Shown here piece after piece: positions 1 to 64,000 of a stretch of 64,000 nucleotides of DNA. Position 1 is the stretch's first letter. Each line of letters opens with the position of its first letter. A program made the translations under genes and the position numbers. This stretch comes from Agrobacterium pusense (GTDB taxonomy: Bacteria > Pseudomonadota > Alphaproteobacteria > Rhizobiales > Rhizobiaceae), in NCBI RefSeq assembly GCF_900102105.1, contig NZ_FNBB01000006.1:186001-250000 (forward strand). Reading direction: 5' to 3'. The notes below the pieces were generated by a model. The model was not told the origin of the DNA, ran no database searches, and saw nothing but the letters and a program-made list of their open reading frames with translations.

Positions 1-213
1 CGCCAGCAGCAGGCGGCGGCGCTCGCCGGGCGATGTGGCCGACCAGACGGGAAAGGCGGCAGCGGCAGCATCGGCCGCACGGGTAGCGTCCTCCACCGTT
101 GCCGCCGCCGCGCTGGTGGCGACGTCGCCGGTGATCGGATTGTGACGCTCGAAGCGCTTTCCGCTCGCGGCCGGGCAATGGTCGCCACCGATGAAAAGAT
201 TGACAGTCTGCAT
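1..213 (-). CDS. Aldehyde dehydrogenase, N-terminal part (runs off window)
   Basis: The first 71 codons of a minus-strand gene begin at an ATG at 213, preceded by a strong AGGAGG ribosome site about 7 bases upstream. The visible start (MQTVNLFIGG, then a FERHNPITGD segment) is typical of the NAD(P)-dependent aldehyde dehydrogenase superfamily, especially the vanillin/salicylaldehyde branch. The catalytic Cys and Glu lie outside the window. It starts 16 bases after the stop of the LivF-like gene on the same strand, so it is probably the last gene of that transporter operon and may oxidise an aldehyde derived from the imported compound. The exact substrate cannot be read from this fragment. Confidence 0.85.
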   Translation of the reverse strand, partial: MQTVNLFIGGDHCPAASGKRFERHNPITGDVATSAAAATVEDATRAADAAAAAFPVWSATSPGERRRLLLA

Positions 214-229
214 GGTCTTCCTCCTGAAT

Positions 230-952
230 TCAGACAATGGCGGCGGTGGTGCCGCCGAGAAACGCCCGTTGCACGGCGGTATCGGCAGAGAGGGCTTCAG
301 CTGTGCCTGCCCCGACGATACGCCCCGCTTCCAGCAAATAACCCCGGTCGGCCAGCGCCAGGCTTTCGCGCACATTCTGCTCCACGAGCAGAATGGAAAG
401 GCCGCTTTTCTTGATCTCGGCCAGGGCGGCAAAAAGTTCCTGCGTGACGATGGGCGCAAGACCCAGACTCGGCTCGTCCAGCAAGAGATAATCCGGTGCC
501 GACATCAGCGCCCGCCCGATGGCGACCATCTGCTGTTCGCCGCCGGACATGGTGCCAGCAAGCTGCTGCCGGCGTTCGGCGAGACGCGGAAACAGCGAGA
601 AAATATGCTCCCGTGTCACTTTCTCTGCTGAACGGGCATGGCGGGGATTAGCGCCGAGGCGAAGATTATCCTCCACCGTCAGCGCCGGGAAAATTCCGCG
701 TCCTTCTGGCACCAGCGCCACGCCGCGGTCCACGATCCCATGAGGAGGGACAGCGGCAAGCGACGCACCGTCGACGCGCACTTCGCCGGACGCCGGCACA
801 ACCATGCCGCCGACCGCTTTCAGCAGTGACGACTTGCCCGCACCATTGGCGCCGAGCAGCACCACGGTTTCGCCCTTGGCAACATTGAGCGATATGCCGT
901 CAACCGCGAGATGTTTGCCATAGCGGATTGTCAGTGCATCTATTTCAAGCAT
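230..952 (-). CDS. livF: HAAT-type ABC transporter ATP-binding protein (LivF-like)
   Basis: A 240-residue ABC ATPase with Walker A (GANGAGKSS), the LivF-type signature MSGGEQQMVAIGRAL and Walker B (LLLDEPSLGLAP). The length and the GLAP motif are typical of the LivF subunit that powers branched-chain or hydrophobic amino-acid/aromatic-acid uptake. The start was placed at the ATG at 952, where the family N-terminus (MLEIDALTIRYG) begins, although the open frame extends further up. It overlaps the end of the LivG-like gene by 8 bases, so translation is probably coupled. The substrate is not evident; the downstream aldehyde dehydrogenase hints at an aromatic compound. Confidence 0.93.
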   Translation of the reverse strand: MLEIDALTIRYGKHLAVDGISLNVAKGETVVLLGANGAGKSSLLKAVGGMVVPASGEVRVDGASLAAVPPHGIVDRGVALVPEGRGIFPALTVEDNLRLGANPRHARSAEKVTREHIFSLFPRLAERRQQLAGTMSGGEQQMVAIGRALMSAPDYLLLDEPSLGLAPIVTQELFAALAEIKKSGLSILLVEQNVRESLALADRGYLLEAGRIVGAGTAEALSADTAVQRAFLGGTTAAIV

Positions 953-1673
953 GTGCCGCTCCCAGATAGGCGGAAATGACCTGCGGATCGTCAAGCACCG
1001 CTGCCGTCGGCCCGTCGGCGATCTTGCAGCCGGCGGCCATGACCACGGAGCGCGGGCAAAGCGCGCGCACGGCGGCCATGATATGTTCCACCAGCAGGAT
1101 CGTCGTTCCCTGCGATGCCAGCCGCCGGATCAGCGCTATTCCTTCCTGAAGTTCGGTGGGGTTGAGGCCGGCGAGCCATTCATCCAACAACAGAAGCTTC
1201 GGCTCGCCAGCCAGCGCACGCGCCAGTTCAAGGCGTTTCTGATCGATGTAGGTGAGGTCGCCGGCCGGCATGGTTTGCCGCCCGGCAAGGCCTATTCTTT
1301 CGAGGCAGGCGCGCGCGACCTTCTCCGCCGCTGGGCGGGACAACCGCTGCGGCCCGAACATGGCCGAAACCGCGACATTGTCCAGCAGGGAGAGCGAAGG
1401 CAAAAGCCGCACGAGCTGGAAGGTGCGCGCCACGCCGGCGCGCGCAATCGCATCCGGCCGCCGGCCGGCAATCTCCTGCCCTTTCAGCCGGATCGACCCT
1501 TCGGTCGGCTTCAGCGCTCCGGAGATCAGATTCATTAGCGTCGTCTTGCCGGAGCCGTTCGGCCCGAGCAGCCCGACGACCTCGCCGGCCTCGATGGTGA
1601 GACCAAGGCCATCCACCGCCTTCAGCCCGCCGAAGGTCTTGCGGATATTGGTGATTTCGAGAACGGCGCTCAT
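945..1673 (-). CDS. livG: HAAT-type ABC transporter ATP-binding protein (LivG-like)
   Basis: A 242-residue ABC ATPase. Walker A is GPNGSGKTT, the start (MSAVLEITNIRKTFGGLKAV) is the LivG consensus, and Walker B is LLLDEWLAGLNP. The residue after the Walker B aspartate-glutamate is Trp rather than the common Pro/Val, and the usual C signature is degenerate (LTYIDQKRLELARAL replaces LSGGQ...), which is normal for many LivG proteins. The ATG at 1673 overlaps the stop of the LivM-like permease (stop at 1670-1672), an ATGA junction. It pairs with LivF as the heterodimeric motor of the importer. Confidence 0.93.
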   Translation of the reverse strand: MSAVLEITNIRKTFGGLKAVDGLGLTIEAGEVVGLLGPNGSGKTTLMNLISGALKPTEGSIRLKGQEIAGRRPDAIARAGVARTFQLVRLLPSLSLLDNVAVSAMFGPQRLSRPAAEKVARACLERIGLAGRQTMPAGDLTYIDQKRLELARALAGEPKLLLLDEWLAGLNPTELQEGIALIRRLASQGTTILLVEHIMAAVRALCPRSVVMAAGCKIADGPTAAVLDDPQVISAYLGAAHA

Positions 1674-2578
1674 GCCGTCTTCTCCTTTTTGCGCAACTTC
1701 TCCAGCGCCGCCAGCACGCCATCCGGCAACACGAAGACGATGAGGATGAAGAGAGCGCCGAGAATGATGGAAAAATGGTTGGGGAAATTGGCGCCCAGCC
1801 ATTCGAACAGCAGGAACAGCGGCACAGCACCGAGGATGGGTCCCCAGCGGCGCGTGGCTCCGCCAAGCAGGGCCATGATCACGGTGAGGAAGGAAACCTG
1901 AGGATTGAAGACGATGGCCGGCTCGATATAGACCCAGCGCGGGGCCTGGATGGCGCCAACAAGCGTGATGATGGTGGCGGACAGCACGAAGAGCGCCAGC
2001 TTGGTACGGGCAAGATTAATTCCTGCGTGGGCGGCCACCACCTCATCATCGCCGATTGCCTTCAGCGCCAGGCCGAGCTTGCTGCGGTCGATGAGCGTCG
2101 ACAGGACAAGAGTAACGGCGGCCAGCGCCAGCAATTGCCAGAGGACATGCTGCGGCTCCACCGGCAGGAAGATATAGCGCCCGAGCGTTCCGGTCACATT
2201 CACTTCATACCAGGTGATGAGCTGTCGGATGAGTTCGGCAAGGCCGAAAGAAAAGATCACGAAATAAATGCCGGCAACGCGCAGCGTGGAAAGCCCGACG
2301 ACGAAGGCAAGCGCCGCGCCGACAAGGGCGGAGCACAGGAGGACGAGCGGCCAGGGCAAGACCTCGCTCAGCACCGCGACCGCATAGGCCCCGACACCGA
2401 AAAAGGCGACGGTGGCGAGCGATATATAGCGGGTCGGACCGGAGAACATGGCCCAGGCGGAAGCAAGCGTGGCATAACCGAGAAGGCCGATGATGACGCC
2501 GACACCATAGGCATCGAAGAAGAAGGGGGAAAGCGCCAGCAGCGCGGCTGCGGCGAGGCCGATCAGAAGCGGAATCAT
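1670..2578 (-). CDS. livM: HAAT-type ABC transporter permease (LivM-like)
   Basis: A 302-residue, very hydrophobic inner-membrane protein with about eight to nine predicted transmembrane segments. It carries the LivM-type ATPase-contact region near residues 185-205 (LKAIGDDEVVAAHAGIN). The ATG at 2578 overlaps the stop of the LivH-like gene by 4 bases (ATGA). It forms half of the transmembrane channel with the LivH-like subunit. The C-terminus ends in charged residues (LRKKEKTA). Confidence 0.92.
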   Translation of the reverse strand: MIPLLIGLAAAALLALSPFFFDAYGVGVIIGLLGYATLASAWAMFSGPTRYISLATVAFFGVGAYAVAVLSEVLPWPLVLLCSALVGAALAFVVGLSTLRVAGIYFVIFSFGLAELIRQLITWYEVNVTGTLGRYIFLPVEPQHVLWQLLALAAVTLVLSTLIDRSKLGLALKAIGDDEVVAAHAGINLARTKLALFVLSATIITLVGAIQAPRWVYIEPAIVFNPQVSFLTVIMALLGGATRRWGPILGAVPLFLLFEWLGANFPNHFSIILGALFILIVFVLPDGVLAALEKLRKKEKTA

Positions 2579-3471
2579 TTGCCCCTCCTTGCGAAGATGC
2601 CTTCCGGACGCCAAAGCAGGACCACGAGAAAGAGCAGGTAGGTGGCGGCAAGTGTGAGGCCGGGATCGACATAAACCAGCACAAAGGTTTCCACGAGACC
2701 GAGCAGCAGCCCGGCGACCAGCGCGCCGAGCAGATTGCCGACACCGCCCATGATGACGACGACAAGCGCCTTCATGGTGAAGACCACGCCATAGGAAGCG
2801 GAGAAGGTCTGGTACATCGAGATCATCACCCCGCCCGCCACGGCGAGTGCGCCACCGAGAGCAAAGCCGAGGGAAGCCACACGGTTCACATCGATGCCGA
2901 CCAGCGGCGCGGAACTGGGCGACAGCGCCACTGCCCGCAGGTTAAGACCCCAGCGGCTGTGGGTGAGCGCCAGATAAAGCCCACCGCCAATCAGGACGGA
3001 CAAGCCGAAAGACAGAAGCCGGTTCATTGCCACCGTCGTGCCGAAGATATCGACTCCATCGGCGAGATAGGAATAAGAATGGTAGTTGCCGCCGAACGCC
3101 ACGAGCATGATGCCCTGGATAACGAAGAGCAGTCCGAAGGTTGCCAGAATGGAATCGACTTCCAGACGGCCAGAGCCGCCCGAACGGCGCACCAGCGGCC
3201 GCATCATGACGCGGTAGATCGCGAAAGAAAGGCCGTAACCGAGCGGTACGATGATGAAAAGCGACCCGAGCGGCGAAAGCCCGTAACCGGAAAACAGAAC
3301 GAAGGTGATGAAGGCCGCCGCGATCAGCACTTCGCCATAAGCGAGGTTCATGATGCGGGCGATGCCATATTGCAGCGAAAGTCCAAGCGCGATCAGCGCA
3401 TAGGTCCCTCCCAGCATCAAGCCGAAGATGAGGGTGGATAAGAACAAGGAAATGTCTCCAGTCTGGAACAT
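2575..3471 (-). CDS. livH: HAAT-type ABC transporter permease (LivH-like)
   Basis: A 298-residue membrane protein with the LivH start pattern (GLMLGGTYALIALGLSLQYGI) and the NLAYGE segment found in this family, where NLAHGE is common. The open frame continues far upstream into the binding-protein gene, but that extension is a shadow. The ATG at 3471, just before the hydrophobic N-terminus, was chosen. The gene follows the binding-protein gene after a 46-base gap that holds a strong stem-loop, and overlaps livM by 4 bases. Confidence 0.92.
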   Translation of the reverse strand: MFQTGDISLFLSTLIFGLMLGGTYALIALGLSLQYGIARIMNLAYGEVLIAAAFITFVLFSGYGLSPLGSLFIIVPLGYGLSFAIYRVMMRPLVRRSGGSGRLEVDSILATFGLLFVIQGIMLVAFGGNYHSYSYLADGVDIFGTTVAMNRLLSFGLSVLIGGGLYLALTHSRWGLNLRAVALSPSSAPLVGIDVNRVASLGFALGGALAVAGGVMISMYQTFSASYGVVFTMKALVVVIMGGVGNLLGALVAGLLLGLVETFVLVYVDPGLTLAATYLLFLVVLLWRPEGIFARRGK

Positions 3472-3481
3472 GGCCGAAGCC

Positions 3482-3512
3482 TTCCGGCCGGGTTCACAGG
3501 TCCCGGCCGGAA
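3482..3512 (-). terminator. Intercistronic stem-loop between binding protein and LivH
   Basis: Two perfect 11-base arms, TTCCGGCCGGG at 3482-3492 and CCCGGCCGGAA at 3502-3512, are separated by 9 bases. On the minus strand the hairpin lies 5 bases after the stop of the binding-protein gene and before livH. It has no T-run, so it is more likely an attenuator or 3'-end protector that keeps the binding-protein message more abundant than the membrane subunits than a full terminator. That role is inferred from similar transporter operons. Confidence 0.6.
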
Positions 3513-3517
3513 AGGGC

Positions 3518-4732
3518 TTACCATTGCGGCTTCGGGACAAGGGGCTTGGCCGCACCTGGACGTTCCGCAGGCGCAATCGCGACGAAACGCTCGCCCTGCC
3601 ATTGCCCCGCCCACCACAGCTGACGAAGCTGGTTGTCTTCAAGTTTGACCGGCCCGATAACGGTGTCGAAGCTTCCCGTCGAAAGCTCGCCCGCCACCGC
3701 CGCCTTGTCGAGCCCGACGCGCTGGATTGACTGGGCCAGCATTTCGAGGCTCGCATAGGTGATGGCGCTTGCCCAGCTGTCCGGCTTGGTGCCGATGAAG
3801 GCTTCGTGACGCTTGAAATAATCCTCGATCCTGTCGCTGCTGCCATCGACGCCGCCGATGCTGATGACACCTTCCTGCTTGCCATCGGAAACCTTCGGGA
3901 AAATCGGGAAAGCACCGCCGACACCGACGTAGAACACCTTCGGATTATATCGTGCAGTCTGCGCCTGCTTCGTTACCGCGAAACTGTCCGGCGGGTAGGA
4001 GAAGGCGATGAAACTGTCCGCACCGCTTGCCGCGGCCTCGTTCACAAGCGCGGCAAAATCCGAGGTGCCGACCGGATAGGTCTTGTCATAAGCAAGCGTA
4101 AAACCTGCTTCCTTCAGCGCGGGTCGCGCGGCCTTGATGAGATCGATGCCGAAACCGTCCGCGACAGATATCACTGCCACCTTGTCATTGATCTGGCCTG
4201 CTTCGCGGGCGGCTTTCAAAACATCGGCCAGTGCATTGGCATAGTCGTGCCCCCCGCCCAGCATCCAGAAGCTCTTCTTCCAGCGCGCGGCGAAATCGGG
4301 CGCCTTATCGGTGACGCCGGTGACCGCGAGCTGCGGATAACCGAAACGGTCATAGAGCGGCGCAACCGCCAGATTAAATCCCGTGCCCCAGGGCGGCAGG
4401 ATAAAATCCACCTTGTCCTGGCTGGCCAGCCGCTCGGTGAACCGCACCGCGTCCTCGGCCGAGGAACGGTCGTCATATTCGACCACGTCAACTGGCAAGC
4501 GCTTGCCATCGGGCAAAGTGAGGCCGCCGGCATCGTTGACCTCCTTCACCCATAATTTGTAGTTCGGAATGGTCGTGATACCCGCGCCGGTGGCATTGGC
4601 GCCGCTTTTTGACACGGCATAGCCAATCTTTACGGAAGTGCGGTCCTGCGCAGTGGCATGACTGAAAGACACTGCAGACAGGGCAGCACCGGAGAGCAGG
4701 CAGAACAGTGTTCTGCGCTTCAAATTGTTCAT
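3518..4732 (-). CDS. Periplasmic amino-acid/amide-type ABC substrate-binding protein
   Basis: A 404-residue protein with an N-terminal signal peptide (basic MNNLKRR, hydrophobic stretch, ATA-Q cleavage region near residue 29). The mature part starts VKIGYAVSKSGANATGAG, the typical opening of the Peripla_BP_6 (LivJ/AmiC/UrtA) family. The ATG at 4732 has a good GGGAGGAA ribosome site. As first gene of the minus-strand operon it delivers the ligand to the LivHMGF-like complex. The downstream aldehyde dehydrogenase and the divergent AraC regulator suggest a catabolic substrate, possibly aromatic, rather than housekeeping leucine uptake; this is inference. Confidence 0.9.
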   Translation of the reverse strand: MNNLKRRTLFCLLSGAALSAVSFSHATAQDRTSVKIGYAVSKSGANATGAGITTIPNYKLWVKEVNDAGGLTLPDGKRLPVDVVEYDDRSSAEDAVRFTERLASQDKVDFILPPWGTGFNLAVAPLYDRFGYPQLAVTGVTDKAPDFAARWKKSFWMLGGGHDYANALADVLKAAREAGQINDKVAVISVADGFGIDLIKAARPALKEAGFTLAYDKTYPVGTSDFAALVNEAAASGADSFIAFSYPPDSFAVTKQAQTARYNPKVFYVGVGGAFPIFPKVSDGKQEGVISIGGVDGSSDRIEDYFKRHEAFIGTKPDSWASAITYASLEMLAQSIQRVGLDKAAVAGELSTGSFDTVIGPVKLEDNQLRQLWWAGQWQGERFVAIAPAERPGAAKPLVPKPQW

Positions 4733-4824
4733 GATGTTCCTCCCAAAGCGCTCGATCGGGCAGCCCTTCTCCTCAAGACTCCCCCGCGCGCTGATCGAAG
4801 TTTAGCAATGACAGTCGCATATAA

Positions 4825-4845
4825 AATGCACTAGTGTAGTGCATT
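4825..4845. promoter_or_regulatory. Palindromic operator between binding protein and araC-type gene
   Basis: Perfect 9-base arms AATGCACTA (4825-4833) and TAGTGCATT (4837-4845) are separated by GTG. A further half-like ATTGCAC follows at 4846-4852. The site sits in the 133-base divergent gap, 21 bases before the AraC-type start and about 90 bases from the ABC operon start, a position suited to co-regulation of both directions. The assignment to the adjacent AraC protein is inferred from location. Confidence 0.6.
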
Positions 4846-4865
4846 ATTGCACTTTTGGAGGTTGA

Positions 4866-5738
4866 ATGCCGCTGCACAGCCAGTTTGCCGCCAATCGCGT
4901 GGAGATCACGGCACGTACCTTCGCCTCCTCGCTGCGCGTATCGGAATTCCGGCTGGAAGCAGACAGCGCCCACCTGCTTTTGCTTTCTGTCGGGGAAGCG
5001 GAGATCACGCAGGGCGATAAGAGACTGGATGTCCCTTCGCCGGGACTCATCTGGCTGCCCATAGGCCCGGCCGGCCGCGTGAGACTGAGCGCTGGAAGCC
5101 GCGGATCGCTGTTGACGACCACCGAAATCGGGCTGGCTCACGCGATGCCGACGGGCACGAGCGCAAACGCCGTACGCGCGATACTGCAGCGTATTCTGGT
5201 ACAGACACCCGAAGAACAGGGCCAAAAGGAACTGGAGGCTTATCTCCAGACAATCGCGAGCGAAAATGTCCGCGCAGCGACCGGTTCCGACACGATCATC
5301 GCCAGCCTGCTCTGCGTCACCCTTGTCCGGGTCTGTCAGCACGCCATCGCCGATGTTGCTGCCGCCGTCTCCACCCCGGGCGGCCTCACCGAACGTTTCG
5401 TCCTTCTGGTGAGCCAGCACAAGCACGATCAATGGGCCGTGGAAGATTATGCACACCATCTCGGCGTTACCCGCGAGCGACTGGGATTTGCGGTCCGCAA
5501 GGCCACGGGGCTTTCGCCACAGGCCTATATCCACCGGGAACTCATGTCAGATGCGCGCGACCTTCTTCTGAACTCTTCGCTGCAAGTTGCTGAAATCGCG
5601 TTTCGACTGGGGTTTCAGGACCCCGGTTATTTCAATCGCTTCTTCACCCGCAACGAGGGCACGTCTCCCGGCCGTTTCAGGAGAACGGCTACGCGCATGC
5701 AGAACGTGCCGCCGCCGTCTTATGCGGCCTGGCCTTGA
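4866..5738 (+). CDS. AraC-family transcriptional regulator
   Basis: A 290-residue regulator with an N-terminal cupin-like sensing domain and a C-terminal double helix-turn-helix AraC domain (about residues 190-280). The C-terminal signature includes LQVAEIAFRLGFQDPGYFNRFF and the conserved SPGRFR ending. The ATG at 4866 has GGAGG four bases upstream. It is divergent from the HAAT transporter operon and very probably controls it, perhaps in response to the transported compound. The effector is unknown. Confidence 0.92.
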   Translation: MPLHSQFAANRVEITARTFASSLRVSEFRLEADSAHLLLLSVGEAEITQGDKRLDVPSPGLIWLPIGPAGRVRLSAGSRGSLLTTTEIGLAHAMPTGTSANAVRAILQRILVQTPEEQGQKELEAYLQTIASENVRAATGSDTIIASLLCVTLVRVCQHAIADVAAAVSTPGGLTERFVLLVSQHKHDQWAVEDYAHHLGVTRERLGFAVRKATGLSPQAYIHRELMSDARDLLLNSSLQVAEIAFRLGFQDPGYFNRFFTRNEGTSPGRFRRTATRMQNVPPPSYAAWP

Positions 5739-5757
5739 CCTGACGGGCGGCTGAGAA

Positions 5758-6057
5758 TTAGGCCGCTTCCAGTTCCTTGATATTGGCAAGGTCCGCTTCC
5801 AGCCTCACAGCCGCCGCCTTAATGTCAAAAGCGTTCTGCAAGTTCAGCCAATATTCCGGGGTGGTCTTGAAAAACTTTGCCAAACGCAAGGCGGTGTCCG
5901 CGGTGATACCAAGTTTCTCTCCTGCAATCCGTTCTATGCGGGTGCGCGGAACATTGAGGTGCCTTGCGAGCGCGTATGCCGACATCCCCAGTGGCTCAAG
6001 ATAGAGTTCCCGCAGGATTTCGCCCGGATGGATCGGAGGCGATTTACTGATTGTCAT
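5758..6057 (-). CDS. higA: HigA-family antitoxin (XRE helix-turn-helix)
   Basis: A 99-residue protein with the full HigA consensus: PPIHPGEILRELYLEPLGMS at the N-terminus, an XRE helix-turn-helix at about residues 25-60, and TPEYWLNLQNAFD near the C-terminus. In this family it neutralises HigB and represses the operon. It lies directly downstream of higB on the minus strand. The protein is intact and of usual length. Confidence 0.93.
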   Translation of the reverse strand: MTISKSPPIHPGEILRELYLEPLGMSAYALARHLNVPRTRIERIAGEKLGITADTALRLAKFFKTTPEYWLNLQNAFDIKAAAVRLEADLANIKELEAA

Positions 6058-6392
6058 ATTAGCCGGCCCTCCTTGGCCGATTTGTCATGAAGGTCTCCAC
6101 AAGAATGACAGGCTAGTGATAGTCGGTTATTTCCACGCTCCGGCCCTGCTTGCGTCCAGACGAAGCAGATGCGCCACTGCTTGTTGATCCGGATCGAATA
6201 TTGGCCCTCACGATCGCCGGACAGCTTTTCCAAACGATTGCCGGGCGGTGAGCGAGGGTCTTCTACCGTAGTCGCCGCATCCAGGACCGTGAGCAGTTGC
6301 TGGGCGCGGCGTAGCATATCGGAGGGAAATCCCTTCTTCACAGATCCGTCGTCAATCGAAGCAGCCAGCTTGTTTTTGAAAGAACGGATCAT
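6054..6392 (-). pseudogene. higB: HigB-family toxin with C-terminal frameshift
   Basis: The first about 84 codons match RelE/HigB mRNA-interferase toxins: start MIRSFKNKLAASI, then LRRAQQLLTVLDAATTVEDPRSPPGNRLEKLSGDREGQYSIRINKQWRICF. Family members usually end at about 92 residues with VEITDYH. In this frame the ending is replaced by an unrelated tail (112 residues in all, overlapping higA). The expected ending VEITDYH plus a TAG at 6113-6115 is present in the +1 frame, so one base has been gained or two lost near 6140-6146. The conserved C-terminal residues are therefore missing from the product as read, and toxicity is doubtful. A sequencing error cannot be excluded. Confidence 0.75.
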
Positions 6393-6410
6393 TGCCTGCC
6401 TCTTGATGTT

Positions 6411-6429
6411 CGTATCATAAATAGATACG
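6411..6429. promoter_or_regulatory. Operator 1 of higBA (CGTATC-N7-GATACG)
   Basis: Six-base arms CGTATC (6411-6416) and GATACG (6424-6429) with a 7-base spacer, 18 bases upstream of the higB start at 6392. An identical arm-and-spacer arrangement recurs 37 bases further upstream. Paired palindromes before higB are the expected binding sites for HigA autoregulation; binding is inferred. Confidence 0.6.
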
Positions 6430-6447
6430 TGCAGAAGCCAACAAAAC

Positions 6448-6466
6448 CGTATCTCAAAGAGATACG
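6448..6466. promoter_or_regulatory. Operator 2 of higBA, also a possible terminator of the siderophore ABC operon
   Basis: CGTATCTC (6448-6455) and GAGATACG (6459-6466) form a perfect 8-base stem with a 3-base loop; the outer six bases and the N7 spacing equal operator 1. It directly follows the stop of the siderophore ATPase (6467). Read on the minus strand it is a hairpin followed by GTTTTGTT, so it may also terminate that operon. Confidence 0.55.
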
Positions 6467-7276
6467 TTATTGCGTGCTCTGCACGGTCCGATGCCGCCCG
6501 ATCGGCAGCATCATCGGTTTGCCCGATGTCGGATCCGTGATGACACGGCTTTCAATACCAAAAACGTGGCGGACATTTTCTTCCGTCAACACCTCTTCCG
6601 GGGTGCCGAAGCCATGCAGCTTTCCGTCCCTCATGGCGACGAGATGATCGGCATAACGGGCTGCGAGATTAAGATCGTGCAAGACCATGACGATGGTGGT
6701 CTCACGCGACTGGTTGAGGTCTGTGAGAAGGTCCAGCACCTCGACCTGATGGCTGATATCGAGGAAGGTGGTCGGCTCATCCAAGAGCAATATGTCGGTC
6801 TGCTGGGCAAGCGCCATGGCGATCCACACGCGTTGCCGCTGGCCGCCAGATAATTCATCCACCGGCCGTTCGGCAAGCTCGACCGTGTCGGTGGCGACGA
6901 GTGCTGCGGCAACCGCTTCGTCATCCTCACGTGTCCAGCGTGCGAACAGGCCGTGATGCGGGTGCCGGCCACGGCTGACGAGATCGGCAACCACGATACC
7001 TTCAGGCGCTATCGGCGATTGCGGCAGGAGACCCATCCGCTGAGCCAGTTCCCGGGAAGGCAGACGATGGATCGACTTGCCGTCAAGCAGGACCTGACCG
7101 GCGCGCGGTGTGATGAGCCGCGACATGCTGCGTAGCAGAGTGGACTTGCCGCAGGCATTGGCGCCGACGATGACGGTGATCTTCCCGCGCGGGACGGTGA
7201 GGTCCAGCTCTTCTATGATGAGGCTGTCGCCATAGCCGGCCGAGAGGCCGCTTAGGGAAAGAGAGTGGCCGGTCAT
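6467..7276 (-). CDS. Iron-siderophore ABC transporter ATP-binding protein (FecE/FepC-like)
   Basis: A 269-residue ABC ATPase with Walker A (GANACGKSTL, with the FecE/FepC-type ANxxGKST form), signature LSGGQRQRVWIAMAL and Walker B (ILLLDEPTTFLDI), the TTFLD form being diagnostic of ferric-siderophore, haem and cobalamin importers. The ATG at 7276 overlaps the upstream permease stop by 4 bases; the longer open frame upstream is a shadow. It is the last gene of a four-gene uptake operon with the binding protein and two permeases. Confidence 0.93.
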   Translation of the reverse strand: MTGHSLSLSGLSAGYGDSLIIEELDLTVPRGKITVIVGANACGKSTLLRSMSRLITPRAGQVLLDGKSIHRLPSRELAQRMGLLPQSPIAPEGIVVADLVSRGRHPHHGLFARWTREDDEAVAAALVATDTVELAERPVDELSGGQRQRVWIAMALAQQTDILLLDEPTTFLDISHQVEVLDLLTDLNQSRETTIVMVLHDLNLAARYADHLVAMRDGKLHGFGTPEEVLTEENVRHVFGIESRVITDPTSGKPMMLPIGRHRTVQSTQ

Positions 7277-8313
7277 AACGAGCCTCCGCTGCGGTTGACC
7301 CGCACGATCAGATAAATCAGATAGGGCGCACCGAGCGCACCGGTGACGACGCCGACGGGGTAACGGCCGGGCAGCAGGAACTGGCCGCAATAGTCACCCG
7401 CCAGCACCAGCACCGCCCCGACCAGTGCGGCGGGAAGGAGCAGCGATCCATTGCTGCCAACGATACGCGCTGCAATTGGTCCGGACAGGAACGCAACGAA
7501 GGCGATCGGCCCCGAGACGGCCGTAGCAAAGGCGATCATGCCAACGGCTGCGACGATGACGATAATGCGTGTTGCCCCGACCCGAACGCCGAGTGCCGCG
7601 GCGGCATCATCACCGAGCCTGAGCGTCTCGAGATCCCGTGCACGGCTGAGAAGCAGGCCGCCGAAGAAAACCAGCGCGATGGCAAGCGGCAGTGTCTGGG
7701 CAAGTTTGGCGCCATTGACACTGCCGGTCAGCCAGCGCATCGCCTCCTGCAATGTCCAGGCTGGCGCGACGGAGAGAATATAGGCGATGATGCTTTCCAG
7801 CATGGCGGAAACACCGATGCCGACAAGGATCAGACGCGTTCCGGCCACGCCGTTGCGGAAGGAGAGGAGATAGACCAGCAGGGCGATGCCAAGGCCGGCG
7901 ACGACGGCGACAACCGAAACCAGCGGTCCGTTCATCTGCAATACGACGATGGCAAAGACGGCGGCGGCGCTGGCGCCGGAGCTGATGCCGATAATGTCGG
8001 GGCTGGCAAGCGGGTTGCGTAACATGATCTGAAAGGCGACGCCGCCAAGGCCGAAGCTCAGCCCCGCCAGCACCGACAGCAGCGCGCGTGGCAGGCGCAA
8101 TTGTCCGACGGTAAAGCTGACGCCGGCGATGTCCTCGCCAAGGAGCACGCGGATCACCTGACCGGGCGGGGTGAATGATTGGCCGAGCGTCAGCGTGAGC
8201 GCAAAAGCCGCGACGAGAAGCGTCAGCAGGCAAAAGATGACGAGACGGCGCCGGCCCTGCCGACGATGGCGGTTGAAACCCAGCGTTTCGACGACTGACG
8301 GAAACATGCTCAC
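7273..8313 (-). CDS. Iron-siderophore ABC transporter permease (FecCD family, second)
   Basis: A FecCD-family integral membrane protein of 346 residues. After an N-terminal cytoplasmic segment and first membrane helix it has the family segment RLPRALLSVLAGLSFGLGGVAFQ and the downstream RNPLASPDIIGISSGAS motif. The frame starts at a GTG at 8313 that overlaps the preceding permease stop (GTGA); an ATG at 8307 two codons later is an alternative. The two permeases form the heterodimeric channel. Confidence 0.92.
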   Translation of the reverse strand: MSMFPSVVETLGFNRHRRQGRRRLVIFCLLTLLVAAFALTLTLGQSFTPPGQVIRVLLGEDIAGVSFTVGQLRLPRALLSVLAGLSFGLGGVAFQIMLRNPLASPDIIGISSGASAAAVFAIVVLQMNGPLVSVVAVVAGLGIALLVYLLSFRNGVAGTRLILVGIGVSAMLESIIAYILSVAPAWTLQEAMRWLTGSVNGAKLAQTLPLAIALVFFGGLLLSRARDLETLRLGDDAAAALGVRVGATRIIVIVAAVGMIAFATAVSGPIAFVAFLSGPIAARIVGSNGSLLLPAALVGAVLVLAGDYCGQFLLPGRYPVGVVTGALGAPYLIYLIVRVNRSGGSL

Positions 8314-9353
8314 AGCTCACGCACTCTCTGCCGTCTGACGATCCAGATGAAAAAGGGTGCGCCGACCAGCGCCGTGACGATACCGACATCGAGTTCGGAG
8401 GGCCGCGCGACGATGCGGCCGACAATATCGGCGGCCAGCAGCAGGCAGGCGCCTCCAAGTGCAGAAAACGGGAGGAGCCAGCGATTGTCCACCCCGACCA
8501 GCGAGCGGCAGAGGTGAGGCACCACCAGACCGACAAAACCGATCGGGCCGCAAATGGCGGTGGCAGCGCCGCACAGAAGAATGGCACCGAAGGATGCCAT
8601 GGCTCTGGCGACGGCAACGTTTTCTCCAAGGCCGGCGGCCAGCTCGTCGCCAAGCGCCAGTGAATTCAACTTCCGCGCCGAAAGCAGGCTTACGACGAAA
8701 CCGGCAGCCAAGAAGGGCAATACGGTCTCGATACGTTCGAAGGTCGCCCCGCCGACACCACCGATCTGCCAGGAGCGGATGCCGCCGGCGATATCGCTGC
8801 GCGGCAACACCACGGCGATGACGAGCGACGAGAAGGCCACGGAGGTGGCGGCACCCGCAAGTGCGAGTTTCAGCGGCGTGGCCCCGCCTCGCCCGAGCGA
8901 ACCGACAACATAAACGAAGATCGCGGATACCCCCGCCCCGGCAATTGCCGTGACGATGAAGGCCTGAGCCGAAGCGATGCCGAACCAGACGATACCGATG
9001 ACAACGGCAAGCGACGCCCCCATGTTCACGCCGAGAATACCGGGATCAGCAAGCGGATTGCGTGTGACCCCCTGCATGATCGCGCCGGCCAGCCCCAGCG
9101 CGGCACCGGCTATAAGCGCAAGCACGGTGCGCGGCAGGCGCACAGCAACCGCCGCTTCTGCAACCGTTTCGACACGGCCACTCACCCCACCAAGAATATC
9201 CGCAAATGAGACCTCACGCGTGCCGATGGCAACCGACAACGCACATAGCAGCCCGAGAAGCGCCAGCACCGCGCCAAGCCACGCCATCCGCACGCGGTTC
9301 GAGCGCCCGGCCAAAAGCACGGCAGCCGCTTTGCCGGATCCGGACATTGTCAC
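8310..9353 (-). CDS. Iron-siderophore ABC transporter permease (FecCD family, first)
   Basis: A 347-residue FecCD-family permease with RLPRTVLALIAGAALGLAGA followed by TRNPLADPGILGVNMGAS, the standard pair of motifs for iron-siderophore and B12 permeases, and about nine to ten hydrophobic helices. The frame begins at a GTG at 9353 overlapping the binding-protein stop; an ATG at 9347 is an alternative start. The tight overlaps through four genes point to one transcript and coupled translation. Confidence 0.92.
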   Translation of the reverse strand: MTMSGSGKAAAVLLAGRSNRVRMAWLGAVLALLGLLCALSVAIGTREVSFADILGGVSGRVETVAEAAVAVRLPRTVLALIAGAALGLAGAIMQGVTRNPLADPGILGVNMGASLAVVIGIVWFGIASAQAFIVTAIAGAGVSAIFVYVVGSLGRGGATPLKLALAGAATSVAFSSLVIAVVLPRSDIAGGIRSWQIGGVGGATFERIETVLPFLAAGFVVSLLSARKLNSLALGDELAAGLGENVAVARAMASFGAILLCGAATAICGPIGFVGLVVPHLCRSLVGVDNRWLLPFSALGGACLLLAADIVGRIVARPSELDVGIVTALVGAPFFIWIVRRQRVREL

Positions 9354-10372
9354 TGTGATTTCCCGGACTTACCGGCGGCCCTTGCCAGAAGATCGGCATA
9401 GTCCTTCAACACCCATGAAATCGACAGAGGCGTGGGATTAGAAGCCGTGCCGAGCGGATCGTGCCCCAGCATAACGACAGCATCGTTTGAGACGGCGGGC
9501 ATCCGGGCGAGAAGCGGATCGGCGCGCATGGCATTCAGCAGCGGCTCGCTACCATAGGTCACTATGATATCGACATCGTCGAAGGCATCGACGCGCTCGG
9601 CGCTGATACCGGCAGCGAATTGCCCAGGCCTCGTTGCCTCCGCGACGCTTTTGGGGGACGCAAGGCCAAGATCTTTGAAGAACTTAACTCTGGTATCATT
9701 GGCCGTATAGAAATTGACAACGCTGAGATTTGTGGCGTCGAGATGGGTGACAAACATGGCCGACTTGCCCTTCAGTTGCGGGTGTCCGGCAACGACCTCG
9801 GCTATTTCGCCCTCGATGCGCTTGATGAGCGCCTCCCCTTCTGCGGCCATTCCAAGACCGGCGCTATTCAGCCGGATCATGTCGCGCCAGTCCGTCGCCC
9901 ATGGCGAGACAGGATAAGCGACCACCGGCGCGATCTGGCTGAGCGTGTCGTAGTCGGACTGGCTGAGGCCGGAATAGGCCGCGAGGATGACATCCGGCTG
10001 CGTTGCCGCCACAGCCTCGAAATCGATGCCGTCACCCTCATCGAACAGCACAGGCTTTGGCGCGTCTAGCTCGGATAGCCGCTTCGCCACCCAGGGCAGC
10101 AGCCCGTCACCGTCATCATCGCCGAAGTTGGCGGCGGCAAAACCGACGGGCACGATGCCGAGCGCCAGCGGCACCTCATGGTTGGCCCAGGCAACGGTGG
10201 CGACCCGCTCGGGCTTCTTCGCAATCGTCGTCGTGCCGAACGCGTGTTTGATGATGACGGGATAGGGTGCCGTCTCCTCCGCCACAGCGATATTCTGTGC
10301 GATTACGGACAGAAGAAACACGAAGACCGGTACAAGACCACAAAACAGGCGGGGCATCAGCGAGGCTTTCAA
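9350..10372 (-). CDS. Iron-siderophore periplasmic binding protein (FecB/FepB-like)
   Basis: A 340-residue exported protein with a hydrophobic signal sequence (about residues 6-31, ending near AVAEE), a type III periplasmic binding fold start (VIIKHAFGTTTIAKKPERVATV), and the DFEAVAATQPDVILA motif that precedes the linker helix in FecB-like proteins. No lipobox cysteine is obvious, so it is probably soluble in the periplasm. It heads the minus-strand operon and is divergent from the TonB-dependent receptor, with which it should cooperate in ferric-siderophore uptake. Confidence 0.9.
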   Translation of the reverse strand: MKASLMPRLFCGLVPVFVFLLSVIAQNIAVAEETAPYPVIIKHAFGTTTIAKKPERVATVAWANHEVPLALGIVPVGFAAANFGDDDGDGLLPWVAKRLSELDAPKPVLFDEGDGIDFEAVAATQPDVILAAYSGLSQSDYDTLSQIAPVVAYPVSPWATDWRDMIRLNSAGLGMAAEGEALIKRIEGEIAEVVAGHPQLKGKSAMFVTHLDATNLSVVNFYTANDTRVKFFKDLGLASPKSVAEATRPGQFAAGISAERVDAFDDVDIIVTYGSEPLLNAMRADPLLARMPAVSNDAVVMLGHDPLGTASNPTPLSISWVLKDYADLLARAAGKSGKSQ

Positions 10373-10461
10373 AATTCAAAAGTAGACTTGAATTCTCAGC
10401 TTCAATTGCCCCCGTCAAGTCCGGTGAGGAAATGCTGCCGCAACAGCGGTGAAATTTCCGG

Positions 10462-10477
10462 GGTTTTGTACAAAACC
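10462..10477. promoter_or_regulatory. Perfect 16-base palindrome between siderophore operon and receptor
   Basis: GGTTTTGTACAAAACC is a perfect palindrome in the 206-base divergent gap, about 90 bases upstream of the binding-protein start and 100 bases upstream of the receptor start. A second inverted pair, GGAAAT (10428-10433) and ATTTCC (10454-10459), lies next to it. It is placed to act as an operator for one or both directions. It does not match the IRO box or the ICE motif, so the AraC regulator downstream of the receptor or another factor may bind it. Confidence 0.45.
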
Positions 10478-10578
10478 GCAAAAATCTACAATACCGGACA
10501 AACTTTCTCAAGTTATTGGGCGCATCGAGAGTGGTCCGTGAAAACGGCGATCGGGGCATTAATTTCTGGAACCTACCA

Positions 10579-12699
10579 ATGAATATCGAAATCCAAGGCA
10601 GAAACCGCAAAACCGCGCGACGTCTCCACGGGAAAGCGGCCCTGCTGACCTGCACGGCGCTTGCCGCATCCATGCCCGGCCTTCTCGTGGCGCAGGAGGC
10701 TGCCAACACGGGCGGCAGCACGGTTCTGGAGACCATCACCATCGACAGCGGTGACAATGATCAGAAATCGATCGTCGCCACCCGCACGACGAGCGGCAGC
10801 AAGATGGCGACCGATATTCTCGACACACCTGCCTCTGTATCTGTCATCACCGCCAAGGAAATGCAGCAGCGCGGCGTGCAGACGGTAGAAGAAGCACTGC
10901 AATACACCGCCGGCGTCACCACGGATTTTTACGGCTCCGACGACCGTTTCGACTATTTCAAGATTCGCGGTTTCGACGCTTACATGTACCGCGACGGCTT
11001 GACGCTCGGCCGCCCCTTCGGCGCGCTGCGCGAAGAAACCTATGCCTATGAGCGCGTCGAAGTGATAAAGGGCGGCAATTCTACCACCTTCGGCGTTTCG
11101 GACCCCGGCGGTTCGGTAAATTACTCCACAAAAGTGCCGAAACATGCGCGCTTCGGCGAAGCCTATGTGACCGGCGGTTCTTATGGCCGCGCCGAGACCG
11201 GCTTCGATTTCGGCGACAACATCACCGGGGACGACACTCTGTCCTATCGTCTGACCGGCAAGCTTCGCAACGCCGATGCGGAATATGACTATTCCCGCGA
11301 CGACGAGAAATTCTTCATGGGCGGTCTTACCTGGCGTCCGACCGACGCCACCAGCCTCACTGTCGTTTACGACCACCTTAACAAGGATGGCGTTCCCGGT
11401 GGCGGCGGCCATCCCGTCGGCTCGCATTTCGACCGGAGCCGCTTCTTCGGAGAACCCGACTACAACTATCGCGGCACGAACCGCAACTCGCTGAGCGTGA
11501 TGTTCGATCACGATTTCGGATCCGGTCTGACGCTGAGTTCCAACGCCCGCTACAGCAAGGCGAATACGGACTTCGGTTATGCCTATATCTCATCGACGCC
11601 GACCAACGGTTCGACCGTCGCCAATCGTTCTTACTTCGGCAACGATACCGAGACCGAAAACTTCCTGATCGACACGCGCCTGCAATATGACACTCGGTTC
11701 GACAACGTCGAAAGCCGCAGCCTGGTCGGTGTTTTCTATAATGACTACACCTCCGGCAGCAAAAGCTACTTTGGCGCTGCACCGAGCATCAACTGGATGA
11801 ACCCGATCTATACCGGCGCGCCCTCTTCCGTGCCGCTCTATGCGGACTCCCTGACGGACCAGAAGACAAGAGCGCTCTATCTGCAGCAGGACCTGACCTT
11901 CTTCGACAGGCTCACCATCAGCGCCGGCCTTAGAAACGACTGGATCGACACCGACCAGACAAACCGGCTGAACCGCACGACGGCGAGCGGCGACATCAGT
12001 GAACTCACGAAGCGCATTGGCGTGTCCTACAAGATAACCAACGAGATCGCGCCCTATATCAGCTATGCTGAATCGGTAGTGCCCGCGTCCGGTCTCACCG
12101 TCGAGCCGGAGCGCGGCGAACAGATCGAACTCGGCGTGAAGTACCGGCCGGACGCTTTCCCGGCTCTCTTCACCGCCTCGATCTACGATCTGAAAAAGAA
12201 CAACATCACCGTCACAAGCCCGATCACCAGCCTGCCCACAACGATCGGCGAGGTGCGTGTGCGTGGTCTTGACCTCGAGGCCAAGGCTGAGGTCACAGAC
12301 AGTCTCAGCCTGACGGCAGCCTATTCCTATCTCGATGCGGAAATCACCGAAAACGGCACTGGCGGCAATGTCGGCAACAGGCCGCAGTTTGTGCCCGAAC
12401 ATCAGGCCTCGCTATGGGTCAACTATACGCTTGCGGGCAACGACCATTTCGGTGACATGACGTTCGGTCTCGGCGGCCGCTATACCGGCGCCTATTATTT
12501 CGACAACGCCAACAAGGTCGAAACCGGAAGCAGTGTGACCGTGGATGCGGCATTCAGCTACAAGATCCAGGAAACCGCCTCGCTGGATGTCAATGTCTCC
12601 AACCTTTTCAACGAAAAACACGTTTCTTATGGCGGGTTCGGAGCAGACTTCTACAATCCGGGCAGGGCGTTTTCGGTTACCCTGCGCAAGTCATGGTGA
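10579..12699 (+). CDS. TonB-dependent ferric-siderophore outer-membrane receptor
   Basis: A 706-residue precursor with a signal peptide (about residues 1-39). A TonB-box-like stretch (VLETITI) follows, then the plug domain (TPASVSVITAKEMQQRGVQTVEEALQYTAGV, then RVEVIKGGNSTTFGVSDPGG), and a beta-barrel ending in an aromatic Trp (FSVTLRKSW), the outer-membrane assembly signal. The overall layout matches the TonB-dependent siderophore receptor family (ferrichrome/ferrioxamine/rhizobactin-like). The ATG at 10579 was preferred to an upstream TTG at 10516 because the signal peptide starts there. The gene lies opposite the ABC uptake operon and before an AraC regulator. The siderophore cannot be named from sequence. 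Confidence 0.93.
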   Translation: MNIEIQGRNRKTARRLHGKAALLTCTALAASMPGLLVAQEAANTGGSTVLETITIDSGDNDQKSIVATRTTSGSKMATDILDTPASVSVITAKEMQQRGVQTVEEALQYTAGVTTDFYGSDDRFDYFKIRGFDAYMYRDGLTLGRPFGALREETYAYERVEVIKGGNSTTFGVSDPGGSVNYSTKVPKHARFGEAYVTGGSYGRAETGFDFGDNITGDDTLSYRLTGKLRNADAEYDYSRDDEKFFMGGLTWRPTDATSLTVVYDHLNKDGVPGGGGHPVGSHFDRSRFFGEPDYNYRGTNRNSLSVMFDHDFGSGLTLSSNARYSKANTDFGYAYISSTPTNGSTVANRSYFGNDTETENFLIDTRLQYDTRFDNVESRSLVGVFYNDYTSGSKSYFGAAPSINWMNPIYTGAPSSVPLYADSLTDQKTRALYLQQDLTFFDRLTISAGLRNDWIDTDQTNRLNRTTASGDISELTKRIGVSYKITNEIAPYISYAESVVPASGLTVEPERGEQIELGVKYRPDAFPALFTASIYDLKKNNITVTSPITSLPTTIGEVRVRGLDLEAKAEVTDSLSLTAAYSYLDAEITENGTGGNVGNRPQFVPEHQASLWVNYTLAGNDHFGDMTFGLGGRYTGAYYFDNANKVETGSSVTVDAAFSYKIQETASLDVNVSNLFNEKHVSYGGFGADFYNPGRAFSVTLRKSW

Positions 12700-12705
12700 T
12701 GGAAG

Positions 12706-12737
12706 ATATCCACAATATTTCAATATATTGTGGATAT
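12706..12737. terminator. Hairpin between receptor and AraC regulator
   Basis: Thirteen-base perfect arms, 12706-12718 and 12725-12737 (ATATCCACAATAT and its complement), with a 6-base loop, 7 bases after the receptor stop. The genes on either side converge, so the hairpin can act in both directions. The stem is A/T-rich and the following T-run is short, which lowers certainty. Confidence 0.6.
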
Positions 12738-12832
12738 TTCCTGATGGACGATGTCATGCTCTGACTTGCCCCGAGATTCAAACCGGCGGTCGCCCGCCAC
12801 CGCCTACGCATCAAGACGCAAATCCCGTCTTT

Positions 12833-13726
12833 TCAAAGCAGCCTGTGCAGACGTCGCCAGGCAGCAGGTGTGTTACCCACGGACTGACGGAAAGCCTTGG
12901 TGAGATGAGCCTGATCGGAAAAACCGAGCTGGGCAGCAATATCGGCCACCGTCAGATCGCCTTCCAGCAGAAGTTTTTGTGCGGCATCGATACGCCGCTC
13001 AAGTTGCCATTGCAGAGGTGTTTTGCCGGTTGTCTGGCGAAACACCGTGGCGAACCAGCTTTCCGACAGCCCGACAATATCGGCCATCTCGGCGACCGTC
13101 ATGCGGTCATCACCGCGCTTTTCCACGCGGGCGAGTAACCGGTTCATTTGCGCCTGCGTCAGCCTGCCATTGGCCTGCTCGGGCGTTGGTTCGGGAATAT
13201 CCAGCAAGCCGGCAACAATACTGCCGACGAGGCTTTCGGCATAAAGCGGATGTTTCTGCGGCTCGGCCAGTTCATCCACCATCAGGCGCGCCAAGGTTTC
13301 CACTCCGCCGATATCCTGTATCTCGACCGGACGGCGTAACGCGGTCATGGCCGCCGAACCGCCGACCGCCGGGGACAGGAAGCGCAGGAGCCGGTCCTTG
13401 TGAATATGCAGGTTGAGATGGGAAAAACGATGCGTGGCGTTGCTGCCCGTCCACATGGGCACGCCTGCCGGCACGTAAACCGCCCGCGTCATCGGCCGCG
13501 AATGCTGCGAAAGCTCGCCGTCGCGATTTGATATGCGGATCCGTGACGAGACGTCGTTGAAGAAAATCATGATGCGCGGATCGGCGGCGAGATAATACCC
13601 TTTCGCCCCCACTTGGCTCTCCGCCTCCCAGAAAGCGCTGACCAGCCCGTCGAACTGGCGCCACTTGACCGGCGCGGTGACGCTGATCCCTTCCGTGTAC
13701 CAGGTCATGGAATGCCAGAAACCCAA
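12833..13726 (-). CDS. AraC-family regulator of siderophore uptake
   Basis: A 297-residue protein with an N-terminal sensing domain and a C-terminal AraC DNA-binding domain (about residues 195-292). Helix-turn-helix motifs include MTVAEMADIVGLSESWFATVFRQ and LTVADIAAQLGFSDQAHLTKAFRQ, followed by the conserved NTPAAWRR. A Met at 13708 is an alternative start. Next to a siderophore receptor this architecture usually belongs to a siderophore-responsive activator; the candidate IRO box upstream fits iron control of the regulator itself. That function is inferred. Confidence 0.9.
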   Translation of the reverse strand: MGFWHSMTWYTEGISVTAPVKWRQFDGLVSAFWEAESQVGAKGYYLAADPRIMIFFNDVSSRIRISNRDGELSQHSRPMTRAVYVPAGVPMWTGSNATHRFSHLNLHIHKDRLLRFLSPAVGGSAAMTALRRPVEIQDIGGVETLARLMVDELAEPQKHPLYAESLVGSIVAGLLDIPEPTPEQANGRLTQAQMNRLLARVEKRGDDRMTVAEMADIVGLSESWFATVFRQTTGKTPLQWQLERRIDAAQKLLLEGDLTVADIAAQLGFSDQAHLTKAFRQSVGNTPAAWRRLHRLL

Positions 13727-13816
13727 TGCAATTACCGTCCGGTTGTCGAGCCGAGGCCGAGGCGTGGAAACAAACGTGGCACAGGGCAGTCGTGGCGATC
13801 ACCCTGCACGCCGCCA

Positions 13817-13841
13817 TAACATGACTTATCTATTCATGTTA
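13817..13841. promoter_or_regulatory. Candidate RirA IRO box upstream of AraC regulator
   Basis: Eight-base arms TAACATGA (13817-13824) and TCATGTTA (13834-13841) with a 9-base spacer. The core is TGA-N9-TCA, the consensus described for RirA-controlled iron-responsive operators in rhizobia and agrobacteria. It lies 91 bases upstream of the AraC start (13726) and about 110 bases before the 58-residue gene on the other strand. RirA binding is inferred from the match. Confidence 0.5.
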
Positions 13842-13948
13842 ATAGCAAAGATCATTATGAATAGAAACATTCTCCCCCCAAATGGCTGGAACCTCTGCCC
13901 GGGACGACCGTTGAATTCCTGACAGGAACCAAAAGAGGGAGATTATTC

Positions 13949-14125
13949 ATGGACCGCAACAAGGAACCCGGCGACTTCGCAGAGAAGAAGCGCGAGGAAC
14001 AGGGCCGCGGCGTCATCGTCGCCGGACCGGATGCCCACGAGAATGAAAAGAGCGGCAGAACCCCGTCGCAGGGGGCGGAGAAATCATCCCCGGAGCGTCC
14101 GGTGCCGTCTTCCGACCGTCGGTGA
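13949..14125 (+). CDS. Small hydrophilic hypothetical protein (58 residues)
   Basis: An ATG at 13949 with an AGAGGGAGA ribosome site opens a 58-codon frame ending in TGA at 14123-14125. The product is rich in Lys, Glu, Arg, Gly and Ser (start MDRNKEPGDFAEKKREEQGR), has no membrane segment or signal peptide and looks largely disordered. It is not recognised as a known family. Clear ribosome site and third-position G/C-rich codons support it as real. It sits between the siderophore AraC gene and katG, with no obvious partner. Confidence 0.6.
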   Translation: MDRNKEPGDFAEKKREEQGRGVIVAGPDAHENEKSGRTPSQGAEKSSPERPVPSSDRR

Positions 14126-14199
14126 GCCGCCGCCGCGTCCAGCACATTTGCGCAACGCGTGTGAGGGCGCCAAGCCGACCTACGAGAAGTCGAAAACAA

Positions 14200-14231
14200 A
14201 AGCGCCTCCCCGATCACTCAGGGAGGCGCTT
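14200..14231 (-). terminator. Rho-independent terminator of katG
   Basis: Eleven-base perfect arms AAGCGCCTCCC (14200-14210) and GGGAGGCGCTT (14221-14231) with a 10-base loop. On the minus strand the stem is followed by TTTGTTTTC, so it is a classical terminator 20 bases beyond the katG stop. It may also stop transcription from the plus-strand 58-residue gene. Confidence 0.85.
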
Positions 14232-14251
14232 CTTAGTGGCAAACAGGCTCG

Positions 14252-16628
<2,377 letters not shown>

Positions 16629-17537
16629 ATGATTGCGCTCTCCATGAAACATCTCCGCTATTTTGACGCTCTGGCCAAGATCGGCCATTTCGGGCGTGCT
16701 GCCGAGGCCTGCGCCATTTCGCAGCCCGCCCTTTCGCTCCAGATCCGTGAACTGGAAGAACTGATCGGCGCACCGCTGGTCGAAAGAGGCAACCGGCAGA
16801 TCAGGTTGACCGCTCTTGGCGAGGAGTTTGCCGACCGCACCCGCGCGATCCTTCAATCGGTCGATGAGCTGCAGGATCTGGCGCGGGCTCGGCACGGGCC
16901 GCTCAGCGGCCGCCTGCGCATCGGCGTCATTCCGACCGTTGCCCCCTATCTCCTGCCGCAGGTCATCAAGACGCTCACCCGGCATTATCCCGGACTGGAA
17001 GCACGCCCGCGCGAGGCGGTGACGCAAAAACTGATCGAGGACCTTCTGGAGGCCCGGCTGGACATGGCCATCGTCGCCCTCCCCGTCTCGGAACCGTCGC
17101 TGGAGGAAATCCCGCTGTTTTCCGAGGAATTCATCCTGGTGCGGCCGATGGAGGATGCAGGCATGCCGGTGCCGAGCGCCGACAAGCTGGGCGAAATGCG
17201 CCTGCTGCTTCTGGAGGAAGGCCACTGTTTCCGCAATCAGGCGCTATCCTTCTGCAGCACCACGAATGCGCCGCCCCGCGTGCTGATGGAGGGCAGCTCA
17301 CTATCCACGCTGGTGCAAATGGTCGGCGCCGGCATCGGCGTCACACTCATTCCACAAATGGCCGTCGACATGGAGACAAGGCAGTCCACAGTCTCGGTCT
17401 TCCGTCTGGCGGAACCGCGACCGTCCCGCACCATTGGTATCGTGTGGCGGAAGAGTAACCCGCTTTCGGCGCAGTTCGCTCATATTTCGGAGATCGTCCG
17501 AGACTGTGGTCTTCAGAAGCTCGGCCTCACATCCTGA
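16629..17537 (+). CDS. oxyR: Hydrogen-peroxide sensor OxyR (LysR family)
   Basis: About 302 residues from the ATG at 16629; an in-frame GTG at 16611 and an ATG at 16644 are alternatives. It has the N-terminal LysR helix-turn-helix (MKHLRYFDALAKIGHFGRAAEACAIS) and the OxyR redox centre GHCFRNQALSFC, with two cysteines nine residues apart as in the peroxide-forming disulfide of E. coli OxyR. The C-terminal LysR substrate-binding fold is complete. Its position divergent from katG supports the assignment. Confidence 0.95.
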   Translation: MIALSMKHLRYFDALAKIGHFGRAAEACAISQPALSLQIRELEELIGAPLVERGNRQIRLTALGEEFADRTRAILQSVDELQDLARARHGPLSGRLRIGVIPTVAPYLLPQVIKTLTRHYPGLEARPREAVTQKLIEDLLEARLDMAIVALPVSEPSLEEIPLFSEEFILVRPMEDAGMPVPSADKLGEMRLLLLEEGHCFRNQALSFCSTTNAPPRVLMEGSSLSTLVQMVGAGIGVTLIPQMAVDMETRQSTVSVFRLAEPRPSRTIGIVWRKSNPLSAQFAHISEIVRDCGLQKLGLTS

Positions 17538-17556
17538 TGGCTACGATCTCAGGTCT

Positions 17557-18099
17557 TCATGCACTTCGGCCTTGCGGGCCCTTCCGTTTGCCCTTTGGCC
17601 TGAAATCGACCAGCAGCGTTTTCAGCTCGATATCCCTGACCCTTCTTGCGGCCTCGTCCGGGCGAACCCATTCCACCAGGCGCTCGCCACGCTCCTTGAA
17701 TTTGGTTTCCGCGCCCGTCACCTCGATCTGAAACACGTCCACGACGCAGGGCACGACTTCGCCATCATCGAGCATCTTGAGATAGGTATAGCGGCCGACC
17801 GCTTCCTTTCTGACCCGGCCACGAACACCGGCCTCCTCCCAAGCCTCAATTGCCGCGGCCTCATGGGGCTTCTTGCGCTTCATCGGCCAGCCGCGCGGAA
17901 TGATCCAGCGACCGCTGGTGCGTGAGGTAACGAGCAGGATTTCGACATTGTCATCGCCCCCGCCATATCTAAAGCACAGCGCAGCATATTGCTGCCGGAA
18001 AGCGCCTGTGAAGAGCTTTTCCGGAACCGCAGCAAGCTGCTGAAGCAATGTCAGGGGGCGGGCCGGGCGGGATTTCCGGCTTTTTTTCGTCGATTTCAT
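17557..18099 (-). CDS. Nudix hydrolase (DIPP-like)
   Basis: About 180 residues with a Nudix fold. The Nudix box is visible as GWPMKRKKPHEAAAIEAWEEAGV with the EEAG metal-binding core, and the preceding SGRWIIPRG is typical of diphosphoinositol-polyphosphate/Ap4A-type Nudix proteins. The N-terminus is basic (MKSTKKSRKSRPAR). The ATG at 18099 was chosen; 18132 is possible, while the longest frame (18207) would run through the Pho box and is unlikely. It ends convergent with oxyR. The substrate is not certain. Confidence 0.82.
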   Translation of the reverse strand: MKSTKKSRKSRPARPLTLLQQLAAVPEKLFTGAFRQQYAALCFRYGGGDDNVEILLVTSRTSGRWIIPRGWPMKRKKPHEAAAIEAWEEAGVRGRVRKEAVGRYTYLKMLDDGEVVPCVVDVFQIEVTGAETKFKERGERLVEWVRPDEAARRVRDIELKTLLVDFRPKGKRKGPQGRSA

Positions 18100-18151
18100 A
18101 TCCGTTGATAGTGCTGATTTTCCGGGTTGCATCAATGCCCCGCGTGCATTT

Positions 18152-18169
18152 ATGACAGTTTTATGACAA
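18152..18169. promoter_or_regulatory. Pho box upstream of orfA-pit
   Basis: Read on the minus strand the site is TTGTCAT-AAAA-CTGTCAT: two 7-base PhoB half-sites with an A/T-rich 4-base spacer, close to the rhizobial Pho-box consensus. It ends 43 bases before orfA. In Sinorhizobium meliloti PhoB represses the orfA-pit operon under phosphate limitation, and the same control is inferred here. It also lies upstream of the Nudix gene. Confidence 0.75.
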
Positions 18170-18212
18170 TTACCCCCCACAACATTAAAAGCGCCACTGA
18201 GGGCCAATTCGC

Positions 18213-18857
18213 ATGATGAGCTTTTTCCGCAAACTGATGCCGCGCGAGGATCGTTTCTTCGACCTGTTCAGCAAACATTCCGAAACCGTCATCAAAGCGG
18301 CCGAAGCCCTGGACAGCCTGTTGAGCGGCGTCGATGTCGAAAAGAACTGCGATCTCATCGTTGCCCTCGAACATCAGGCGGACGACATCACCCGCGACGT
18401 GTTACTTGCGGTGCGACGCAGTTTCATTACGCCTTTCGACCGCGGCGATATCAAGGACCTTATCCAGTCCATGGATGACGCCATCGACATGATGCACAAA
18501 ACGGTCAAAACCATCCGTCTCTTCGAGCAGAGCGAATTCGACCCGCTGATGAAGGAGATGGGCCATGAGATCGTGCGCGCGGCTAGCCTGATCGCAGAGG
18601 CCATTCCGCTTCTCGAAAAGGTCGGCACCAATGCCCAGCGCCTGTCATCGATCGCCGAAGAGATCACCCGCGTCGAGGGGCGCTCCGACGACCTGCACGA
18701 CCAGGGACTGAAAGACCTGTTCCGCCGCCATGGCGCCGCCGGCAATGCCATGGCCTACATGATCGGCAGCGAGATCTACGGCGAACTCGAAAAGGTGGTT
18801 GACCGCTTCGAGGATGTGGCCAACGAGATCAGCGGCATCGTTATTGAGAACGTCTGA
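18213..18857 (+). CDS. PhoU-like DUF47 protein, Pit accessory (OrfA)
   Basis: A 214-residue, mostly alpha-helical DUF47/PhoU-related protein (MMSFFRKLMPREDRFFDLFSKHSETV). In rhizobia this gene is called orfA and is cotranscribed with pit; it is thought to modulate the low-affinity phosphate transporter. A second ATG one codon later is possible. The stop overlaps the pit start (TGATG), indicating translational coupling. A Pho box lies just upstream. Confidence 0.92.
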   Translation: MMSFFRKLMPREDRFFDLFSKHSETVIKAAEALDSLLSGVDVEKNCDLIVALEHQADDITRDVLLAVRRSFITPFDRGDIKDLIQSMDDAIDMMHKTVKTIRLFEQSEFDPLMKEMGHEIVRAASLIAEAIPLLEKVGTNAQRLSSIAEEITRVEGRSDDLHDQGLKDLFRRHGAAGNAMAYMIGSEIYGELEKVVDRFEDVANEISGIVIENV

Positions 18858-19861
18858 TGGATGTCGCACTTGCACTGCCGCTGCTTGTCGGCCTGATCGC
18901 CATTGCACTGTTCTTCGATTTTCTGAACGGTCTTCACGACGCCGCAAATTCCATTGCCACGATCGTTTCCACCCGGGTGCTGCGGCCGCAATATGCCGTT
19001 GCGTGGGCGGCCTTCTTCAATTTCATAGCCTTCCTCTTCTTCGGCCTGCATGTGGCGGAAACGCTCGGGACCGGTATCATCGATCCGGCCATCGTATCTC
19101 CGCAGGTGATTTTCGCGGCGCTGATCGGCGCGATCGTCTGGAACATCGTCACCTGGATTTTCGGCATCCCCTCCAGTTCGTCGCACGCCTTGATCGGCGG
19201 CCTCGTTGGCGCAGGTCTGGCAAAGGTCGGCTTCAATTCCATCGTCTGGTCGGGGCTGCTGAAGACAGTCGGCGCAATCTTCATGTCACCGGCTATCGGC
19301 TTTTTCCTCGCGCTGCTTCTGGTGCTTGCGGTATCGTGGCTTTTCGTGCGGCAGACGCCCTTTGCAGTCGATCGCACCTTCCGCGTCATGCAGTTCATCT
19401 CCGCCTCGCTATATTCGCTGGGCCATGGCGGCAATGACGCGCAGAAGACCATGGGCATCATCGCCGTGCTGCTGTTCAGCCAGGGACATCTCGGGGAGAG
19501 TTTCTACGTGCCTTTCTGGGTGGTGATTTCCTGCCAGTCTGCCATGGCGCTCGGCACCTTGTTCGGCGGCTGGCGCATCGTGCATACGATGGGTTCAAAG
19601 ATCACGCGGCTCAACCCGATGCAAGGTTTCTGCGCTGAAACCGGCGGCGCATTGACACTGTTCGGCGCCACGTGGCTCGGCATCCCGGTCTCCACCACGC
19701 ATACCATCACCGGTGCCATCGTCGGCGTCGGGGCCGCACGGCGCGTCTCCGCGGTGCGTTGGGGACTGGCCGGCAACATCGTCATCGCCTGGATCGTGAC
19801 CATGCCGGCCGCGGCACTGATTTCCGCTTCCGTTTACTGGCTGACGTCGCTGTTCGGCTGA
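18857..19861 (+). CDS. pit: Low-affinity inorganic phosphate transporter Pit
   Basis: A 334-residue inner-membrane PiT/PHO4-family permease. Family signatures are visible near the N-terminus (FDFLNGLHDAANSIAT) and in the C-terminal half (SLGHGGNDAQKTMG), the two inverted PD001131-type repeats. About ten membrane helices are expected. It imports phosphate, in this family as a proton- or metal-coupled complex. It is the second gene of the Pho-boxed orfA-pit operon. Confidence 0.95.
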   Translation: MDVALALPLLVGLIAIALFFDFLNGLHDAANSIATIVSTRVLRPQYAVAWAAFFNFIAFLFFGLHVAETLGTGIIDPAIVSPQVIFAALIGAIVWNIVTWIFGIPSSSSHALIGGLVGAGLAKVGFNSIVWSGLLKTVGAIFMSPAIGFFLALLLVLAVSWLFVRQTPFAVDRTFRVMQFISASLYSLGHGGNDAQKTMGIIAVLLFSQGHLGESFYVPFWVVISCQSAMALGTLFGGWRIVHTMGSKITRLNPMQGFCAETGGALTLFGATWLGIPVSTTHTITGAIVGVGAARRVSAVRWGLAGNIVIAWIVTMPAAALISASVYWLTSLFG

Positions 19862-19947
19862 CTCCCTGCCCCATCGGCCCTCCCGGAACAAAAACCACAC
19901 CGTGGCGGTTTGATACGGGAGATCAACGGGCAAGCGGATCGCGGGAA

Positions 19948-20739
19948 ATGGCACGTCAGGTTTTCTGGAAGGGTTATCTGAAGCTCTCGCTGGTGACGGC
20001 CTCCGTATCGCTGACACCTGCAACGACAGAAGGCAACAAATACCGCTTCCACGTTCTCAATCGCAAGACCGGCAATCGCGTCGAAAGCCGTTATGTCGAC
20101 AGCGTCACCCATCGCCCCGTTGCGGCGAAAGACCAGGTGAAGGGTTTTCCCCGTGGCGAGGACGATTATGTGCTGCTCGAGGATGACGAGATCGATGCCG
20201 TAGCGCTCGAAAGTACCCGCACCATCGATATCAAGACCTTCGTGCCAAAAGGCTCCATAGACTGGATCTGGTACGACCGACCGCACTTTCTTCGCCCGGA
20301 AGACAAGATAGGCGCCGAAGCCTTCAGCGTCATTCGCGAGGCCATGACGGCAAACGGCGTTTTCGGCATTGCCCGGCTTGTGCTCTACCGGCGGGAACGG
20401 GCCGTGCTGCTGGAACCTTCCGGTAAGGGCATCATCCTGTGGACATTGCACTACGGCGAGGAGGTGCGCGAAAGCATCGACGCTCTCGACCCGAAGATGA
20501 AACTTGAAAAGCCGCTACTGCAGGCCATGGAAAAACGCATTTCCAGCCAGATGACGGAGTGGAAACCGACGTTGGTTCAGGACCCGATCCAGAAAAAGAT
20601 CAAGTCGCTGCTCAAGAGCAAAGGCAATGAAGCGCCCGCCTCGAACAAGAAGGCCGGCACCAAGGCCCGAACCGGCGGCAGCGTCATCAACATCATGGAC
20701 GCTTTGAAGAAAAGCATCGCGGCCGAAAAGAAGCGCTGA
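19948..20739 (+). CDS. ku: Ku protein (NHEJ end-binding), first copy
   Basis: A 263-residue bacterial Ku. The start MARQVFWKGYLKLSLVTASVSLTPAT and the NRKTGNRVESRYVD segment are the Ku core. The C-terminal tail is basic and Ala/Lys-rich (about residues 215-263). The homodimer encircles DNA ends and recruits LigD. The ATG at 19948 follows GCGGGAA; the frame upstream is a shadow of pit. It converges on the LigD polymerase gene 9 bases away. A second Ku lies nearby, and the two diverge clearly in sequence. Confidence 0.93.
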   Translation: MARQVFWKGYLKLSLVTASVSLTPATTEGNKYRFHVLNRKTGNRVESRYVDSVTHRPVAAKDQVKGFPRGEDDYVLLEDDEIDAVALESTRTIDIKTFVPKGSIDWIWYDRPHFLRPEDKIGAEAFSVIREAMTANGVFGIARLVLYRRERAVLLEPSGKGIILWTLHYGEEVRESIDALDPKMKLEKPLLQAMEKRISSQMTEWKPTLVQDPIQKKIKSLLKSKGNEAPASNKKAGTKARTGGSVINIMDALKKSIAAEKKR

Positions 20740-20748
20740 GACGCGGTC

Positions 20749-21636
20749 TTAGCGCGCCTTTTTCGGCAAAACCTCCGCGGCGGCAAAAAAGCCCTCCCAG
20801 GGATCATTCTTCAGTGCGGAAAGACGTGGCCCGATATTGTTGACCGTGAAGTGGGCAGGACCGATATCGGCCGTGAGTTCGGACCATTCGAGGGGGGCGG
20901 AGACGGCCGCACCCGGCCGCGCCCGGGTCGAATAAGGCGCCACCGCGGTATTGCCGCGACCGTTGCGCAGATAGTCGATGAAAATCCGGCCTTTGCGTTT
21001 TGCCTTGGTTGCGACCGAGAGATACCTGTCCGGCTCGGCCTTCGACATCTCTGCGGCCATGGCTTTGGCAAATGCCTTGACTGCCGTCCAGCCCGCCTGC
21101 GGCTTCAGCGGGGCAACTACATGAAGCCCCTTGCCGCCTGATGTCTTGACGAAAGCTGCCAGACCCGCCGCTTCAAAACGCTGCTTCAGTTCGAACGCCG
21201 CCTCTATCACATCCTCCCAGGAGACATCCTCGGCGGGATCTATATCCATGGTGATCATATCCGGCTTTTCCCAGCTCGCGGTGGTTGCTCCCCACGGGTG
21301 GATTTCAAGCGCCGCAGACTGCACGAGCGCCATTATGCCGTCAAAATCGGTGATGTGGATCAGGGGTTCACCGGCCTTGTCCTTTGGATCCCTGATCTGT
21401 TCGATGGCCTTGTTGATGCCGCGCCAGGCGTGTTTCTGGAAAAACCGCTGCCCTTCTATACCTTCCGGGCAGCGCAGCAGCGCCAGCGGCCTGTCGACCA
21501 CGAAGGGCGCCATCTGCTTCCATACCCGAGCATAATAATCGGCAAGACCTTCCTTCGTCACGCCGTCATCCGGCCAGTAAAGGCGGTCCGGGTGAGTGAA
21601 TTGGATGGCAGACTGCGGCGGCTTGGTGTCGTTCAC
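20749..21636 (-). CDS. Stand-alone LigD polymerase domain (PolDom/primase-like)
   Basis: A 295-residue protein equal to the polymerase domain of LigD, belonging to the archaeo-eukaryotic primase superfamily. Catalytic features are the DID pair in MITMDIDPAED, the SGGKGLHV phosphate-binding motif and a downstream Asp in RIFIDYLRN. No ligase or phosphoesterase domain is attached. The start is a GTG at 21636 with GGAGAAGG upstream. It would fill gaps and add ribonucleotides during end joining next to Ku; a ligase must come from elsewhere. Confidence 0.9.
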   Translation of the reverse strand: MNDTKPPQSAIQFTHPDRLYWPDDGVTKEGLADYYARVWKQMAPFVVDRPLALLRCPEGIEGQRFFQKHAWRGINKAIEQIRDPKDKAGEPLIHITDFDGIMALVQSAALEIHPWGATTASWEKPDMITMDIDPAEDVSWEDVIEAAFELKQRFEAAGLAAFVKTSGGKGLHVVAPLKPQAGWTAVKAFAKAMAAEMSKAEPDRYLSVATKAKRKGRIFIDYLRNGRGNTAVAPYSTRARPGAAVSAPLEWSELTADIGPAHFTVNNIGPRLSALKNDPWEGFFAAAEVLPKKAR

Positions 21637-21742
21637 GGCCTTCTCCTCGCGTTCGATTTCTTGAGCAGGCTTATCCTTCGTCCTTTTGGGCTCAGGGTCT
21701 TATCGAAGCTGCGTTTGGCGTTATGGGTCTGCAATCCATGGA

Positions 21743-22570
21743 TCAGCTCGCTTTCCGCGAAGTCTTGCGGCCTGACGGCTTCGCTTTTTTTCCAGCGTCT
21801 TCCCTTGCGCTGCGACGAAGCGCCTCCTTGAGATCAATCACATTGTCCTGTTTCTGCGGTGCCCGCTTGCGGATTTCCCGGCCCTCAATCTTGGCTTTCA
21901 CCAGCTCCGCAAGGGCATCGTTGTAACGGTCGCTATAATCGGAGGGATCGAAGGTGCCGGCCCGCGTTTCGATGATATGCCCGGCAAGTTCCAGCATTTC
22001 GTCATCGAACTCGATGTCCGGGATGGATTTGAAGACGGTATTCTCTGCCCGAACCTCGTAACCGAAATTCAGCGTGGTTGCGACGAGCGCCCTGCCGCTC
22101 GGGCGGATGAGGACCACGCGGTTGCGCCGGAACAGCACGGCCTCTCCGAGGGCAGCAACATTTTCGTCTTCCATCGCTCTGGCGAAAAGCGTCAGCGCCT
22201 CCTCGCCACCTTCCTGCGTCGGCGCTAGATAATAGGATTTGTCGAAATAAAGCTTGTCTATGTCGTCGCACTGGAGGAAGTGCCGGATACGGATGACCTT
22301 GTCATTTTCCGGCATCAGCTTTGAGATTTCGTCACCCTCGATGACGATGTAATCGCCATTATCGCGTTCGTAGCCCTTGACCTGCTCGTCCCGTTCGACC
22401 GCCTCGCCGGTATCGCTATCCACATACTGCCGTTCCACGCGGTGACCCGTCTTGCGGTTGACGATGTTGAACGAGATTTTCTCCGACGAGGTCAGAGCGG
22501 AATAAAGACCGATTTCACAGTTCAAATCACCAAAGACCAGATGGCCTCTCCAGCTCGCCCTCCTGTTCAT
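21743..22570 (-). CDS. ku: Ku protein (NHEJ end-binding), second copy
   Basis: A 275-residue Ku with the start MNRRASWRGHLVFGDLNCEIGLYSALTSSEKISFN and NRKTGHRVERQYVD. It ends in a long basic tail (about residues 235-275, rich in Lys, Arg, Ser, Ala) suited to DNA or ligase contact. Sequence identity with the first copy is modest outside the core, so it is an old paralogue that may act alone or as a heterodimer. Its start overlaps the stop of the 95-residue gene by 4 bases. Confidence 0.93.
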   Translation of the reverse strand: MNRRASWRGHLVFGDLNCEIGLYSALTSSEKISFNIVNRKTGHRVERQYVDSDTGEAVERDEQVKGYERDNGDYIVIEGDEISKLMPENDKVIRIRHFLQCDDIDKLYFDKSYYLAPTQEGGEEALTLFARAMEDENVAALGEAVLFRRNRVVLIRPSGRALVATTLNFGYEVRAENTVFKSIPDIEFDDEMLELAGHIIETRAGTFDPSDYSDRYNDALAELVKAKIEGREIRKRAPQKQDNVIDLKEALRRSAREDAGKKAKPSGRKTSRKAS

Positions 22571-22854
22571 GACGCCCGCCCGTGATTGTCGTTACGCGAC
22601 GAGCGGCCGCCATTCCGGTCTGCGGCAAGAATGCGCTCGATGGCAGGAACGTCCGCTTCCGCAAGAACCGGCACAGGGTCGGAGGCCATGGCTTCCAGCA
22701 CTTCAGGGGAAAGGCCGCCATTGCGAATGACCCATTCCATGGCCTCTCTCGTCTGCCTTTCCGCCTTCAGCTGCGCGTAAAGGGCCAGTATCAGCCGGTC
22801 GCGTACATCGAAGGGTTTTGCATCCGTTTGTGAACGTCGTTCGTGCCTTTTCAT
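22567..22854 (-). CDS. Small conserved-looking protein coupled to Ku
   Basis: A 95-residue hydrophilic protein (MKRHERRSQTDAKPFDVRDRLILALYAQLKAERQ) with predicted helices and no membrane segment. The ATG at 22854 has GAGGAGCAG upstream, and the stop overlaps the start of the second Ku gene (ATGA), so the two are made together. No family is recognised. Position alone suggests a link with end joining or its regulation. Confidence 0.65.
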   Translation of the reverse strand: MKRHERRSQTDAKPFDVRDRLILALYAQLKAERQTREAMEWVIRNGGLSPEVLEAMASDPVPVLAEADVPAIERILAADRNGGRSSRNDNHGRAS

Positions 22855-22895
22855 GTCTGCTCCTCGAACAGCCAGCTGATGACAAAGTCATTGCC

Positions 22896-23789
22896 TCAGG
22901 CAATACCCTTGCCGCCGGTCACGCCGTAAACCTCGCCATTGATAAAACTGCCGTCCTGCGATGCGAGCAGGACATAGACCGGCGCAAGCTCCACCGGCTG
23001 GCCGGGGCGGCCAAAATCGCTATCCTTGCCAAAATTGCGCACCTTTTCGGCGGGCTGGCCGCCGCTCGGTTGCAGCGCCGTCCAGAACGGGCCCGGTGCG
23101 ACAGCGTTGGCGCGCACACCCTTGTCTATCAGCTGCTTCGCGAGCGCTTTGGTGTAGGCAACGATGCCCGCTTTTGTAGTCGCATAATCCAAGAGGATTG
23201 CGGAAGGCTCGTAGGCCTGTATCGAGGCCGTGGTGATAACGGAGGCGCCCGGCTGCAAATGGGGAACTGCGGCCTGCGCAATCCAGTGAAGAGCGTAAAG
23301 ATTGGTCTTCATCGTGCGGTCGAAATCTTCGGTCGACAGCTCCTCGATACCCTCGCGATATTGCTGTCTCGCGGCATTGATAACCAGAATATCCAGGCCG
23401 TTGAGATCGCCAGCGGCTTTTTCGACCAATTCGCGACACCAGCCTTCATCGGTAATGTCGCCGGGTAACGCCACCGCCAGACGGCCTTCCGCCTCGATAA
23501 GCGCGACCACCTCCTCGGCGTCGGATTCCTCTTCAGGAAGGTAGGAGATCGCGACATCCGCTCCTTCTCGTGCGAAAGCGATTGCCACCGCACGGCCGAT
23601 GCCGGAATCGCCGCCCGTTATCAGCGCCTTGCGACCGGCAAGCTTGCCCGAGCCCCTGTAGGTCTTCTCCCCATGATCCGGCAGGGGCGTCATGTTGGTC
23701 ACGAGACCCGGCATCTCTTGCTCCGGCGTCGAAAAAGGCGGGCGCGGATACTGGCTGCGCGGATCCTGGGGCTCGAGGCGGTCTGTCAT
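22896..23789 (-). CDS. Short-chain dehydrogenase/reductase (general-stress type)
   Basis: A 297-residue SDR with an N-terminal extension rich in Pro/Gln (about residues 1-50, ...PRSQYPRPPFSTPEQEMPG) typical of the YhdG/YghA stress-related SDRs. The cofactor motif is ITGGDSGIGRAVA and the catalytic motif YATTK, with a Ser in TASIQAYEP about a dozen residues before. NAARQQ replaces the common NNAG-type motif. The ATG at 23789 was chosen over the longer frame to 23912. It lies downstream-facing with the Ku genes and may share their stress control. Confidence 0.87.
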   Translation of the reverse strand: MTDRLEPQDPRSQYPRPPFSTPEQEMPGLVTNMTPLPDHGEKTYRGSGKLAGRKALITGGDSGIGRAVAIAFAREGADVAISYLPEEESDAEEVVALIEAEGRLAVALPGDITDEGWCRELVEKAAGDLNGLDILVINAARQQYREGIEELSTEDFDRTMKTNLYALHWIAQAAVPHLQPGASVITTASIQAYEPSAILLDYATTKAGIVAYTKALAKQLIDKGVRANAVAPGPFWTALQPSGGQPAEKVRNFGKDSDFGRPGQPVELAPVYVLLASQDGSFINGEVYGVTGGKGIA

Positions 23790-24003
23790 TGCGGGCTCTC
23801 CCAATAAAAGGTGTCCATTCATCTCGCGCGGCCCGGTAAAAGCTGATCCGACAGCTTTGTCCGAGCGGTTGTCCGGCGCCGGCACCGACACGGACAACAG
23901 GGCGCGCCACACGCAATCCTAACGATCTGCGCAGGCTCTCGTTCCATGAAATCAGGCTGGGAGGATGAATGGCCGAGCGTGGATGGCCGACTTAGAGATG
24001 GCC

Positions 24004-24026
24004 GGCAGCGCGCCCCACGCGCTGCC
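24004..24026 (-). terminator. Possible hairpin after the GGDEF-EAL gene
   Basis: GGCAGCGCG (24004-24012) and CGCGCTGCC (24018-24026) form a perfect 9-base stem with a 5-base loop, 10 bases past the stop at 24036 on the minus strand. No T-run follows, so only a weak or Rho-assisted terminator is suggested. Confidence 0.4.
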
Positions 24027-24035
24027 GCGCCTTCC

Positions 24036-26375
24036 TCAAACGGTATATTTCTTCCGCGTGGTTGTGCCCGCGGCCTGTGCCGGCGCCACATCCGGCTTGC
24101 CAAAGAGATAGCCCTGGGCCTGAGCGCATCCTTCATCGACGACCATGCGATATTGCGCATCGGTTTCGATTCCTTCCGCCGTTACCGGCAGATCGAGGCT
24201 GCGGCCAAGGCCGATAACCGCGCGCACGATGGCGCGGGCATTGTCGTCATCGCTCATGGCGGCAATGAAGCTGCGGTCGATCTTGATCTTGTCGAAAGGG
24301 AAGCTCTGCAGGTTGCTGAGCGAAGAATAACCCGTACCGAAATCATCCATGACAATGGCAACGCCAAGCGCCTTGAGCTGGGTCAGAATTGTCAGCGTCG
24401 CCTTGCGGTCTTTCAGCAGAGCAGCTTCGGTGATCTCCAGTTCCAGCCGGTTCGGCGAAAGGCCGGTTTGCATCAGGATCGTACAGACGACATGGCCCAG
24501 ATTGGCAAGGGAAAATTGCAGCGGCGAGACATTGACCGCGATTTTCAGATGCGGCGCCCAGGTGTTCGCCTGACGGCAGGCCTCGCGCAGCACCCATTCG
24601 CCGAGCGAGATGATGATCCCACTTTCCTCGGCGATCGGGATGAACACGTCTGGAGGCACCACGCCTCTAGTGGGATGCTGCCAGCGTACCAGCGCCTCAT
24701 AACCGACGACCTCACCGCATTCGACGGAAAGGACCGGCTGGTAATTCAGCACGAGCTCATCACGATTGATTGCCAGCCTCAAATCCGTCTCGAGCTGGCG
24801 ACGCTCGCGCGCCTCCTGATCCATCAGTGGGTCATAAAAGGCCAATATGCCACGGCCGCCCATCTTGGTGCGATAAAGCGCGAGATCTGCGGCATGCAGG
24901 ATACTCTCGTCATCCTTTCCGTCGCGCGGAAAGACGGCAATACCGATGCTGACACCGACGGCGGTCGGATCGTTGGCGGCATTCATTTTGAGGGCGAACA
25001 TGGCGAGGATCGTCTCGGCAAGCAGGCGCGCTTCTTCCGCCTTGGTATGCCGCGCGGTCAGAATGACGAATTCATCACCCCCGAGCCGGGCGACCACATC
25101 GCCAGATCTCGCACATTCATCGAGAATCGCCGCGACTTTCTTGAGTACCCTGTCGCCTTCGGCGTGGCCGAATATATCGTTGACCGCCTTGAAGCGGTCG
25201 AGATCGAGCGCGAGCAGCGCAAATTCGTCGCCCTCGCCGCAATGTTCGATCTGCTGGCGCAGCCGCGTCTGGAACATGGTGCGATTGGAAAGGCCGGTCA
25301 GCACATCGTGGCGGGCAAGATATTCGATCTCCCGCTGCGCCTCACGCTTCTCCGTCAGGTCGCGAATGGCCATGACCTCGCAGGGACGACCTCGATATTC
25401 GATGGTGCGCACGGCGAGTTCGAACACCTGCGCGCGGTCGGCGCGCTCACGTATGGCCTCTACGGGCGCATTACGGGGTACATAGACGGGTTGCCCATCC
25501 GTGGCCCGGAAAAGTTCATCGGGATTCTTTCCGACCAGCGACGTTTCATCGCGCCCCAGCAGGCCTGCGAAACGCGTATTCAGCTCGACGATGCGGCCAT
25601 CGCGCACGACCGCAAGGCCGTCCAGTGTCGCGTCGACGAGACCCTTGAGGTCGACGAGATACCGGTCCACGAGCGCCGCAGTCGCCGTTGCGGAAAGGAT
25701 CAGGAATGTCACGCCGGAAACCGCGCCGATCATGATCAGCCGGCCAAGATTGTCGGGGTCTGGTCCGGAGATGGACGGGTCGGGCGAAAGAACGGTGGCC
25801 GACACGGCAGTGAAATGCAGCGCGCAGATTGCAAGGATCGACGCGGCGGCGGGAAAAACGATGCGCTTCCAGGAGCCGAGGCGGTGAAACAGCCAGAAGG
25901 AGAGAAGAAAAAACGCCCAGGCGACGGCAAAACCGCCAAGAACAGCCCCCCAATCGTAGCTGACCGTGGCGGCGACATCTATTCCCGCCATTCCGACGAA
26001 ATGCATGACGGCAACCGAGAGCGTCAGCAGGGTGGCAGAAATCACCGGGCGGTAGATTGCCTGCGTGCGGGCATTGAGCGCCAGCCAGAAGCCGAGTACG
26101 GCAAGAACGGCCGAGAGAGCGGTGAAGGAAAAATCGAAACCGATGGGAACAGTGCCTTTATAGGCGAGCATGGCCACGAAATGAGTGGCCCAGACGCTTA
26201 GCCCCGCCGCAAAGGCGGCAACCAGGACCCAATAGGGCTTTCTCCCGGAGGGACTTTCCTCAGCGCGCAACAAGAGGTGAAAAAAGGCGAGCATTCCCAG
26301 CAGACAGATCAATGCCGCAAGAAGCACGATCTCCCGATCGTGTTGGACGGCAACGCATTCCAGCACCGTGAACAT
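24036..26375 (-). CDS. MHYT-PAS-GGDEF-EAL cyclic-di-GMP enzyme
   Basis: A 779-residue inner-membrane signalling protein. The N-terminus has about seven hydrophobic helices with MHYT-like motifs (WATHFVAM, VMHFVGM, ALHFTAV), a proposed metal or gas sensor. A PAS-like region follows (about residues 240-345), then a GGDEF domain with intact LGGDEF and an upstream RSGD that fits the product-inhibition I-site, and an EAL domain beginning YEALVRW with DDFGTGYSSLS. Both catalytic domains look complete, so it may make, degrade or switch between the two for c-di-GMP. The ATG at 26375 has GGGAGAG upstream. Confidence 0.94.
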   Translation of the reverse strand: MFTVLECVAVQHDREIVLLAALICLLGMLAFFHLLLRAEESPSGRKPYWVLVAAFAAGLSVWATHFVAMLAYKGTVPIGFDFSFTALSAVLAVLGFWLALNARTQAIYRPVISATLLTLSVAVMHFVGMAGIDVAATVSYDWGAVLGGFAVAWAFFLLSFWLFHRLGSWKRIVFPAAASILAICALHFTAVSATVLSPDPSISGPDPDNLGRLIMIGAVSGVTFLILSATATAALVDRYLVDLKGLVDATLDGLAVVRDGRIVELNTRFAGLLGRDETSLVGKNPDELFRATDGQPVYVPRNAPVEAIRERADRAQVFELAVRTIEYRGRPCEVMAIRDLTEKREAQREIEYLARHDVLTGLSNRTMFQTRLRQQIEHCGEGDEFALLALDLDRFKAVNDIFGHAEGDRVLKKVAAILDECARSGDVVARLGGDEFVILTARHTKAEEARLLAETILAMFALKMNAANDPTAVGVSIGIAVFPRDGKDDESILHAADLALYRTKMGGRGILAFYDPLMDQEARERRQLETDLRLAINRDELVLNYQPVLSVECGEVVGYEALVRWQHPTRGVVPPDVFIPIAEESGIIISLGEWVLREACRQANTWAPHLKIAVNVSPLQFSLANLGHVVCTILMQTGLSPNRLELEITEAALLKDRKATLTILTQLKALGVAIVMDDFGTGYSSLSNLQSFPFDKIKIDRSFIAAMSDDDNARAIVRAVIGLGRSLDLPVTAEGIETDAQYRMVVDEGCAQAQGYLFGKPDVAPAQAAGTTTRKKYTV

Positions 26376-26466
26376 GATGCACTCTCCCAGCCTCTGAAGA
26401 ACCGCTCACGATGGCACTATGAAAGTGGTTTATTTATAAATCTCTAATGCAACTATTGATATCTGC

Positions 26467-26494
26467 CTCTACTCAACAAGAATCCTGAGTAGAG
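26467..26494. promoter_or_regulatory. Inverted repeat upstream of the GGDEF-EAL gene
   Basis: CTCTACTCA (26467-26475) and TGAGTAGAG (26486-26494) are perfect 9-base arms with a 10-base spacer, about 92 bases upstream of the GGDEF-EAL start and 67 bases after the stop of the preceding membrane-protein gene. It could be an operator or a terminator; it lacks a T-run. Confidence 0.4.
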
Positions 26495-26560
26495 TCCGGG
26501 CCGGTGTGCCAGGCTGTAACGCTTTTGGCAAACCGACCCGACTGCACAAAGGAAAACCCT

Positions 26561-27664
26561 TTATTTCCAGCTTTGATAATCCGCGGCGGCGCAGCCAAAC
26601 GGAGCCCGGCCGTCAGAGAAGCGTTCTTGCAGGCGGGCGCAGCCCCACTCGTTGAGTGCCGCCGGCAGCATGTTGTTGATGTCCATGCCGGGGGAATTGA
26701 ATTGCGACGGAGCGCTTGTGACATACCACAGCCAGTAGCCCATGACCGCCACGATGATGACGGCGAGAATGGCGACGAAAGTCCCGAGCCTACGCAGGAG
26801 ACCGGGCCCCTTGTTCATCGACGCGGCCTGGGCGGCGGCAGCCTCCTGTGTCTCATGCGCGACCATCGGGGCGAGCGATGCGAGAGCTTCCGCTCGCTCC
26901 TGTTCCGTCAGGTCGATCCGCTCCAGCTGATCGTCAAGCAGAACAGGCAAGGCGCCGTTACCATGCAGGACTGCAAGCGCCACATCCTGTTTGCCGGTAT
27001 TGCCGATGACAACTGGAATGCGACCCCGTTCCAGATGCGTGAAGGATTGCCGCTTGGTTTTATCGTCTCTGACCGTATCGGCATAGGTCACGAAAAGACG
27101 GCTGCGTTTTTCGGCAACGGCCGTCAGCGCCACCGGAATAACGGTCAAGGGCGCCGGGTTGCGTAGCTGCAGGCGGACCCGCAGCATGCGGACAAGTGTG
27201 AACAGCATGGCGAGACTGCCGAAACCAAGCAGAAAGACGAACACGCCGAGTGTGATGATGCGGTTCCAGAGCATGTCCAGACCCAGCGAAATCGTTGCGA
27301 GTTCCGGGTTCTTCGCGGAGATGACCAGCCCGGTTTCGTAATCGCCGGAATGGAGATCGACGAACATGACCTCGACATCCTTCTTGTAGCTCACGCCCGC
27401 ATGGTCGTAGGAAAGATCGGCCTTGCAGGTCGTGAAGATCGCCTTGCGTGTCTTGCAGCTGCCGCTGATATCGCCGTTTTCAATCTCCAGCGGATCCTGG
27501 CTGATCTTGTAGTCACGCACGACGCCCGGGCCTTCGGCTACCAGCATGACAATCGTGATTACGAGAAGCACGGGAACGGAGTAATAATAGGCTGCCGGCA
27601 CCGAAATGACGCCACGTTTGAGGCTGAGTGGCCGAGACGGAAGTTTTATCTGTGCAAGGTTCAT
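26561..27664 (-). CDS. Membrane protein of unknown function
   Basis: A 367-residue protein that I do not recognise. Membrane segments are predicted near residues 28-46, 136-162 and 300-325. The loop between the first two contains two Cys and is probably periplasmic (IENGDISGSCKTRKAIFTTCKAD). A cytoplasmic stretch follows with LTEQERAEALASLAP, and the C-terminal part after the third helix has Cys residues (EWGCARLQERF, PFGCAAADYQSWK). The ATG at 27664 was chosen because the extension upstream lacks coding character. It precedes the GGDEF-EAL gene on the same strand, but a 185-base gap argues against a tight operon. Confidence 0.75.
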   Translation of the reverse strand: MNLAQIKLPSRPLSLKRGVISVPAAYYYSVPVLLVITIVMLVAEGPGVVRDYKISQDPLEIENGDISGSCKTRKAIFTTCKADLSYDHAGVSYKKDVEVMFVDLHSGDYETGLVISAKNPELATISLGLDMLWNRIITLGVFVFLLGFGSLAMLFTLVRMLRVRLQLRNPAPLTVIPVALTAVAEKRSRLFVTYADTVRDDKTKRQSFTHLERGRIPVVIGNTGKQDVALAVLHGNGALPVLLDDQLERIDLTEQERAEALASLAPMVAHETQEAAAAQAASMNKGPGLLRRLGTFVAILAVIIVAVMGYWLWYVTSAPSQFNSPGMDINNMLPAALNEWGCARLQERFSDGRAPFGCAAADYQSWK

Positions 27665-27872
27665 AGTCGTCAACGCATTCTTCGGGAGGTAGGTGAGCGG
27701 AGTTCGCGACTCTCGCCCGACGGAAGGAAAAGTTGCCGCACGGTCTAAACCGATGAAGTCCTTGAGAAAACCCCCTGAAATTACGGGATGGTGCGCGACT
27801 ATTTCCCGTATAGGCGCTGTATTCCTGGTCAATGTGCGGGAGAAGACTCTGGCGCATGGGCCCAGTCACGCA

Positions 27873-27898
27873 TAAAAACGGGCGGTAAAACCGCCCGT
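27873..27898 (-). terminator. Rho-independent terminator of the peptide-type binding protein gene
   Basis: ACGGGCGGT (27878-27886) and ACCGCCCGT (27890-27898) form a 9-base stem with a 3-base loop, followed on the minus strand by TTTTT (27877-27873). It lies 28 bases past the stop at 27927. Confidence 0.85.
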
Positions 27899-27926
27899 CA
27901 CCTGTTTCGCAAATTATGCTTTGCCG

Positions 27927-29513
27927 TCAGTCCTTCGTGACCTTTTCAAGCCGGGTCGTCTGGCTGGGGTGGCCCACATAATCCTTGACGCGTGCATTCA
28001 GCACGATCGGCTCGAATCTCTCGAACATCGGCAGCACCGCCGGCTTCTGCGCGACGAACATTTCCTGCATCTGGGTGTAGATTTCCCCGCGCTTCTTGGC
28101 ATCAGGCTCGAGCGACGCCTTTGCCGTGAGCGCGGTCAGTTCCGGAATATCCCAGGCCGAGCGCCAGACGAAATTGCCGGCGTTGTTGGCGGCAAGCGAG
28201 TTGTCCGGGTTGCTGGAGAACTGTTCCATCGAGCCCAGAACATTCGGCATGTAGGCTCCGGTCTGCGGGATGAGCAGATCAAAATCCCGCGCGCGGTGCG
28301 CGGCAATCACGTCCGAGCCGTTACCCTGCTGGATATTGACCTTGATACCGATCTGGCTGAGCGTGGCCTGAATGGCAGTGGCGAGGTCGATGCGCGGCGT
28401 CTGCGCGATCGTCTTCAGATTGAGCGTGAAACCGTTCTCGTAGCCGGCCTCCTTGAGGAGCGCTTTTGCCTTCTCCACGTCGAGCTTCCAATCCGGGCTC
28501 GGAATGGCATATTCGAAATTCTCTGGCACCGGCACCGTGCGCGCCCGGCCGTAGGGACCCATGATGGTCTTTTCCATGCCCTTATAGTCGATGCCGTAGG
28601 CGATCGCTTCGCGGACCTTGGGGTTGGACAGAGGCTCCTTGCCGGCATTCATGGACAGGACGTAAAAACCGCCCGTCGGCACACGCTGGATCTGGAAACC
28701 GTCCTTGTTGTTGAAGGTCGCAAGATCCGCAGCCGTCAGCGCGCTGGCGATGTCGATATCGCCGCGCTCCAGCATCAGGCGTTCAACCTGGCTTTCCGGC
28801 ACATGCCGCACGATGACGCGGCGCATTTTGGGGCTGCCGGCCACATAGTCCTTATTCGCCTCCAGAATGATGATCTCATTCGGCGACCAGCGGTTGAGGG
28901 TGAACGGGCCGGAGCCGGCCGAATTTGTTCTCAGCCATGCATTCCCCCAGTCATCATTGACCTCGTGGGACTTCAGTTCCTTGCTGTCGACCACGCTGGC
29001 AATGACCATGGCGAGACGATAGAGCAGCAATTCCGAAGTCGTTTCACCTGAAAGATCGACGCGAACCGTTTTTTCATCCGGAGCACTTACCAGCTTGTCG
29101 ATATTGTCGGCATTGTAGCCCACGCGCTTGAGGTTCGCTGCGGCCGCCTGGTTCATCTTCAGAAGGCGGCTGAGCGAATAAACCACATCGGCCGAGGTCA
29201 CCGGGTTACCGGAGGCGAAATTCGCCTCGCGAAGATGAAAGGTGATGCCTTTCTCATCCGTTTCCCAGCGCTCGGCGAGCTGCGGCGAAACCTTGCCGGA
29301 ACCGTCCACCGAGATCAGGCGATCATAAAGATTGGCCATGATTTCGTTGGCTTTTGCCTCGGTGGCCTGATGGGGGTCGAGTGACAGCACCTGGGCCAGC
29401 GACGTGCCGATAACCAGCTGGTCGTTGGGGGTTTTGGCCGCGACGGGCGATCCCTGCACGAGCATAGCGCCAAGAACGGTGGTGAATGCGAGACGGATCA
29501 ATGTTTTTTTCAT
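27927..29513 (-). CDS. Peptide/opine-type ABC substrate-binding protein
   Basis: A 528-residue exported SBP_bac_5 (DppA/OppA) family protein. A signal peptide covers about residues 1-26 (MKKTLIRLAFTTVLGAML...). The mature part has the family pattern SLDPHQATEAKANEIMANLYDRL and the YDLL-type core. The ATG at 29513 has GGAGGAGCAGG upstream. It is separated by 76 bases from the mannonate dehydratase gene and by the divergent GntR region from the permease operon starting at 31558, which it most likely serves. In rhizobia such proteins often bind oligosaccharides or opines rather than peptides. Confidence 0.9.
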   Translation of the reverse strand: MKKTLIRLAFTTVLGAMLVQGSPVAAKTPNDQLVIGTSLAQVLSLDPHQATEAKANEIMANLYDRLISVDGSGKVSPQLAERWETDEKGITFHLREANFASGNPVTSADVVYSLSRLLKMNQAAAANLKRVGYNADNIDKLVSAPDEKTVRVDLSGETTSELLLYRLAMVIASVVDSKELKSHEVNDDWGNAWLRTNSAGSGPFTLNRWSPNEIIILEANKDYVAGSPKMRRVIVRHVPESQVERLMLERGDIDIASALTAADLATFNNKDGFQIQRVPTGGFYVLSMNAGKEPLSNPKVREAIAYGIDYKGMEKTIMGPYGRARTVPVPENFEYAIPSPDWKLDVEKAKALLKEAGYENGFTLNLKTIAQTPRIDLATAIQATLSQIGIKVNIQQGNGSDVIAAHRARDFDLLIPQTGAYMPNVLGSMEQFSSNPDNSLAANNAGNFVWRSAWDIPELTALTAKASLEPDAKKRGEIYTQMQEMFVAQKPAVLPMFERFEPIVLNARVKDYVGHPSQTTRLEKVTKD

Positions 29514-29589
29514 ACCTGCTCCTCCTACAGATCGGTGATTGATGTTCGGGAAAAGCCGCGACGCAGCGGGGCGTCGCGGGCCAAAACGG

Positions 29590-30570
29590 TCAAAGATGTT
29601 TGTTATCAAGCGCTTCGATCAAGGCTGCGATGTAGCCGTAGCAGAAGGCGAAAGCGACGCCGACGGGATCGCGTCCGGCAATCGTCGGCACATGGTCCGG
29701 CATGATCATGTAGCGATAACCGAGTTCGTGATAGAGTTTCAGCGAGCGCACCATGTCCATGTCCCCCTCATCGGGGAAAGTCTCCATGAAGGACAATTTC
29801 CCGCCGCTGATGTTGCGGAAGTGGACGTTGAAAATCTTGTCGCGGCTGCCGAACCAGCGGATGATGTCGTCGATCTCCTCGCGCGGATCATCAAGCATCT
29901 CGCCGATTGACCCCTGGCAGAAATTCAGGCCGTGATAGGGGCTCTCGCGCATCTGCACGAACTTCTTCAGCCCATCGACTGTGCCGAGCACACGGGTGAC
30001 TCCCCTGTAGCCTGGCGGTGTATAGGGATCATGAGGGTGGCAGGCGAGACGCACCCTATTGCTTTCAGCAACCGGCACGACGCGTTCGAGGAAGTAGTCG
30101 ATGCGTTCCCAGTTCTCGTCTTCGGACAGAACGCCGGCGAGGCCCGGTGCGGCATCATGGTCCGCCTTGTCCCAGCGCCATGCCTCGTTGAGCGAACCGC
30201 CACGGCCGCGCTCCATCTCCGTGCGCGGAATGCCAATGAGGTTGAGATTGTATTTCGCGGCAGGAATTCCGGCCCTCGCGATATTTTCGATCATCGTGCA
30301 GACGGCATCGATCTGACGGTCACGATCCGGCCCGGCAAGCAGGATATCGGGATATGACGCCTGCTCGATCGGCCGGGACGGCAACGGCAGTTGCACCATA
30401 TCAAGGACAAGGCCAAAGCTTTCGACCTTGTCACGGTGGCGCTCGAAATCCTGGAAAGTCCAGCTCGCGGGTGCTCCGGGCGGATCCGCGCTGATGTTTT
30501 TGACGCCGAGCTGCGCCCAGACCTTGTAATCCTCGTCATCGCGCGCAGCAACCTGGGTGCCGACATACAT
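29590..30570 (-). CDS. uxuA: Mannonate dehydratase-like protein (UxuA family)
   Basis: A 326-residue TIM-barrel protein of the UxuA family, which converts D-mannonate to 2-keto-3-deoxygluconate in hexuronate degradation. Visible features include ...PAAKYNLNLIGIPRTE, NRVRLACHPHDPYTP, GLNFCQGSIGEM, VHFRNISGG and the MPDHVPT ending; the His, Cys and Asp residues are in positions expected for metal binding. It is shorter than E. coli UxuA (about 394) but normal for the compact bacterial branch. The start at 30570 follows GGAGAGAGGAGAG. It lies between the binding protein and the GntR gene, suggesting the transporter brings in a uronate-containing compound. Confidence 0.85.
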   Translation of the reverse strand: MYVGTQVAARDDEDYKVWAQLGVKNISADPPGAPASWTFQDFERHRDKVESFGLVLDMVQLPLPSRPIEQASYPDILLAGPDRDRQIDAVCTMIENIARAGIPAAKYNLNLIGIPRTEMERGRGGSLNEAWRWDKADHDAAPGLAGVLSEDENWERIDYFLERVVPVAESNRVRLACHPHDPYTPPGYRGVTRVLGTVDGLKKFVQMRESPYHGLNFCQGSIGEMLDDPREEIDDIIRWFGSRDKIFNVHFRNISGGKLSFMETFPDEGDMDMVRSLKLYHELGYRYMIMPDHVPTIAGRDPVGVAFAFCYGYIAALIEALDNKHL

Positions 30571-30594
30571 CGATTCTCTCCTCTCTCCATGCAA

Positions 30595-30610
30595 GTCATC
30601 ATATGACATC
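30595..30610. promoter_or_regulatory. TCATATGA operator candidate before the uxuA-like gene
   Basis: The palindrome TCATATGA (30599-30606) within GTCATCATATGACATC lies 25-29 bases upstream of the uxuA-like start. The same octamer recurs on the far side of the GntR gene near 31392, which suggests that the GntR protein binds both. Assignment is inferred. Confidence 0.5.
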
Positions 30611-30637
30611 GCATGAAATAAGATGAGTGTCGAGATG

Positions 30638-31351
30638 CTATTGCGCCTCCGAGAGCAGCCTGTATCGCCGCTGGCTTGCAAGCATGTGTTCACGCATGGC
30701 TTTTCGGGCCGCATCGGGATCCTGCTCGACGATGGCGCGCAGGATTGCCTCGTGCTCGGCCTGGACTTTGCGAAGATAATTCGCGTCGCCGGTTTCAGGC
30801 AGCGTTGGGAACTGCCCACGCGGTATCGAGCGTGAACCGAACTGGCGCAATGCCTCCAGATAGAAGCGGTTATTGGTTGCGGTCGCGATGGCCGAATGGA
30901 ATTCGTAATCCGCATCGACGGTTGATTCGCCAGCGTCGATGGCACGGGCCATTTTCCGGTGCGCCGCCGAGATTGCCGCTTCCTGCTGGGCCGTCCGGCG
31001 ATAGGCTGCGATCGCCGCCGCCTCCCCTTCCGTTGCCAGGCGGAACTCCAGCATTTCCAGCGTCTCGGCAATGGTGCCAACTTCAGACTGCGTCAGTTTC
31101 ACGCCGGCCCATTCACTGTCGCTACTGACAAAAACCCCCTTGCCCTGGATAGGGACGACGTAACCGGCAGAACGCAAATCGGCAATCGCTTCGCGGACCA
31201 CCGTCCGGCTCACGCCATAAGCGCGTTCCAATTGCGGCTCCGTGGGAAGCTGGTCGCCATTTTTCAGTTTTCCACTGCGAATTTCTGCGCTGAGATTATC
31301 GATGATCTGTTGCGCCCGCCTCTCCCGCGGCCTCGCTTTGTCGCCAATCAT
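30638..31351 (-). CDS. GntR-family regulator with FCD domain
   Basis: A 237-residue regulator with an N-terminal winged helix (about residues 12-75, QLPTEPQLERAYGVSRTVVREAIADLRSAGYV) and a C-terminal all-helical FCD ligand-binding domain with the metal-binding His residues in positions such as EFHSAI and EHEAIL. This FadR subfamily includes many uronate and sugar-acid repressors (UxuR/ExuR-like). Located between the uxuA-like gene and the ABC permease operon, it probably represses both; the inducer would be a sugar acid. Confidence 0.9.
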   Translation of the reverse strand: MIGDKARPRERRAQQIIDNLSAEIRSGKLKNGDQLPTEPQLERAYGVSRTVVREAIADLRSAGYVVPIQGKGVFVSSDSEWAGVKLTQSEVGTIAETLEMLEFRLATEGEAAAIAAYRRTAQQEAAISAAHRKMARAIDAGESTVDADYEFHSAIATATNNRFYLEALRQFGSRSIPRGQFPTLPETGDANYLRKVQAEHEAILRAIVEQDPDAARKAMREHMLASQRRYRLLSEAQ

Positions 31352-31391
31352 GCCAGTCTTCCCTCTTGCAGAATACGAATCCCTTCGTTAC

Positions 31392-31421
31392 TCATATGAT
31401 GACGTGGCGGCACGTCATATG
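31392..31421. promoter_or_regulatory. Paired TCATATG operators before the peptide-type ABC operon
   Basis: TCATATGA occurs at 31392-31399 and TCATATG at 31415-31421, with complementary GACGTG (31401-31406) and CACGTC (31411-31416) between them. The site lies in the GntR-permease divergent gap, 41 bases from the GntR start. The common octamer with the site at 30599 supports one regulator for both transcripts. Confidence 0.55.
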
Positions 31422-31557
31422 TTTTCATGTTAACTCAGGGAGGGGTTGGGATGAAGTACCATCAAGAGTTTTTACAAAAGAGAATTGCGCGTCTGCGGCG
31501 AGCAGCGAGCAAAGGGCCGGCCCCTGACGGATTTCTCTCAAGGAAGCGCGGCCAGCA

Positions 31558-32586
31558 ATGACGGAGATTTCACTGCGCGGGCTTGGACATCGTTTTCTGC
31601 AACTGATCGTCAGCCTCTTCATCCTGCTCTGCATCACCTTCATCATAGGCCGTGTGATGCCGACCGATCCGGTCGGAGCAATCGTCGGCGAGCTTGCCGA
31701 TCCAAAAGCCTATGAGGCCATGAGGGCGCGGCTTGGCCTTGATCTGCCACTTTATCAGCAGTTCTTCATTTACTTGCGTGGTCTGCTGCATGGGGATTTC
31801 GGTATCGCGATCCTGACGGGCAATCCCGTGACGCGCGATCTGGCGCAGGCCTTCCCCGCAACCTTCGAACTCGCGACCCTGGCGATCATCATATCAACGA
31901 TCATCGGCGTTCCCCTCGGTCTTGCAGCAGCCCTGTTTCGCGATACGTTCATCGACAAGTTCGCGCGTGTCTTTGCGCTGGTTGGACATTCGATACCTGT
32001 CTTCTGGTTCGGCATTGTCGGGCTCGTCATTTTTTACGCCAGTCTCAATCTGGTCGGAGGGCCGGGCCGGGTGGACGTGTTCTACGAGGGTCTGGTGGAA
32101 CCCAGAACCGGCCTGATGCTGGTCGACAGCCTGCTTGCGGGCGAGACGGAAATCTTCTGGAACGCGCTCGGACATATCATCCTGCCGGCCGTAATCCTTG
32201 CCTATATGGCCATGGCCTATATCACCCGCATGACGAGGGCTTTCACCCTCGAACAGCTGAGCCAGGACTACGTCATCGCGGCGCGGGCCAAAGGTGTCAG
32301 CCCCGCACGCACCATAACACGCCATGTACTGCCCAATATCGCCGTGCAGCTCATCACCGTTCTGGCAATTTCCTACGGCAATCTGCTGGAAGGCGCCGTG
32401 GTGACCGAGATCGTCTTTTCCTGGCCGGGCATCGGCCAATATATGACCAATGCGCTGCTCATCGGCGACATGAATGCGATCCTCGCCGCCACGATCGTGA
32501 TCGGCTTCATATTCATGTTGCTCAACTTCCTCGCCGATCTGGCCTACACCACGCTTGATCCCCGTACACGGGAGGCCGCACGATGA
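31558..32586 (+). CDS. Peptide/opine-type ABC transporter permease (DppB-like)
   Basis: A 342-residue inner-membrane permease with the DppB/OppB-type N-terminus and the BPD_transp_1 domain. The EAA-loop region is visible near residues 230-262 (QDYVIAARAKGVSPARTITRHVLPN). About six helices are expected. It overlaps the next permease by 4 bases (ATGA). It starts the plus-strand operon for which the binding protein at 27927-29513 is probably the partner. Confidence 0.92.
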   Translation: MTEISLRGLGHRFLQLIVSLFILLCITFIIGRVMPTDPVGAIVGELADPKAYEAMRARLGLDLPLYQQFFIYLRGLLHGDFGIAILTGNPVTRDLAQAFPATFELATLAIIISTIIGVPLGLAAALFRDTFIDKFARVFALVGHSIPVFWFGIVGLVIFYASLNLVGGPGRVDVFYEGLVEPRTGLMLVDSLLAGETEIFWNALGHIILPAVILAYMAMAYITRMTRAFTLEQLSQDYVIAARAKGVSPARTITRHVLPNIAVQLITVLAISYGNLLEGAVVTEIVFSWPGIGQYMTNALLIGDMNAILAATIVIGFIFMLLNFLADLAYTTLDPRTREAAR

Positions 32587-33482
32587 CCGATATCGCGCAA
32601 AACAATACCGTCGATCGCCCCGGCGTCCTGTCGCGCCTGTCGGCCACAACTGTGCGGACACTTAGGAAACTCGCAGACGAGCCACTTGGGATGTTCGGCT
32701 TCGCCATTCTGGCGGTCCTGGTTCTGGTCGCCATTTTCGCTCCGCTCATTGCGCCTTACGATCCTGCCCGCCAGGCGCTCGAAAACGCGCTTCAGCCGCC
32801 AAGCTGGGCGCACCTGGCCGGAACCGACGAATTTGGCCGCGATATTTTCAGCCGGCTCGTCTACGGCACCCGCATCACCATCCAGACCGTCCTGTCGGTC
32901 TCGGTCATCGTCGGTCCGATCGGGCTTGCGATTGGCGTCATGGCCGGTTTCTTCGGCGGGCGCACCGATGCCATCTTAATGCGCGCGACCGATATCGTCC
33001 TCTCCTTCCCCTCGCTCGTGCTCGCACTTGCCTTTGCGGCAGCGATGGGAGCCGGTCTCGGAACAGCGATCATCGCGATCTCGCTGACGGCGTGGCCACC
33101 GATTGCGCGTCTCGCCCGCGCGGAAGCACTGGTGGTGCGAAACACCGATTATGTGGCCGCCGCCCGCCTCTACGGTGCCTCGCCGCTGCGCATCCTGTTT
33201 CTCTATATCGCGCCGATGTGCATCCCTTCGGTCATCGTTCGCCTCACGCTGAACATGGCGGGCATCATCCTGACGGCTGCTTCGCTCGGCTTTCTCGGCC
33301 TTGGGGCGCAGCCGCCGCTGCCTGAATGGGGTGCGATGATCTCCAGCGGCCGCAAATTCATGCTCGATTACTGGTGGGTCGCCGTCATGCCCGGCATCGC
33401 CATCCTGCTGACGAGCCTTGCCTTCAACATCGCCGGCGATACGCTGCGCGACCTTCTGGATCCGCGTCATGCCCGTTCCTGA
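32583..33482 (+). CDS. Peptide/opine-type ABC transporter permease (DppC-like)
   Basis: A 299-residue permease with OppC/DppC features: N-terminal membrane helix, GTDEFGRDIFSRLVYGTRIT, and the EAA-type loop NTDYVAAARLYGASPLRILFLYIAP. Helix count is about six. It overlaps the DppB-like gene by 4 bases and the following ATPase by 14 bases, so the operon is tightly packed. It forms the channel with the DppB-like subunit. Confidence 0.92.
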   Translation: MTDIAQNNTVDRPGVLSRLSATTVRTLRKLADEPLGMFGFAILAVLVLVAIFAPLIAPYDPARQALENALQPPSWAHLAGTDEFGRDIFSRLVYGTRITIQTVLSVSVIVGPIGLAIGVMAGFFGGRTDAILMRATDIVLSFPSLVLALAFAAAMGAGLGTAIIAISLTAWPPIARLARAEALVVRNTDYVAAARLYGASPLRILFLYIAPMCIPSVIVRLTLNMAGIILTAASLGFLGLGAQPPLPEWGAMISSGRKFMLDYWWVAVMPGIAILLTSLAFNIAGDTLRDLLDPRHARS

Positions 33483-34314
33483 CAGCACTCCCATACTCTC
33501 GGTACGCGACCTCAATGTCCGTTTTGGGCGCAATGCCATTTCCGCCGTTTCCAACGTCAATTTCGATGTCGGCCGCGAAAGGGTCGGTATTGTCGGTGAG
33601 TCCGGTTCCGGCAAATCCACCACCGGCCGGGCCGCCATGCGCCTTTTGCCAAAGAGCGCGACAGTGACGGCGGAGGAAATGGATTTTCTCGGCGAAGCGC
33701 TGCTCACAAAAACCGAACGGCAGATGGGCGCGATCCGCGGAAGCGAGATGGCGCTGATCATGCAGGACCCGCGTTATTCGCTGAACCCGGTGCTGCCCAT
33801 CGGCAAACAGGTGGCGGAAGCCGCCGAACTGCATCTGGCGCTTACCGGCCAGGCGGCAAGGGCTGCTGCGCGCGACATGCTGCTGCGCGTACGTATCAAC
33901 GATCCCGACCGCGTCATGGCGCTTTATCCACACCAGATATCGGGTGGCATGGGGCAACGGGTGATGATCGCCATGATGCTGCTCGCCAAGCCGAAGCTTG
34001 TCATCGCCGACGAACCGACCTCGGCCCTCGATGTCAGCGTGCGCAAGGATGTACTTCTGCTTCTGGACGAGATGGTGCGCGAGAACAATTCCGGCCTGAT
34101 CCTCATCAGCCACGACATCCGCATGGTGGCGGCCTTCTGCGAACGCGTGCTGGTCATGTATGGCGGGCGCGTGGTGGAAACGCTGACGAAGCTTGAAGAT
34201 GCGCGGCATCCCTATACGCGCGGCCTGATCGCGGCCATGCCCGATCCCCGCAATCCGGTCAGGCGTCTCAAGGTGTTGGATCGTCAGGCAATCGATGCGG
34301 AGGTGATGCGATGA
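33469..34314 (+). CDS. Peptide/opine-type ABC transporter ATP-binding protein (DppD-like)
   Basis: A 281-residue ABC ATPase with Walker [10 protein letters not shown], signature [15 protein letters not shown], Walker [14 protein letters not shown] and the C-terminal [16 protein letters not shown] motif characteristic of oligopeptide-type ATPases. The start at 33469 is the ATG matching the family N-terminus and lies inside the preceding permease. It overlaps the next ATPase by 4 bases. Confidence 0.92.
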
Positions 34315-35048
34315 TCACGGTAGACAAGCTCGACGTCGTCTACGGCGCCAAGGAAAAACGTAACCACGTCGTACGCGGCGTCAGCCTTACGGTCAACAAA
34401 GGCGAAACCCTCGGAATTGTCGGCGAAAGCGGCTGCGGCAAATCGACCTTGCTGCGCTCGCTGGCAGGTCTGGAGGGTGGCTGGACCGGCTCGATAAGCT
34501 TTAATGGAAAACCGGTCGGCAAGACCCGCAGCCGCGACGAACTGAAACTGGCCCAGATGGTGTTTCAGGATCCCTACGGTTCGCTGCATCCTCGCCACCG
34601 CATCGGTCGGGCTCTGGCCGAGCCCATCCGCGCCATGGGGCTTGGCGACGGCTGGTCGAAGGTTCCTGCCGCCCTGCAACAGGTTGGCCTGCCTGCGCAT
34701 TTTGCCGAGCGGTTCCCGCATGAACTTTCCGGCGGTCAGCGCCAGCGCGTGGCAATCGCCCGCGCGCTGATCCTCGAACCACCGATCCTGCTGCTCGATG
34801 AACCGACATCCGCGCTCGACGTTTCCATCCAGGCTGAAATCCTCAACCTTCTTGCCGACCAGCGCGAAGAACGCGATCTGACCTTTGTTCTCGTCAGCCA
34901 TGATCTGGCTGTCATCGCCCATATGTGCGACCGCGTGCTGGTGATGCAGAACGGCGTTTTTGTGGATGAGCTGACCAAGGCCGACCTTGAAGCAGGCGTT
35001 ACCCATGCCGCCTATTCAGGCGAGCTGTTCGAAAGCAGCTTTCTTTGA
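34311..35048 (+). CDS. Peptide/opine-type ABC transporter ATP-binding protein (DppF-like)
   Basis: A 245-residue ABC ATPase: Walker A GESGCGKST, signature LSGGQRQRVAIARAL, Walker [13 protein letters not shown], and SHDLAVIAHMCDRVLVM. It is shorter than canonical DppF and lacks the usual C-terminal Cys-rich tail. It is the last gene of the operon and converges on the MalK-type gene at 35109. Confidence 0.91.
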   Translation: MITVDKLDVVYGAKEKRNHVVRGVSLTVNKGETLGIVGESGCGKSTLLRSLAGLEGGWTGSISFNGKPVGKTRSRDELKLAQMVFQDPYGSLHPRHRIGRALAEPIRAMGLGDGWSKVPAALQQVGLPAHFAERFPHELSGGQRQRVAIARALILEPPILLLDEPTSALDVSIQAEILNLLADQREERDLTFVLVSHDLAVIAHMCDRVLVMQNGVFVDELTKADLEAGVTHAAYSGELFESSFL

Positions 35049-35108
35049 GATGATCGGTCGCGGAGATGGCTGAAGCGCGGCCGGACCTTTCTGGACGCGC
35101 GCCGGGGC

Positions 35109-36161
35109 TCAGTTCAGCCGATTGCCGTTCTCGTCCGAAAACAGATGAATGCCGTCCAAAGACGGGGATATCCTTATCTCCTCGCCGACTGCCTGGACTA
35201 TGCGTTCGCGAAAAACGCCGAGCACCCGCGAACCACCCAGTGTCATGGTGACCTGCGTTTCCGATCCCAGCGGTTCGACGAGCAGGATCTCGGCCGGTAC
35301 GCCCGAGGGATCAAGGGCGAGGTGCTCGGGCCGGATGCCATAAGTCGCCCCTTTTCGCGCAAGAGCGGCGGCAGCGGCCGGCAATGGCAAGACCACACCG
35401 CCGGTTTCAAAACCGGCTTTCGATATCACGCCGGGCAGAAAATTCATGGAAGGTGAGCCTATGAAGCCGGCAACGAACTGGTTTGCCGGACGGTCGTAAA
35501 GTTCGAGCGGCGTGCCGACCTGCTCGACACGGCCGCCGTTCAGCACAACGACCCTGTCAGCCATCGTCATCGCCTCCACCTGGTCATGCGTCACATAGAT
35601 CGTGGTGGTCCTGAGTTTCTGATGCAAAGCCTTGATCTCGCCACGCATCACGACGCGCAGTTTGGCATCAAGGTTTGAGAGGGGTTCGTCGAAAAGGAAC
35701 ACCTGCGGATTGCGAACGATTGCGCGACCCATTGCAACGCGCTGGCGCTGACCGCCGGAGAGCTGGCGAGGATAACGGTCGAGCAATGCGGTAAGACCAA
35801 GGATCTCCGCCGCCCAGTTCACCTTCTCGGCGATTTCCTGTTTGCTTGAGCCGCGATGCTCCAGCGAAAAGCCCATATTGGTTGCGACCGTCATATGCGG
35901 ATAAAGAGCGTATGACTGGAACACCATGGCGATGTCGCGGTCCTTGGGATCGAGATCGTTGACGATCCGCTCGCCGATCTTGAGTTCACCACCCGTGATC
36001 GTTTCGAGACCGGCGACCATCCGCAGCAGGGTCGACTTGCCGCAGCCGGAGGGTCCGACGAGGACGACAAATTCGCCATCCCTGATATCGAGATCGACGC
36101 CGTGAATGGTTTTTACCGCGCCATAGCTTTTGCGGATGTCGGACAGGGTTACGTTAGCCAT
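35109..36161 (-). CDS. Sugar ABC transporter ATP-binding protein (UgpC/MalK/MsmX-like)
   Basis: A 350-residue CUT1-type ATPase. Walker A GPSGCGKST, signature LSGGQRQRVAMGRAI, Walker B VFLFDEPLSNLDA and a C-terminal regulatory TOBE-type domain (about residues 235-345, with TYGIRPEHLAL). It is the last gene of the minus-strand sugar operon and energises the two permeases upstream. The C-terminal domain could interact with a regulator as in MalK. Confidence 0.93.
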   Translation of the reverse strand: MANVTLSDIRKSYGAVKTIHGVDLDIRDGEFVVLVGPSGCGKSTLLRMVAGLETITGGELKIGERIVNDLDPKDRDIAMVFQSYALYPHMTVATNMGFSLEHRGSSKQEIAEKVNWAAEILGLTALLDRYPRQLSGGQRQRVAMGRAIVRNPQVFLFDEPLSNLDAKLRVVMRGEIKALHQKLRTTTIYVTHDQVEAMTMADRVVVLNGGRVEQVGTPLELYDRPANQFVAGFIGSPSMNFLPGVISKAGFETGGVVLPLPAAAAALARKGATYGIRPEHLALDPSGVPAEILLVEPLGSETQVTMTLGGSRVLGVFRERIVQAVGEEIRISPSLDGIHLFSDENGNRLN

Positions 36162-36178
36162 CGATTAAATCCGGTTCT

Positions 36179-37021
36179 TCAGCCCTTGAGGCCGGTATGG
36201 GCGAGGCCTTCGACGAACTGCTTCTGGGCAATCACGAAGACGATGAGCACGGGCAGCGCCGTCAGCGTCGCTGCGGCAAGCTGGATATTCCACATCGGTC
36301 CGCCATAGGCGTCGGTATATTGGGTCAGCGCCTGCGGCAGCGTGAACATCTCTGCGCTGGAGAGAAAGACGATGGGCTCAAGGAACAGGTTCCAGGAGTG
36401 CAGGAAGGTGAAGATCGCAACCGAGGCCAGCCCTGGTTTTGCCAGCGGCAGCGCGATCTTGCGGAATATCTTGAAGCGCCCGAGACCATCGACACGCGCC
36501 GCCTCTTCGAGCTCGGCGGGCAGCGTCACAAAGAACTGCCGCATGACGAAAGTGGCAAAAACACTGGGCGCACCGAAGATCGGCACAAGAATGAGCGGCC
36601 AGTGTGTGTTGACCATGCCCGCCTTCAGAAACATCTGAAACAGCGGCACGATCGTGACTTCCGACGGAATGAGCAGGCCAAGCAGCACGACCATGAAAAT
36701 GAGATTTGCGCCCGGAAACCGGATCCGCGCAAAAGCATAGCCTGCCATGGACGATATGATCATCGTTCCTGCCGTCACCACAGCGGCGATATAGGCGGAA
36801 TTCCAGTATTGCCGCACGAACGGCTGCAACTCGAAGACCTTGGAATAGCTCGTCCAGTCCTGGTTTTGCGGGAAGAATTGCGGCGGGAATGCGAAGATAT
36901 CACTGATCGGCTTGATCGATGACGTCACCATCCACCAGGTCGGAAAGACGAACGGGATCAGGAGCACGCACAACAACCCGTAAAGAGCGACCTGCATGCG
37001 TGGGGAAAGGTCAGCTTTCAT
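36179..37021 (-). CDS. Sugar ABC transporter permease (MalG/CUT1 type)
   Basis: A 280-residue membrane protein with six predicted helices and the CUT1 EAA loop EAARVDGLGRFKIFRKIALPLAKPG near residues 170-195. The C-terminus ends LAHTGLKG, close to the usual GLT.GAVKG pattern. The ATG at 37021 overlaps the previous permease by 11 bases. It pairs with the MalF-type subunit. Confidence 0.93.
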   Translation of the reverse strand: MKADLSPRMQVALYGLLCVLLIPFVFPTWWMVTSSIKPISDIFAFPPQFFPQNQDWTSYSKVFELQPFVRQYWNSAYIAAVVTAGTMIISSMAGYAFARIRFPGANLIFMVVLLGLLIPSEVTIVPLFQMFLKAGMVNTHWPLILVPIFGAPSVFATFVMRQFFVTLPAELEEAARVDGLGRFKIFRKIALPLAKPGLASVAIFTFLHSWNLFLEPIVFLSSAEMFTLPQALTQYTDAYGGPMWNIQLAAATLTALPVLIVFVIAQKQFVEGLAHTGLKG

Positions 37022-37943
37022 AAAAGACGATCCTCTTGCGCATCTGCCACTGGGCGAAGGTCAGTACGGCGACGATCACAAACAGCAGGATGGACAGCGT
37101 CGAGCCGTAGCCGAAGAAATGAAACTGGAAGGCCTGCTGATAGAGGTAATAGACCAGCACCGTGGTCGAGAGACCCGGCCCCCCCTGGGTCAGAACTGCG
37201 ATCTGCGCAAAAACCTGCAGCGAGCCAACAATCGTAATGATCGAGGTTAACAGGATCGTCGGGCTGATCAGCGGCAGGGTAATGCGACGAAACTGCTTGA
37301 AGGCGGGCGCACCGTCGATGCGGGCCGCCTCGTAGAGTTCTTTCGGCACACCCTGAAGTGCTGCCAGAAACAGGATCATGTTAAGCCCGACATTCTTGAA
37401 GACCTGCACGACGACGACTGAAATCATCGCGGTCGTTTCCTCGCGCAGCCAGTTGGGGCCTTCGATGCCGGCCATCAGCAACATGCCGTTGATGCCGCCA
37501 TTTTTCTGCAACAGGAACCCCCAGACGATCGTCCAGGCAACCAGCGAGACGACGACCGGCGAGAAGAACAGCGTCCTGAATATCGCGATGCCAGCCAGTT
37601 TCTGGTTGAGCAACACGGCCAGAAGCAACGCCAGTGACAGGTTGAACACGACGAGCCCGGCCGAAAAAATCGCCGTCGCGCCAAGGACGTCGCGAAGATT
37701 GCTGTCCTCGACCAACATCCGGTAGTTCTGCGCACCCGTATAGGTGAAGGTGTTGGCGAGCACATTCCATTCATGCAGCGAATACCAGAACACCAGCCCG
37801 AGCGGGATCAGAACGAAGATGACGATGCCGATCAGCTGCGGGGCGATGAACAGGAATCCCGCAAGGCTGTCGCGCCGCGCGATGGTCCAGAACGCCGGGG
37901 CCGGACGATCCTGAGTACGGGCAATATCCTGCGCGACAGCCAT
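37011..37943 (-). CDS. Sugar ABC transporter permease (MalF/CUT1 type)
   Basis: A 310-residue permease with an N-terminal cytoplasmic segment, six helices and the EAA loop EAARIDGAPAFKQFRRITLPLISP near residues 210-235. It follows the binding-protein gene by 10 bases. It forms the membrane channel with the MalG-type subunit of the same operon. Confidence 0.93.
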   Translation of the reverse strand: MAVAQDIARTQDRPAPAFWTIARRDSLAGFLFIAPQLIGIVIFVLIPLGLVFWYSLHEWNVLANTFTYTGAQNYRMLVEDSNLRDVLGATAIFSAGLVVFNLSLALLLAVLLNQKLAGIAIFRTLFFSPVVVSLVAWTIVWGFLLQKNGGINGMLLMAGIEGPNWLREETTAMISVVVVQVFKNVGLNMILFLAALQGVPKELYEAARIDGAPAFKQFRRITLPLISPTILLTSIITIVGSLQVFAQIAVLTQGGPGLSTTVLVYYLYQQAFQFHFFGYGSTLSILLFVIVAVLTFAQWQMRKRIVFYES

Positions 37944-37953
37944 GGTTTTCTCC

Positions 37954-39225
37954 TCAGCGCTTCAAGAGCGGCCCGATCTGGCCGCAGATTTTTTGAAGCG
38001 CGCCGGCCACATCGGCCTGCGGCCGCCAGACGGCGTCGAGGTTCGAACGCACGATCTGCTGGATCTGGGCAAAACCGGTATGGCCGGGCATGACCTTGCC
38101 GGTCGAGATGCCGGAGATGACAACCTTTTCGATCTGCTCCTCGCTGAGCAGCGGGTTCGTCTTTTTCAGCACCTGCGCATTCAGCAAAGACTTGCGCGCT
38201 GAAGGGAAGAACTGGCTGAGTTTGGCGGAATTTTCCGGATTGGTCATGTAAGCCACGAATTGCGCCGCGGTCTCGGCATTCTTGCCTGATTGCATGACGC
38301 CTATACCCGCCTGGCCGATCAGCGCATAATCGCCCGCAGGGCCCTTCGGAAGAGGCACGAGGTCCCAGCCAAATGGCTTTTCCTTCGGCAGAAGCGAGGC
38401 ACGGCTGATCTGCGTAATCGTCATCGCCGCATTGCCAGCGAAGAAATCGACCGTCTCGCCGGGGCCCGGAATGGCCTTCTTGTCGAAGATGGCGTCGTGG
38501 ATGAACGAAATGGCATCCGCCATCGGCTTTTCCGCCATGGTGCAGGTTGCGCCGTCAGCGCTCCAGGGTGAAGCCCCCCAGCCATTCCAGACGGAGGTGA
38601 GGTATTGCCAGCTCTGGTAATTGAAATCGCGGACGACAAGCCCGCCCTTTCCGGTCTTGGCGACAGCCGACGCGGTTGCGATGGCGTTGTCCCACGTCCA
38701 TTCGCCGGCAGCGATCATGTCGGCAGGGGTCTTGGCACCGGCAGCCTTGATAAGATCGTTATTGACGAAGACGGCGAAGGGCGAGGTCGAAAACGGATAG
38801 GCGTAAAGCGTACCGTCCTGCGACCAGCGTTCCGTGGCGCCGGCACCCACCTCCTCAACATTATATCCCGGCGCAGCCTTCAGTGTGTCCGTCAGCGGGT
38901 AGAGCGCCCCGGACTTGACGAAATCATAAGCCGACGTCTCGAAAATCCAGGCCATGTCAGGTGCGTTGCCGCCCGCGATCTGTGTGGTGAGTGCAGTCGT
39001 GTAGGTATCGAAAGGCAGGGACTCATAAGTCACGCTGACATTTGGATGATCCTTCTTGAAACCGGCTGCGATCTCGTTGAAGAGCTTGAGATGCGCCTCG
39101 TTGGCGCTCCAGATCGTCATGCGCAGATTAACCGCATCCTGCGCAATCGCTCCCCCCGCAAGCGCAAACGAGCCGACCAGGGCAAGCGCACAGGCCGTGG
39201 ATTTCAGTTTAAAATGATTGTTCAT
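37954..39225 (-). CDS. Sugar ABC transporter substrate-binding protein (SBP_bac_1)
   Basis: A 423-residue exported protein. The signal peptide covers about residues 1-28 (MNNHFKLKSTACALALVGSF...AIAQD). The mature protein has the CUT1 binding-protein layout, with NLRMTIWSANEAHLKLFNEIAAGF and IAGGNAPDMAWIFE typical of family 1. The ligand is unknown; the co-operonic FAD oxidoreductase and LacI regulator suggest a sugar or sugar derivative that is oxidised after uptake. Confidence 0.91.
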   Translation of the reverse strand: MNNHFKLKSTACALALVGSFALAGGAIAQDAVNLRMTIWSANEAHLKLFNEIAAGFKKDHPNVSVTYESLPFDTYTTALTTQIAGGNAPDMAWIFETSAYDFVKSGALYPLTDTLKAAPGYNVEEVGAGATERWSQDGTLYAYPFSTSPFAVFVNNDLIKAAGAKTPADMIAAGEWTWDNAIATASAVAKTGKGGLVVRDFNYQSWQYLTSVWNGWGASPWSADGATCTMAEKPMADAISFIHDAIFDKKAIPGPGETVDFFAGNAAMTITQISRASLLPKEKPFGWDLVPLPKGPAGDYALIGQAGIGVMQSGKNAETAAQFVAYMTNPENSAKLSQFFPSARKSLLNAQVLKKTNPLLSEEQIEKVVISGISTGKVMPGHTGFAQIQQIVRSNLDAVWRPQADVAGALQKICGQIGPLLKR

Positions 39226-39274
39226 TCCCGGTCCTCCTCCAAAGATGGGTTCGATGAGACGGCAAACCGCCGTC

Positions 39275-40885
39275 CTAATAGGCCGTGATATCAGGCCAGC
39301 GTATTTCGATGCCCTGACGGGTCAGCTGCGTCTGGAAGGCTTCCAGGCGGTCATCGTCTTCCTGCACCTGATGCGGCGTGAGACCATTTTCCAGGCAGTG
39401 CGCCGCAAGCATCCCGGCCACTTCGCCGATGTTCCATTCGACCGGATGCAGGCGGTAGCAACCATTGGTAATATGCGTCGTGCCGATGTTCTTGCCGGCC
39501 GGGATGAGATTTTTCACCCGCTGCGGGATCAGCGCACCGAGCGGAATTTCAAACGGACAGGATGGCACGTCGATGTAGTTGTCGCCGCCGGTGGATGGAT
39601 GCAGGTCGATGCGGTACATGCCGATACCGATGCTGTCGCGATAGCGGACCGCGCCCCTTTCGCCGCGAACCGTGTAGGAAAGATCCTGCTCAACGATGCG
39701 CGTCACCGGCTTGATACGGCGGCTCTCGCGAATGTAGGGCGCCATGGCGAGCCCATGGTCGGTGCCGGTGATATCGCCACGCAGCCGAAGCCCGCGGAAC
39801 CCCTGCCCGCCATCAAGACGCGGCGCTTCCGTCTGCAGCCAGTAAAAGACCGAATAAGAAAGATCTGCCGCCGCCTTGAGGTGGCGCGCCTTTTCTTCCT
39901 CGGTCACATCGATGATCGTGCCATCCATGTAATCGATCATCGGCCAATTCACGAGGCAGATATCCGATTGGTAGAAGCCGGGCGCAAAGTTTTTCCGTGC
40001 CGCGATGCGCCGGAAAATCCAGAGATTCTCATCACCGCCGCCCTTGCGCTGGTCGGCATCGACCAGCAGGGGATTATCATCGGGATTTGGCGTGAAGGAG
40101 CGGGTGGTATGCTCCAGCGTGCGCGGATGGGGCGCGGTGAAGCCGAGGAGCGGACCACCCCAGAAATGCGGCTGGTAAGAGCGCCAATAGTCATAGTTCT
40201 CAGGCTTGTCGATCGTCTGGTCGCCATCGACATGGTCAATGGCAAAGCAGATTGAGACAGCCTGCACATTGTCCGGTTGAGCGTGCTCTGGCGCGCTCGG
40301 TTCTTCCGTGTCCGACTGCGCCTCAAAACCCTTGGCATATTCCGTGCCGGTCATCGGCAGCAGATCGCCAAGTTCGGTGGCGTCGAGTACGTAATCGGCC
40401 GATATGACGACTTCAGCGCCGCTGTCGCGATGGCGGACGGTCACGGAGCGAACCCGGTCGCCGTCCACATCGGCCGCGACGGGACGCCAGGGCTTGAGTA
40501 TCGTCAGGCGACCCGCGCCAATATAGGGCATCAGCATGCTTTCCATGACCGCGAGGCTGACACGCGGCTCGGCGCAGATGCGGCTCACCCATCCGCCGCC
40601 CGGATTAAGGTCGCCCCACGCGCGCGCGCCTTCCGTCAGCGGATAATAGTCTCGATAATATTGCCGCACACCGTTGCGCAGCGCCCGGTAGGACCGGGTG
40701 ATGCCGAACTGTTCAACCCATGTATGCTCGTCCGAGGGAACGGCCTGACTGGTCAATTGGCCGCCGATCCAGTCGTATTCTTCGGTCATGATCACGCGTT
40801 TGCCCGCTCGTGCGGCCGCCAGTGCCGCCGCTACGCCGCCAAGGCCGCCACCGACCACGAGAATATCTGCTTTCATGTCTTTCAC
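39275..40885 (-). CDS. FAD-dependent oxidoreductase in sugar ABC operon
   Basis: A 536-residue protein with an N-terminal Rossmann motif (DILVVGGGLGGVAAALAAARAGKRV, about residues 7-31) and the WIGGQLTSQ segment of the FAD_oxidored (PF12831) family. The second conserved FAD region VLDATELGDLLPMTG lies near residue 170, and the C-terminal part includes NLIPAGKNIGTTHITNG. There is no signal peptide, so it is probably cytoplasmic. The substrate is unknown. It overlaps the LacI stop by 4 bases and precedes the binding-protein gene, so it belongs to the sugar operon and likely acts on the imported compound. Confidence 0.85.
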   Translation of the reverse strand: MKDMKADILVVGGGLGGVAAALAAARAGKRVIMTEEYDWIGGQLTSQAVPSDEHTWVEQFGITRSYRALRNGVRQYYRDYYPLTEGARAWGDLNPGGGWVSRICAEPRVSLAVMESMLMPYIGAGRLTILKPWRPVAADVDGDRVRSVTVRHRDSGAEVVISADYVLDATELGDLLPMTGTEYAKGFEAQSDTEEPSAPEHAQPDNVQAVSICFAIDHVDGDQTIDKPENYDYWRSYQPHFWGGPLLGFTAPHPRTLEHTTRSFTPNPDDNPLLVDADQRKGGGDENLWIFRRIAARKNFAPGFYQSDICLVNWPMIDYMDGTIIDVTEEEKARHLKAAADLSYSVFYWLQTEAPRLDGGQGFRGLRLRGDITGTDHGLAMAPYIRESRRIKPVTRIVEQDLSYTVRGERGAVRYRDSIGIGMYRIDLHPSTGGDNYIDVPSCPFEIPLGALIPQRVKNLIPAGKNIGTTHITNGCYRLHPVEWNIGEVAGMLAAHCLENGLTPHQVQEDDDRLEAFQTQLTRQGIEIRWPDITAY

Positions 40886-41952
40886 GACGTCACATCCGTT
40901 TTGTTGACTGAGGACTTGTTTGCCGAGCCGGTCGGGGCCCGCCCCAACGTCTCTCCCTTGACGGGTTCACATTTGAGAAGGATCTGCCCACCGGCGCTGC
41001 CGGTCTCGATGCGGTTGACCAGCATGGCGGTTGCCTGCCGCCCCATCTCTTCGCGCGGAATTTCATAGGAGGTGAAACGCACGGGACTGCGTGCGGCCCT
41101 GATATGGCTGCCAAGCACGATCATCGAAAATGCGTCCGGCACGACAAGCCCCCTCGCCCGCGCCAGCGCCTCGACGCGCACGGCATCGGCCAATTCTATG
41201 AAGAAGGCGGCTGTGGCCCCGCTCTCAATGATGGCATCGAGTATTTTGTCGGCCGGGCGGTTGACCGCCTTGATATGCAGGGCAATCGTGGCCGCATCTG
41301 CGAGCGCCGCGCTGAAACCTTGCCAGCGATCGGCAATCGATTCTGCCGGACCATGCGGGCCGATATAGGCAAGCTTGGTGTGTCCCAGCGCGATGGCGTC
41401 TTCGACGAGCTGACGCGTGCCCGCAGCGTAGTCGCCGCCGACATAGGGAACCGGACCACCGGCATCTTCACGCCGGCCGATCGCGACGAAGGGATAGTCT
41501 TCCGAAACCAGCCGGGCGAGTTCCTTGCGATCGAACTCGCGGCCGAGAACCAGACAGCCGTCCGCAATCCGAAGCCTGTTGCCTTCCGAGAAAATCTTGC
41601 GGTTATCGCCGACACCGGCGCTCGTCAGCAGCAGAAGATCATAAGCCTGCTGCTGCGCCTCTTCTTCGATGCCCAGCAGGAAGGGCGTGAAGAAGTCAGC
41701 CTGGGCGCTCGGGAATGCTGGCTCATAGGTGAAAACGCCGAGGATCCGGTTCAGCCCCTTGGCCATGCGCCGCGCAATCGGATCGGCAACATAACCGGTC
41801 TGGCGAATGACGGCCTGCACCCTTTCCCGGGTTTCGTCCGGGATGCGCGCGACCGCTGCCGGCGCGCCGTTCAGAACAAGCGACACCGTTGCCTGGCTGA
41901 CGCCGGCAAGCTTGGCGATATCGTTCTGCGTGAGACGTCTGTGACTGGACAC
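40882..41952 (-). CDS. LacI-family transcriptional regulator of the sugar operon
   Basis: A 356-residue regulator: N-terminal LacI helix-turn-helix (LTQNDIAKLAGVSQATVSLVLNG, about residues 7-29) with the hinge region, and a periplasmic-binding-like effector domain (about residues 65-340). The start is a GTG at 41952 with a GGAGGAGGG ribosome site. It is the first gene of the minus-strand operon, so it controls itself and the transporter through the palindromes just upstream. Its C-terminal tail (TGSANKSSVNKTDVTS) is extended. Confidence 0.92.
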   Translation of the reverse strand: MSSHRRLTQNDIAKLAGVSQATVSLVLNGAPAAVARIPDETRERVQAVIRQTGYVADPIARRMAKGLNRILGVFTYEPAFPSAQADFFTPFLLGIEEEAQQQAYDLLLLTSAGVGDNRKIFSEGNRLRIADGCLVLGREFDRKELARLVSEDYPFVAIGRREDAGGPVPYVGGDYAAGTRQLVEDAIALGHTKLAYIGPHGPAESIADRWQGFSAALADAATIALHIKAVNRPADKILDAIIESGATAAFFIELADAVRVEALARARGLVVPDAFSMIVLGSHIRAARSPVRFTSYEIPREEMGRQATAMLVNRIETGSAGGQILLKCEPVKGETLGRAPTGSANKSSVNKTDVTS

Positions 41953-41980
41953 GCCATGCCCTCCTCCGGCATTCGTTCCG

Positions 41981-42014
41981 TGCTAATACGTATTAGCAGC
42001 TAATGCGTATTAGC
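41981..42014. promoter_or_regulatory. Two abutting LacI operators
   Basis: TGCTAATACGTATTAGCA (41981-41998) is a perfect 18-base palindrome. It is followed without gap by GCTAATGCGTATTAGC (41999-42014), the same palindrome with one mismatch. They lie 29-62 bases upstream of the LacI start. The TAATACGTATTA core resembles LacI/PurR-family operators with a central CG. Confidence 0.75.
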
Positions 42015-42150
42015 ACCATCTCCGCGTAGGGAGTCAAGCGATAAAGTGCATTCGCTGAAAGGGTCGCAGATTATCGCAAGCCTGCGCTGCAATGGCAAAA
42101 CGCGGCAGAAACGGCAATGTCAGCTGTAAAAAGCAGCGGTCTGCCCGTAT

Positions 42151-42888
42151 TTACGGACCCGAGGGTGCTTTTTTGCCCGCAAGCTTCTGCTCAAGCAACC
42201 AAGTCCACATCGCCTCGTCGTTCAGCACTTTTCCCTCGACCGCCTGATGGTCCGTGTCCTCAAGCACGGTGAGCCGAACATTGCGCTTCAGCTCCTTAAG
42301 ACGTTGCACGAGAACCACTGTATCGGATAGCGGGATCACCTCGTCATTTGCACCATGAAAGGCCCAGAAAGCCGCCTTCTCGTTCGTTCGATTGAGGTAG
42401 TGCCGAATGCCGCCGCCGGCAATCGGAACCACTGCGGCGAAAGTTTGAGGAAACTGCTCTGCCATGGACCATGCGCCGAACCCTCCCCGGCTATAGCCGA
42501 TCAGATAGATGCGTTCCCGATCCACCCGGTGGTTGGCCACCACCGCCTCAAGAACGCTTGCAACACGCTCGATCGGGTAAAGTAGTTCCTCGCTCGGATT
42601 TTGCGGTGAAAACACCAGGAAGGGAAACTCACGTCCCTCCTCAATCATTTTCGGTAAGCCGCTCGACCGTAGCTTTTCGACGTCGCTGCCGCCCTGATCG
42701 CCGCCATGCAGCCAGACGACAAGAGGATAGGTCTTGTTTGAGCCGGCGTAATCCTTGGGCGTATAAAGCAGGTAGTTGATGTCAGAAGCGATGGTGACAT
42801 CGGATTTCATCGCTTTCTGTTCGGCCTGTGCAAATGTCGAGGCAGCGATTGCGGCCAGAGCGATCAGGCAGAATTTAAGTCGTCTCAT
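42151..42888 (-). CDS. Exported alpha/beta-hydrolase (esterase/depolymerase-like)
   Basis: A 245-residue secreted protein with a signal peptide (about residues 1-22, ending FAQAEQ). The alpha/beta-hydrolase nucleophile elbow is GYSRGG, the acid is probably the Asp in HGANDEVIP and the His is in DTDHQAV, giving a complete catalytic triad. The fold resembles PHB-depolymerase/acetyl-xylan-esterase-like (phospholipase/carboxylesterase) proteins. Substrate not known. A clear promoter was not identified; neighbours on either side are unrelated. Confidence 0.85.
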   Translation of the reverse strand: MRRLKFCLIALAAIAASTFAQAEQKAMKSDVTIASDINYLLYTPKDYAGSNKTYPLVVWLHGGDQGGSDVEKLRSSGLPKMIEEGREFPFLVFSPQNPSEELLYPIERVASVLEAVVANHRVDRERIYLIGYSRGGFGAWSMAEQFPQTFAAVVPIAGGGIRHYLNRTNEKAAFWAFHGANDEVIPLSDTVVLVQRLKELKRNVRLTVLEDTDHQAVEGKVLNDEAMWTWLLEQKLAGKKAPSGP

Positions 42889-43300
42889 GATTTTTTCCTC
42901 CCAGTGAATAAGCCTCTTCCGGGGTAATGACCGTTAAACCCGATAGCGTTCAACGCTCCCGGAAAAAGCAGGAAAAGCGCCTCGGAAAACATGAAATATC
43001 TCTTTATTTCAAACCAATGAGACAACTGCCTCATCTGATTTCCGGCGATGCGCCGACAGCATATCCGCTTCCGCTCCTGAGGCAACATTCGAGGAAGAGA
43101 CTTCAGAAATCGAGCTGTCAGGTGATGGCTCCAACCGGACTTGTGCAGCAAGGCCTTTACGTTCAGCATTTGTTCTGGCTTGCTGTTTGAGTCTTTGCTA
43201 ATCATTGCGGCACGAAGGCCACATGGCGGCGCAGGCTCAGTCGCCCGCCGTTTTCGGGCAGGCAACTTCGCCTAGAACAGATATCGAGGATTAGTGCAGG
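42889..43300. other. Gene-free stretch of 412 bases
   Basis: No supported gene is seen between the hydrolase and the helicase. It contains short inverted elements such as ATGAG...CTCAT near 43017-43034 and should hold the promoters of both flanking genes. Short open frames here lack ribosome sites and coding character. Confidence 0.6.
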
Positions 43301-45367
43301 ATGGCGGTTGCCTATCTGGAAAAACTGAACGAGCAGCAACGCAAGGCCGTGGAACATGGTGTTGGACTGGTGGATGGACATGTCGCCGGTCCGCTTTTGA
43401 TCATCGCCGGCGCCGGTTCGGGCAAGACCAATACGCTGGCTCACCGTGTTGCGCATCTGATCGTGAATGGCGCCGATCCCCGCCGCATCCTGCTGATGAC
43501 GTTCTCAAGGCGCGCCGCCTCCGAAATGGCGCGCCGTGTCGAACGGATATGCAAGCAGGTCCTCGGGGCAAACTCGGCAATCATGACAGATGCATTGGCG
43601 TGGTCCGGCACGTTTCACGGCATTGGTGCACGGCTGTTGCGCATCTACGCCGAGCAAATCGGCCTCAACATCGATTTCACCATCCACGACCGCGAAGACA
43701 GCGCCGACCTGATTAACCTTTCCCGGCACGAGCTGGGTTTTTCCAAAACCGAAAGCCGCTTTCCGACGAAGGGCACCTGTCTTGCGATCTATTCGCGTGT
43801 CGTGAATTCCCAGACACCACTCAAGGACATCTTGCGCCAGCATTATCCCTGGGTTGCCAACTGGGAAAGCGAACTCAGGGAATTGTTTGCGGCCTATGTT
43901 GAGGCGAAGCAGGTCCAGAACGTGCTCGATTACGACGATCTTCTGCTCTACTGGGCCCAGATGGTCAGCGACCCCGTTCTGGCTGACGATATAGGCAACC
44001 GCTTCGACCATGTGATGGTCGATGAATATCAGGATACCAACCGGTTGCAGGCATCGGTGCTGATGGCGCTGAAGCCCGGTGGCCGCGGTTTAACCGTGGT
44101 GGGTGACGATGCGCAGTCGATTTATTCTTTCCGTGCGGCGACGGTGCGAAACATCCTCGATTTCCCGGCTTCCTTCAGCCCGGCGGCCGATATCATCACG
44201 CTGGACCGCAACTATCGCTCGACGCAGCCGATCCTTGCGGCCGCCAACGGCGTCATCGATCTCGCGCGCGAGCGCTTCACCAAGAACCTGTGGACCGAGC
44301 GGGTATCGCTTGAGCGCCCGAGGCTCGTAACGGTGAAGGATGAAACCGAGCAGGCGAACTTCATAATCGACCAGATCCTCGCCAATCGCGAAACCGGCAT
44401 GACGCTGAAACAGCAGGCCGTGCTGTTCCGCACCTCCAGCCATAGCGGCCCGCTCGAGGTGGAACTGACCCGCCGCAACATCCCCTTCGTCAAATTCGGT
44501 GGCCTGAAATTCCTGGACAGCGCCCATGTGAAGGACATGCTGGCCGTGCTGCGCTTCGCACAGAACCCGCGCGACCGCGTCGCCGGTTTCCGGCTGCTGC
44601 AGATGCTGCCAGGTATCGGACCAAAAAAGGCTGGCAATATTCTCGATGCGATTGCGACAGACCCAGAGCCGCTGCTTGCCCTCGCCGAAATTCCGCCGCC
44701 GCCGAAAACCGGCGATGACTGGGCAGCCTTCACGCAAATGCTGGTGGGCCTGCGGCAGGCGCCGAATGACTGGCCGCGCCAGATCGGGCAGGCTCGGATG
44801 TGGTACGAGCCGCATCTGGAACGCATCCACGAAGATGCGGACACCCGCAAGGCCGATCTGCTGCAGCTCGAGCAGATCGCCGGCGGTTACCCCTCACGCG
44901 AACGCTTCCTGACCGAGCTGACGCTCGATCCGCCCGACGCCACCAGCGACCAGGCCGGCGTGCCGCTGCTCGACGAGGATTATCTGAGCCTCTCCACCAT
45001 CCATTCGGCCAAAGGCCAGGAGTGGCGCTCCGTCTTCATCCTCAATGTGGTCGACGGCTGCATCCCCTCCGACCTCGGCGTCGGCACCACCCAGGAACTG
45101 GAGGAGGAACGCCGGCTGCTCTATGTCGCCATGACCCGCGCCAAGGACAGCCTGTCTCTGATCACGCCCCAACGCTTCTTCACAGGCGGGCAGAGTCAGC
45201 AGGGTGACCGGCATGTTTACGCCGCCAGAACCCGCTTCATCCCGGCGACGCTGTTGCAATTTTTCGAAACGATGAGCTGGCCACTGGTATCGGCTGCCGC
45301 TTCCGAACGCAGCGCGCAGCAGATCCGCATCGATGTGGGTGCGCGAATGCGGGCGATGTGGAAATGA
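43301..45367 (+). CDS. UvrD/PcrA-type ATP-dependent DNA helicase (SF1)
   Basis: A 688-residue superfamily 1 helicase with all core motifs: I (IIAGAGSGKTNTLAHRV), II (VDEYQDTN), III (VVGDDAQSIYSFRAA), IV (LDRNYRSTQPI), V (STIHSAKGQEWRSVF) and VI (EEERRLLYVAMTRAKDSL). It is a little shorter than E. coli UvrD (720) and may be a second paralogue in the genome. A role in DNA repair or replication restart is expected. The ATG at 43301 directly follows a GCAGG; no operon partner is evident. Confidence 0.93.
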   Translation: MAVAYLEKLNEQQRKAVEHGVGLVDGHVAGPLLIIAGAGSGKTNTLAHRVAHLIVNGADPRRILLMTFSRRAASEMARRVERICKQVLGANSAIMTDALAWSGTFHGIGARLLRIYAEQIGLNIDFTIHDREDSADLINLSRHELGFSKTESRFPTKGTCLAIYSRVVNSQTPLKDILRQHYPWVANWESELRELFAAYVEAKQVQNVLDYDDLLLYWAQMVSDPVLADDIGNRFDHVMVDEYQDTNRLQASVLMALKPGGRGLTVVGDDAQSIYSFRAATVRNILDFPASFSPAADIITLDRNYRSTQPILAAANGVIDLARERFTKNLWTERVSLERPRLVTVKDETEQANFIIDQILANRETGMTLKQQAVLFRTSSHSGPLEVELTRRNIPFVKFGGLKFLDSAHVKDMLAVLRFAQNPRDRVAGFRLLQMLPGIGPKKAGNILDAIATDPEPLLALAEIPPPPKTGDDWAAFTQMLVGLRQAPNDWPRQIGQARMWYEPHLERIHEDADTRKADLLQLEQIAGGYPSRERFLTELTLDPPDATSDQAGVPLLDEDYLSLSTIHSAKGQEWRSVFILNVVDGCIPSDLGVGTTQELEEERRLLYVAMTRAKDSLSLITPQRFFTGGQSQQGDRHVYAARTRFIPATLLQFFETMSWPLVSAAASERSAQQIRIDVGARMRAMWK

Positions 45368-45580
45368 GCGCAATCGGACATGCGAGACTGAAGCCGCTCA
45401 ACCAAGCCGGACCAGATCTTGATCGAGATTGTATTTCGCGCCTGACGTGTAGCGTAATGGCCGAATACTTCCCGAAGCTCTACCAATATCATTGCAAAAA
45501 AACACCAGTGGGTCGCGAAGCCTCCAGCTTCCGGTTCGGCGCGCGAGCCATTGCACTTGTGCGGGATCAATAAAGCGTTA

Positions 45581-45609
45581 TTGACTGTCTCTTCCGATCA
45601 AGCCATATC
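45581..45609 (+). promoter_or_regulatory. Possible sigma-70-type promoter of rmlC
   Basis: TTGACT (45581-45586) and CATATC (45604-45609) are 17 bases apart, 32 bases before the rmlC start. The -10 box is a weak match to the rhizobial consensus. It is the only reasonable promoter I see in the 273-base gap after the helicase. Confidence 0.35.
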
Positions 45610-45640
45610 ACCGTCGAGAGAGACCAGACAGGACCGCGAA

Positions 45641-46210
45641 ATGCAACTAGAAGCATTCCCCATATCGGGCGTGAAAAAGATAACCCCAGCCCGCTTCGGC
45701 GATAGCAGAGGTTACTTCAGCGAGGTTTTCAAGCGGGAGTGGTTTCGCGAGAACGTCGCGGACGTTGAGTTCGTGCAGGATAACGAATCTCTGTCAGCCC
45801 AGGCAGGAACCGTGCGAGGGCTTCATTTTCAAACGGAACCCTTCGCACAGGGCAAGCTCGTTCGTTGCATCCGAGGGCGGCTGCTCGACGTCGCGGTCGA
45901 TATTCGGACGGGGTCACCGACTTTTGGACAATGGATTGCCGCTGAGCTATCGCCAGAGAATGGCGACCAACTCTGGGTGCCGGCGGGATTTGCGCATGGT
46001 TTCATGACGCTCGTTGACGACACTGTCATCTCATACAAAGTGACGGCTCCCTACAGTGCCGCCAATGACCGCGGTGTAAAATGGGACGACCCCGCCATAG
46101 GCATAAATTGGCCTGAACTGGACGGCATCGTCCTTTCAGATAAAGACGCAAAGCAACCGCTTCTGTCCGATCTGCCTGAATATTTCACTTACGAAAAAAC
46201 TGGAAACTGA
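45641..46210 (+). CDS. rmlC: dTDP-4-dehydrorhamnose 3,5-epimerase (RmlC)
   Basis: A 189-residue cupin epimerase, the third enzyme of dTDP-L-rhamnose synthesis. The catalytic His is in [18 protein letters not shown] and the [10 protein letters not shown] and VQDNES motifs are family hallmarks. The ATG at 45641 was chosen because the homology starts at [16 protein letters not shown]. Its stop overlaps the rmlB start (TGATG). Also known as RfbC. Confidence 0.96.
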
Positions 46211-47268
46211 TGATGCGCGTTCTAGTGACCGGCGGCGCCGGATTTATTGGCTCCGCCCTTGTACGCTACTTGGTGAGCGAGATTGGCGCCGATGTTCTCA
46301 CCGTTGACAAACTCACATATGCGGGAAACCTCGCGTCACTGAAGCCGATCGAGAATGCGCCCAATCACCGCTTCCTTCAGGCCGACATCTGTGACCGGAC
46401 AGCGATAAACGACGCATTTGCGACATTCGAGCCGGATTACGTGATGCATCTGGCAGCCGAGAGCCACGTCGATCGCTCCATCACAGGGGCTGCTGACTTC
46501 ATTCAGACCAACATCAACGGCACCTTCACGATGCTGGAGTCGGCGCGGCAGTATTGGAGCACTCTTGAGGGCGACGCCAAGGCGAATTTCCGGATGCTGC
46601 ACGTGTCGACAGACGAGGTGTACGGCTCACTCGGCGACCACGGTCTTTTTGAAGAAACCACGCCTTACGATCCTTCATCGCCCTACTCTGCCTCAAAGGC
46701 CGCAAGCGACCATCTGGCGACCGCCTGGCAGCGGACATATGGCCTTCCAGTCGTCATTTCCAACTGTTCTAACAATTACGGCCCGTTCCACTTCCCGGAA
46801 AAGCTCATTCCCCTGATCATTCTGAACGCGTTGGAGGGCAAGCCGCTGCCGGTCTACGGCAACGGCGCGAACATCCGCGACTGGCTTTACGTGGAGGACC
46901 ACGCCCGCGCACTCTGGCTCATCGTTCAAAAGGGCCTTGTCGGCGAGAAGTACAATGTTGGCGGCAGAAACGAGCAGAAGAACATCGACGTCGTGAACTG
47001 CATCTGCGCCATTCTGGATGAGCTCCGCCCGCAATCGAAGCCTTACGCGCAGCTTATCAAATACGTCACCGACCGCCCGGGTCACGATGCACGTTATGCC
47101 ATTGATGCGACGAAGCTCGAAACAGAACTCGGCTGGAAAGCACAGGAAAATTTTGCGACCGGCATTCGCAAGACCGTACAATGGTATCTCGACAATGCCT
47201 GGTGGTGGCAGCCACTGCGCGAAAGCGTGTACTCTGGAGAGCGCCTCGGCGTTCTGACGAAGGGCTGA
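46210..47268 (+). CDS. rmlB: dTDP-glucose 4,6-dehydratase (RmlB)
   Basis: A 352-residue extended SDR making dTDP-4-keto-6-deoxyglucose, second step in dTDP-L-rhamnose synthesis. The N-terminal motif is [13 protein letters not shown], the catalytic motif YSASK, and [17 protein letters not shown] and [14 protein letters not shown] are all present. It is coupled to rmlC and followed by rmlD after 4 bases. Also known as RfbB. Confidence 0.97.
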
Positions 47269-47272
47269 ACGA

Positions 47273-48166
47273 ATGCGGCTAGCAGTTACGGGCAAAAATG
47301 GTCAGGTCGTCAGCGCTCTTCAGGCACTGGCGAGCGCCGAGCTGGAGATCGTGGCTCTGGGTCGACCGGAACTCGACCTAGCGCAGTCTGAAACTGTTTT
47401 GAAAGCGCTGCGAGAGGTAAAGCCCGATGCTGTGGTATCGGCTGCTGCCTACACCGCTGTCGACAAGGCAGAAAGCGAGCCGGAAATCGCTTTTGCCGTT
47501 AATCGGGACGGAGCAAGGGCCGTCGCGCTGGCGGCAAGTGAACTTGGTATTCCTGTCATTCACCTTTCTACGGATTATGTTTTCGATGGCACCAAGGCAA
47601 CGCCCTATGTCGAAAGTGATGCGACAGGCCCCACTTCCATCTACGGCCGCTCGAAGCTCGAAGGCGAACAAGCCGTTTCTGAGGCTACCGGCAACTACGC
47701 CATTCTGCGAACCGCATGGGTCTATTCGGAATACGGCAACAACTTTGTAAAAACCATGCTCCGGCTGAGCGAAAGCCGCGACGAGATCAATGTGGTCGCG
47801 GACCAGTTCGGATGCCCAACCTCGGCCAACGATATCGCCACCGCTATAGTAGCAATCGCAAGGAAACTCCAGGAAGATTCCTCGATCCGTCGCCGTGGTG
47901 TTTTTCATCTTTCCGGAACCGGGGAAACGAACTGGGCGAATTTCGCGAAACAGATATTCGCATTCTCTGAAGAGAACGGCGGAAAGTCGATGATCGTCAA
48001 CGACATCTCGACTGCGCAGTACCCTACCCCGGCCCGGCGTCCGGCAAACTCGCGGCTTGATTGCAGCAAGCTGGAAGCGGTTTACGGCATAAGGCTCCCA
48101 AACTGGAAAACATCAACGCGCGCGGTCGTTACCGCTCTTGCGCAGAGCAAAAAGGAAACGCCATGA
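47273..48166 (+). CDS. rmlD: dTDP-4-dehydrorhamnose reductase (RmlD)
   Basis: A 297-residue SDR, the final step to dTDP-L-rhamnose. The N-terminal cofactor motif is GKNGQV, followed by [10 protein letters not shown], the catalytic YGRSK, and [10 protein letters not shown]. The stop overlaps the rmlA start by 4 bases (ATGA). Also known as RfbD. Confidence 0.96.
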
Positions 48167-49029
48167 AAGGCATTATTCTGGCCGGAGGCAGCGGTACGCG
48201 CTTGCATCCTATGACATTGGCGGTCTCGAAGCAGATCCTCCCGGTCTACGACAAGCCTATGATCTATTATCCACTGACCACGCTGATGCTGGCCGGCATC
48301 CGCGAGATTCTCATCATCTCAACTCCCCATGACATGCCGCTTTTCCAGTCTCTCTTGGGCGATGGCTCAAAGTGGGGTCTTTCCATTGAATATGCGGTTC
48401 AACCCAGCCCGGATGGGCTGGCGCAGGCCTATATGATCGGCGCGGACTTCGTGGCGGGTTCACCATCCTGCCTTATCCTTGGCGACAACATTTATTACGG
48501 CCACGGCCTGCCCGACTTGCTTGACAGTGGCACGAACGTGATAGACGGCGCGACCGTGTTTGCCTATCACGTGAACGACCCGGAACGATATGGCGTGGTT
48601 GACTTCGACGGCGAAATGCGTGCCCTCTCCATCGAAGAGAAACCGCTTAAACCGAAATCAAGCTGGGCAGTTACTGGTCTCTATTTCTACGACGCGGACG
48701 TAGTCGACATCGCAGCCAATCTCAAACCCTCGCCACGTGGTGAATACGAAATTACAGACGTTAATCGGATTTATCTTGAGCGCGGCAAGCTAAAGGTATC
48801 GATCATGGGCAGAGGTTACGCTTGGCTCGACACGGGCACGCCGGATAGTCTTCTCGAGGCGGGTGAATTCGTGCGGACGCTGGAAAAGCGGCAAGGGTTC
48901 AAGATCGCATGCCCGGAAGAGATTGCCTTGAGCAAGGGCTTTATTACGAAATCGCAGTTTTCGATGCTCGCTGAAAATGCCGGGAAAGGTGATTATGGTG
49001 TATATCTAAGGAGACTCGCAGCGTCATAA
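48163..49029 (+). CDS. rmlA: Glucose-1-phosphate thymidylyltransferase (RmlA)
   Basis: A 288-residue nucleotidyltransferase that starts dTDP-L-rhamnose synthesis. The signature [13 protein letters not shown] opens the protein, with [15 protein letters not shown] and [10 protein letters not shown] as further hallmarks and [12 protein letters not shown] near the C-terminal part. The longer open frame upstream is a shadow of rmlD; the ATG at 48163 is correct. It closes the rmlCBDA operon. Also known as RfbA. Confidence 0.97.
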
Positions 49030-49144
49030 GAGCGTTTGGATATTCTTTCGCCTGAAGCCAAGTGAGTCTGGTCTCGCTCGCTTAGGGAGCGGATCAAGGT
49101 TTGCGGAGTCGAAGCGGCATAGCGCATTACCTTCTGGAGTCAAA

Positions 49145-49981
49145 ATGACTGCATTATCGCTTTCAGACGTAACGGTGGTCTCTGTTTGTTACAAGAGCGA
49201 TGCCCTGATAAGAGAAATGGTTGAGACAGTCCCTGAATCGACACCTATAATTCTTGTTGACAATGGCAAAACGACTAACTTTGCGGCATTACCTGCGGCT
49301 AGACAGATAACCGTCGTTCAATTGGAGAACAATCAGGGCTTTGGCCGCGGCTGCAACGCGGGCGCGTCGGCTACGAAGACTCCTTGGATTTTGTTTTTAA
49401 ACCCCGACGCACGCTTGACCGCCGGCGCTATTGAAGCATTGCTACAGGCAATCGACAATCATCCAAACGCCGTCGCATTCAATCCGCGAATTTCCAATTC
49501 GAATGGAAGCGAATATTTTAAGCGGCGGTCTTGGCTATTGCCGCGTAACCGCTACATGAAGAAAGGCTGGCCGGCTGCAGATGCCGTCGTTCCTATTTTG
49601 AGCGGAGCTGCCCTTTTTGTTTCAAAGCAAAAATTCGCTGCGGCGGGAGGTTTTGATCCCGACATCTTCCTCTACCATGAAGACGACGACCTGTCGTTGC
49701 GTCTCGGAAAACTGGGACCGCTCATGTTTGTACGCGATGCTCTAGTTTACCATGCTTCGGGGCACTCTTCAGGCCGATCCCCCGAGATCGCGCGGCTCAA
49801 GGCTTTTCATATGGCCAAGTCAAGAATTTATACCGGAACAAAGCACCATCGGCCATTCCCAAGAATATCCACCTTCGTTCAAGCTCTAGCTCTGATAATG
49901 TCACCCAGCGTTCTATTTTCGGCGCGCCGACGGGCTAAGGCCTTCGGTTTTCTCAAGGGTACCGTCGAGTCTCTCAGGTGA
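49145..49981 (+). CDS. Family 2 glycosyltransferase (rhamnosyltransferase-like)
   Basis: A 278-residue inverting GT2 (GT-A fold) enzyme. Family features are TVVSVCYKSDALI, NNQGFGRGCNAGA, the metal-binding DXD-like NPDA, and a C-terminal HEDDDLSLRL. This pattern matches WbbL/WbbB-type rhamnosyltransferases, so dTDP-L-rhamnose made by the adjacent rml operon is a likely donor. It converges on the epimerase gene at 50012. Codons are more A/T-rich than in the metabolic genes upstream. Confidence 0.85.
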   Translation: MTALSLSDVTVVSVCYKSDALIREMVETVPESTPIILVDNGKTTNFAALPAARQITVVQLENNQGFGRGCNAGASATKTPWILFLNPDARLTAGAIEALLQAIDNHPNAVAFNPRISNSNGSEYFKRRSWLLPRNRYMKKGWPAADAVVPILSGAALFVSKQKFAAAGGFDPDIFLYHEDDDLSLRLGKLGPLMFVRDALVYHASGHSSGRSPEIARLKAFHMAKSRIYTGTKHHRPFPRISTFVQALALIMSPSVLFSARRRAKAFGFLKGTVESLR

Positions 49982-50011
49982 ACAATCTTCGCCGGGACTC
50001 AGCTACCGCCA

Positions 50012-50926
50012 TTACTGGTGCTCCTTCAACCAAGACCAAACACCAGCAATGCCTTGTCTCAAACCAATTTTAGGCTCCCAGTCAAAATCCATCTTCGCTC
50101 GTTCTATGTCGAGAACGGACACTGGGACGTCGAGGCTTCTATGAGGCTTGTAAACAATCGGTATGGGACTTCCAGTAATCTCCTGAACGATTTCTGCTAT
50201 ATGCAGAACGGAGGTCCCTGTCCCGCTACCTCCGTTGTATACCCCAACCTTATCACTAAGCAACGCGGTAACGCATAGGCTGCTAAGATCTTTGACGTGA
50301 ATATAGTCACGGATCGCTGAGCCATCTCCCCATATTTCTATGGGCTGGTGCTTAAGTGCGAGGTTGAGATATGTGCCAATTATACCTTGGACTCCCAAGT
50401 TGCCCTGATAAAGACCGTAAGGATTGGATGCCCGGATTACGACGGGTTTCAGCCCGGACTTGATCTCATAAAGCTTTAGATAAGACTCTATCGCAACCTT
50501 CACCACACCATATGAACATATTGGATCCAGTATGTGCCCCTCCGGAATTGGGACCTCCTGCGGCTTGCCGTAGACTGTACCTCCAGACGACAGGTAAAGA
50601 ATCCGGGTCACGTGGGACGCCGCCATGTCCTCCAGAAGGCTTAAAGTTCCGAGCAGATTCAACTCAACGTCCCTGCCCGGATCCTTATCGCCGGTGGACG
50701 GCACTGTCCCGCTGACGAGATGCGCGACAGCGTTGACATCGGCCAAGAGCTCGCGGATAAGTTTGCTATCTGCCAAATCTCCTGAGACATATTCTACGCC
50801 TACCGGCAGCGGGCGAGTAGGAAGGTCGCTTCTCCCCAACACCGTGACTTGGTGTCCAGCAACCATCAAATCTTCGACAAGATGGTAGCCGATGAACCCA
50901 CCGCCACCTAGAACCAAAATCTTCAT
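50012..50926 (-). CDS. NAD-dependent nucleotide-sugar epimerase/dehydratase
   Basis: A 304-residue extended SDR: MKILVLGGGGFIGYHLVEDL holds the Rossmann motif and the catalytic YGVVK is near residue 143. The SGGTVYG, RASNPYG and IWGDGSAIRDYIHV segments place it in the GalE/RfbB superfamily, near UDP-glucose 4-epimerase-like proteins. The exact reaction cannot be fixed from sequence. It shares the strand with, and is downstream of, the 1016-residue protein (gap 30 bases), so the two are likely cotranscribed and supply or modify the polysaccharide. Confidence 0.85.
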   Translation of the reverse strand: MKILVLGGGGFIGYHLVEDLMVAGHQVTVLGRSDLPTRPLPVGVEYVSGDLADSKLIRELLADVNAVAHLVSGTVPSTGDKDPGRDVELNLLGTLSLLEDMAASHVTRILYLSSGGTVYGKPQEVPIPEGHILDPICSYGVVKVAIESYLKLYEIKSGLKPVVIRASNPYGLYQGNLGVQGIIGTYLNLALKHQPIEIWGDGSAIRDYIHVKDLSSLCVTALLSDKVGVYNGGSGTGTSVLHIAEIVQEITGSPIPIVYKPHRSLDVPVSVLDIERAKMDFDWEPKIGLRQGIAGVWSWLKEHQ

Positions 50927-50956
50927 ATAGCGCCTATTGCCTTGCTGCTACCAAAC

Positions 50957-53900
50957 TCATTTATTTGCGAGCACGGAACGATAATGATCAATATACTCGC
51001 CAGCGAGGACATCTATGTCGTACGTCGCGCCTAGGACTTTCGCTTTCTCTTTGAAGTCGTCACGGACGTTTTTTTCCAAGATTTTTTCCATGGCGTTGCT
51101 GAGTTCAATGACAAATTGCTCATTGTTGCTCTGATTTGCGATAATAATCCCTGCCTGCTGGCCATTGATCTGTGACATTGCCTTGATCTCACCGATATCA
51201 GTCGAGACACAAGGCACACCGACTTGAAGCGCTTGTATAAGGCATAAAGGATAAGATTCACCCGGAAAACGTGTCGGGATCAGAGCGACATCGCTTATAC
51301 GGTAAAGACCGTATACTTCCTTAACAAAGCCAAGGAAGTGTATCGTTGGGTCCGCCGCCGCTAACCGTTTAGCATCATCAGTTGCGGGACCCTCGCCCAC
51401 CATCATCAGCGCCATCGGAACGTCAGGTCGCCGCTCCCGCAACAAGCGATACGCTCTGACGGCCTCTACCCAGCCTTTACCTTCAGCACCTCTAGCGACA
51501 AGCGAGAATACGATAGCATCATTCGCAATCCCCAATTGCGAACGCGTTTTCGGAAACGGCAGATTGTCAACAGGCATCGCATTTTTTATTTTTACGAATT
51601 TCCCCCCCCCAATCTGGAGATCGTCGAATGGCCTTAGGTTGCGATCAGCAGTGTAGGCAAATCTGTCGATTTTCTTGCTCCAACGGGCGATCCTGCTAGT
51701 GGAGACATCCATCGCCTCGTATGAGCCATGCAGTGTCGTAATAAAGGGCGCCGAAATACCTTTTCCGTCGAGCAAGAACCCTTCCACGTTGGCAACGTGC
51801 GAATGCACAACGGAAATCCCTGCGTTCCTAATGAAATTATCTATCCCCATGTCGCGAACCGCATTGGCCGTATAGACAGGAATGCCAGGATCGAGCATAC
51901 GCCGCACGTCTTTGTGATCGTCCGCGTCGTGCATCTGAAGAATCGAAACCATCATCCCCTTGCGCCGAAGCGCGTTCGCGAGATGAATCGGGAATATTTC
52001 GCCACCTCCGAAAGAAAACCCTAGAATGCCGACAAGCACATGGATTTGTTCACGCGACACAGTCCTAAGGTCTTGGTAATTCAGTAATCTTTCAAATTCG
52101 TCAGACGGGAGGCCTGCGCCCCTCGAGACGCTGCGACAGACATCGATGAAGCGCGCAAGCGTTGCATCTGGTATATCCCATTGCTTCTTCAAAAAAGTCA
52201 TCAACCGCGCGTATTCTTTATAATACTCTGGTTTTGACTGGGCGCTGCTTCCAGACGTATTGCTCTCGTGAATCCGGAAATAGCTGACGGCGCTTGGCTC
52301 ATATGCAATTTGGCCACCACCTGCGATAATTGAATAAAGGTACCAATCTCCCATGACTTTGAAATTTCTGGCTTCCTCCCAGGCCTGATCGGAAATCTCA
52401 AAACGCCGCCACAGGCTTCCTCCGACATTAGCAATTACATTTTTTACGCCAAAGCCACCCTGGAACCATTCGGCTGCCGGGCGGGTCGTACGTGCGTCCC
52501 ATATCCCTGGCTCACTTTCCTCGCGGTAGTTATCAAGCCCAGCGAAATATTCACCCTGATCATTCACAAATTGAATACGCCCGAAGGACATCATCACACT
52601 TGGGTCGCGAAATGTGTTGATCATCCTTTCCACGAAAGTCGTTTCGCAAAAATCATCGCTTTCGCAAATCCAGACTAGATCGCCCTTTGCCAGTGAATGA
52701 CCTTTTTGCCATTGACGGAACACGTTTCCAGAGTTCTCAGTATTATAGACCGCCCTAATACGCTCAGGGAAACGGTTGACGTAAGATTCGATTACCAAGC
52801 GGCTGTCATCACTGGAGTGATCATCCAAAACCAGAATGTCAACGAGAGGATAAGTTTGCGCCAGAATACTATCCAGGCGCTGTGGAAGATACCGGGAGTG
52901 ATTGAAGTTCGGTACGATCGCGGTCACCCTTATTCCACTTCGGGCGCTGATACTGGTGCGACTCGCGGCGATAATCTTGTTCGAACTGACCTTCTGGTAA
53001 TAGTCGAGGCAGAACAGATCGACCTTGCGCGACAGCAACATCGGATCGCGTTTTTCCGCAGATTTCAAAAACCTCTTGCGTCTGCGGCTGCTAAGGACGC
53101 GAAACTCTGACAATGCATATAACAACCTAGCATAAATGAGCCTCGTCAGTAGTTTTGACAAGGAAGCTCGGCTCATCCAGTTGCTTCTCTGAAGAGAATC
53201 GACCTGACCAGAGATATGGTCAATATCCTTCATCAGCGTGTCCGACCATAGCGTCTTTTCGAATTCCACACGCTTCAAAACAGGCTCAGAAGACTGAACA
53301 TCCTGCGTGAAGACTCCGTTCATACTCAGGCTATCAAGCGGCTGATCCGACGCGACTCCAATCATATACATGGGCGTCCCAACACCACTGGTTGTTAAGC
53401 CGCTTTTAGACTCAGTTTCGAAAAACCTCGCAGGCTGATTTTCACTAGCGATGATCGAGCCAAAACCTATTTTCTGCCCGTGCAAAGAGACATACTCAAA
53501 GTGCCGCGACAGCAAATCGTTGAACTCATTCTTGAAAAGCTCTTTAACGTGAAAGGGATTAACTAGCTTTGTTGCAACTGTGTACGCGTACTTTTCCGGG
53601 GTCGAAATCACCAAAGTTCCACCTGGCCGCAGCACGCGCTTCACCTCTTGCAAAAAGCGATCATGGGCATCGATGTGCTCAAGCGTTTCGAAAGACACTA
53701 CGACATCCACAGATGCGGAAGGCAGAGGAATGTCTTCACACACGCCCACTTTGAAGCAAATGTTCGCGGCGGTGTACTTCTTCTGAGCATGCTGCACGGC
53801 AGCATCTGAGATATCGACTCCTATGGCGGAACGTGCGCTTTCCGCGAGTAGCGCTGTTCCAAATCCTTCACCACTGGCAATGTCCAGAACGTCTTTGCCT

Positions 53901-54007
53901 TCGACAATTTTTTTCGCCAGATGGTACCGATGCACGTGCTCGAGATAGATGTTTCCGCCAATAGCCGGAAGATAGCGCTCGCCAGTGAATTCAAGGTTAT
54001 CGGACAT
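50957..54007 (-). CDS. Giant methyltransferase-GT2-GT4 fusion protein
   Basis: A 1016-residue three-module protein. Residues about 1-220 form a class I SAM methyltransferase (SAM motif VLDIASGEGFG at 40-50, then DVVVSFETLEH). About 360-590 is a family 2 glycosyltransferase (VTAIVPNFNHSRYLPQRLDSIL, with DD and SDD metal motifs such as ICESDDF). About 655-1010 is a family 4 glycosyltransferase (LGFSFGGGEIFPIHLA, ...GEGKGWVEAVRAY, FPGESYPLCLIQAL). No signal peptide or membrane helix was seen. It should work at the cytoplasmic face on a lipid-linked glycan. The N-terminal module is paralogous to that of the divergent 1679-residue protein. Acceptors and linkages are unknown. Confidence 0.85.
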   Translation of the reverse strand: MSDNLEFTGERYLPAIGGNIYLEHVHRYHLAKKIVEGKDVLDIASGEGFGTALLAESARSAIGVDISDAAVQHAQKKYTAANICFKVGVCEDIPLPSASVDVVVSFETLEHIDAHDRFLQEVKRVLRPGGTLVISTPEKYAYTVATKLVNPFHVKELFKNEFNDLLSRHFEYVSLHGQKIGFGSIIASENQPARFFETESKSGLTTSGVGTPMYMIGVASDQPLDSLSMNGVFTQDVQSSEPVLKRVEFEKTLWSDTLMKDIDHISGQVDSLQRSNWMSRASLSKLLTRLIYARLLYALSEFRVLSSRRRKRFLKSAEKRDPMLLSRKVDLFCLDYYQKVSSNKIIAASRTSISARSGIRVTAIVPNFNHSRYLPQRLDSILAQTYPLVDILVLDDHSSDDSRLVIESYVNRFPERIRAVYNTENSGNVFRQWQKGHSLAKGDLVWICESDDFCETTFVERMINTFRDPSVMMSFGRIQFVNDQGEYFAGLDNYREESEPGIWDARTTRPAAEWFQGGFGVKNVIANVGGSLWRRFEISDQAWEEARNFKVMGDWYLYSIIAGGGQIAYEPSAVSYFRIHESNTSGSSAQSKPEYYKEYARLMTFLKKQWDIPDATLARFIDVCRSVSRGAGLPSDEFERLLNYQDLRTVSREQIHVLVGILGFSFGGGEIFPIHLANALRRKGMMVSILQMHDADDHKDVRRMLDPGIPVYTANAVRDMGIDNFIRNAGISVVHSHVANVEGFLLDGKGISAPFITTLHGSYEAMDVSTSRIARWSKKIDRFAYTADRNLRPFDDLQIGGGKFVKIKNAMPVDNLPFPKTRSQLGIANDAIVFSLVARGAEGKGWVEAVRAYRLLRERRPDVPMALMMVGEGPATDDAKRLAAADPTIHFLGFVKEVYGLYRISDVALIPTRFPGESYPLCLIQALQVGVPCVSTDIGEIKAMSQINGQQAGIIIANQSNNEQFVIELSNAMEKILEKNVRDDFKEKAKVLGATYDIDVLAGEYIDHYRSVLANK

Positions 54008-54110
54008 TTACTTTCCTTGGCAAATCCGTGGCTCCCAGGGAGCCGGATATCGCATTCTCCGGTTTGAGTCGAGGGAACGATAGTAGGCTTGGTTGGTCTC
54101 AGCAATTCCA

Positions 54111-57100
54111 ATGAAGAGCGGGGGTCCTGGGCTTATCGTAAATCGCTCCTGCTTCTTCGAACTCAAATTTGTGACTCCAGACGGGGCGAGGGAAGCAACC
54201 TACGTAGACGCATACCGCCAGATTTCGCACGAACAGCGCTCAATCCGGCTACCCGTGGATGGAATAAATGGCGCAAATGGGGCAACAGACGCACTGAAAA
54301 AGGCCGATGGTTCAACCGCAGGTGTTGCGGTACGCAAGCTGATCCTTTATTCAACCAGCCCAGTGGCTATAGAGGGCGAAATGAAAACTGAATTCGACAC
54401 GACAAAAAGGAAATTGCCTAGCTTTACGGATCCAAGCGAAAAGCTAGCTTTCGACGGAGAGCGATATGTTTCCGGACATCTGGGACCTACTCAACACGCG
54501 CACCACCACAGGTACCTGTTCGCCGTTCAATTCTGCAGCGGCAAAAATGTGCTCGACGTCGCGAGCGGAGAGGGATATGGATCCGATTTGCTAGCGCAAG
54601 TCGCCACTAGTGTTGTCGGCATCGACATCGACGCAACGACGGTTTTGTATGCGGAGAAGCAGTACGTCCGCCCAAATCTTCAATATATTGCCGCCTCGGC
54701 CACTTCTATGCCCTTGGAAGATAATAGTGTGGATGTCGTCGTCAGTTTCGAGACGATCGAGCACTTGCAAGACCATAAAGCGTTTATGGACGAAATTTGT
54801 CGCGTTTTACGCCCAGATGGAATTCTTATTATATCTTCCCCCAATCGCCCAATATACTCCGATAAAGCAAATTATAAAAATCCGTTCCACGTAAAGGAAC
54901 TTGACTATCAAGAATTCCACAAAATTCTAGATGATAGATTTTCGTCCGTGCAAATGTTTGCACAGCGACAGGCAACCGGGAGCGTGTTATCCCCTCAAAA
55001 CCAGCATTCCCAAGGCATCGAAATTTATGCAACTGGTGACGGCCGAAATTACGAATTGCAGCAACCGTTCGATTGCCCGCAATATTTTTTAGCAATAGCA
55101 AGTAACGAGAAGATCGGCACATATTCTGGTAGTTTCCTAATTAACGACGTTTACGTTCCCAATATTCAAGCGGAGTTAGCTTATCGAGTCCGAGAAGTCG
55201 AATCCGCACGGGCAGAGAACCGTGGACTTAATGGAAAATTGAATAACTCACTGGAGGCCTTGAAGAATATCGACGTGCTCAAAAATTCTTTCGATGAGGT
55301 GAAAACCCTAGTAACAAAGCGGACGGAAACGACCGCCAGTTCCATGACGAGTATCGAAACAGAGCACCACAAATTGCATGATCAGCTCGTTGCGCTAACG
55401 GAAACGACCGCCAGTTCCATGACGAGTATCGAAACAGAGCACCACAAATTGCATGATCAGCTCGTTGAGCTAACGGAAAATGTCCGAGCACAAAGTTTAT
55501 ATTTCGAACATTCTCCAGGAATGATCTGTTGGCGGGCTACCAAGCGAGCGACCTACTTCTTGCGTTACTCCCTGCTCTTAATTCACGCCTTTTTGAGCAA
55601 TCCATTGAGCCGAAGAAGAAGGAGAAGATTCGTTGACCGTAGGATCGACCGGTCCAGCGCCGGATTCCGAGACTTCGCGCTTCGTTCCAGTAAAAAGCTC
55701 CTGCGTATCAAGTGGAAATTGAAAGCGTTCCGTCGCTATCCAACCTCGTCGGCAAGGCGCAAGAGGTGGAGGGATGATAATTTGCTCGATTCCTCTGAGG
55801 GGTCGCATTCTGTGAGAGAGACTGGCCCGACTCTTCACTCACCTGTTGTGGCACAGCCATCTGACGGCAGTCAGAATACGCCGATTCTAACAAGTGCATC
55901 CCTAGCCCTAGAAACCCAGACTCCCCCGCTTCACAGCCGGTTGTACGAAAACTGGGTGGCCAATACACTTGGGCAATATTCAGCTGACGAGCACGTCGCA
56001 ATTTCACGCGACGTGCCGTTAGAAGCCGCCTCTGACGTTCAGCTGATTGCCTATTATCTTCCCCAGTTTCACCCAATTCCGGAAAATGATGCGTGGTGGG
56101 GTAAAGGATTTACAGAGTGGCGAAACGTAGCAAGGGCGTTCCCCAACTTCGAAGGACATTATCAGCCGCGTATTCCGGGTGAGCTGGGGTACTACGACTT
56201 ACGTGTCCCGCAAATTATGCAGCGGCAAGTAGAACTGGCAAAACTATACGGGATTTCAGCTTTCTGCTTCCATTTTTATTGGTTTGCCGGAAAGACACTC
56301 CTTGAGGCGCCGATCGTAAACTTCTTGGAAAATAAGAACCTTGATATCAAATATTGCCTTTGCTGGGCAAACGAAAATTGGTCTCGCCGGTGGGATGGAA
56401 GCGAACATGAGGTTCTGATCTCGCAGGAGCATTCCGACACGGATGACGAAGCGTTCCTTCGCTACGTTAGCAAGTACTTTGCGGACGACCGCTATTTGAA
56501 AGTTGATGGGCGGCCAGTCTTAACCGTTTATCGTCCTTCAATACTCCCAAATCCGAAGGCCACCGTGGAACGCTGGCGTCGAATGGCGAGAGAGATGGGA
56601 TATCCAGACCTTTATCTGATCGCAACAAATTCGTTTGCGTTCAAAGACTACTCGGCATTCGGATTCGACGCTTTGTCCGAGTTCCCTCCACATCACTTGG
56701 GAGGTGAAAATTTACAAAATACCATCGAGATGACCGATCTCAGAACTGGTTGGCGGGTCCGCGACTATAAGCAAGTTGTGGAGTCCGAGAAAAAACGACC
56801 TGTGGGCGAAGGACGTATCCACCCCGGCATAACGATCGGATGGGATAATAGCGCTAGAAAGCCGACGTGGGGAGACATCATCCATAATGCCACCCCCAAA
56901 TTATTCAAAGATTGGCTAAGCTTTTGCGTTTCTCGCGCCAAGCGAAATCCGGCTGAAGAGCAGTTTGTGTTTATCAACGCGTGGAACGAATGGGCTGAGG
57001 GTACGTATTTGGAACCCGACAAACGGTTCGGCTATGCATTCCTTGAGGCATGTTCGCAAGTATTAAAGGAGGAACGATTTGGGCCGCTCCGCCCTCAAGA

Positions 57101-59150
57101 AATCTTGCCCGGTAGCCGTGCCCGGTTGAAAGACCGGCCGACGATACTCGTCTGCTCTCATCACGCTGGTCAAGAGCTTTTCGGAGCAGAGAGATCAATG
57201 CTCGACGTCGTTGAAGCAATTGCCGATAATGACTTCAACGTTATTGTAACTTTACCTAAACATGTCGGCGAAGAGTACCTTAATTCGCTCCGTCAACATG
57301 CAGTTGAGATACGAGTATTTCATTACGAACAATGGACCTCGCAGATTGACAAAACATTCTCGTCGGTCTCTGATTTCATGTCCGTTATTCGGGATACCGC
57401 TTCGGACCTGGTATACGTGAACACCATTGTTTTACGCTCGCCAGTTGAAGCTGCTCGTCTTATGGGAGTGCCAGCCATTGTTCATGCTCGGGAAATAATC
57501 TCTGCCGATGTTAATCTCCAGGAGCAAATTGGCATGCCTGGACAAGAAATCGCGAAAATTGTCGTGAGGAGTTGCACACATATCGTTGCCAACTCCTTGG
57601 CCACAGCCAAGAGTTTTGCCAACGCTCCCGCTGTTTCTACTATACCCAACATTGTGAACTTAGACGAGCTTTCTATCCCTCGAACGATTCAGGACGATTT
57701 CGTTTACTTCGCTTTACTAAGTAGCAATCTTCGAAAAAAAGGCATCGACGACGCGATAGAGATCGCGCTGCGATGCGAAACCGAGGTCCCAAACGCAAAA
57801 TTTCTTATTATTGGTCCCCTCTGGCGGGAAGGCGCACGCGACTTCGTCAACGGACGGCGCCACGCGCCTAATAACGTGGAGTTCATCGACTACATCCCTA
57901 AAACCAGGGACGCGTTAGCGAGAGTGGACGTTGTGCTGAACCTTTCCCATTTTCAAGAGTCGTTTGGCCGAACGGTCCTCGAGGCAATGGCGGCGGGGCG
58001 GCCAGTTATCGTTTATAACTGGGGCGCGCTACCCGAACTGGTAGAACACAACGTTACGGGAATTGTGGTTCCATTCAGAGATATATCAGCTGCGGTGAAC
58101 GCAGTAAGAGAACTGACGGATGTTGAACGGCTCGAGCGCATGGGTACGGCGGCCCAGAAGAGAGCTCGCGTCATCTCCGACCGACAATCATTCAACAAAG
58201 CGATAGGTGAGGCAATCCAAGCGTCCCTCGAAGTAAAATTGCCGTCCCGTAGCGGCCTTATCAGTACCGGAGCTATGTCCGAGGCAACGCTCGATATAGT
58301 AATTTGCGTTCATAATGCTCTTGAGGATGTGCAGCGCTGCCTAGAATCGGTTGATCATCATCGCGGCGAAGGGCATGGGATAATAATCGTAGATGATGGA
58401 TCAGCGTCCGAAACCAGGGACTTTTTGAGCTCCTTCACGGAGAAAAGAACCGATTATGTTAGACTCTTTCGAAATGACGTTTCTACCGGTTATACCAAAG
58501 CGGCAAATACCGGTGTTGGACTTTCGAGCGCCGATACGATAATACTTTTGAACAGCGATACCGTCGTTACTGCCAAATGGGCGGAGAAACTACAAAAGGC
58601 ACTCCACTCTGCTCCCGGAATTGGAATTGCCGGTCCCATGTCAAACGCGGCAAGCTATCAATCGGTACCAAGTGTCGCATCGACCGCTAGTCAGACCGCC
58701 TTAAACCTCCTCCCTGAGGGATGGGGTCCTGATGAGATGAACGCGCTCTGTGAAAGGCATTCGTCGCTTCCTCTACCATACGTTCCTTTAGTCCACGGTT
58801 TCTGCTTCGCGATCAAACGCGAAGCATGGGCATCAGTAGGACCGTTTGATGAAGAAGCCTTTCCCCGAGGCTTTGGTGAGGAGAACGATTTTTGTCTCAA
58901 AGCCGCGAATGCTGGTTTCGGGATGGTAATTGCTACTAATACTTTTGTATATCACTCCAAATCGAAAAGTTATGGGGAGGAACAGAGGCACAAACTGGCG
59001 GAAGCATCGCAGGAAGTTCTGTACGCTCGATACGGAAGAGACCGTATCAAAGATGTATCTCGACTTCTGCTCAACCAACCGCAACTCAGGAATATCAGAA
59101 CAGCTACGATGCGCGCCGTTGCTTCCGGGCCGGACGACATGAACATGTAG
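54111..59150 (+). CDS. Giant methyltransferase-WbsX-GT4-GT2 fusion protein
   Basis: A roughly 1679-residue protein. A SAM methyltransferase lies at about residues 100-330 (VLDVASGEGYG near 147). A linker follows with a 25-residue unit repeated exactly twice (55323-55472, helical), then a basic segment (SRRRRRRF). A WbsX/GH99-like domain (PF14307 type) starts near 642 (LPQFHPIPENDAWWGKGFTEW, CFHFYWFAGK, CWANENWSRRW, INAWNEWAEGTYLEP). A family 4 glycosyltransferase lies at about 1004-1373 (FQESFGRTVLEAMAAGRPV) and a family 2 glycosyltransferase at about 1394-1640 (VDDGS, LNSDT). The start is uncertain: ATG 54111 is used, but ATG 54381 (MKTEFDTTKRK) has a better ribosome site (GAGGGCGAA). It is divergent from the 1016-residue fusion and is probably part of an O-antigen or capsule assembly line. 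Confidence 0.85.
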   Translation: MKSGGPGLIVNRSCFFELKFVTPDGAREATYVDAYRQISHEQRSIRLPVDGINGANGATDALKKADGSTAGVAVRKLILYSTSPVAIEGEMKTEFDTTKRKLPSFTDPSEKLAFDGERYVSGHLGPTQHAHHHRYLFAVQFCSGKNVLDVASGEGYGSDLLAQVATSVVGIDIDATTVLYAEKQYVRPNLQYIAASATSMPLEDNSVDVVVSFETIEHLQDHKAFMDEICRVLRPDGILIISSPNRPIYSDKANYKNPFHVKELDYQEFHKILDDRFSSVQMFAQRQATGSVLSPQNQHSQGIEIYATGDGRNYELQQPFDCPQYFLAIASNEKIGTYSGSFLINDVYVPNIQAELAYRVREVESARAENRGLNGKLNNSLEALKNIDVLKNSFDEVKTLVTKRTETTASSMTSIETEHHKLHDQLVALTETTASSMTSIETEHHKLHDQLVELTENVRAQSLYFEHSPGMICWRATKRATYFLRYSLLLIHAFLSNPLSRRRRRRFVDRRIDRSSAGFRDFALRSSKKLLRIKWKLKAFRRYPTSSARRKRWRDDNLLDSSEGSHSVRETGPTLHSPVVAQPSDGSQNTPILTSASLALETQTPPLHSRLYENWVANTLGQYSADEHVAISRDVPLEAASDVQLIAYYLPQFHPIPENDAWWGKGFTEWRNVARAFPNFEGHYQPRIPGELGYYDLRVPQIMQRQVELAKLYGISAFCFHFYWFAGKTLLEAPIVNFLENKNLDIKYCLCWANENWSRRWDGSEHEVLISQEHSDTDDEAFLRYVSKYFADDRYLKVDGRPVLTVYRPSILPNPKATVERWRRMAREMGYPDLYLIATNSFAFKDYSAFGFDALSEFPPHHLGGENLQNTIEMTDLRTGWRVRDYKQVVESEKKRPVGEGRIHPGITIGWDNSARKPTWGDIIHNATPKLFKDWLSFCVSRAKRNPAEEQFVFINAWNEWAEGTYLEPDKRFGYAFLEACSQVLKEERFGPLRPQEILPGSRARLKDRPTILVCSHHAGQELFGAERSMLDVVEAIADNDFNVIVTLPKHVGEEYLNSLRQHAVEIRVFHYEQWTSQIDKTFSSVSDFMSVIRDTASDLVYVNTIVLRSPVEAARLMGVPAIVHAREIISADVNLQEQIGMPGQEIAKIVVRSCTHIVANSLATAKSFANAPAVSTIPNIVNLDELSIPRTIQDDFVYFALLSSNLRKKGIDDAIEIALRCETEVPNAKFLIIGPLWREGARDFVNGRRHAPNNVEFIDYIPKTRDALARVDVVLNLSHFQESFGRTVLEAMAAGRPVIVYNWGALPELVEHNVTGIVVPFRDISAAVNAVRELTDVERLERMGTAAQKRARVISDRQSFNKAIGEAIQASLEVKLPSRSGLISTGAMSEATLDIVICVHNALEDVQRCLESVDHHRGEGHGIIIVDDGSASETRDFLSSFTEKRTDYVRLFRNDVSTGYTKAANTGVGLSSADTIILLNSDTVVTAKWAEKLQKALHSAPGIGIAGPMSNAASYQSVPSVASTASQTALNLLPEGWGPDEMNALCERHSSLPLPYVPLVHGFCFAIKREAWASVGPFDEEAFPRGFGEENDFCLKAANAGFGMVIATNTFVYHSKSKSYGEEQRHKLAEASQEVLYARYGRDRIKDVSRLLLNQPQLRNIRTATMRAVASGPDDMNM
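55323..55472 (+). repeat. Exact 75-base tandem duplication inside the giant gene
   Basis: Two adjacent 75-base copies (55323-55397 and 55398-55472) differ at one base only, 55393 versus 55468, which changes Ala to Glu. The unit encodes 25 residues (TETTASSM...HHKLHDQLV) and keeps the reading frame. A third partial start, ACGGAAAA, follows at 55473. Near identity shows it is recent. Confidence 0.92.
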
Positions 59151-59166
59151 ATTCCGTGTCCCAAAT

Positions 59167-59195
59167 AGCGCGGGCATCTCACCCGCGCTCTTTTT
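59167..59195 (+). terminator. Rho-independent terminator of the giant gene
   Basis: AGCGCGGG (59167-59174) and CCCGCGCT (59182-59189) form a perfect 8-base stem with a 7-base loop, followed by CTTTTT. It begins 16 bases after the stop of the 1679-residue protein. Confidence 0.85.
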
Positions 59196-59434
59196 AGGAT
59201 TGGAAACTACGTTGTTGGTAAGCATGCGGCGTTGGGGCGATTTTTCGGGTAAACTCATTCAATCGGTTGTAAGCCCAAGTAAGTTGCCGATTGAATTCGG
59301 GGTGCGCTGCGTCTGGGATATCTGAATCTGCCAAGTTTACTGCACTGAAAAAACGCGTCCGGATGCCGCCACTACATCGACCTTGCCCCCAAGTTTTATC
59401 CATTTTTGAGTTCGCTCCAGCGGTTTTTTTGAAG
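59196..59434. other. Non-coding stretch with possible IS scars
   Basis: Between the terminator and the first IS-end copy no gene is supported. A perfect 10-base inverted repeat, ATTCAATCGG (59257-59266) and CCGATTGAAT (59287-59296), is present. Near 59386 TTGCCCCCAAGTTTTATCC resembles the TGCCCCC-type ends of IS3-family elements and may be a solo end of another element. This is a visual match only. Confidence 0.4.
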
Positions 59435-59533
59435 TGCTCCCCGATTTTGGGCCAACGGGAGCTGGAATTTTCCGGGGTTATGAGGTGCTCCCCGAATTTG
59501 GGCCAGCGGGAGCTGGAATTTTCCGGGGTTATG
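59435..59533. repeat. Duplicated left end of the IS3-family element
   Basis: A 48-base sequence starting TGCTCCCCGA and ending GGGGTTATG occurs at 59435-59482 and again at 59486-59533, 51 bases apart, with two mismatches. Each copy carries CTGGAATTTTCC, which is mirrored at the other end of the element (60672-60683). The element therefore has two left ends. Confidence 0.85.
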
Positions 59534-59535
59534 GC

Positions 59536-60372
59536 TCATGTCGGCGGTGGTGCCGATGAGCCGTTCATGAGCGAAATCGGCACTTTGTTGCCGATCGCGC
59601 TGTGTGGCCGGAACTCATTATAGTCTCTACGCCAATCCTCCATCTTTGCCCGCGCGTCGTCAAGGCTCATGAACCAGTGAGCGTTCAGGCACTCGGCGCG
59701 GAACTTGCCATTAAAACTCTCGATGTAGCTGTTGTCGGTCGGTTTGCCTGGCCGCGAGAAGTCAAGCACGACACCTTTGTGATAGGCCCAGAGGTCAAGG
59801 TCTCGGGAGATGAATTCGCTGCCATTATCCACACGTATGGTCGCCGGATATCCGATCTGTCGGCAGACCCGCTCCAATGTCTGAACGACATCCTCGCCTT
59901 TGTAGCTAAAGCGAGCATCCACCACTGGCGAGAAGCGAGAGAAGGTATCAACAACCGTCAGAACCCTGATCTTGCGACCAGTGGCCAGTTGGTCATGAAC
60001 GAAATCCATCGCCCAGACATGGTTGGAATGGCTAGGCTCCGTGCGGTCAGCCCGCAGCTTCGCCTTGACCCGGCGCTTGGGAACCTTGTTGCGGAGCTGG
60101 AGGTCCATCTCCTTGTAAAGACGATAGATTCGCTTCGGGTTCACAGACCAGCCTTCACGCTTGATAAGGATATGCACACGCCTGTAGCCGTAGCGTATCC
60201 GCGTCTGGCAGATGTCCTTGATCTTCAGCTTTAACTCGGCCTGCTCGCCACGCCTGGACTTGTAGACATAGAGCGACCGGTCGACTTTCAACACCGAGCA
60301 TGCACGCCGGATCGAAACCTTCCAGTCCGCCTTGATCGTGTCGACAAGCTTGCGCTTGCGGGCAGGCCTCAA
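59536..60372 (-). CDS. IS407-type transposase OrfB (DDE integrase domain)
   Basis: About 278 residues with the rve/DDE core of IS3-family transposases. The catalytic residues are D in HVWAMDFVHD, D in IRVDNGSEF and E in NSYIESFNGKFR, with the usual D-35-E spacing. The frame starts at a TTG overlapping the orfA stop, but it is normally expressed by -1 frameshifting from orfA. It looks intact. Confidence 0.9.
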   Translation of the reverse strand: MRPARKRKLVDTIKADWKVSIRRACSVLKVDRSLYVYKSRRGEQAELKLKIKDICQTRIRYGYRRVHILIKREGWSVNPKRIYRLYKEMDLQLRNKVPKRRVKAKLRADRTEPSHSNHVWAMDFVHDQLATGRKIRVLTVVDTFSRFSPVVDARFSYKGEDVVQTLERVCRQIGYPATIRVDNGSEFISRDLDLWAYHKGVVLDFSRPGKPTDNSYIESFNGKFRAECLNAHWFMSLDDARAKMEDWRRDYNEFRPHSAIGNKVPISLMNGSSAPPPT

Positions 60373-60659
60373 AGCTTTTTTGAAAGCACATCCTGCAGCA
60401 CGGCCTTGTCCAGCGACAGGTCGGCAACAATCCGCTTCAGCTTGGCATTCTCCTCCTCAAGCTGTCGTAGCCGCTTCATCTCCGAGGGCATCAAGCCCGC
60501 GTATTTTTTGCGCCAATTGTAAAACGTCGCGTCCGAAATTCCCGCCTTGCGGCAGACCTCGCCGATGGGCGTTCCATCCTCTGCCTGCTTCAAAACAAAC
60601 GCGATCTGCGCTTCCGAAAACTTCGAGGCCTTCATCGAATTCTCCTCTTCTTCCCACAA
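60369..60659 (-). CDS. IS407-type transposase OrfA (helix-turn-helix)
   Basis: A 96-residue protein with an HTH_8/HTH_Tnp_1 domain (EVCRKAGISDATFYNWRKKYAG) and a leucine-zipper-like segment (MKRLRQLEEENAKLKRIVADLSLDKAVLQDVLSKKL). The likely start is the second Met, MKASKFSEAQ (about 60635). Its last codons contain the slippery heptamer A AAA AAG at 60381-60375, for production of the OrfAB fusion. Confidence 0.9.
   Translation of the reverse strand: MWEEEENSMKASKFSEAQIAFVLKQAEDGTPIGEVCRKAGISDATFYNWRKKYAGLMPSEMKRLRQLEEENAKLKRIVADLSLDKAVLQDVLSKKL
60375..60381 (-). promoter_or_regulatory. A AAA AAG programmed -1 frameshift site
   Basis: In orfA the zero-frame reading is TCA AAA AAG CTT TGA, so the heptamer A AAA AAG is in the X XXY YYZ register. 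A -1 slip continues as GCT TTG AGG into orfB. This motif is the standard frameshift signal of IS3-family elements. Confidence 0.75.
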
Positions 60660-60876
60660 GGAATCATAAGTGGAAAATTCCAGTTCTAAATGGCCTAATT
60701 CATTGGGGGCACGTCAATGCGCCTGCGCGGCTACAGCTGTCACAATGCTTCTCCGGACTTTTGATTGGGAGATCGTTATTCCAAGAAGATGGACGATTTG
60801 TAAGTTGAGGAGCCGGATTTATAGATCTAAAGCCTGTGACGTTGCGAGGCCAATGACGCCCTCAAAGGAGCCAAAA

Positions 60877-62019
60877 ATGGCAGGTCCAGTTTTCAGTGTA
60901 GTAGACGTCCCGAAGATTCAGAACGTCGACAGTCCGTCATGGGAAAGCAGCGTCCTCTCCAGGCTGGAGGTGTGCCCCGCAGCGCTTGCCAAGCCGGCGA
61001 AAGAGCTTTTGTATATTGATGAACCAGGAGTGAAGACCCACCACTCGCCAAACGATAGCCTTATCGTTGCCAGGCACGAGCCGATCGCTGCATCGTTTCT
61101 GTCGCCAGCACTTCACTGCTACTTCGCCGTTGGCGTCACTGTGTCTGGAAACGGCCTTATGTGGTTGAATAATGAGCTTCAAATGATCGACGAGATCTTA
61201 CCTTCCTACTGGAGCGACCCGCGCAGCGGCATTTCTCCGCAATCGACACCATACAGAGACATTCACCTCCCAGTCAGAACGATCAGTGGCCCTTGTGTGA
61301 GCGGTCCTGGATGGGCTGGCTGGAACTATGGCTACGTTATCCTTGACGTTCTGCCCAGAATCATCGCCGCATTCGAGGTCGTGAAGGGAATGCCCCGCCC
61401 AAAGTTGCTTCTTCAGAGCGATACACCCGACTGGGCGATGTCCATGTTGAAGGCAGTCGGAGTCACGCGAAACGACATTGAGTGGTTCGACCCAACGTCC
61501 GAACGCGTTAAACTGGAACAGGGCATATTCCCGGCAAACCTTGGGACAACCCACCCTTATCTCGAAAAGCTATTTTCCTCCATCGATCCGCATTTCACGC
61601 CCCCAACGCGGTATGGAATGTACTATCTCAGCACGGCGACATTCCCGCGTCGCCGAGGCTGCATAAACGAAGGCGCCTTGGAATCCATTGCGATGAATGA
61701 GTTTGGAGCCGAGGTGATTTGTCTGGAGGAACTGCCATGGCTTGAGCAAGTCCGGCTATTCAGGAGCGCAAAAGCTGTAGTTGGCCTCTCAGGCTATGCT
61801 CTCCACACCGCACTTGTCTCAGATGGTGGCCTAACCGTTGGGCAAATCGGCGCCTCCAATCATCTTCAATCTGCCATCGCGGCACTTCGTGGGCAACGTA
61901 TGGCGTATCAGGTTGGGTTCCCCACGTCGGAATCATATAAAGTTCCGGAGAAGCAATTTAGGGAACTGATGAGTACGATATACCGCCATAGCGCAAGCAC
62001 ATTGGCCAAGGTGGCCTAA
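60877..62019 (+). CDS. GT61-like glycosyltransferase (DUF563)
   Basis: A 380-residue protein with a C-terminal DUF563/GT61-type domain (about residues 130-350). Seen are GPGWAGWNYGYVILDVLPRI, PRPKLLLQSD, YYLSTATFPRRRGCINE and the SAKAVVGLSGYALHTALVSDGG region near the C-terminus, comparable to the conserved Gly-rich acceptor/donor segment of the family. The ATG at 60877 with AAAGGAG eight bases upstream is preferred to the earlier frame start at 60670, which would lie inside the IS end. It probably belonged to the polysaccharide locus before the IS insertion separated it from the giant gene. Confidence 0.75.
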   Translation: MAGPVFSVVDVPKIQNVDSPSWESSVLSRLEVCPAALAKPAKELLYIDEPGVKTHHSPNDSLIVARHEPIAASFLSPALHCYFAVGVTVSGNGLMWLNNELQMIDEILPSYWSDPRSGISPQSTPYRDIHLPVRTISGPCVSGPGWAGWNYGYVILDVLPRIIAAFEVVKGMPRPKLLLQSDTPDWAMSMLKAVGVTRNDIEWFDPTSERVKLEQGIFPANLGTTHPYLEKLFSSIDPHFTPPTRYGMYYLSTATFPRRRGCINEGALESIAMNEFGAEVICLEELPWLEQVRLFRSAKAVVGLSGYALHTALVSDGGLTVGQIGASNHLQSAIAALRGQRMAYQVGFPTSESYKVPEKQFRELMSTIYRHSASTLAKVA

Positions 62020-62912
62020 GGATCACTCTTCTTTTCTTCGCGACACCGAGCGTGCTGTACTTCGCTTAGTGTTGCCGTGGTCGTCGAAAGAATTACACAG
62101 GGAGTAAAAGCGCGTCCGTTTGGCGGTTCGTCGTTGGACTGCGGTTGTTGCTAACAACGTAGACTTGACGGAGTGGTGCCCCTCCCGACGGCATCGCAAC
62201 GTGCAAAAGTAACGTTTGCAACAATGTCACTTAAAAGAGAGAGCATCCGTGAAGGAATCTGCATTGTGGGCCTAGATTTTCGAAGCGGGTATTCCTGAGC
62301 GATGGCGATTGGCATTTCGTACGAAGCGATCTCGCGCGTTCATGTATTGGTATTTTCAAGGAACTGCGGTGGTGTATCGTTGCGGTGGCAGCGTGCGAGA
62401 CCGCGCATTACTGGTCAAGCGAGATCGTCAAGCTTGACCCTAACGTTCGGTTGTTCCCGCCCGCTTATGTCAAACCTTGTGCAAACGGCAAAAGAATGGG
62501 GTGACAGATGCTGAAGTCGTCTTGGAGGCCGCCAGTCGCCCTATATAAGCTTGTTGTGACGAAACGGAGAAGCCGCAAGCCTATTCCATGAACTTCCGGA
62601 CGCGCGATCTATTCGTGGGCGAATGCACGCAGATGACTAACGCCGTGCGGGCTAACTTCGCGGAACATAACTTCGTTGCACCGCAGGGGACTACAAGTTT
62701 GGCCGGGAAGCAGGAGTTACCGGACTATGCGGTGGAAATGAAACGGCTCACCAGGTAGCTGATCGGCTGGTCGTCCCAAGGCAAAGATTAATTAGCGACA
62801 AGGATCAGCTTCTCTGTCATGAAGCCCCATCATAATGCAATGCAGCAAAGCAAACAGGCATCCGAAAGCGTCGTCCGAGCCATGAGCCTAATCCGCTGGA
62901 TCGTGGGTGGAG
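62020..62912. other. Gene-free stretch holding IS debris
   Basis: About 890 bases without an intact gene. The part from about 62340 to 62757 encodes a broken IS110/IS1111-type transposase (separate entry). The first 320 bases and the last 155 show no recognisable coding. No promoter or RNA gene was recognised. Confidence 0.55.
62340..62757 (+). pseudogene. Decayed IS110/IS1111-family transposase fragment
   Basis: Translated segments match the N-terminal half of IS1111/IS110 transposases: CIVAVAACETAHYWSSEIVKL and VRLFPPAYVKPC in one frame (from about 62355), NGVTDAEVVLEAASRP after a frameshift near 62497, and FRTRDLFVGECTQMTNAVRANFAEHNFVAPQGTTSLA further on (62588-62757). Compare family segments VVAMEACATAHYW, PPAYVKPFVKRQKNDAADAEA and FRTRDLLVRQRTQLINALRGHLAEFG. 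Frameshifts, a stop at 62503 and loss of the C-terminal half show it is dead. Confidence 0.8.
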
Positions 62913-62938
62913 TGTACCCATTTCGCCGGACAAGTCGG

Positions 62939-63752
62939 CTAGATTGATTTAGCCCTGATGAACTGCCGAGAGGAAGCCATCTTGAGCGCGGAATGGGGAT
63001 GGATTTCGTTGTAGTCCTCGATCCATCCGTCGATGAGCCGGAGCGCTGTTTGGGCGTCCGGTAGAGCTGATATCCGAATATAGTCCCGCTTCAACGTTTT
63101 GACGAAGGCTTCCGACATGCCGTTCGACTGCGGGCTGGCGACCGGCGTGAAGCAGGGCGTTAGATTGAGTGCTTGCGCAAACAGCCTCGTGTCCCTCGCG
63201 GTGTAAGCAGAGCCGTTGTCCGAGAGATGTTCGATTGCGTGCCGGGCTCGTGTTGCTGCGAAGCGCTTCTCGACTGCCTCCAGCATCATGTCGCGGACGT
63301 CCGAGCCGGATATTGCGGCATTGGCGAGCGCTGTCCAAGCGATAATCTTCCGGTCGAAGGCGTCGATGATGAAGGCGAGACGAATGACCTCGCCATTCCA
63401 GCAGGTGAACTCCAGGCCGTCCGAGCACCAGCGCAGGTTGAAGCGCATGACCATGACCTTGCCATCGTGGAGGCGGCCCTTGCGAACGGCTGTGTGCTTC
63501 TCCAGCAGCATGGCGTGGTTACCCATGCGATGGACCCGTTTGGCGTTGACGACAGGCTCGCCTTTCGCGATTGAGGAGCGCGGCGATCCACCGATAGCCA
63601 TAGGTTGGCCTTTGATCCACCAGCCTGCGAATGATGGGCAAAAGCTCTGCATCCTCGGCCTTATTGTATGGCCCACGCGGCTTTGACCTGCCTTTCAACG
63701 GCTCGATGAGGTTGGAACGGGAGACGCCCAGCGTATCTGCGACGGCCTTCAT
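62939..63752 (-). pseudogene. IS2-type transposase OrfB, frameshifted
   Basis: The N-terminal part (MKAVADTLGVSRSNL..., to YGYRWIAALLNRE) is read from 63752 and the rest (GEPVVNAKRVHR... to ...YNEIHPHSAL) from about 63565 in the +1 frame, so one base is gained or two are lost near 63561-63569. The DDE residues are visible in CSDGLEF, LSDNGSAY and NGMSEAF. The start overlaps the orfA stop (ATGA). As read the protein is broken. Confidence 0.8.
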
Positions 63753-64000
63753 CGCGAACCGTCCTTCGGCAACAAGATCGGCCGCGATATCCGTTTTTTT
63801 GAGTCCGCTTTGGAAAGGGTTTCGCGGAGGATTTCGACCTCCATCGTCTTGCGACCGAGCATGCGCTCCAACTCCCGGACGCGATCCTCCAGTTTCTTCA
63901 CTCCCGAATTTCCGACAACCGGCTCATCAGAACCCACGGCTGCAGCACCTCCTTCGCTCAAGAGCCTGCGCCATTGATAAAGCAAATTGGGCACGACGCC
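63749..64000 (-). CDS. IS2-type transposase OrfA, C-terminal part (runs off window)
   Basis: At least 83 residues, entering from beyond the right edge (visible start ...GVVPNLLYQWRRLLSEGG). It ends at a stop overlapping the orfB start. The long coiled-coil region VKKLEDRVRELERMLGRKTMEVEILRETL is typical of IS2/IS3 OrfA. The N-terminal helix-turn-helix lies outside the window. Confidence 0.82.
   Translation of the reverse strand, partial: GVVPNLLYQWRRLLSEGGAAAVGSDEPVVGNSGVKKLEDRVRELERMLGRKTMEVEILRETLSKADSKKRISRPILLPKDGSR

Follow-up and report, generated by a model that had tools for sequence, protein, structure and literature searches.

What might two giant proteins, each joining a methyltransferase to several sugar-transfer modules and encoded beside genes for dTDP-L-rhamnose synthesis, contribute to the glycans of a bacterium? 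The question arises from a locus of Agrobacterium pusense, lying within the stretch of 64,000 nucleotides that we analysed as a whole (the window). A preliminary description of this DNA had reported two divergent fusions of 1016 and 1679 residues. Both frames were found as reported, P0001 at 54007..50957 on the reverse strand and P0002 at 54111..59150 on the forward strand, running in opposite directions out of a common intergenic region. Pfam searches bear out the module content and order given there: P0001 matches, in order, Methyltransf_11 (5.8e-24), GT2 (3e-22) and GT4 (4.1e-18), and P0002 matches Methyltransf_11 (1.7e-24), WbsX (PF14307, 1.7e-132), GT4 (1.9e-22) and GT2 (1e-17), with a predicted long helix between its methyltransferase and WbsX. 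No kinase module occurs among the Pfam and NCBIfam matches listed for either protein. The SAM motif of the P0001 methyltransferase is intact, and all eight genus members that have the P0001 transferases conserve the GT2 motifs DD, ESDD and DW; in the GT4 EX7E motif of all eight, the second Glu is replaced by Gln (E-X7-Q). The motifs examined in P0002 (GT4 EX7E; GT2 NSD and ENDFC) are all intact.

A frameshift splitting either protein was a concern raised in the preliminary description. For P0001, frameshift or assembly artefact is ruled out by full-length fused copies in four more genomes of the genus, G034, G007, G017 and G032, at 83, 71, 71 and 68% identity. P0002 has no near-identical ortholog, and the counter-evidence is its single unbroken frame together with distant relatives that carry methyltransferase-WbsX fusions. 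Its start is probably ATG 54381 (M91), which gives 1589 residues, rather than ATG 54111, because residues 1-112 matched only its own copies among the ORFs compared, related methyltransferases start near residue 100, and the sequence AGAGGG lies upstream of ATG 54381, with none before ATG 54111. The 100-base gap originally described between the two genes holds for the open frames, but would widen to about 370 bases with this start. The two methyltransferases, described as paralogous, are indeed homologous (39% identity over 246 aa), but a recent duplication is ruled out by a tree of 15 rows, each longer than 140 aa with E under 1e-10, in which the P0002 domain groups with that of a Kaistia methyltransferase-WbsX protein (91/88) and the P0001 domain with its own genus (100/99). 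Coordinates are collected in Table 1.

Table 1. Features of the rml locus and of the two fusion genes, in window coordinates unless a neighbour locus (L number) is given.
Feature	Position	Strand	Basis or remark
rmlCBDA (dTDP-L-rhamnose synthesis)	45551..49029	+	match to rfbC, rfbB, rfbD, rfbA of A. salinitolerans plasmid
Stand-alone GT2 of conserved locus	49145..49981	+	Pfam; in 8/8 neighbour loci L101-L108
NAD-dependent nucleotide-sugar epimerase/reductase, adjoins P0001 on the same strand	50012..50926	-	Pfam; nearest solved chain 4zrm, E 9.9e-49
P0001 MT-GT2-GT4 fusion, 1016 aa	50957..54007	-	Pfam; fused full length in 4 other genomes
P0001 GT4 module, aa 655-1016	50960..52045	-	Pfam and own HMM; second Glu of EX7E is Gln
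P0001 GT2 module, aa 358-645	52073..52936	-	Pfam and own HMM; motifs
P0001 class I SAM methyltransferase (MT) module, aa 4-224	53336..53998	-	Pfam and own HMM
P0002 probable protein, 1589 aa from ATG 54381	54381..59150	+	MT homology, AGAGGG
P0002 class I SAM methyltransferase module, aa 109-354	54435..55172	+	Pfam, own HMM, structure model and fold match
P0002 predicted long helix, aa 352-465, candidate coiled-coil spacer	55164..55505	+	AlphaFold model
75-bp tandem repeat, 2.1 copies, 98% match	55323..55479	+	inside P0002 helix
P0002 WbsX (PF14307), GH99-like barrel; E960, E963 at GH99 catalytic positions	56043..57050	+	Pfam, alignment, model
P0002 GT4 module, aa 1018-1360, EX7E intact	57162..58190	+	Pfam and own HMM
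P0002 GT2 module, aa 1390-1640, NSD and ENDFC	58278..59030	+	Pfam and own HMM
MsbA-like ABC exporter	L101:13666-15429, L108:16007-17770, L115:276-2039		near P0001/rml locus in G034, G024, G017

The reported adjacency to rmlCBDA is real, and it recurs: in each of the eight neighbour loci the rml genes are accompanied by the stand-alone GT2 and by all or part of P0001, and three of the eight also have the epimerase, at 91-92% identity. The rml genes are 84.6% identical to those of an A. salinitolerans plasmid, and the UvrD-like gene that precedes them shares 94.9% identity with a record of Agrobacterium pusense. On that plasmid, pDG3-1a, which is typed as conjugative, rmlCBDA is accompanied by pseudaminic-acid genes, RgpF and a glycosyltransferase of about 1,012 aa. 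Among 39 genomes of the genus, nine have a match to P0001 at E<=1e-30. Eight of them, our strain included, encode its GT2-GT4 pair, five with the methyltransferase fused; the ninth (G024) encodes a 904-aa protein in which Pfam found nothing besides a methyltransferase.

Comparison by module, in the order methyltransferase, GT2 and GT4, gave identities to P0001 of 78, 86 and 89% in G034, 76, 75 and 64% in G007, 47, 85 and 79% in G017, and 45, 78 and 73% in G032. In G011, G006 and G037 the chain lacks the methyltransferase, and GT2/GT4 identities are 62/59, 63/57 and 61/50%. SAM-site residues are altered in the G017 and G032 methyltransferases, whose tree branches measure 1.18 and 1.09; the remaining three members of the clade have branches of 0.04-0.19. 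Since the methyltransferase is missing in three of eight genomes and diverging fast in two more while GT2 and GT4 are kept, it is dispensable to that pair; the comparison catches a methyltransferase being lost with its transferases retained. To judge from these sequences, the P0001 methyltransferase appears to supply a decoration and not a cap that is indispensable. Near the P0001 ortholog of G007 lies a second large fusion (L102:12851-15844; 997 aa) with a methyltransferase, Glyco_tranf_2_4 and Methyltransf_24.

The distribution of P0002 is quite another matter. At E<=1e-60 it was matched in one of 101 genomes, its own, and at E<=1e-80 in seven of 385 genomes of the class, the other six covering the WbsX part only. 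From P0002 to the end of the contig, 1155 bases beyond the window and 6 kb beyond the gene, there follow an integrase-type ORF directly downstream (59536-60372), a GT61 gene and, 4 kb on, a second integrase-type ORF. From this rarity and these IS-type neighbours we infer that P0002 was horizontally acquired. G+C content is 0.49-0.51 over both fusion genes, compared with 0.55-0.64 in 2-kb windows across the first 48 kb. A 51-bp tandem repeat (59430-59533; 2.0 copies at 94%) lies between P0002 and the first integrase-type ORF, and the GT61-family ORF (60670-62019; PF04577, 5.2e-11) is flanked by the two integrase-type ORFs.

Relatives of P0002 were collected as 80 loci with 81 WbsX ORFs. In 42 of these ORFs the chain also includes GT2 or GT4, and 37 contain the block WbsX-GT4-GT2. 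An N-terminal methyltransferase is fused to WbsX in four: L018 (Modicisalibacter), L019 (Chromohalobacter), L020 (Kaistia) and L037 (Paraburkholderia acidicola). The P. acidicola protein has the module order of P0002, methyltransferase-WbsX-GT4-GT2. The two halomonad proteins (L018, 9974-13552; L019, 9977-13444) read methyltransferase-linker-WbsX-RgpF and follow directly after a Wzt_C gene, and in the WbsX proteins of L011, L025 and L028 the methyltransferase is C-terminal; such varied placement of methyltransferase, RgpF and glycosyltransferases indicates that the modules are freely shuffled. A basic linker motif (P-T/L-S...RRR..F/W) is present in the linkers of P0002, its Kaistia and Aminobacter relatives and two look-alikes (L040, L066). 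It was rejected as a family-wide feature: 88 proteins gave seven matches where shuffling predicts 5.15, and another 1389 ORFs gave 17.

Does an exporter accompany these proteins? Wzt_C was searched in 16 genomes chosen from the 80 loci, namely those of the four N-terminal fusions and 12 others. It occurs in eight of the 16, and in all of these except that of L014 it lies inside the flank of the WbsX gene. In L018, L019 and L037, three of the four N-terminal fusions, the Wzt_C gene stands directly upstream of the methyltransferase-WbsX gene on the same strand, with just 11 bases between the frames in P. acidicola. No Wzt_C was found genome-wide in the Kaistia relative or in the Aminobacter one (L011), and the profile has 0 matches in our own genome, a 5.28-Mb assembly in 28 contigs. 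In the genus, three of 39 genomes have Wzt_C, none of them among the eight P0001 carriers. The own genome has three ABC2_membrane matches, whose operons, judged by eye, are of drug-export types and do not resemble Wzm, and elsewhere seven Wzy_C and four Wzx-type matches. The termination logic of WbdD, proposed in the preliminary description, thus gains support for the P0002 architecture from the Wzt_C gene directly ahead of the same head in three of four relatives. For the strain itself the proposal is so far unsupported, as neither Wzt_C, nor a Wzm-like operon by eye, nor a kinase was found; for lack of Wzt_C in the genome, we do not file P0001 and P0002 as members of the WbdD type, but only as working like WbdD.

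A different exporter lies near the P0001 locus in some strains. This ABC exporter (587 aa) is MsbA-like, with 508 bits to the MsbA model, below the model's cut-off of 602. In G034 it lies about 0.5 kb from P0001 and in G017 at about 21 kb, and in G024 the end of rmlC is about 0.6 kb away. The three copies are 96-97% identical and lie on different sides of the P0001/rml locus, and the exporter is absent from the 64-kb window. It could export the glycan of the P0001 locus, or be a mere neighbour.

What the WbsX module does bears directly on the reading of P0002. The module matches PF14307 at 442.6 bits (cut-off 25.1) over profile positions 1-349 of 350. A structure model built from 39 domains reached a pLDDT of 89.9, and Foldseek matched it to 5ngw, a glycoside hydrolase-like protein (4.5e-13), and to the GH99 structure 4ad0 (6.4e-13). 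In structural alignment its best solved match was a glycoside hydrolase-like protein (Z 26.4, 288 residues aligned), with GH99 endo-alpha-mannosidases at Z 23.3-24.7 and 13-18% identity, and GH71 and alpha-1,3-glucanase chains at Z 18.6-20.8. Profile alignment places the WbsX motif NEWAE on NEWHE of BxGH99, and E320 and E323 of the model correspond to BxGH99 E333 and E336, which solved entries carry in the mutant forms E333Q and E336Q. The Glu pair is invariant in 39 of 39 aligned domains, and NEW[AG]E is present in all 81 WbsX domains. Solved GH99 chains are matched only marginally at profile level (E 0.014 for BxGH99, 0.36 for BtGH99), phmmer with the single WbsX domain found no GH99 chain at E<=1, and a candidate solved relative from single-sequence search was a chance match only. 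Database names conflict, "glycosyltransferase WbsX" in Pfam against "glycoside hydrolase family 99-like" in plasmid annotations, and our literature search found no paper that settles whether the chemistry is that of a transferase or a hydrolase. On the model, WbsX is a GH99-fold barrel that keeps the GH99 catalytic Glu pair, which may serve transfer or cleavage.

The remaining part of P0002 is the spacer, which begins only about 20 residues after the methyltransferase module. An AlphaFold model of residues 91-652, from an alignment of 13 rows, has a mean pLDDT of 61.2. The methyltransferase core is modelled confidently (blocks at pLDDT 78-98), and model helices 262-295 and 297-375, at pLDDT 49-67 and in a single chain only, make up a predicted helix of about 114 residues, which would measure about 170 A if it were one straight helix (1.5 A per residue). 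The linker of P0001 has 135 aa, with a longest Pro-free stretch of 79. The repeat-bearing linker of the preliminary description corresponds to the 75-bp tandem repeat, a duplication of 25 residues within the predicted P0002 helix; the 98% match between its copies indicates that the helix recently gained 25 residues. WbdD is not among the best 50 Foldseek matches of the methyltransferase-helix model, which excludes nothing.

The reading towards which we lean, by a modest degree, is that P0001 and P0002 are enzymes that assemble a cell-surface glycan containing rhamnose, with P0001 decorating it and P0002 serving as a horizontally acquired polymerase-and-cap. Both would be cytoplasmic and, we infer, probably membrane-associated. 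P0001 would act as part of a genus locus consisting of rmlCBDA, the stand-alone GT2, the fusion itself and, in some strains, the epimerase; its GT2 and GT4 would add two successive sugars, one of which the methyltransferase would O-methylate, at some putative position, as an optional decoration. In P0002, WbsX, GT4 and GT2 would take their presumed substrates to build a repeat unit, and the N-terminal methyltransferase, spaced off by the helix of about 114 residues, would methylate the growing chain and so may end it. Such capping is modelled on WbdD and on K. pneumoniae O7 ORF6 in ABC-transporter pathways; caps made of methyl alone are known from E. coli O8. In favour of this reading are the modules and their motifs, the recurrence of the locus beside rmlCBDA in the genus, the Wzt_C gene ahead of three relatives, the predicted helix and, from the literature discussed below, the wbsX mutants of Burkholderia gladioli, O7 ORF6 and the methylated sugars of rhizobial O-antigens. 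Counting against it are the failure to find Wzt_C, a Wzm-like operon by eye and a kinase, the loss or divergence of the P0001 methyltransferase in five of eight genomes and the low confidence of the helix. So do the Kaistia and Aminobacter relatives without Wzt_C and the strains G034, G017 and G024, where the candidate exporter nearby is the MsbA-like one instead. Among the papers listed in our literature search, none concerned the P0001/P0002 locus of Agrobacterium.

P0002 would have to be active in a strain where no matching Wzt was found, and may instead be a stranded gene. In the stronger form of that idea, an O-polysaccharide gene was imported on mobile DNA without Wzm/Wzt and is functionless here, so that only P0001 works. 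The single carrier among 101 genomes, the integrase-type ORFs adjoining and 4 kb on, the contig end 6 kb past and the lack of Wzt_C in the genome all point that way. We consider it fairly unlikely, since the motifs are kept and a frame of about 1,600 codons has stayed open with no visible decay; moreover, partner genes could be missing from an assembly in 28 contigs, and Wzx-type flippases do exist in the genome. That the glycan is instead one of flagellin or another protein, made by soluble cytoplasmic transferases without an exporter and not an LPS O-antigen, would fit the same lack of Wzt_C and of a Wzm-like operon, as well as the pairing of rml with pseudaminic-acid genes on the A. salinitolerans plasmid; methylated rhamnose glycans on proteins do exist, an example in the available text of PMC9614988 being that made by PBCV-1 A064R. 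Yet no flagellar or flagellin genes were recognised by eye among the ORFs of the window, methyltransferase-WbsX relatives sit directly after Wzt genes, and in three sampled genomes the locus has an MsbA-like exporter nearby, all of which make a protein glycan quite improbable.

A further rival concerns WbsX within P0002, which might have GH99-like glycosidase activity and trim or edit the glycan, so that one protein both builds and cuts. The GH99 fold (Z 23-26) and the invariant Glu pair speak for this, but a hydrolase in a biosynthetic fusion would presumably waste its product, the 42 of 81 WbsX ORFs with GT2 or GT4 in the chain suit a transferase or transglycosidase better, and at profile level the match to solved GH99 chains is no more than marginal; we regard this rival as unlikely. 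GH99 enzymes work by a 1,2-anhydro-sugar mechanism, and the known members are hydrolases that are not known to be parts of transferase fusions. A bolder proposal, which we offer as speculative and somewhat doubtful, is that WbsX uses the Glu pair and this mechanism to make bonds, as a GH99-fold retaining glycosyltransferase or transglycosidase beside GT4 and GT2 in a single-chain factory, with the methyltransferase held off by a freshly lengthened helical ruler. Because the hydrolase pair is retained, the WbsX question is directly testable. The P. acidicola protein of the same order, directly after Wzt, is a cleaner system than the Agrobacterium strain.

Several known systems share parts of this design. 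WbsX resembles GH99 endo-alpha-mannosidase in its barrel fold and NEWxE catalytic pair, and differs in being only 13-18% identical in structural alignment. Rhizobial O-antigens are described, in the available text of PMC4153317, as commonly containing methylated hexoses and 6-deoxy sugars. Phage-resistant isolates of Burkholderia gladioli carried a nonsense or frameshift mutation in wbsX and had leakier outer membranes; that gene, which spans at least 1,346 codons and encodes glycosyltransferase domains, belongs to an O-antigen cluster with Wzt, and its product can be likened to P0002 by description, as another large WbsX protein with glycosyltransferase domains (PMC13391952, text available in part). 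The three-module PBCV-1 A064R, with two rhamnosyltransferases, a methyltransferase acting on the terminal rhamnose and, in the available text, no kinase, resembles both fusions, but its order is GT-GT-MT, its glycosyltransferases are of other families, its product is a viral N-glycan and the text mentions no long helix (PMC9614988).

The closest parallels come from chain termination. An N-terminal SAM methyltransferase, as in WbdD and O7 ORF6, is present in both P0001 and P0002; of the other components that go with those proteins, no kinase was found among the matches listed for P0001 and P0002, and no Wzt with a C-terminal glycan-binding domain in our genome. In WbdD of E. coli O9a a helix of about 200 A keeps methyltransferase and polymerase apart, comparable with about 170 A for the predicted P0002 helix if straight; unlike P0002, WbdD as presented in the available text of PMC5082667 has a kinase and no glycosyltransferase modules, and its polymerase, WbdA, is separate. 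ORF6 of K. pneumoniae O7 is a proven terminator and polymerase in one chain, methyltransferase-kinase-coiled-coil-GT2-GT2, that uses dTDP-Rha (PMC11231755, here and below as far as its available text goes). It shares with our fusions the N-terminal methyltransferase followed by two C-terminal glycosyltransferase modules and the link to dTDP-rhamnose, and its coiled-coil may have a counterpart in the predicted long helix of P0002. It differs in that a kinase and a CBM-like fold separate its methyltransferase from the coiled-coil and that it has two GT2 modules, where P0001 and P0002 use GT4 plus GT2, P0002 adds WbsX and the genome has no Wzt_C. By analogy, P0001 and P0002 may be a kinase-less form of the kind of fusion proven for ORF6 (PMC11231755), and P0002 a variant of the Klebsiella single-chain build-and-cap proteins without the kinase and with an added GH99-like WbsX module.
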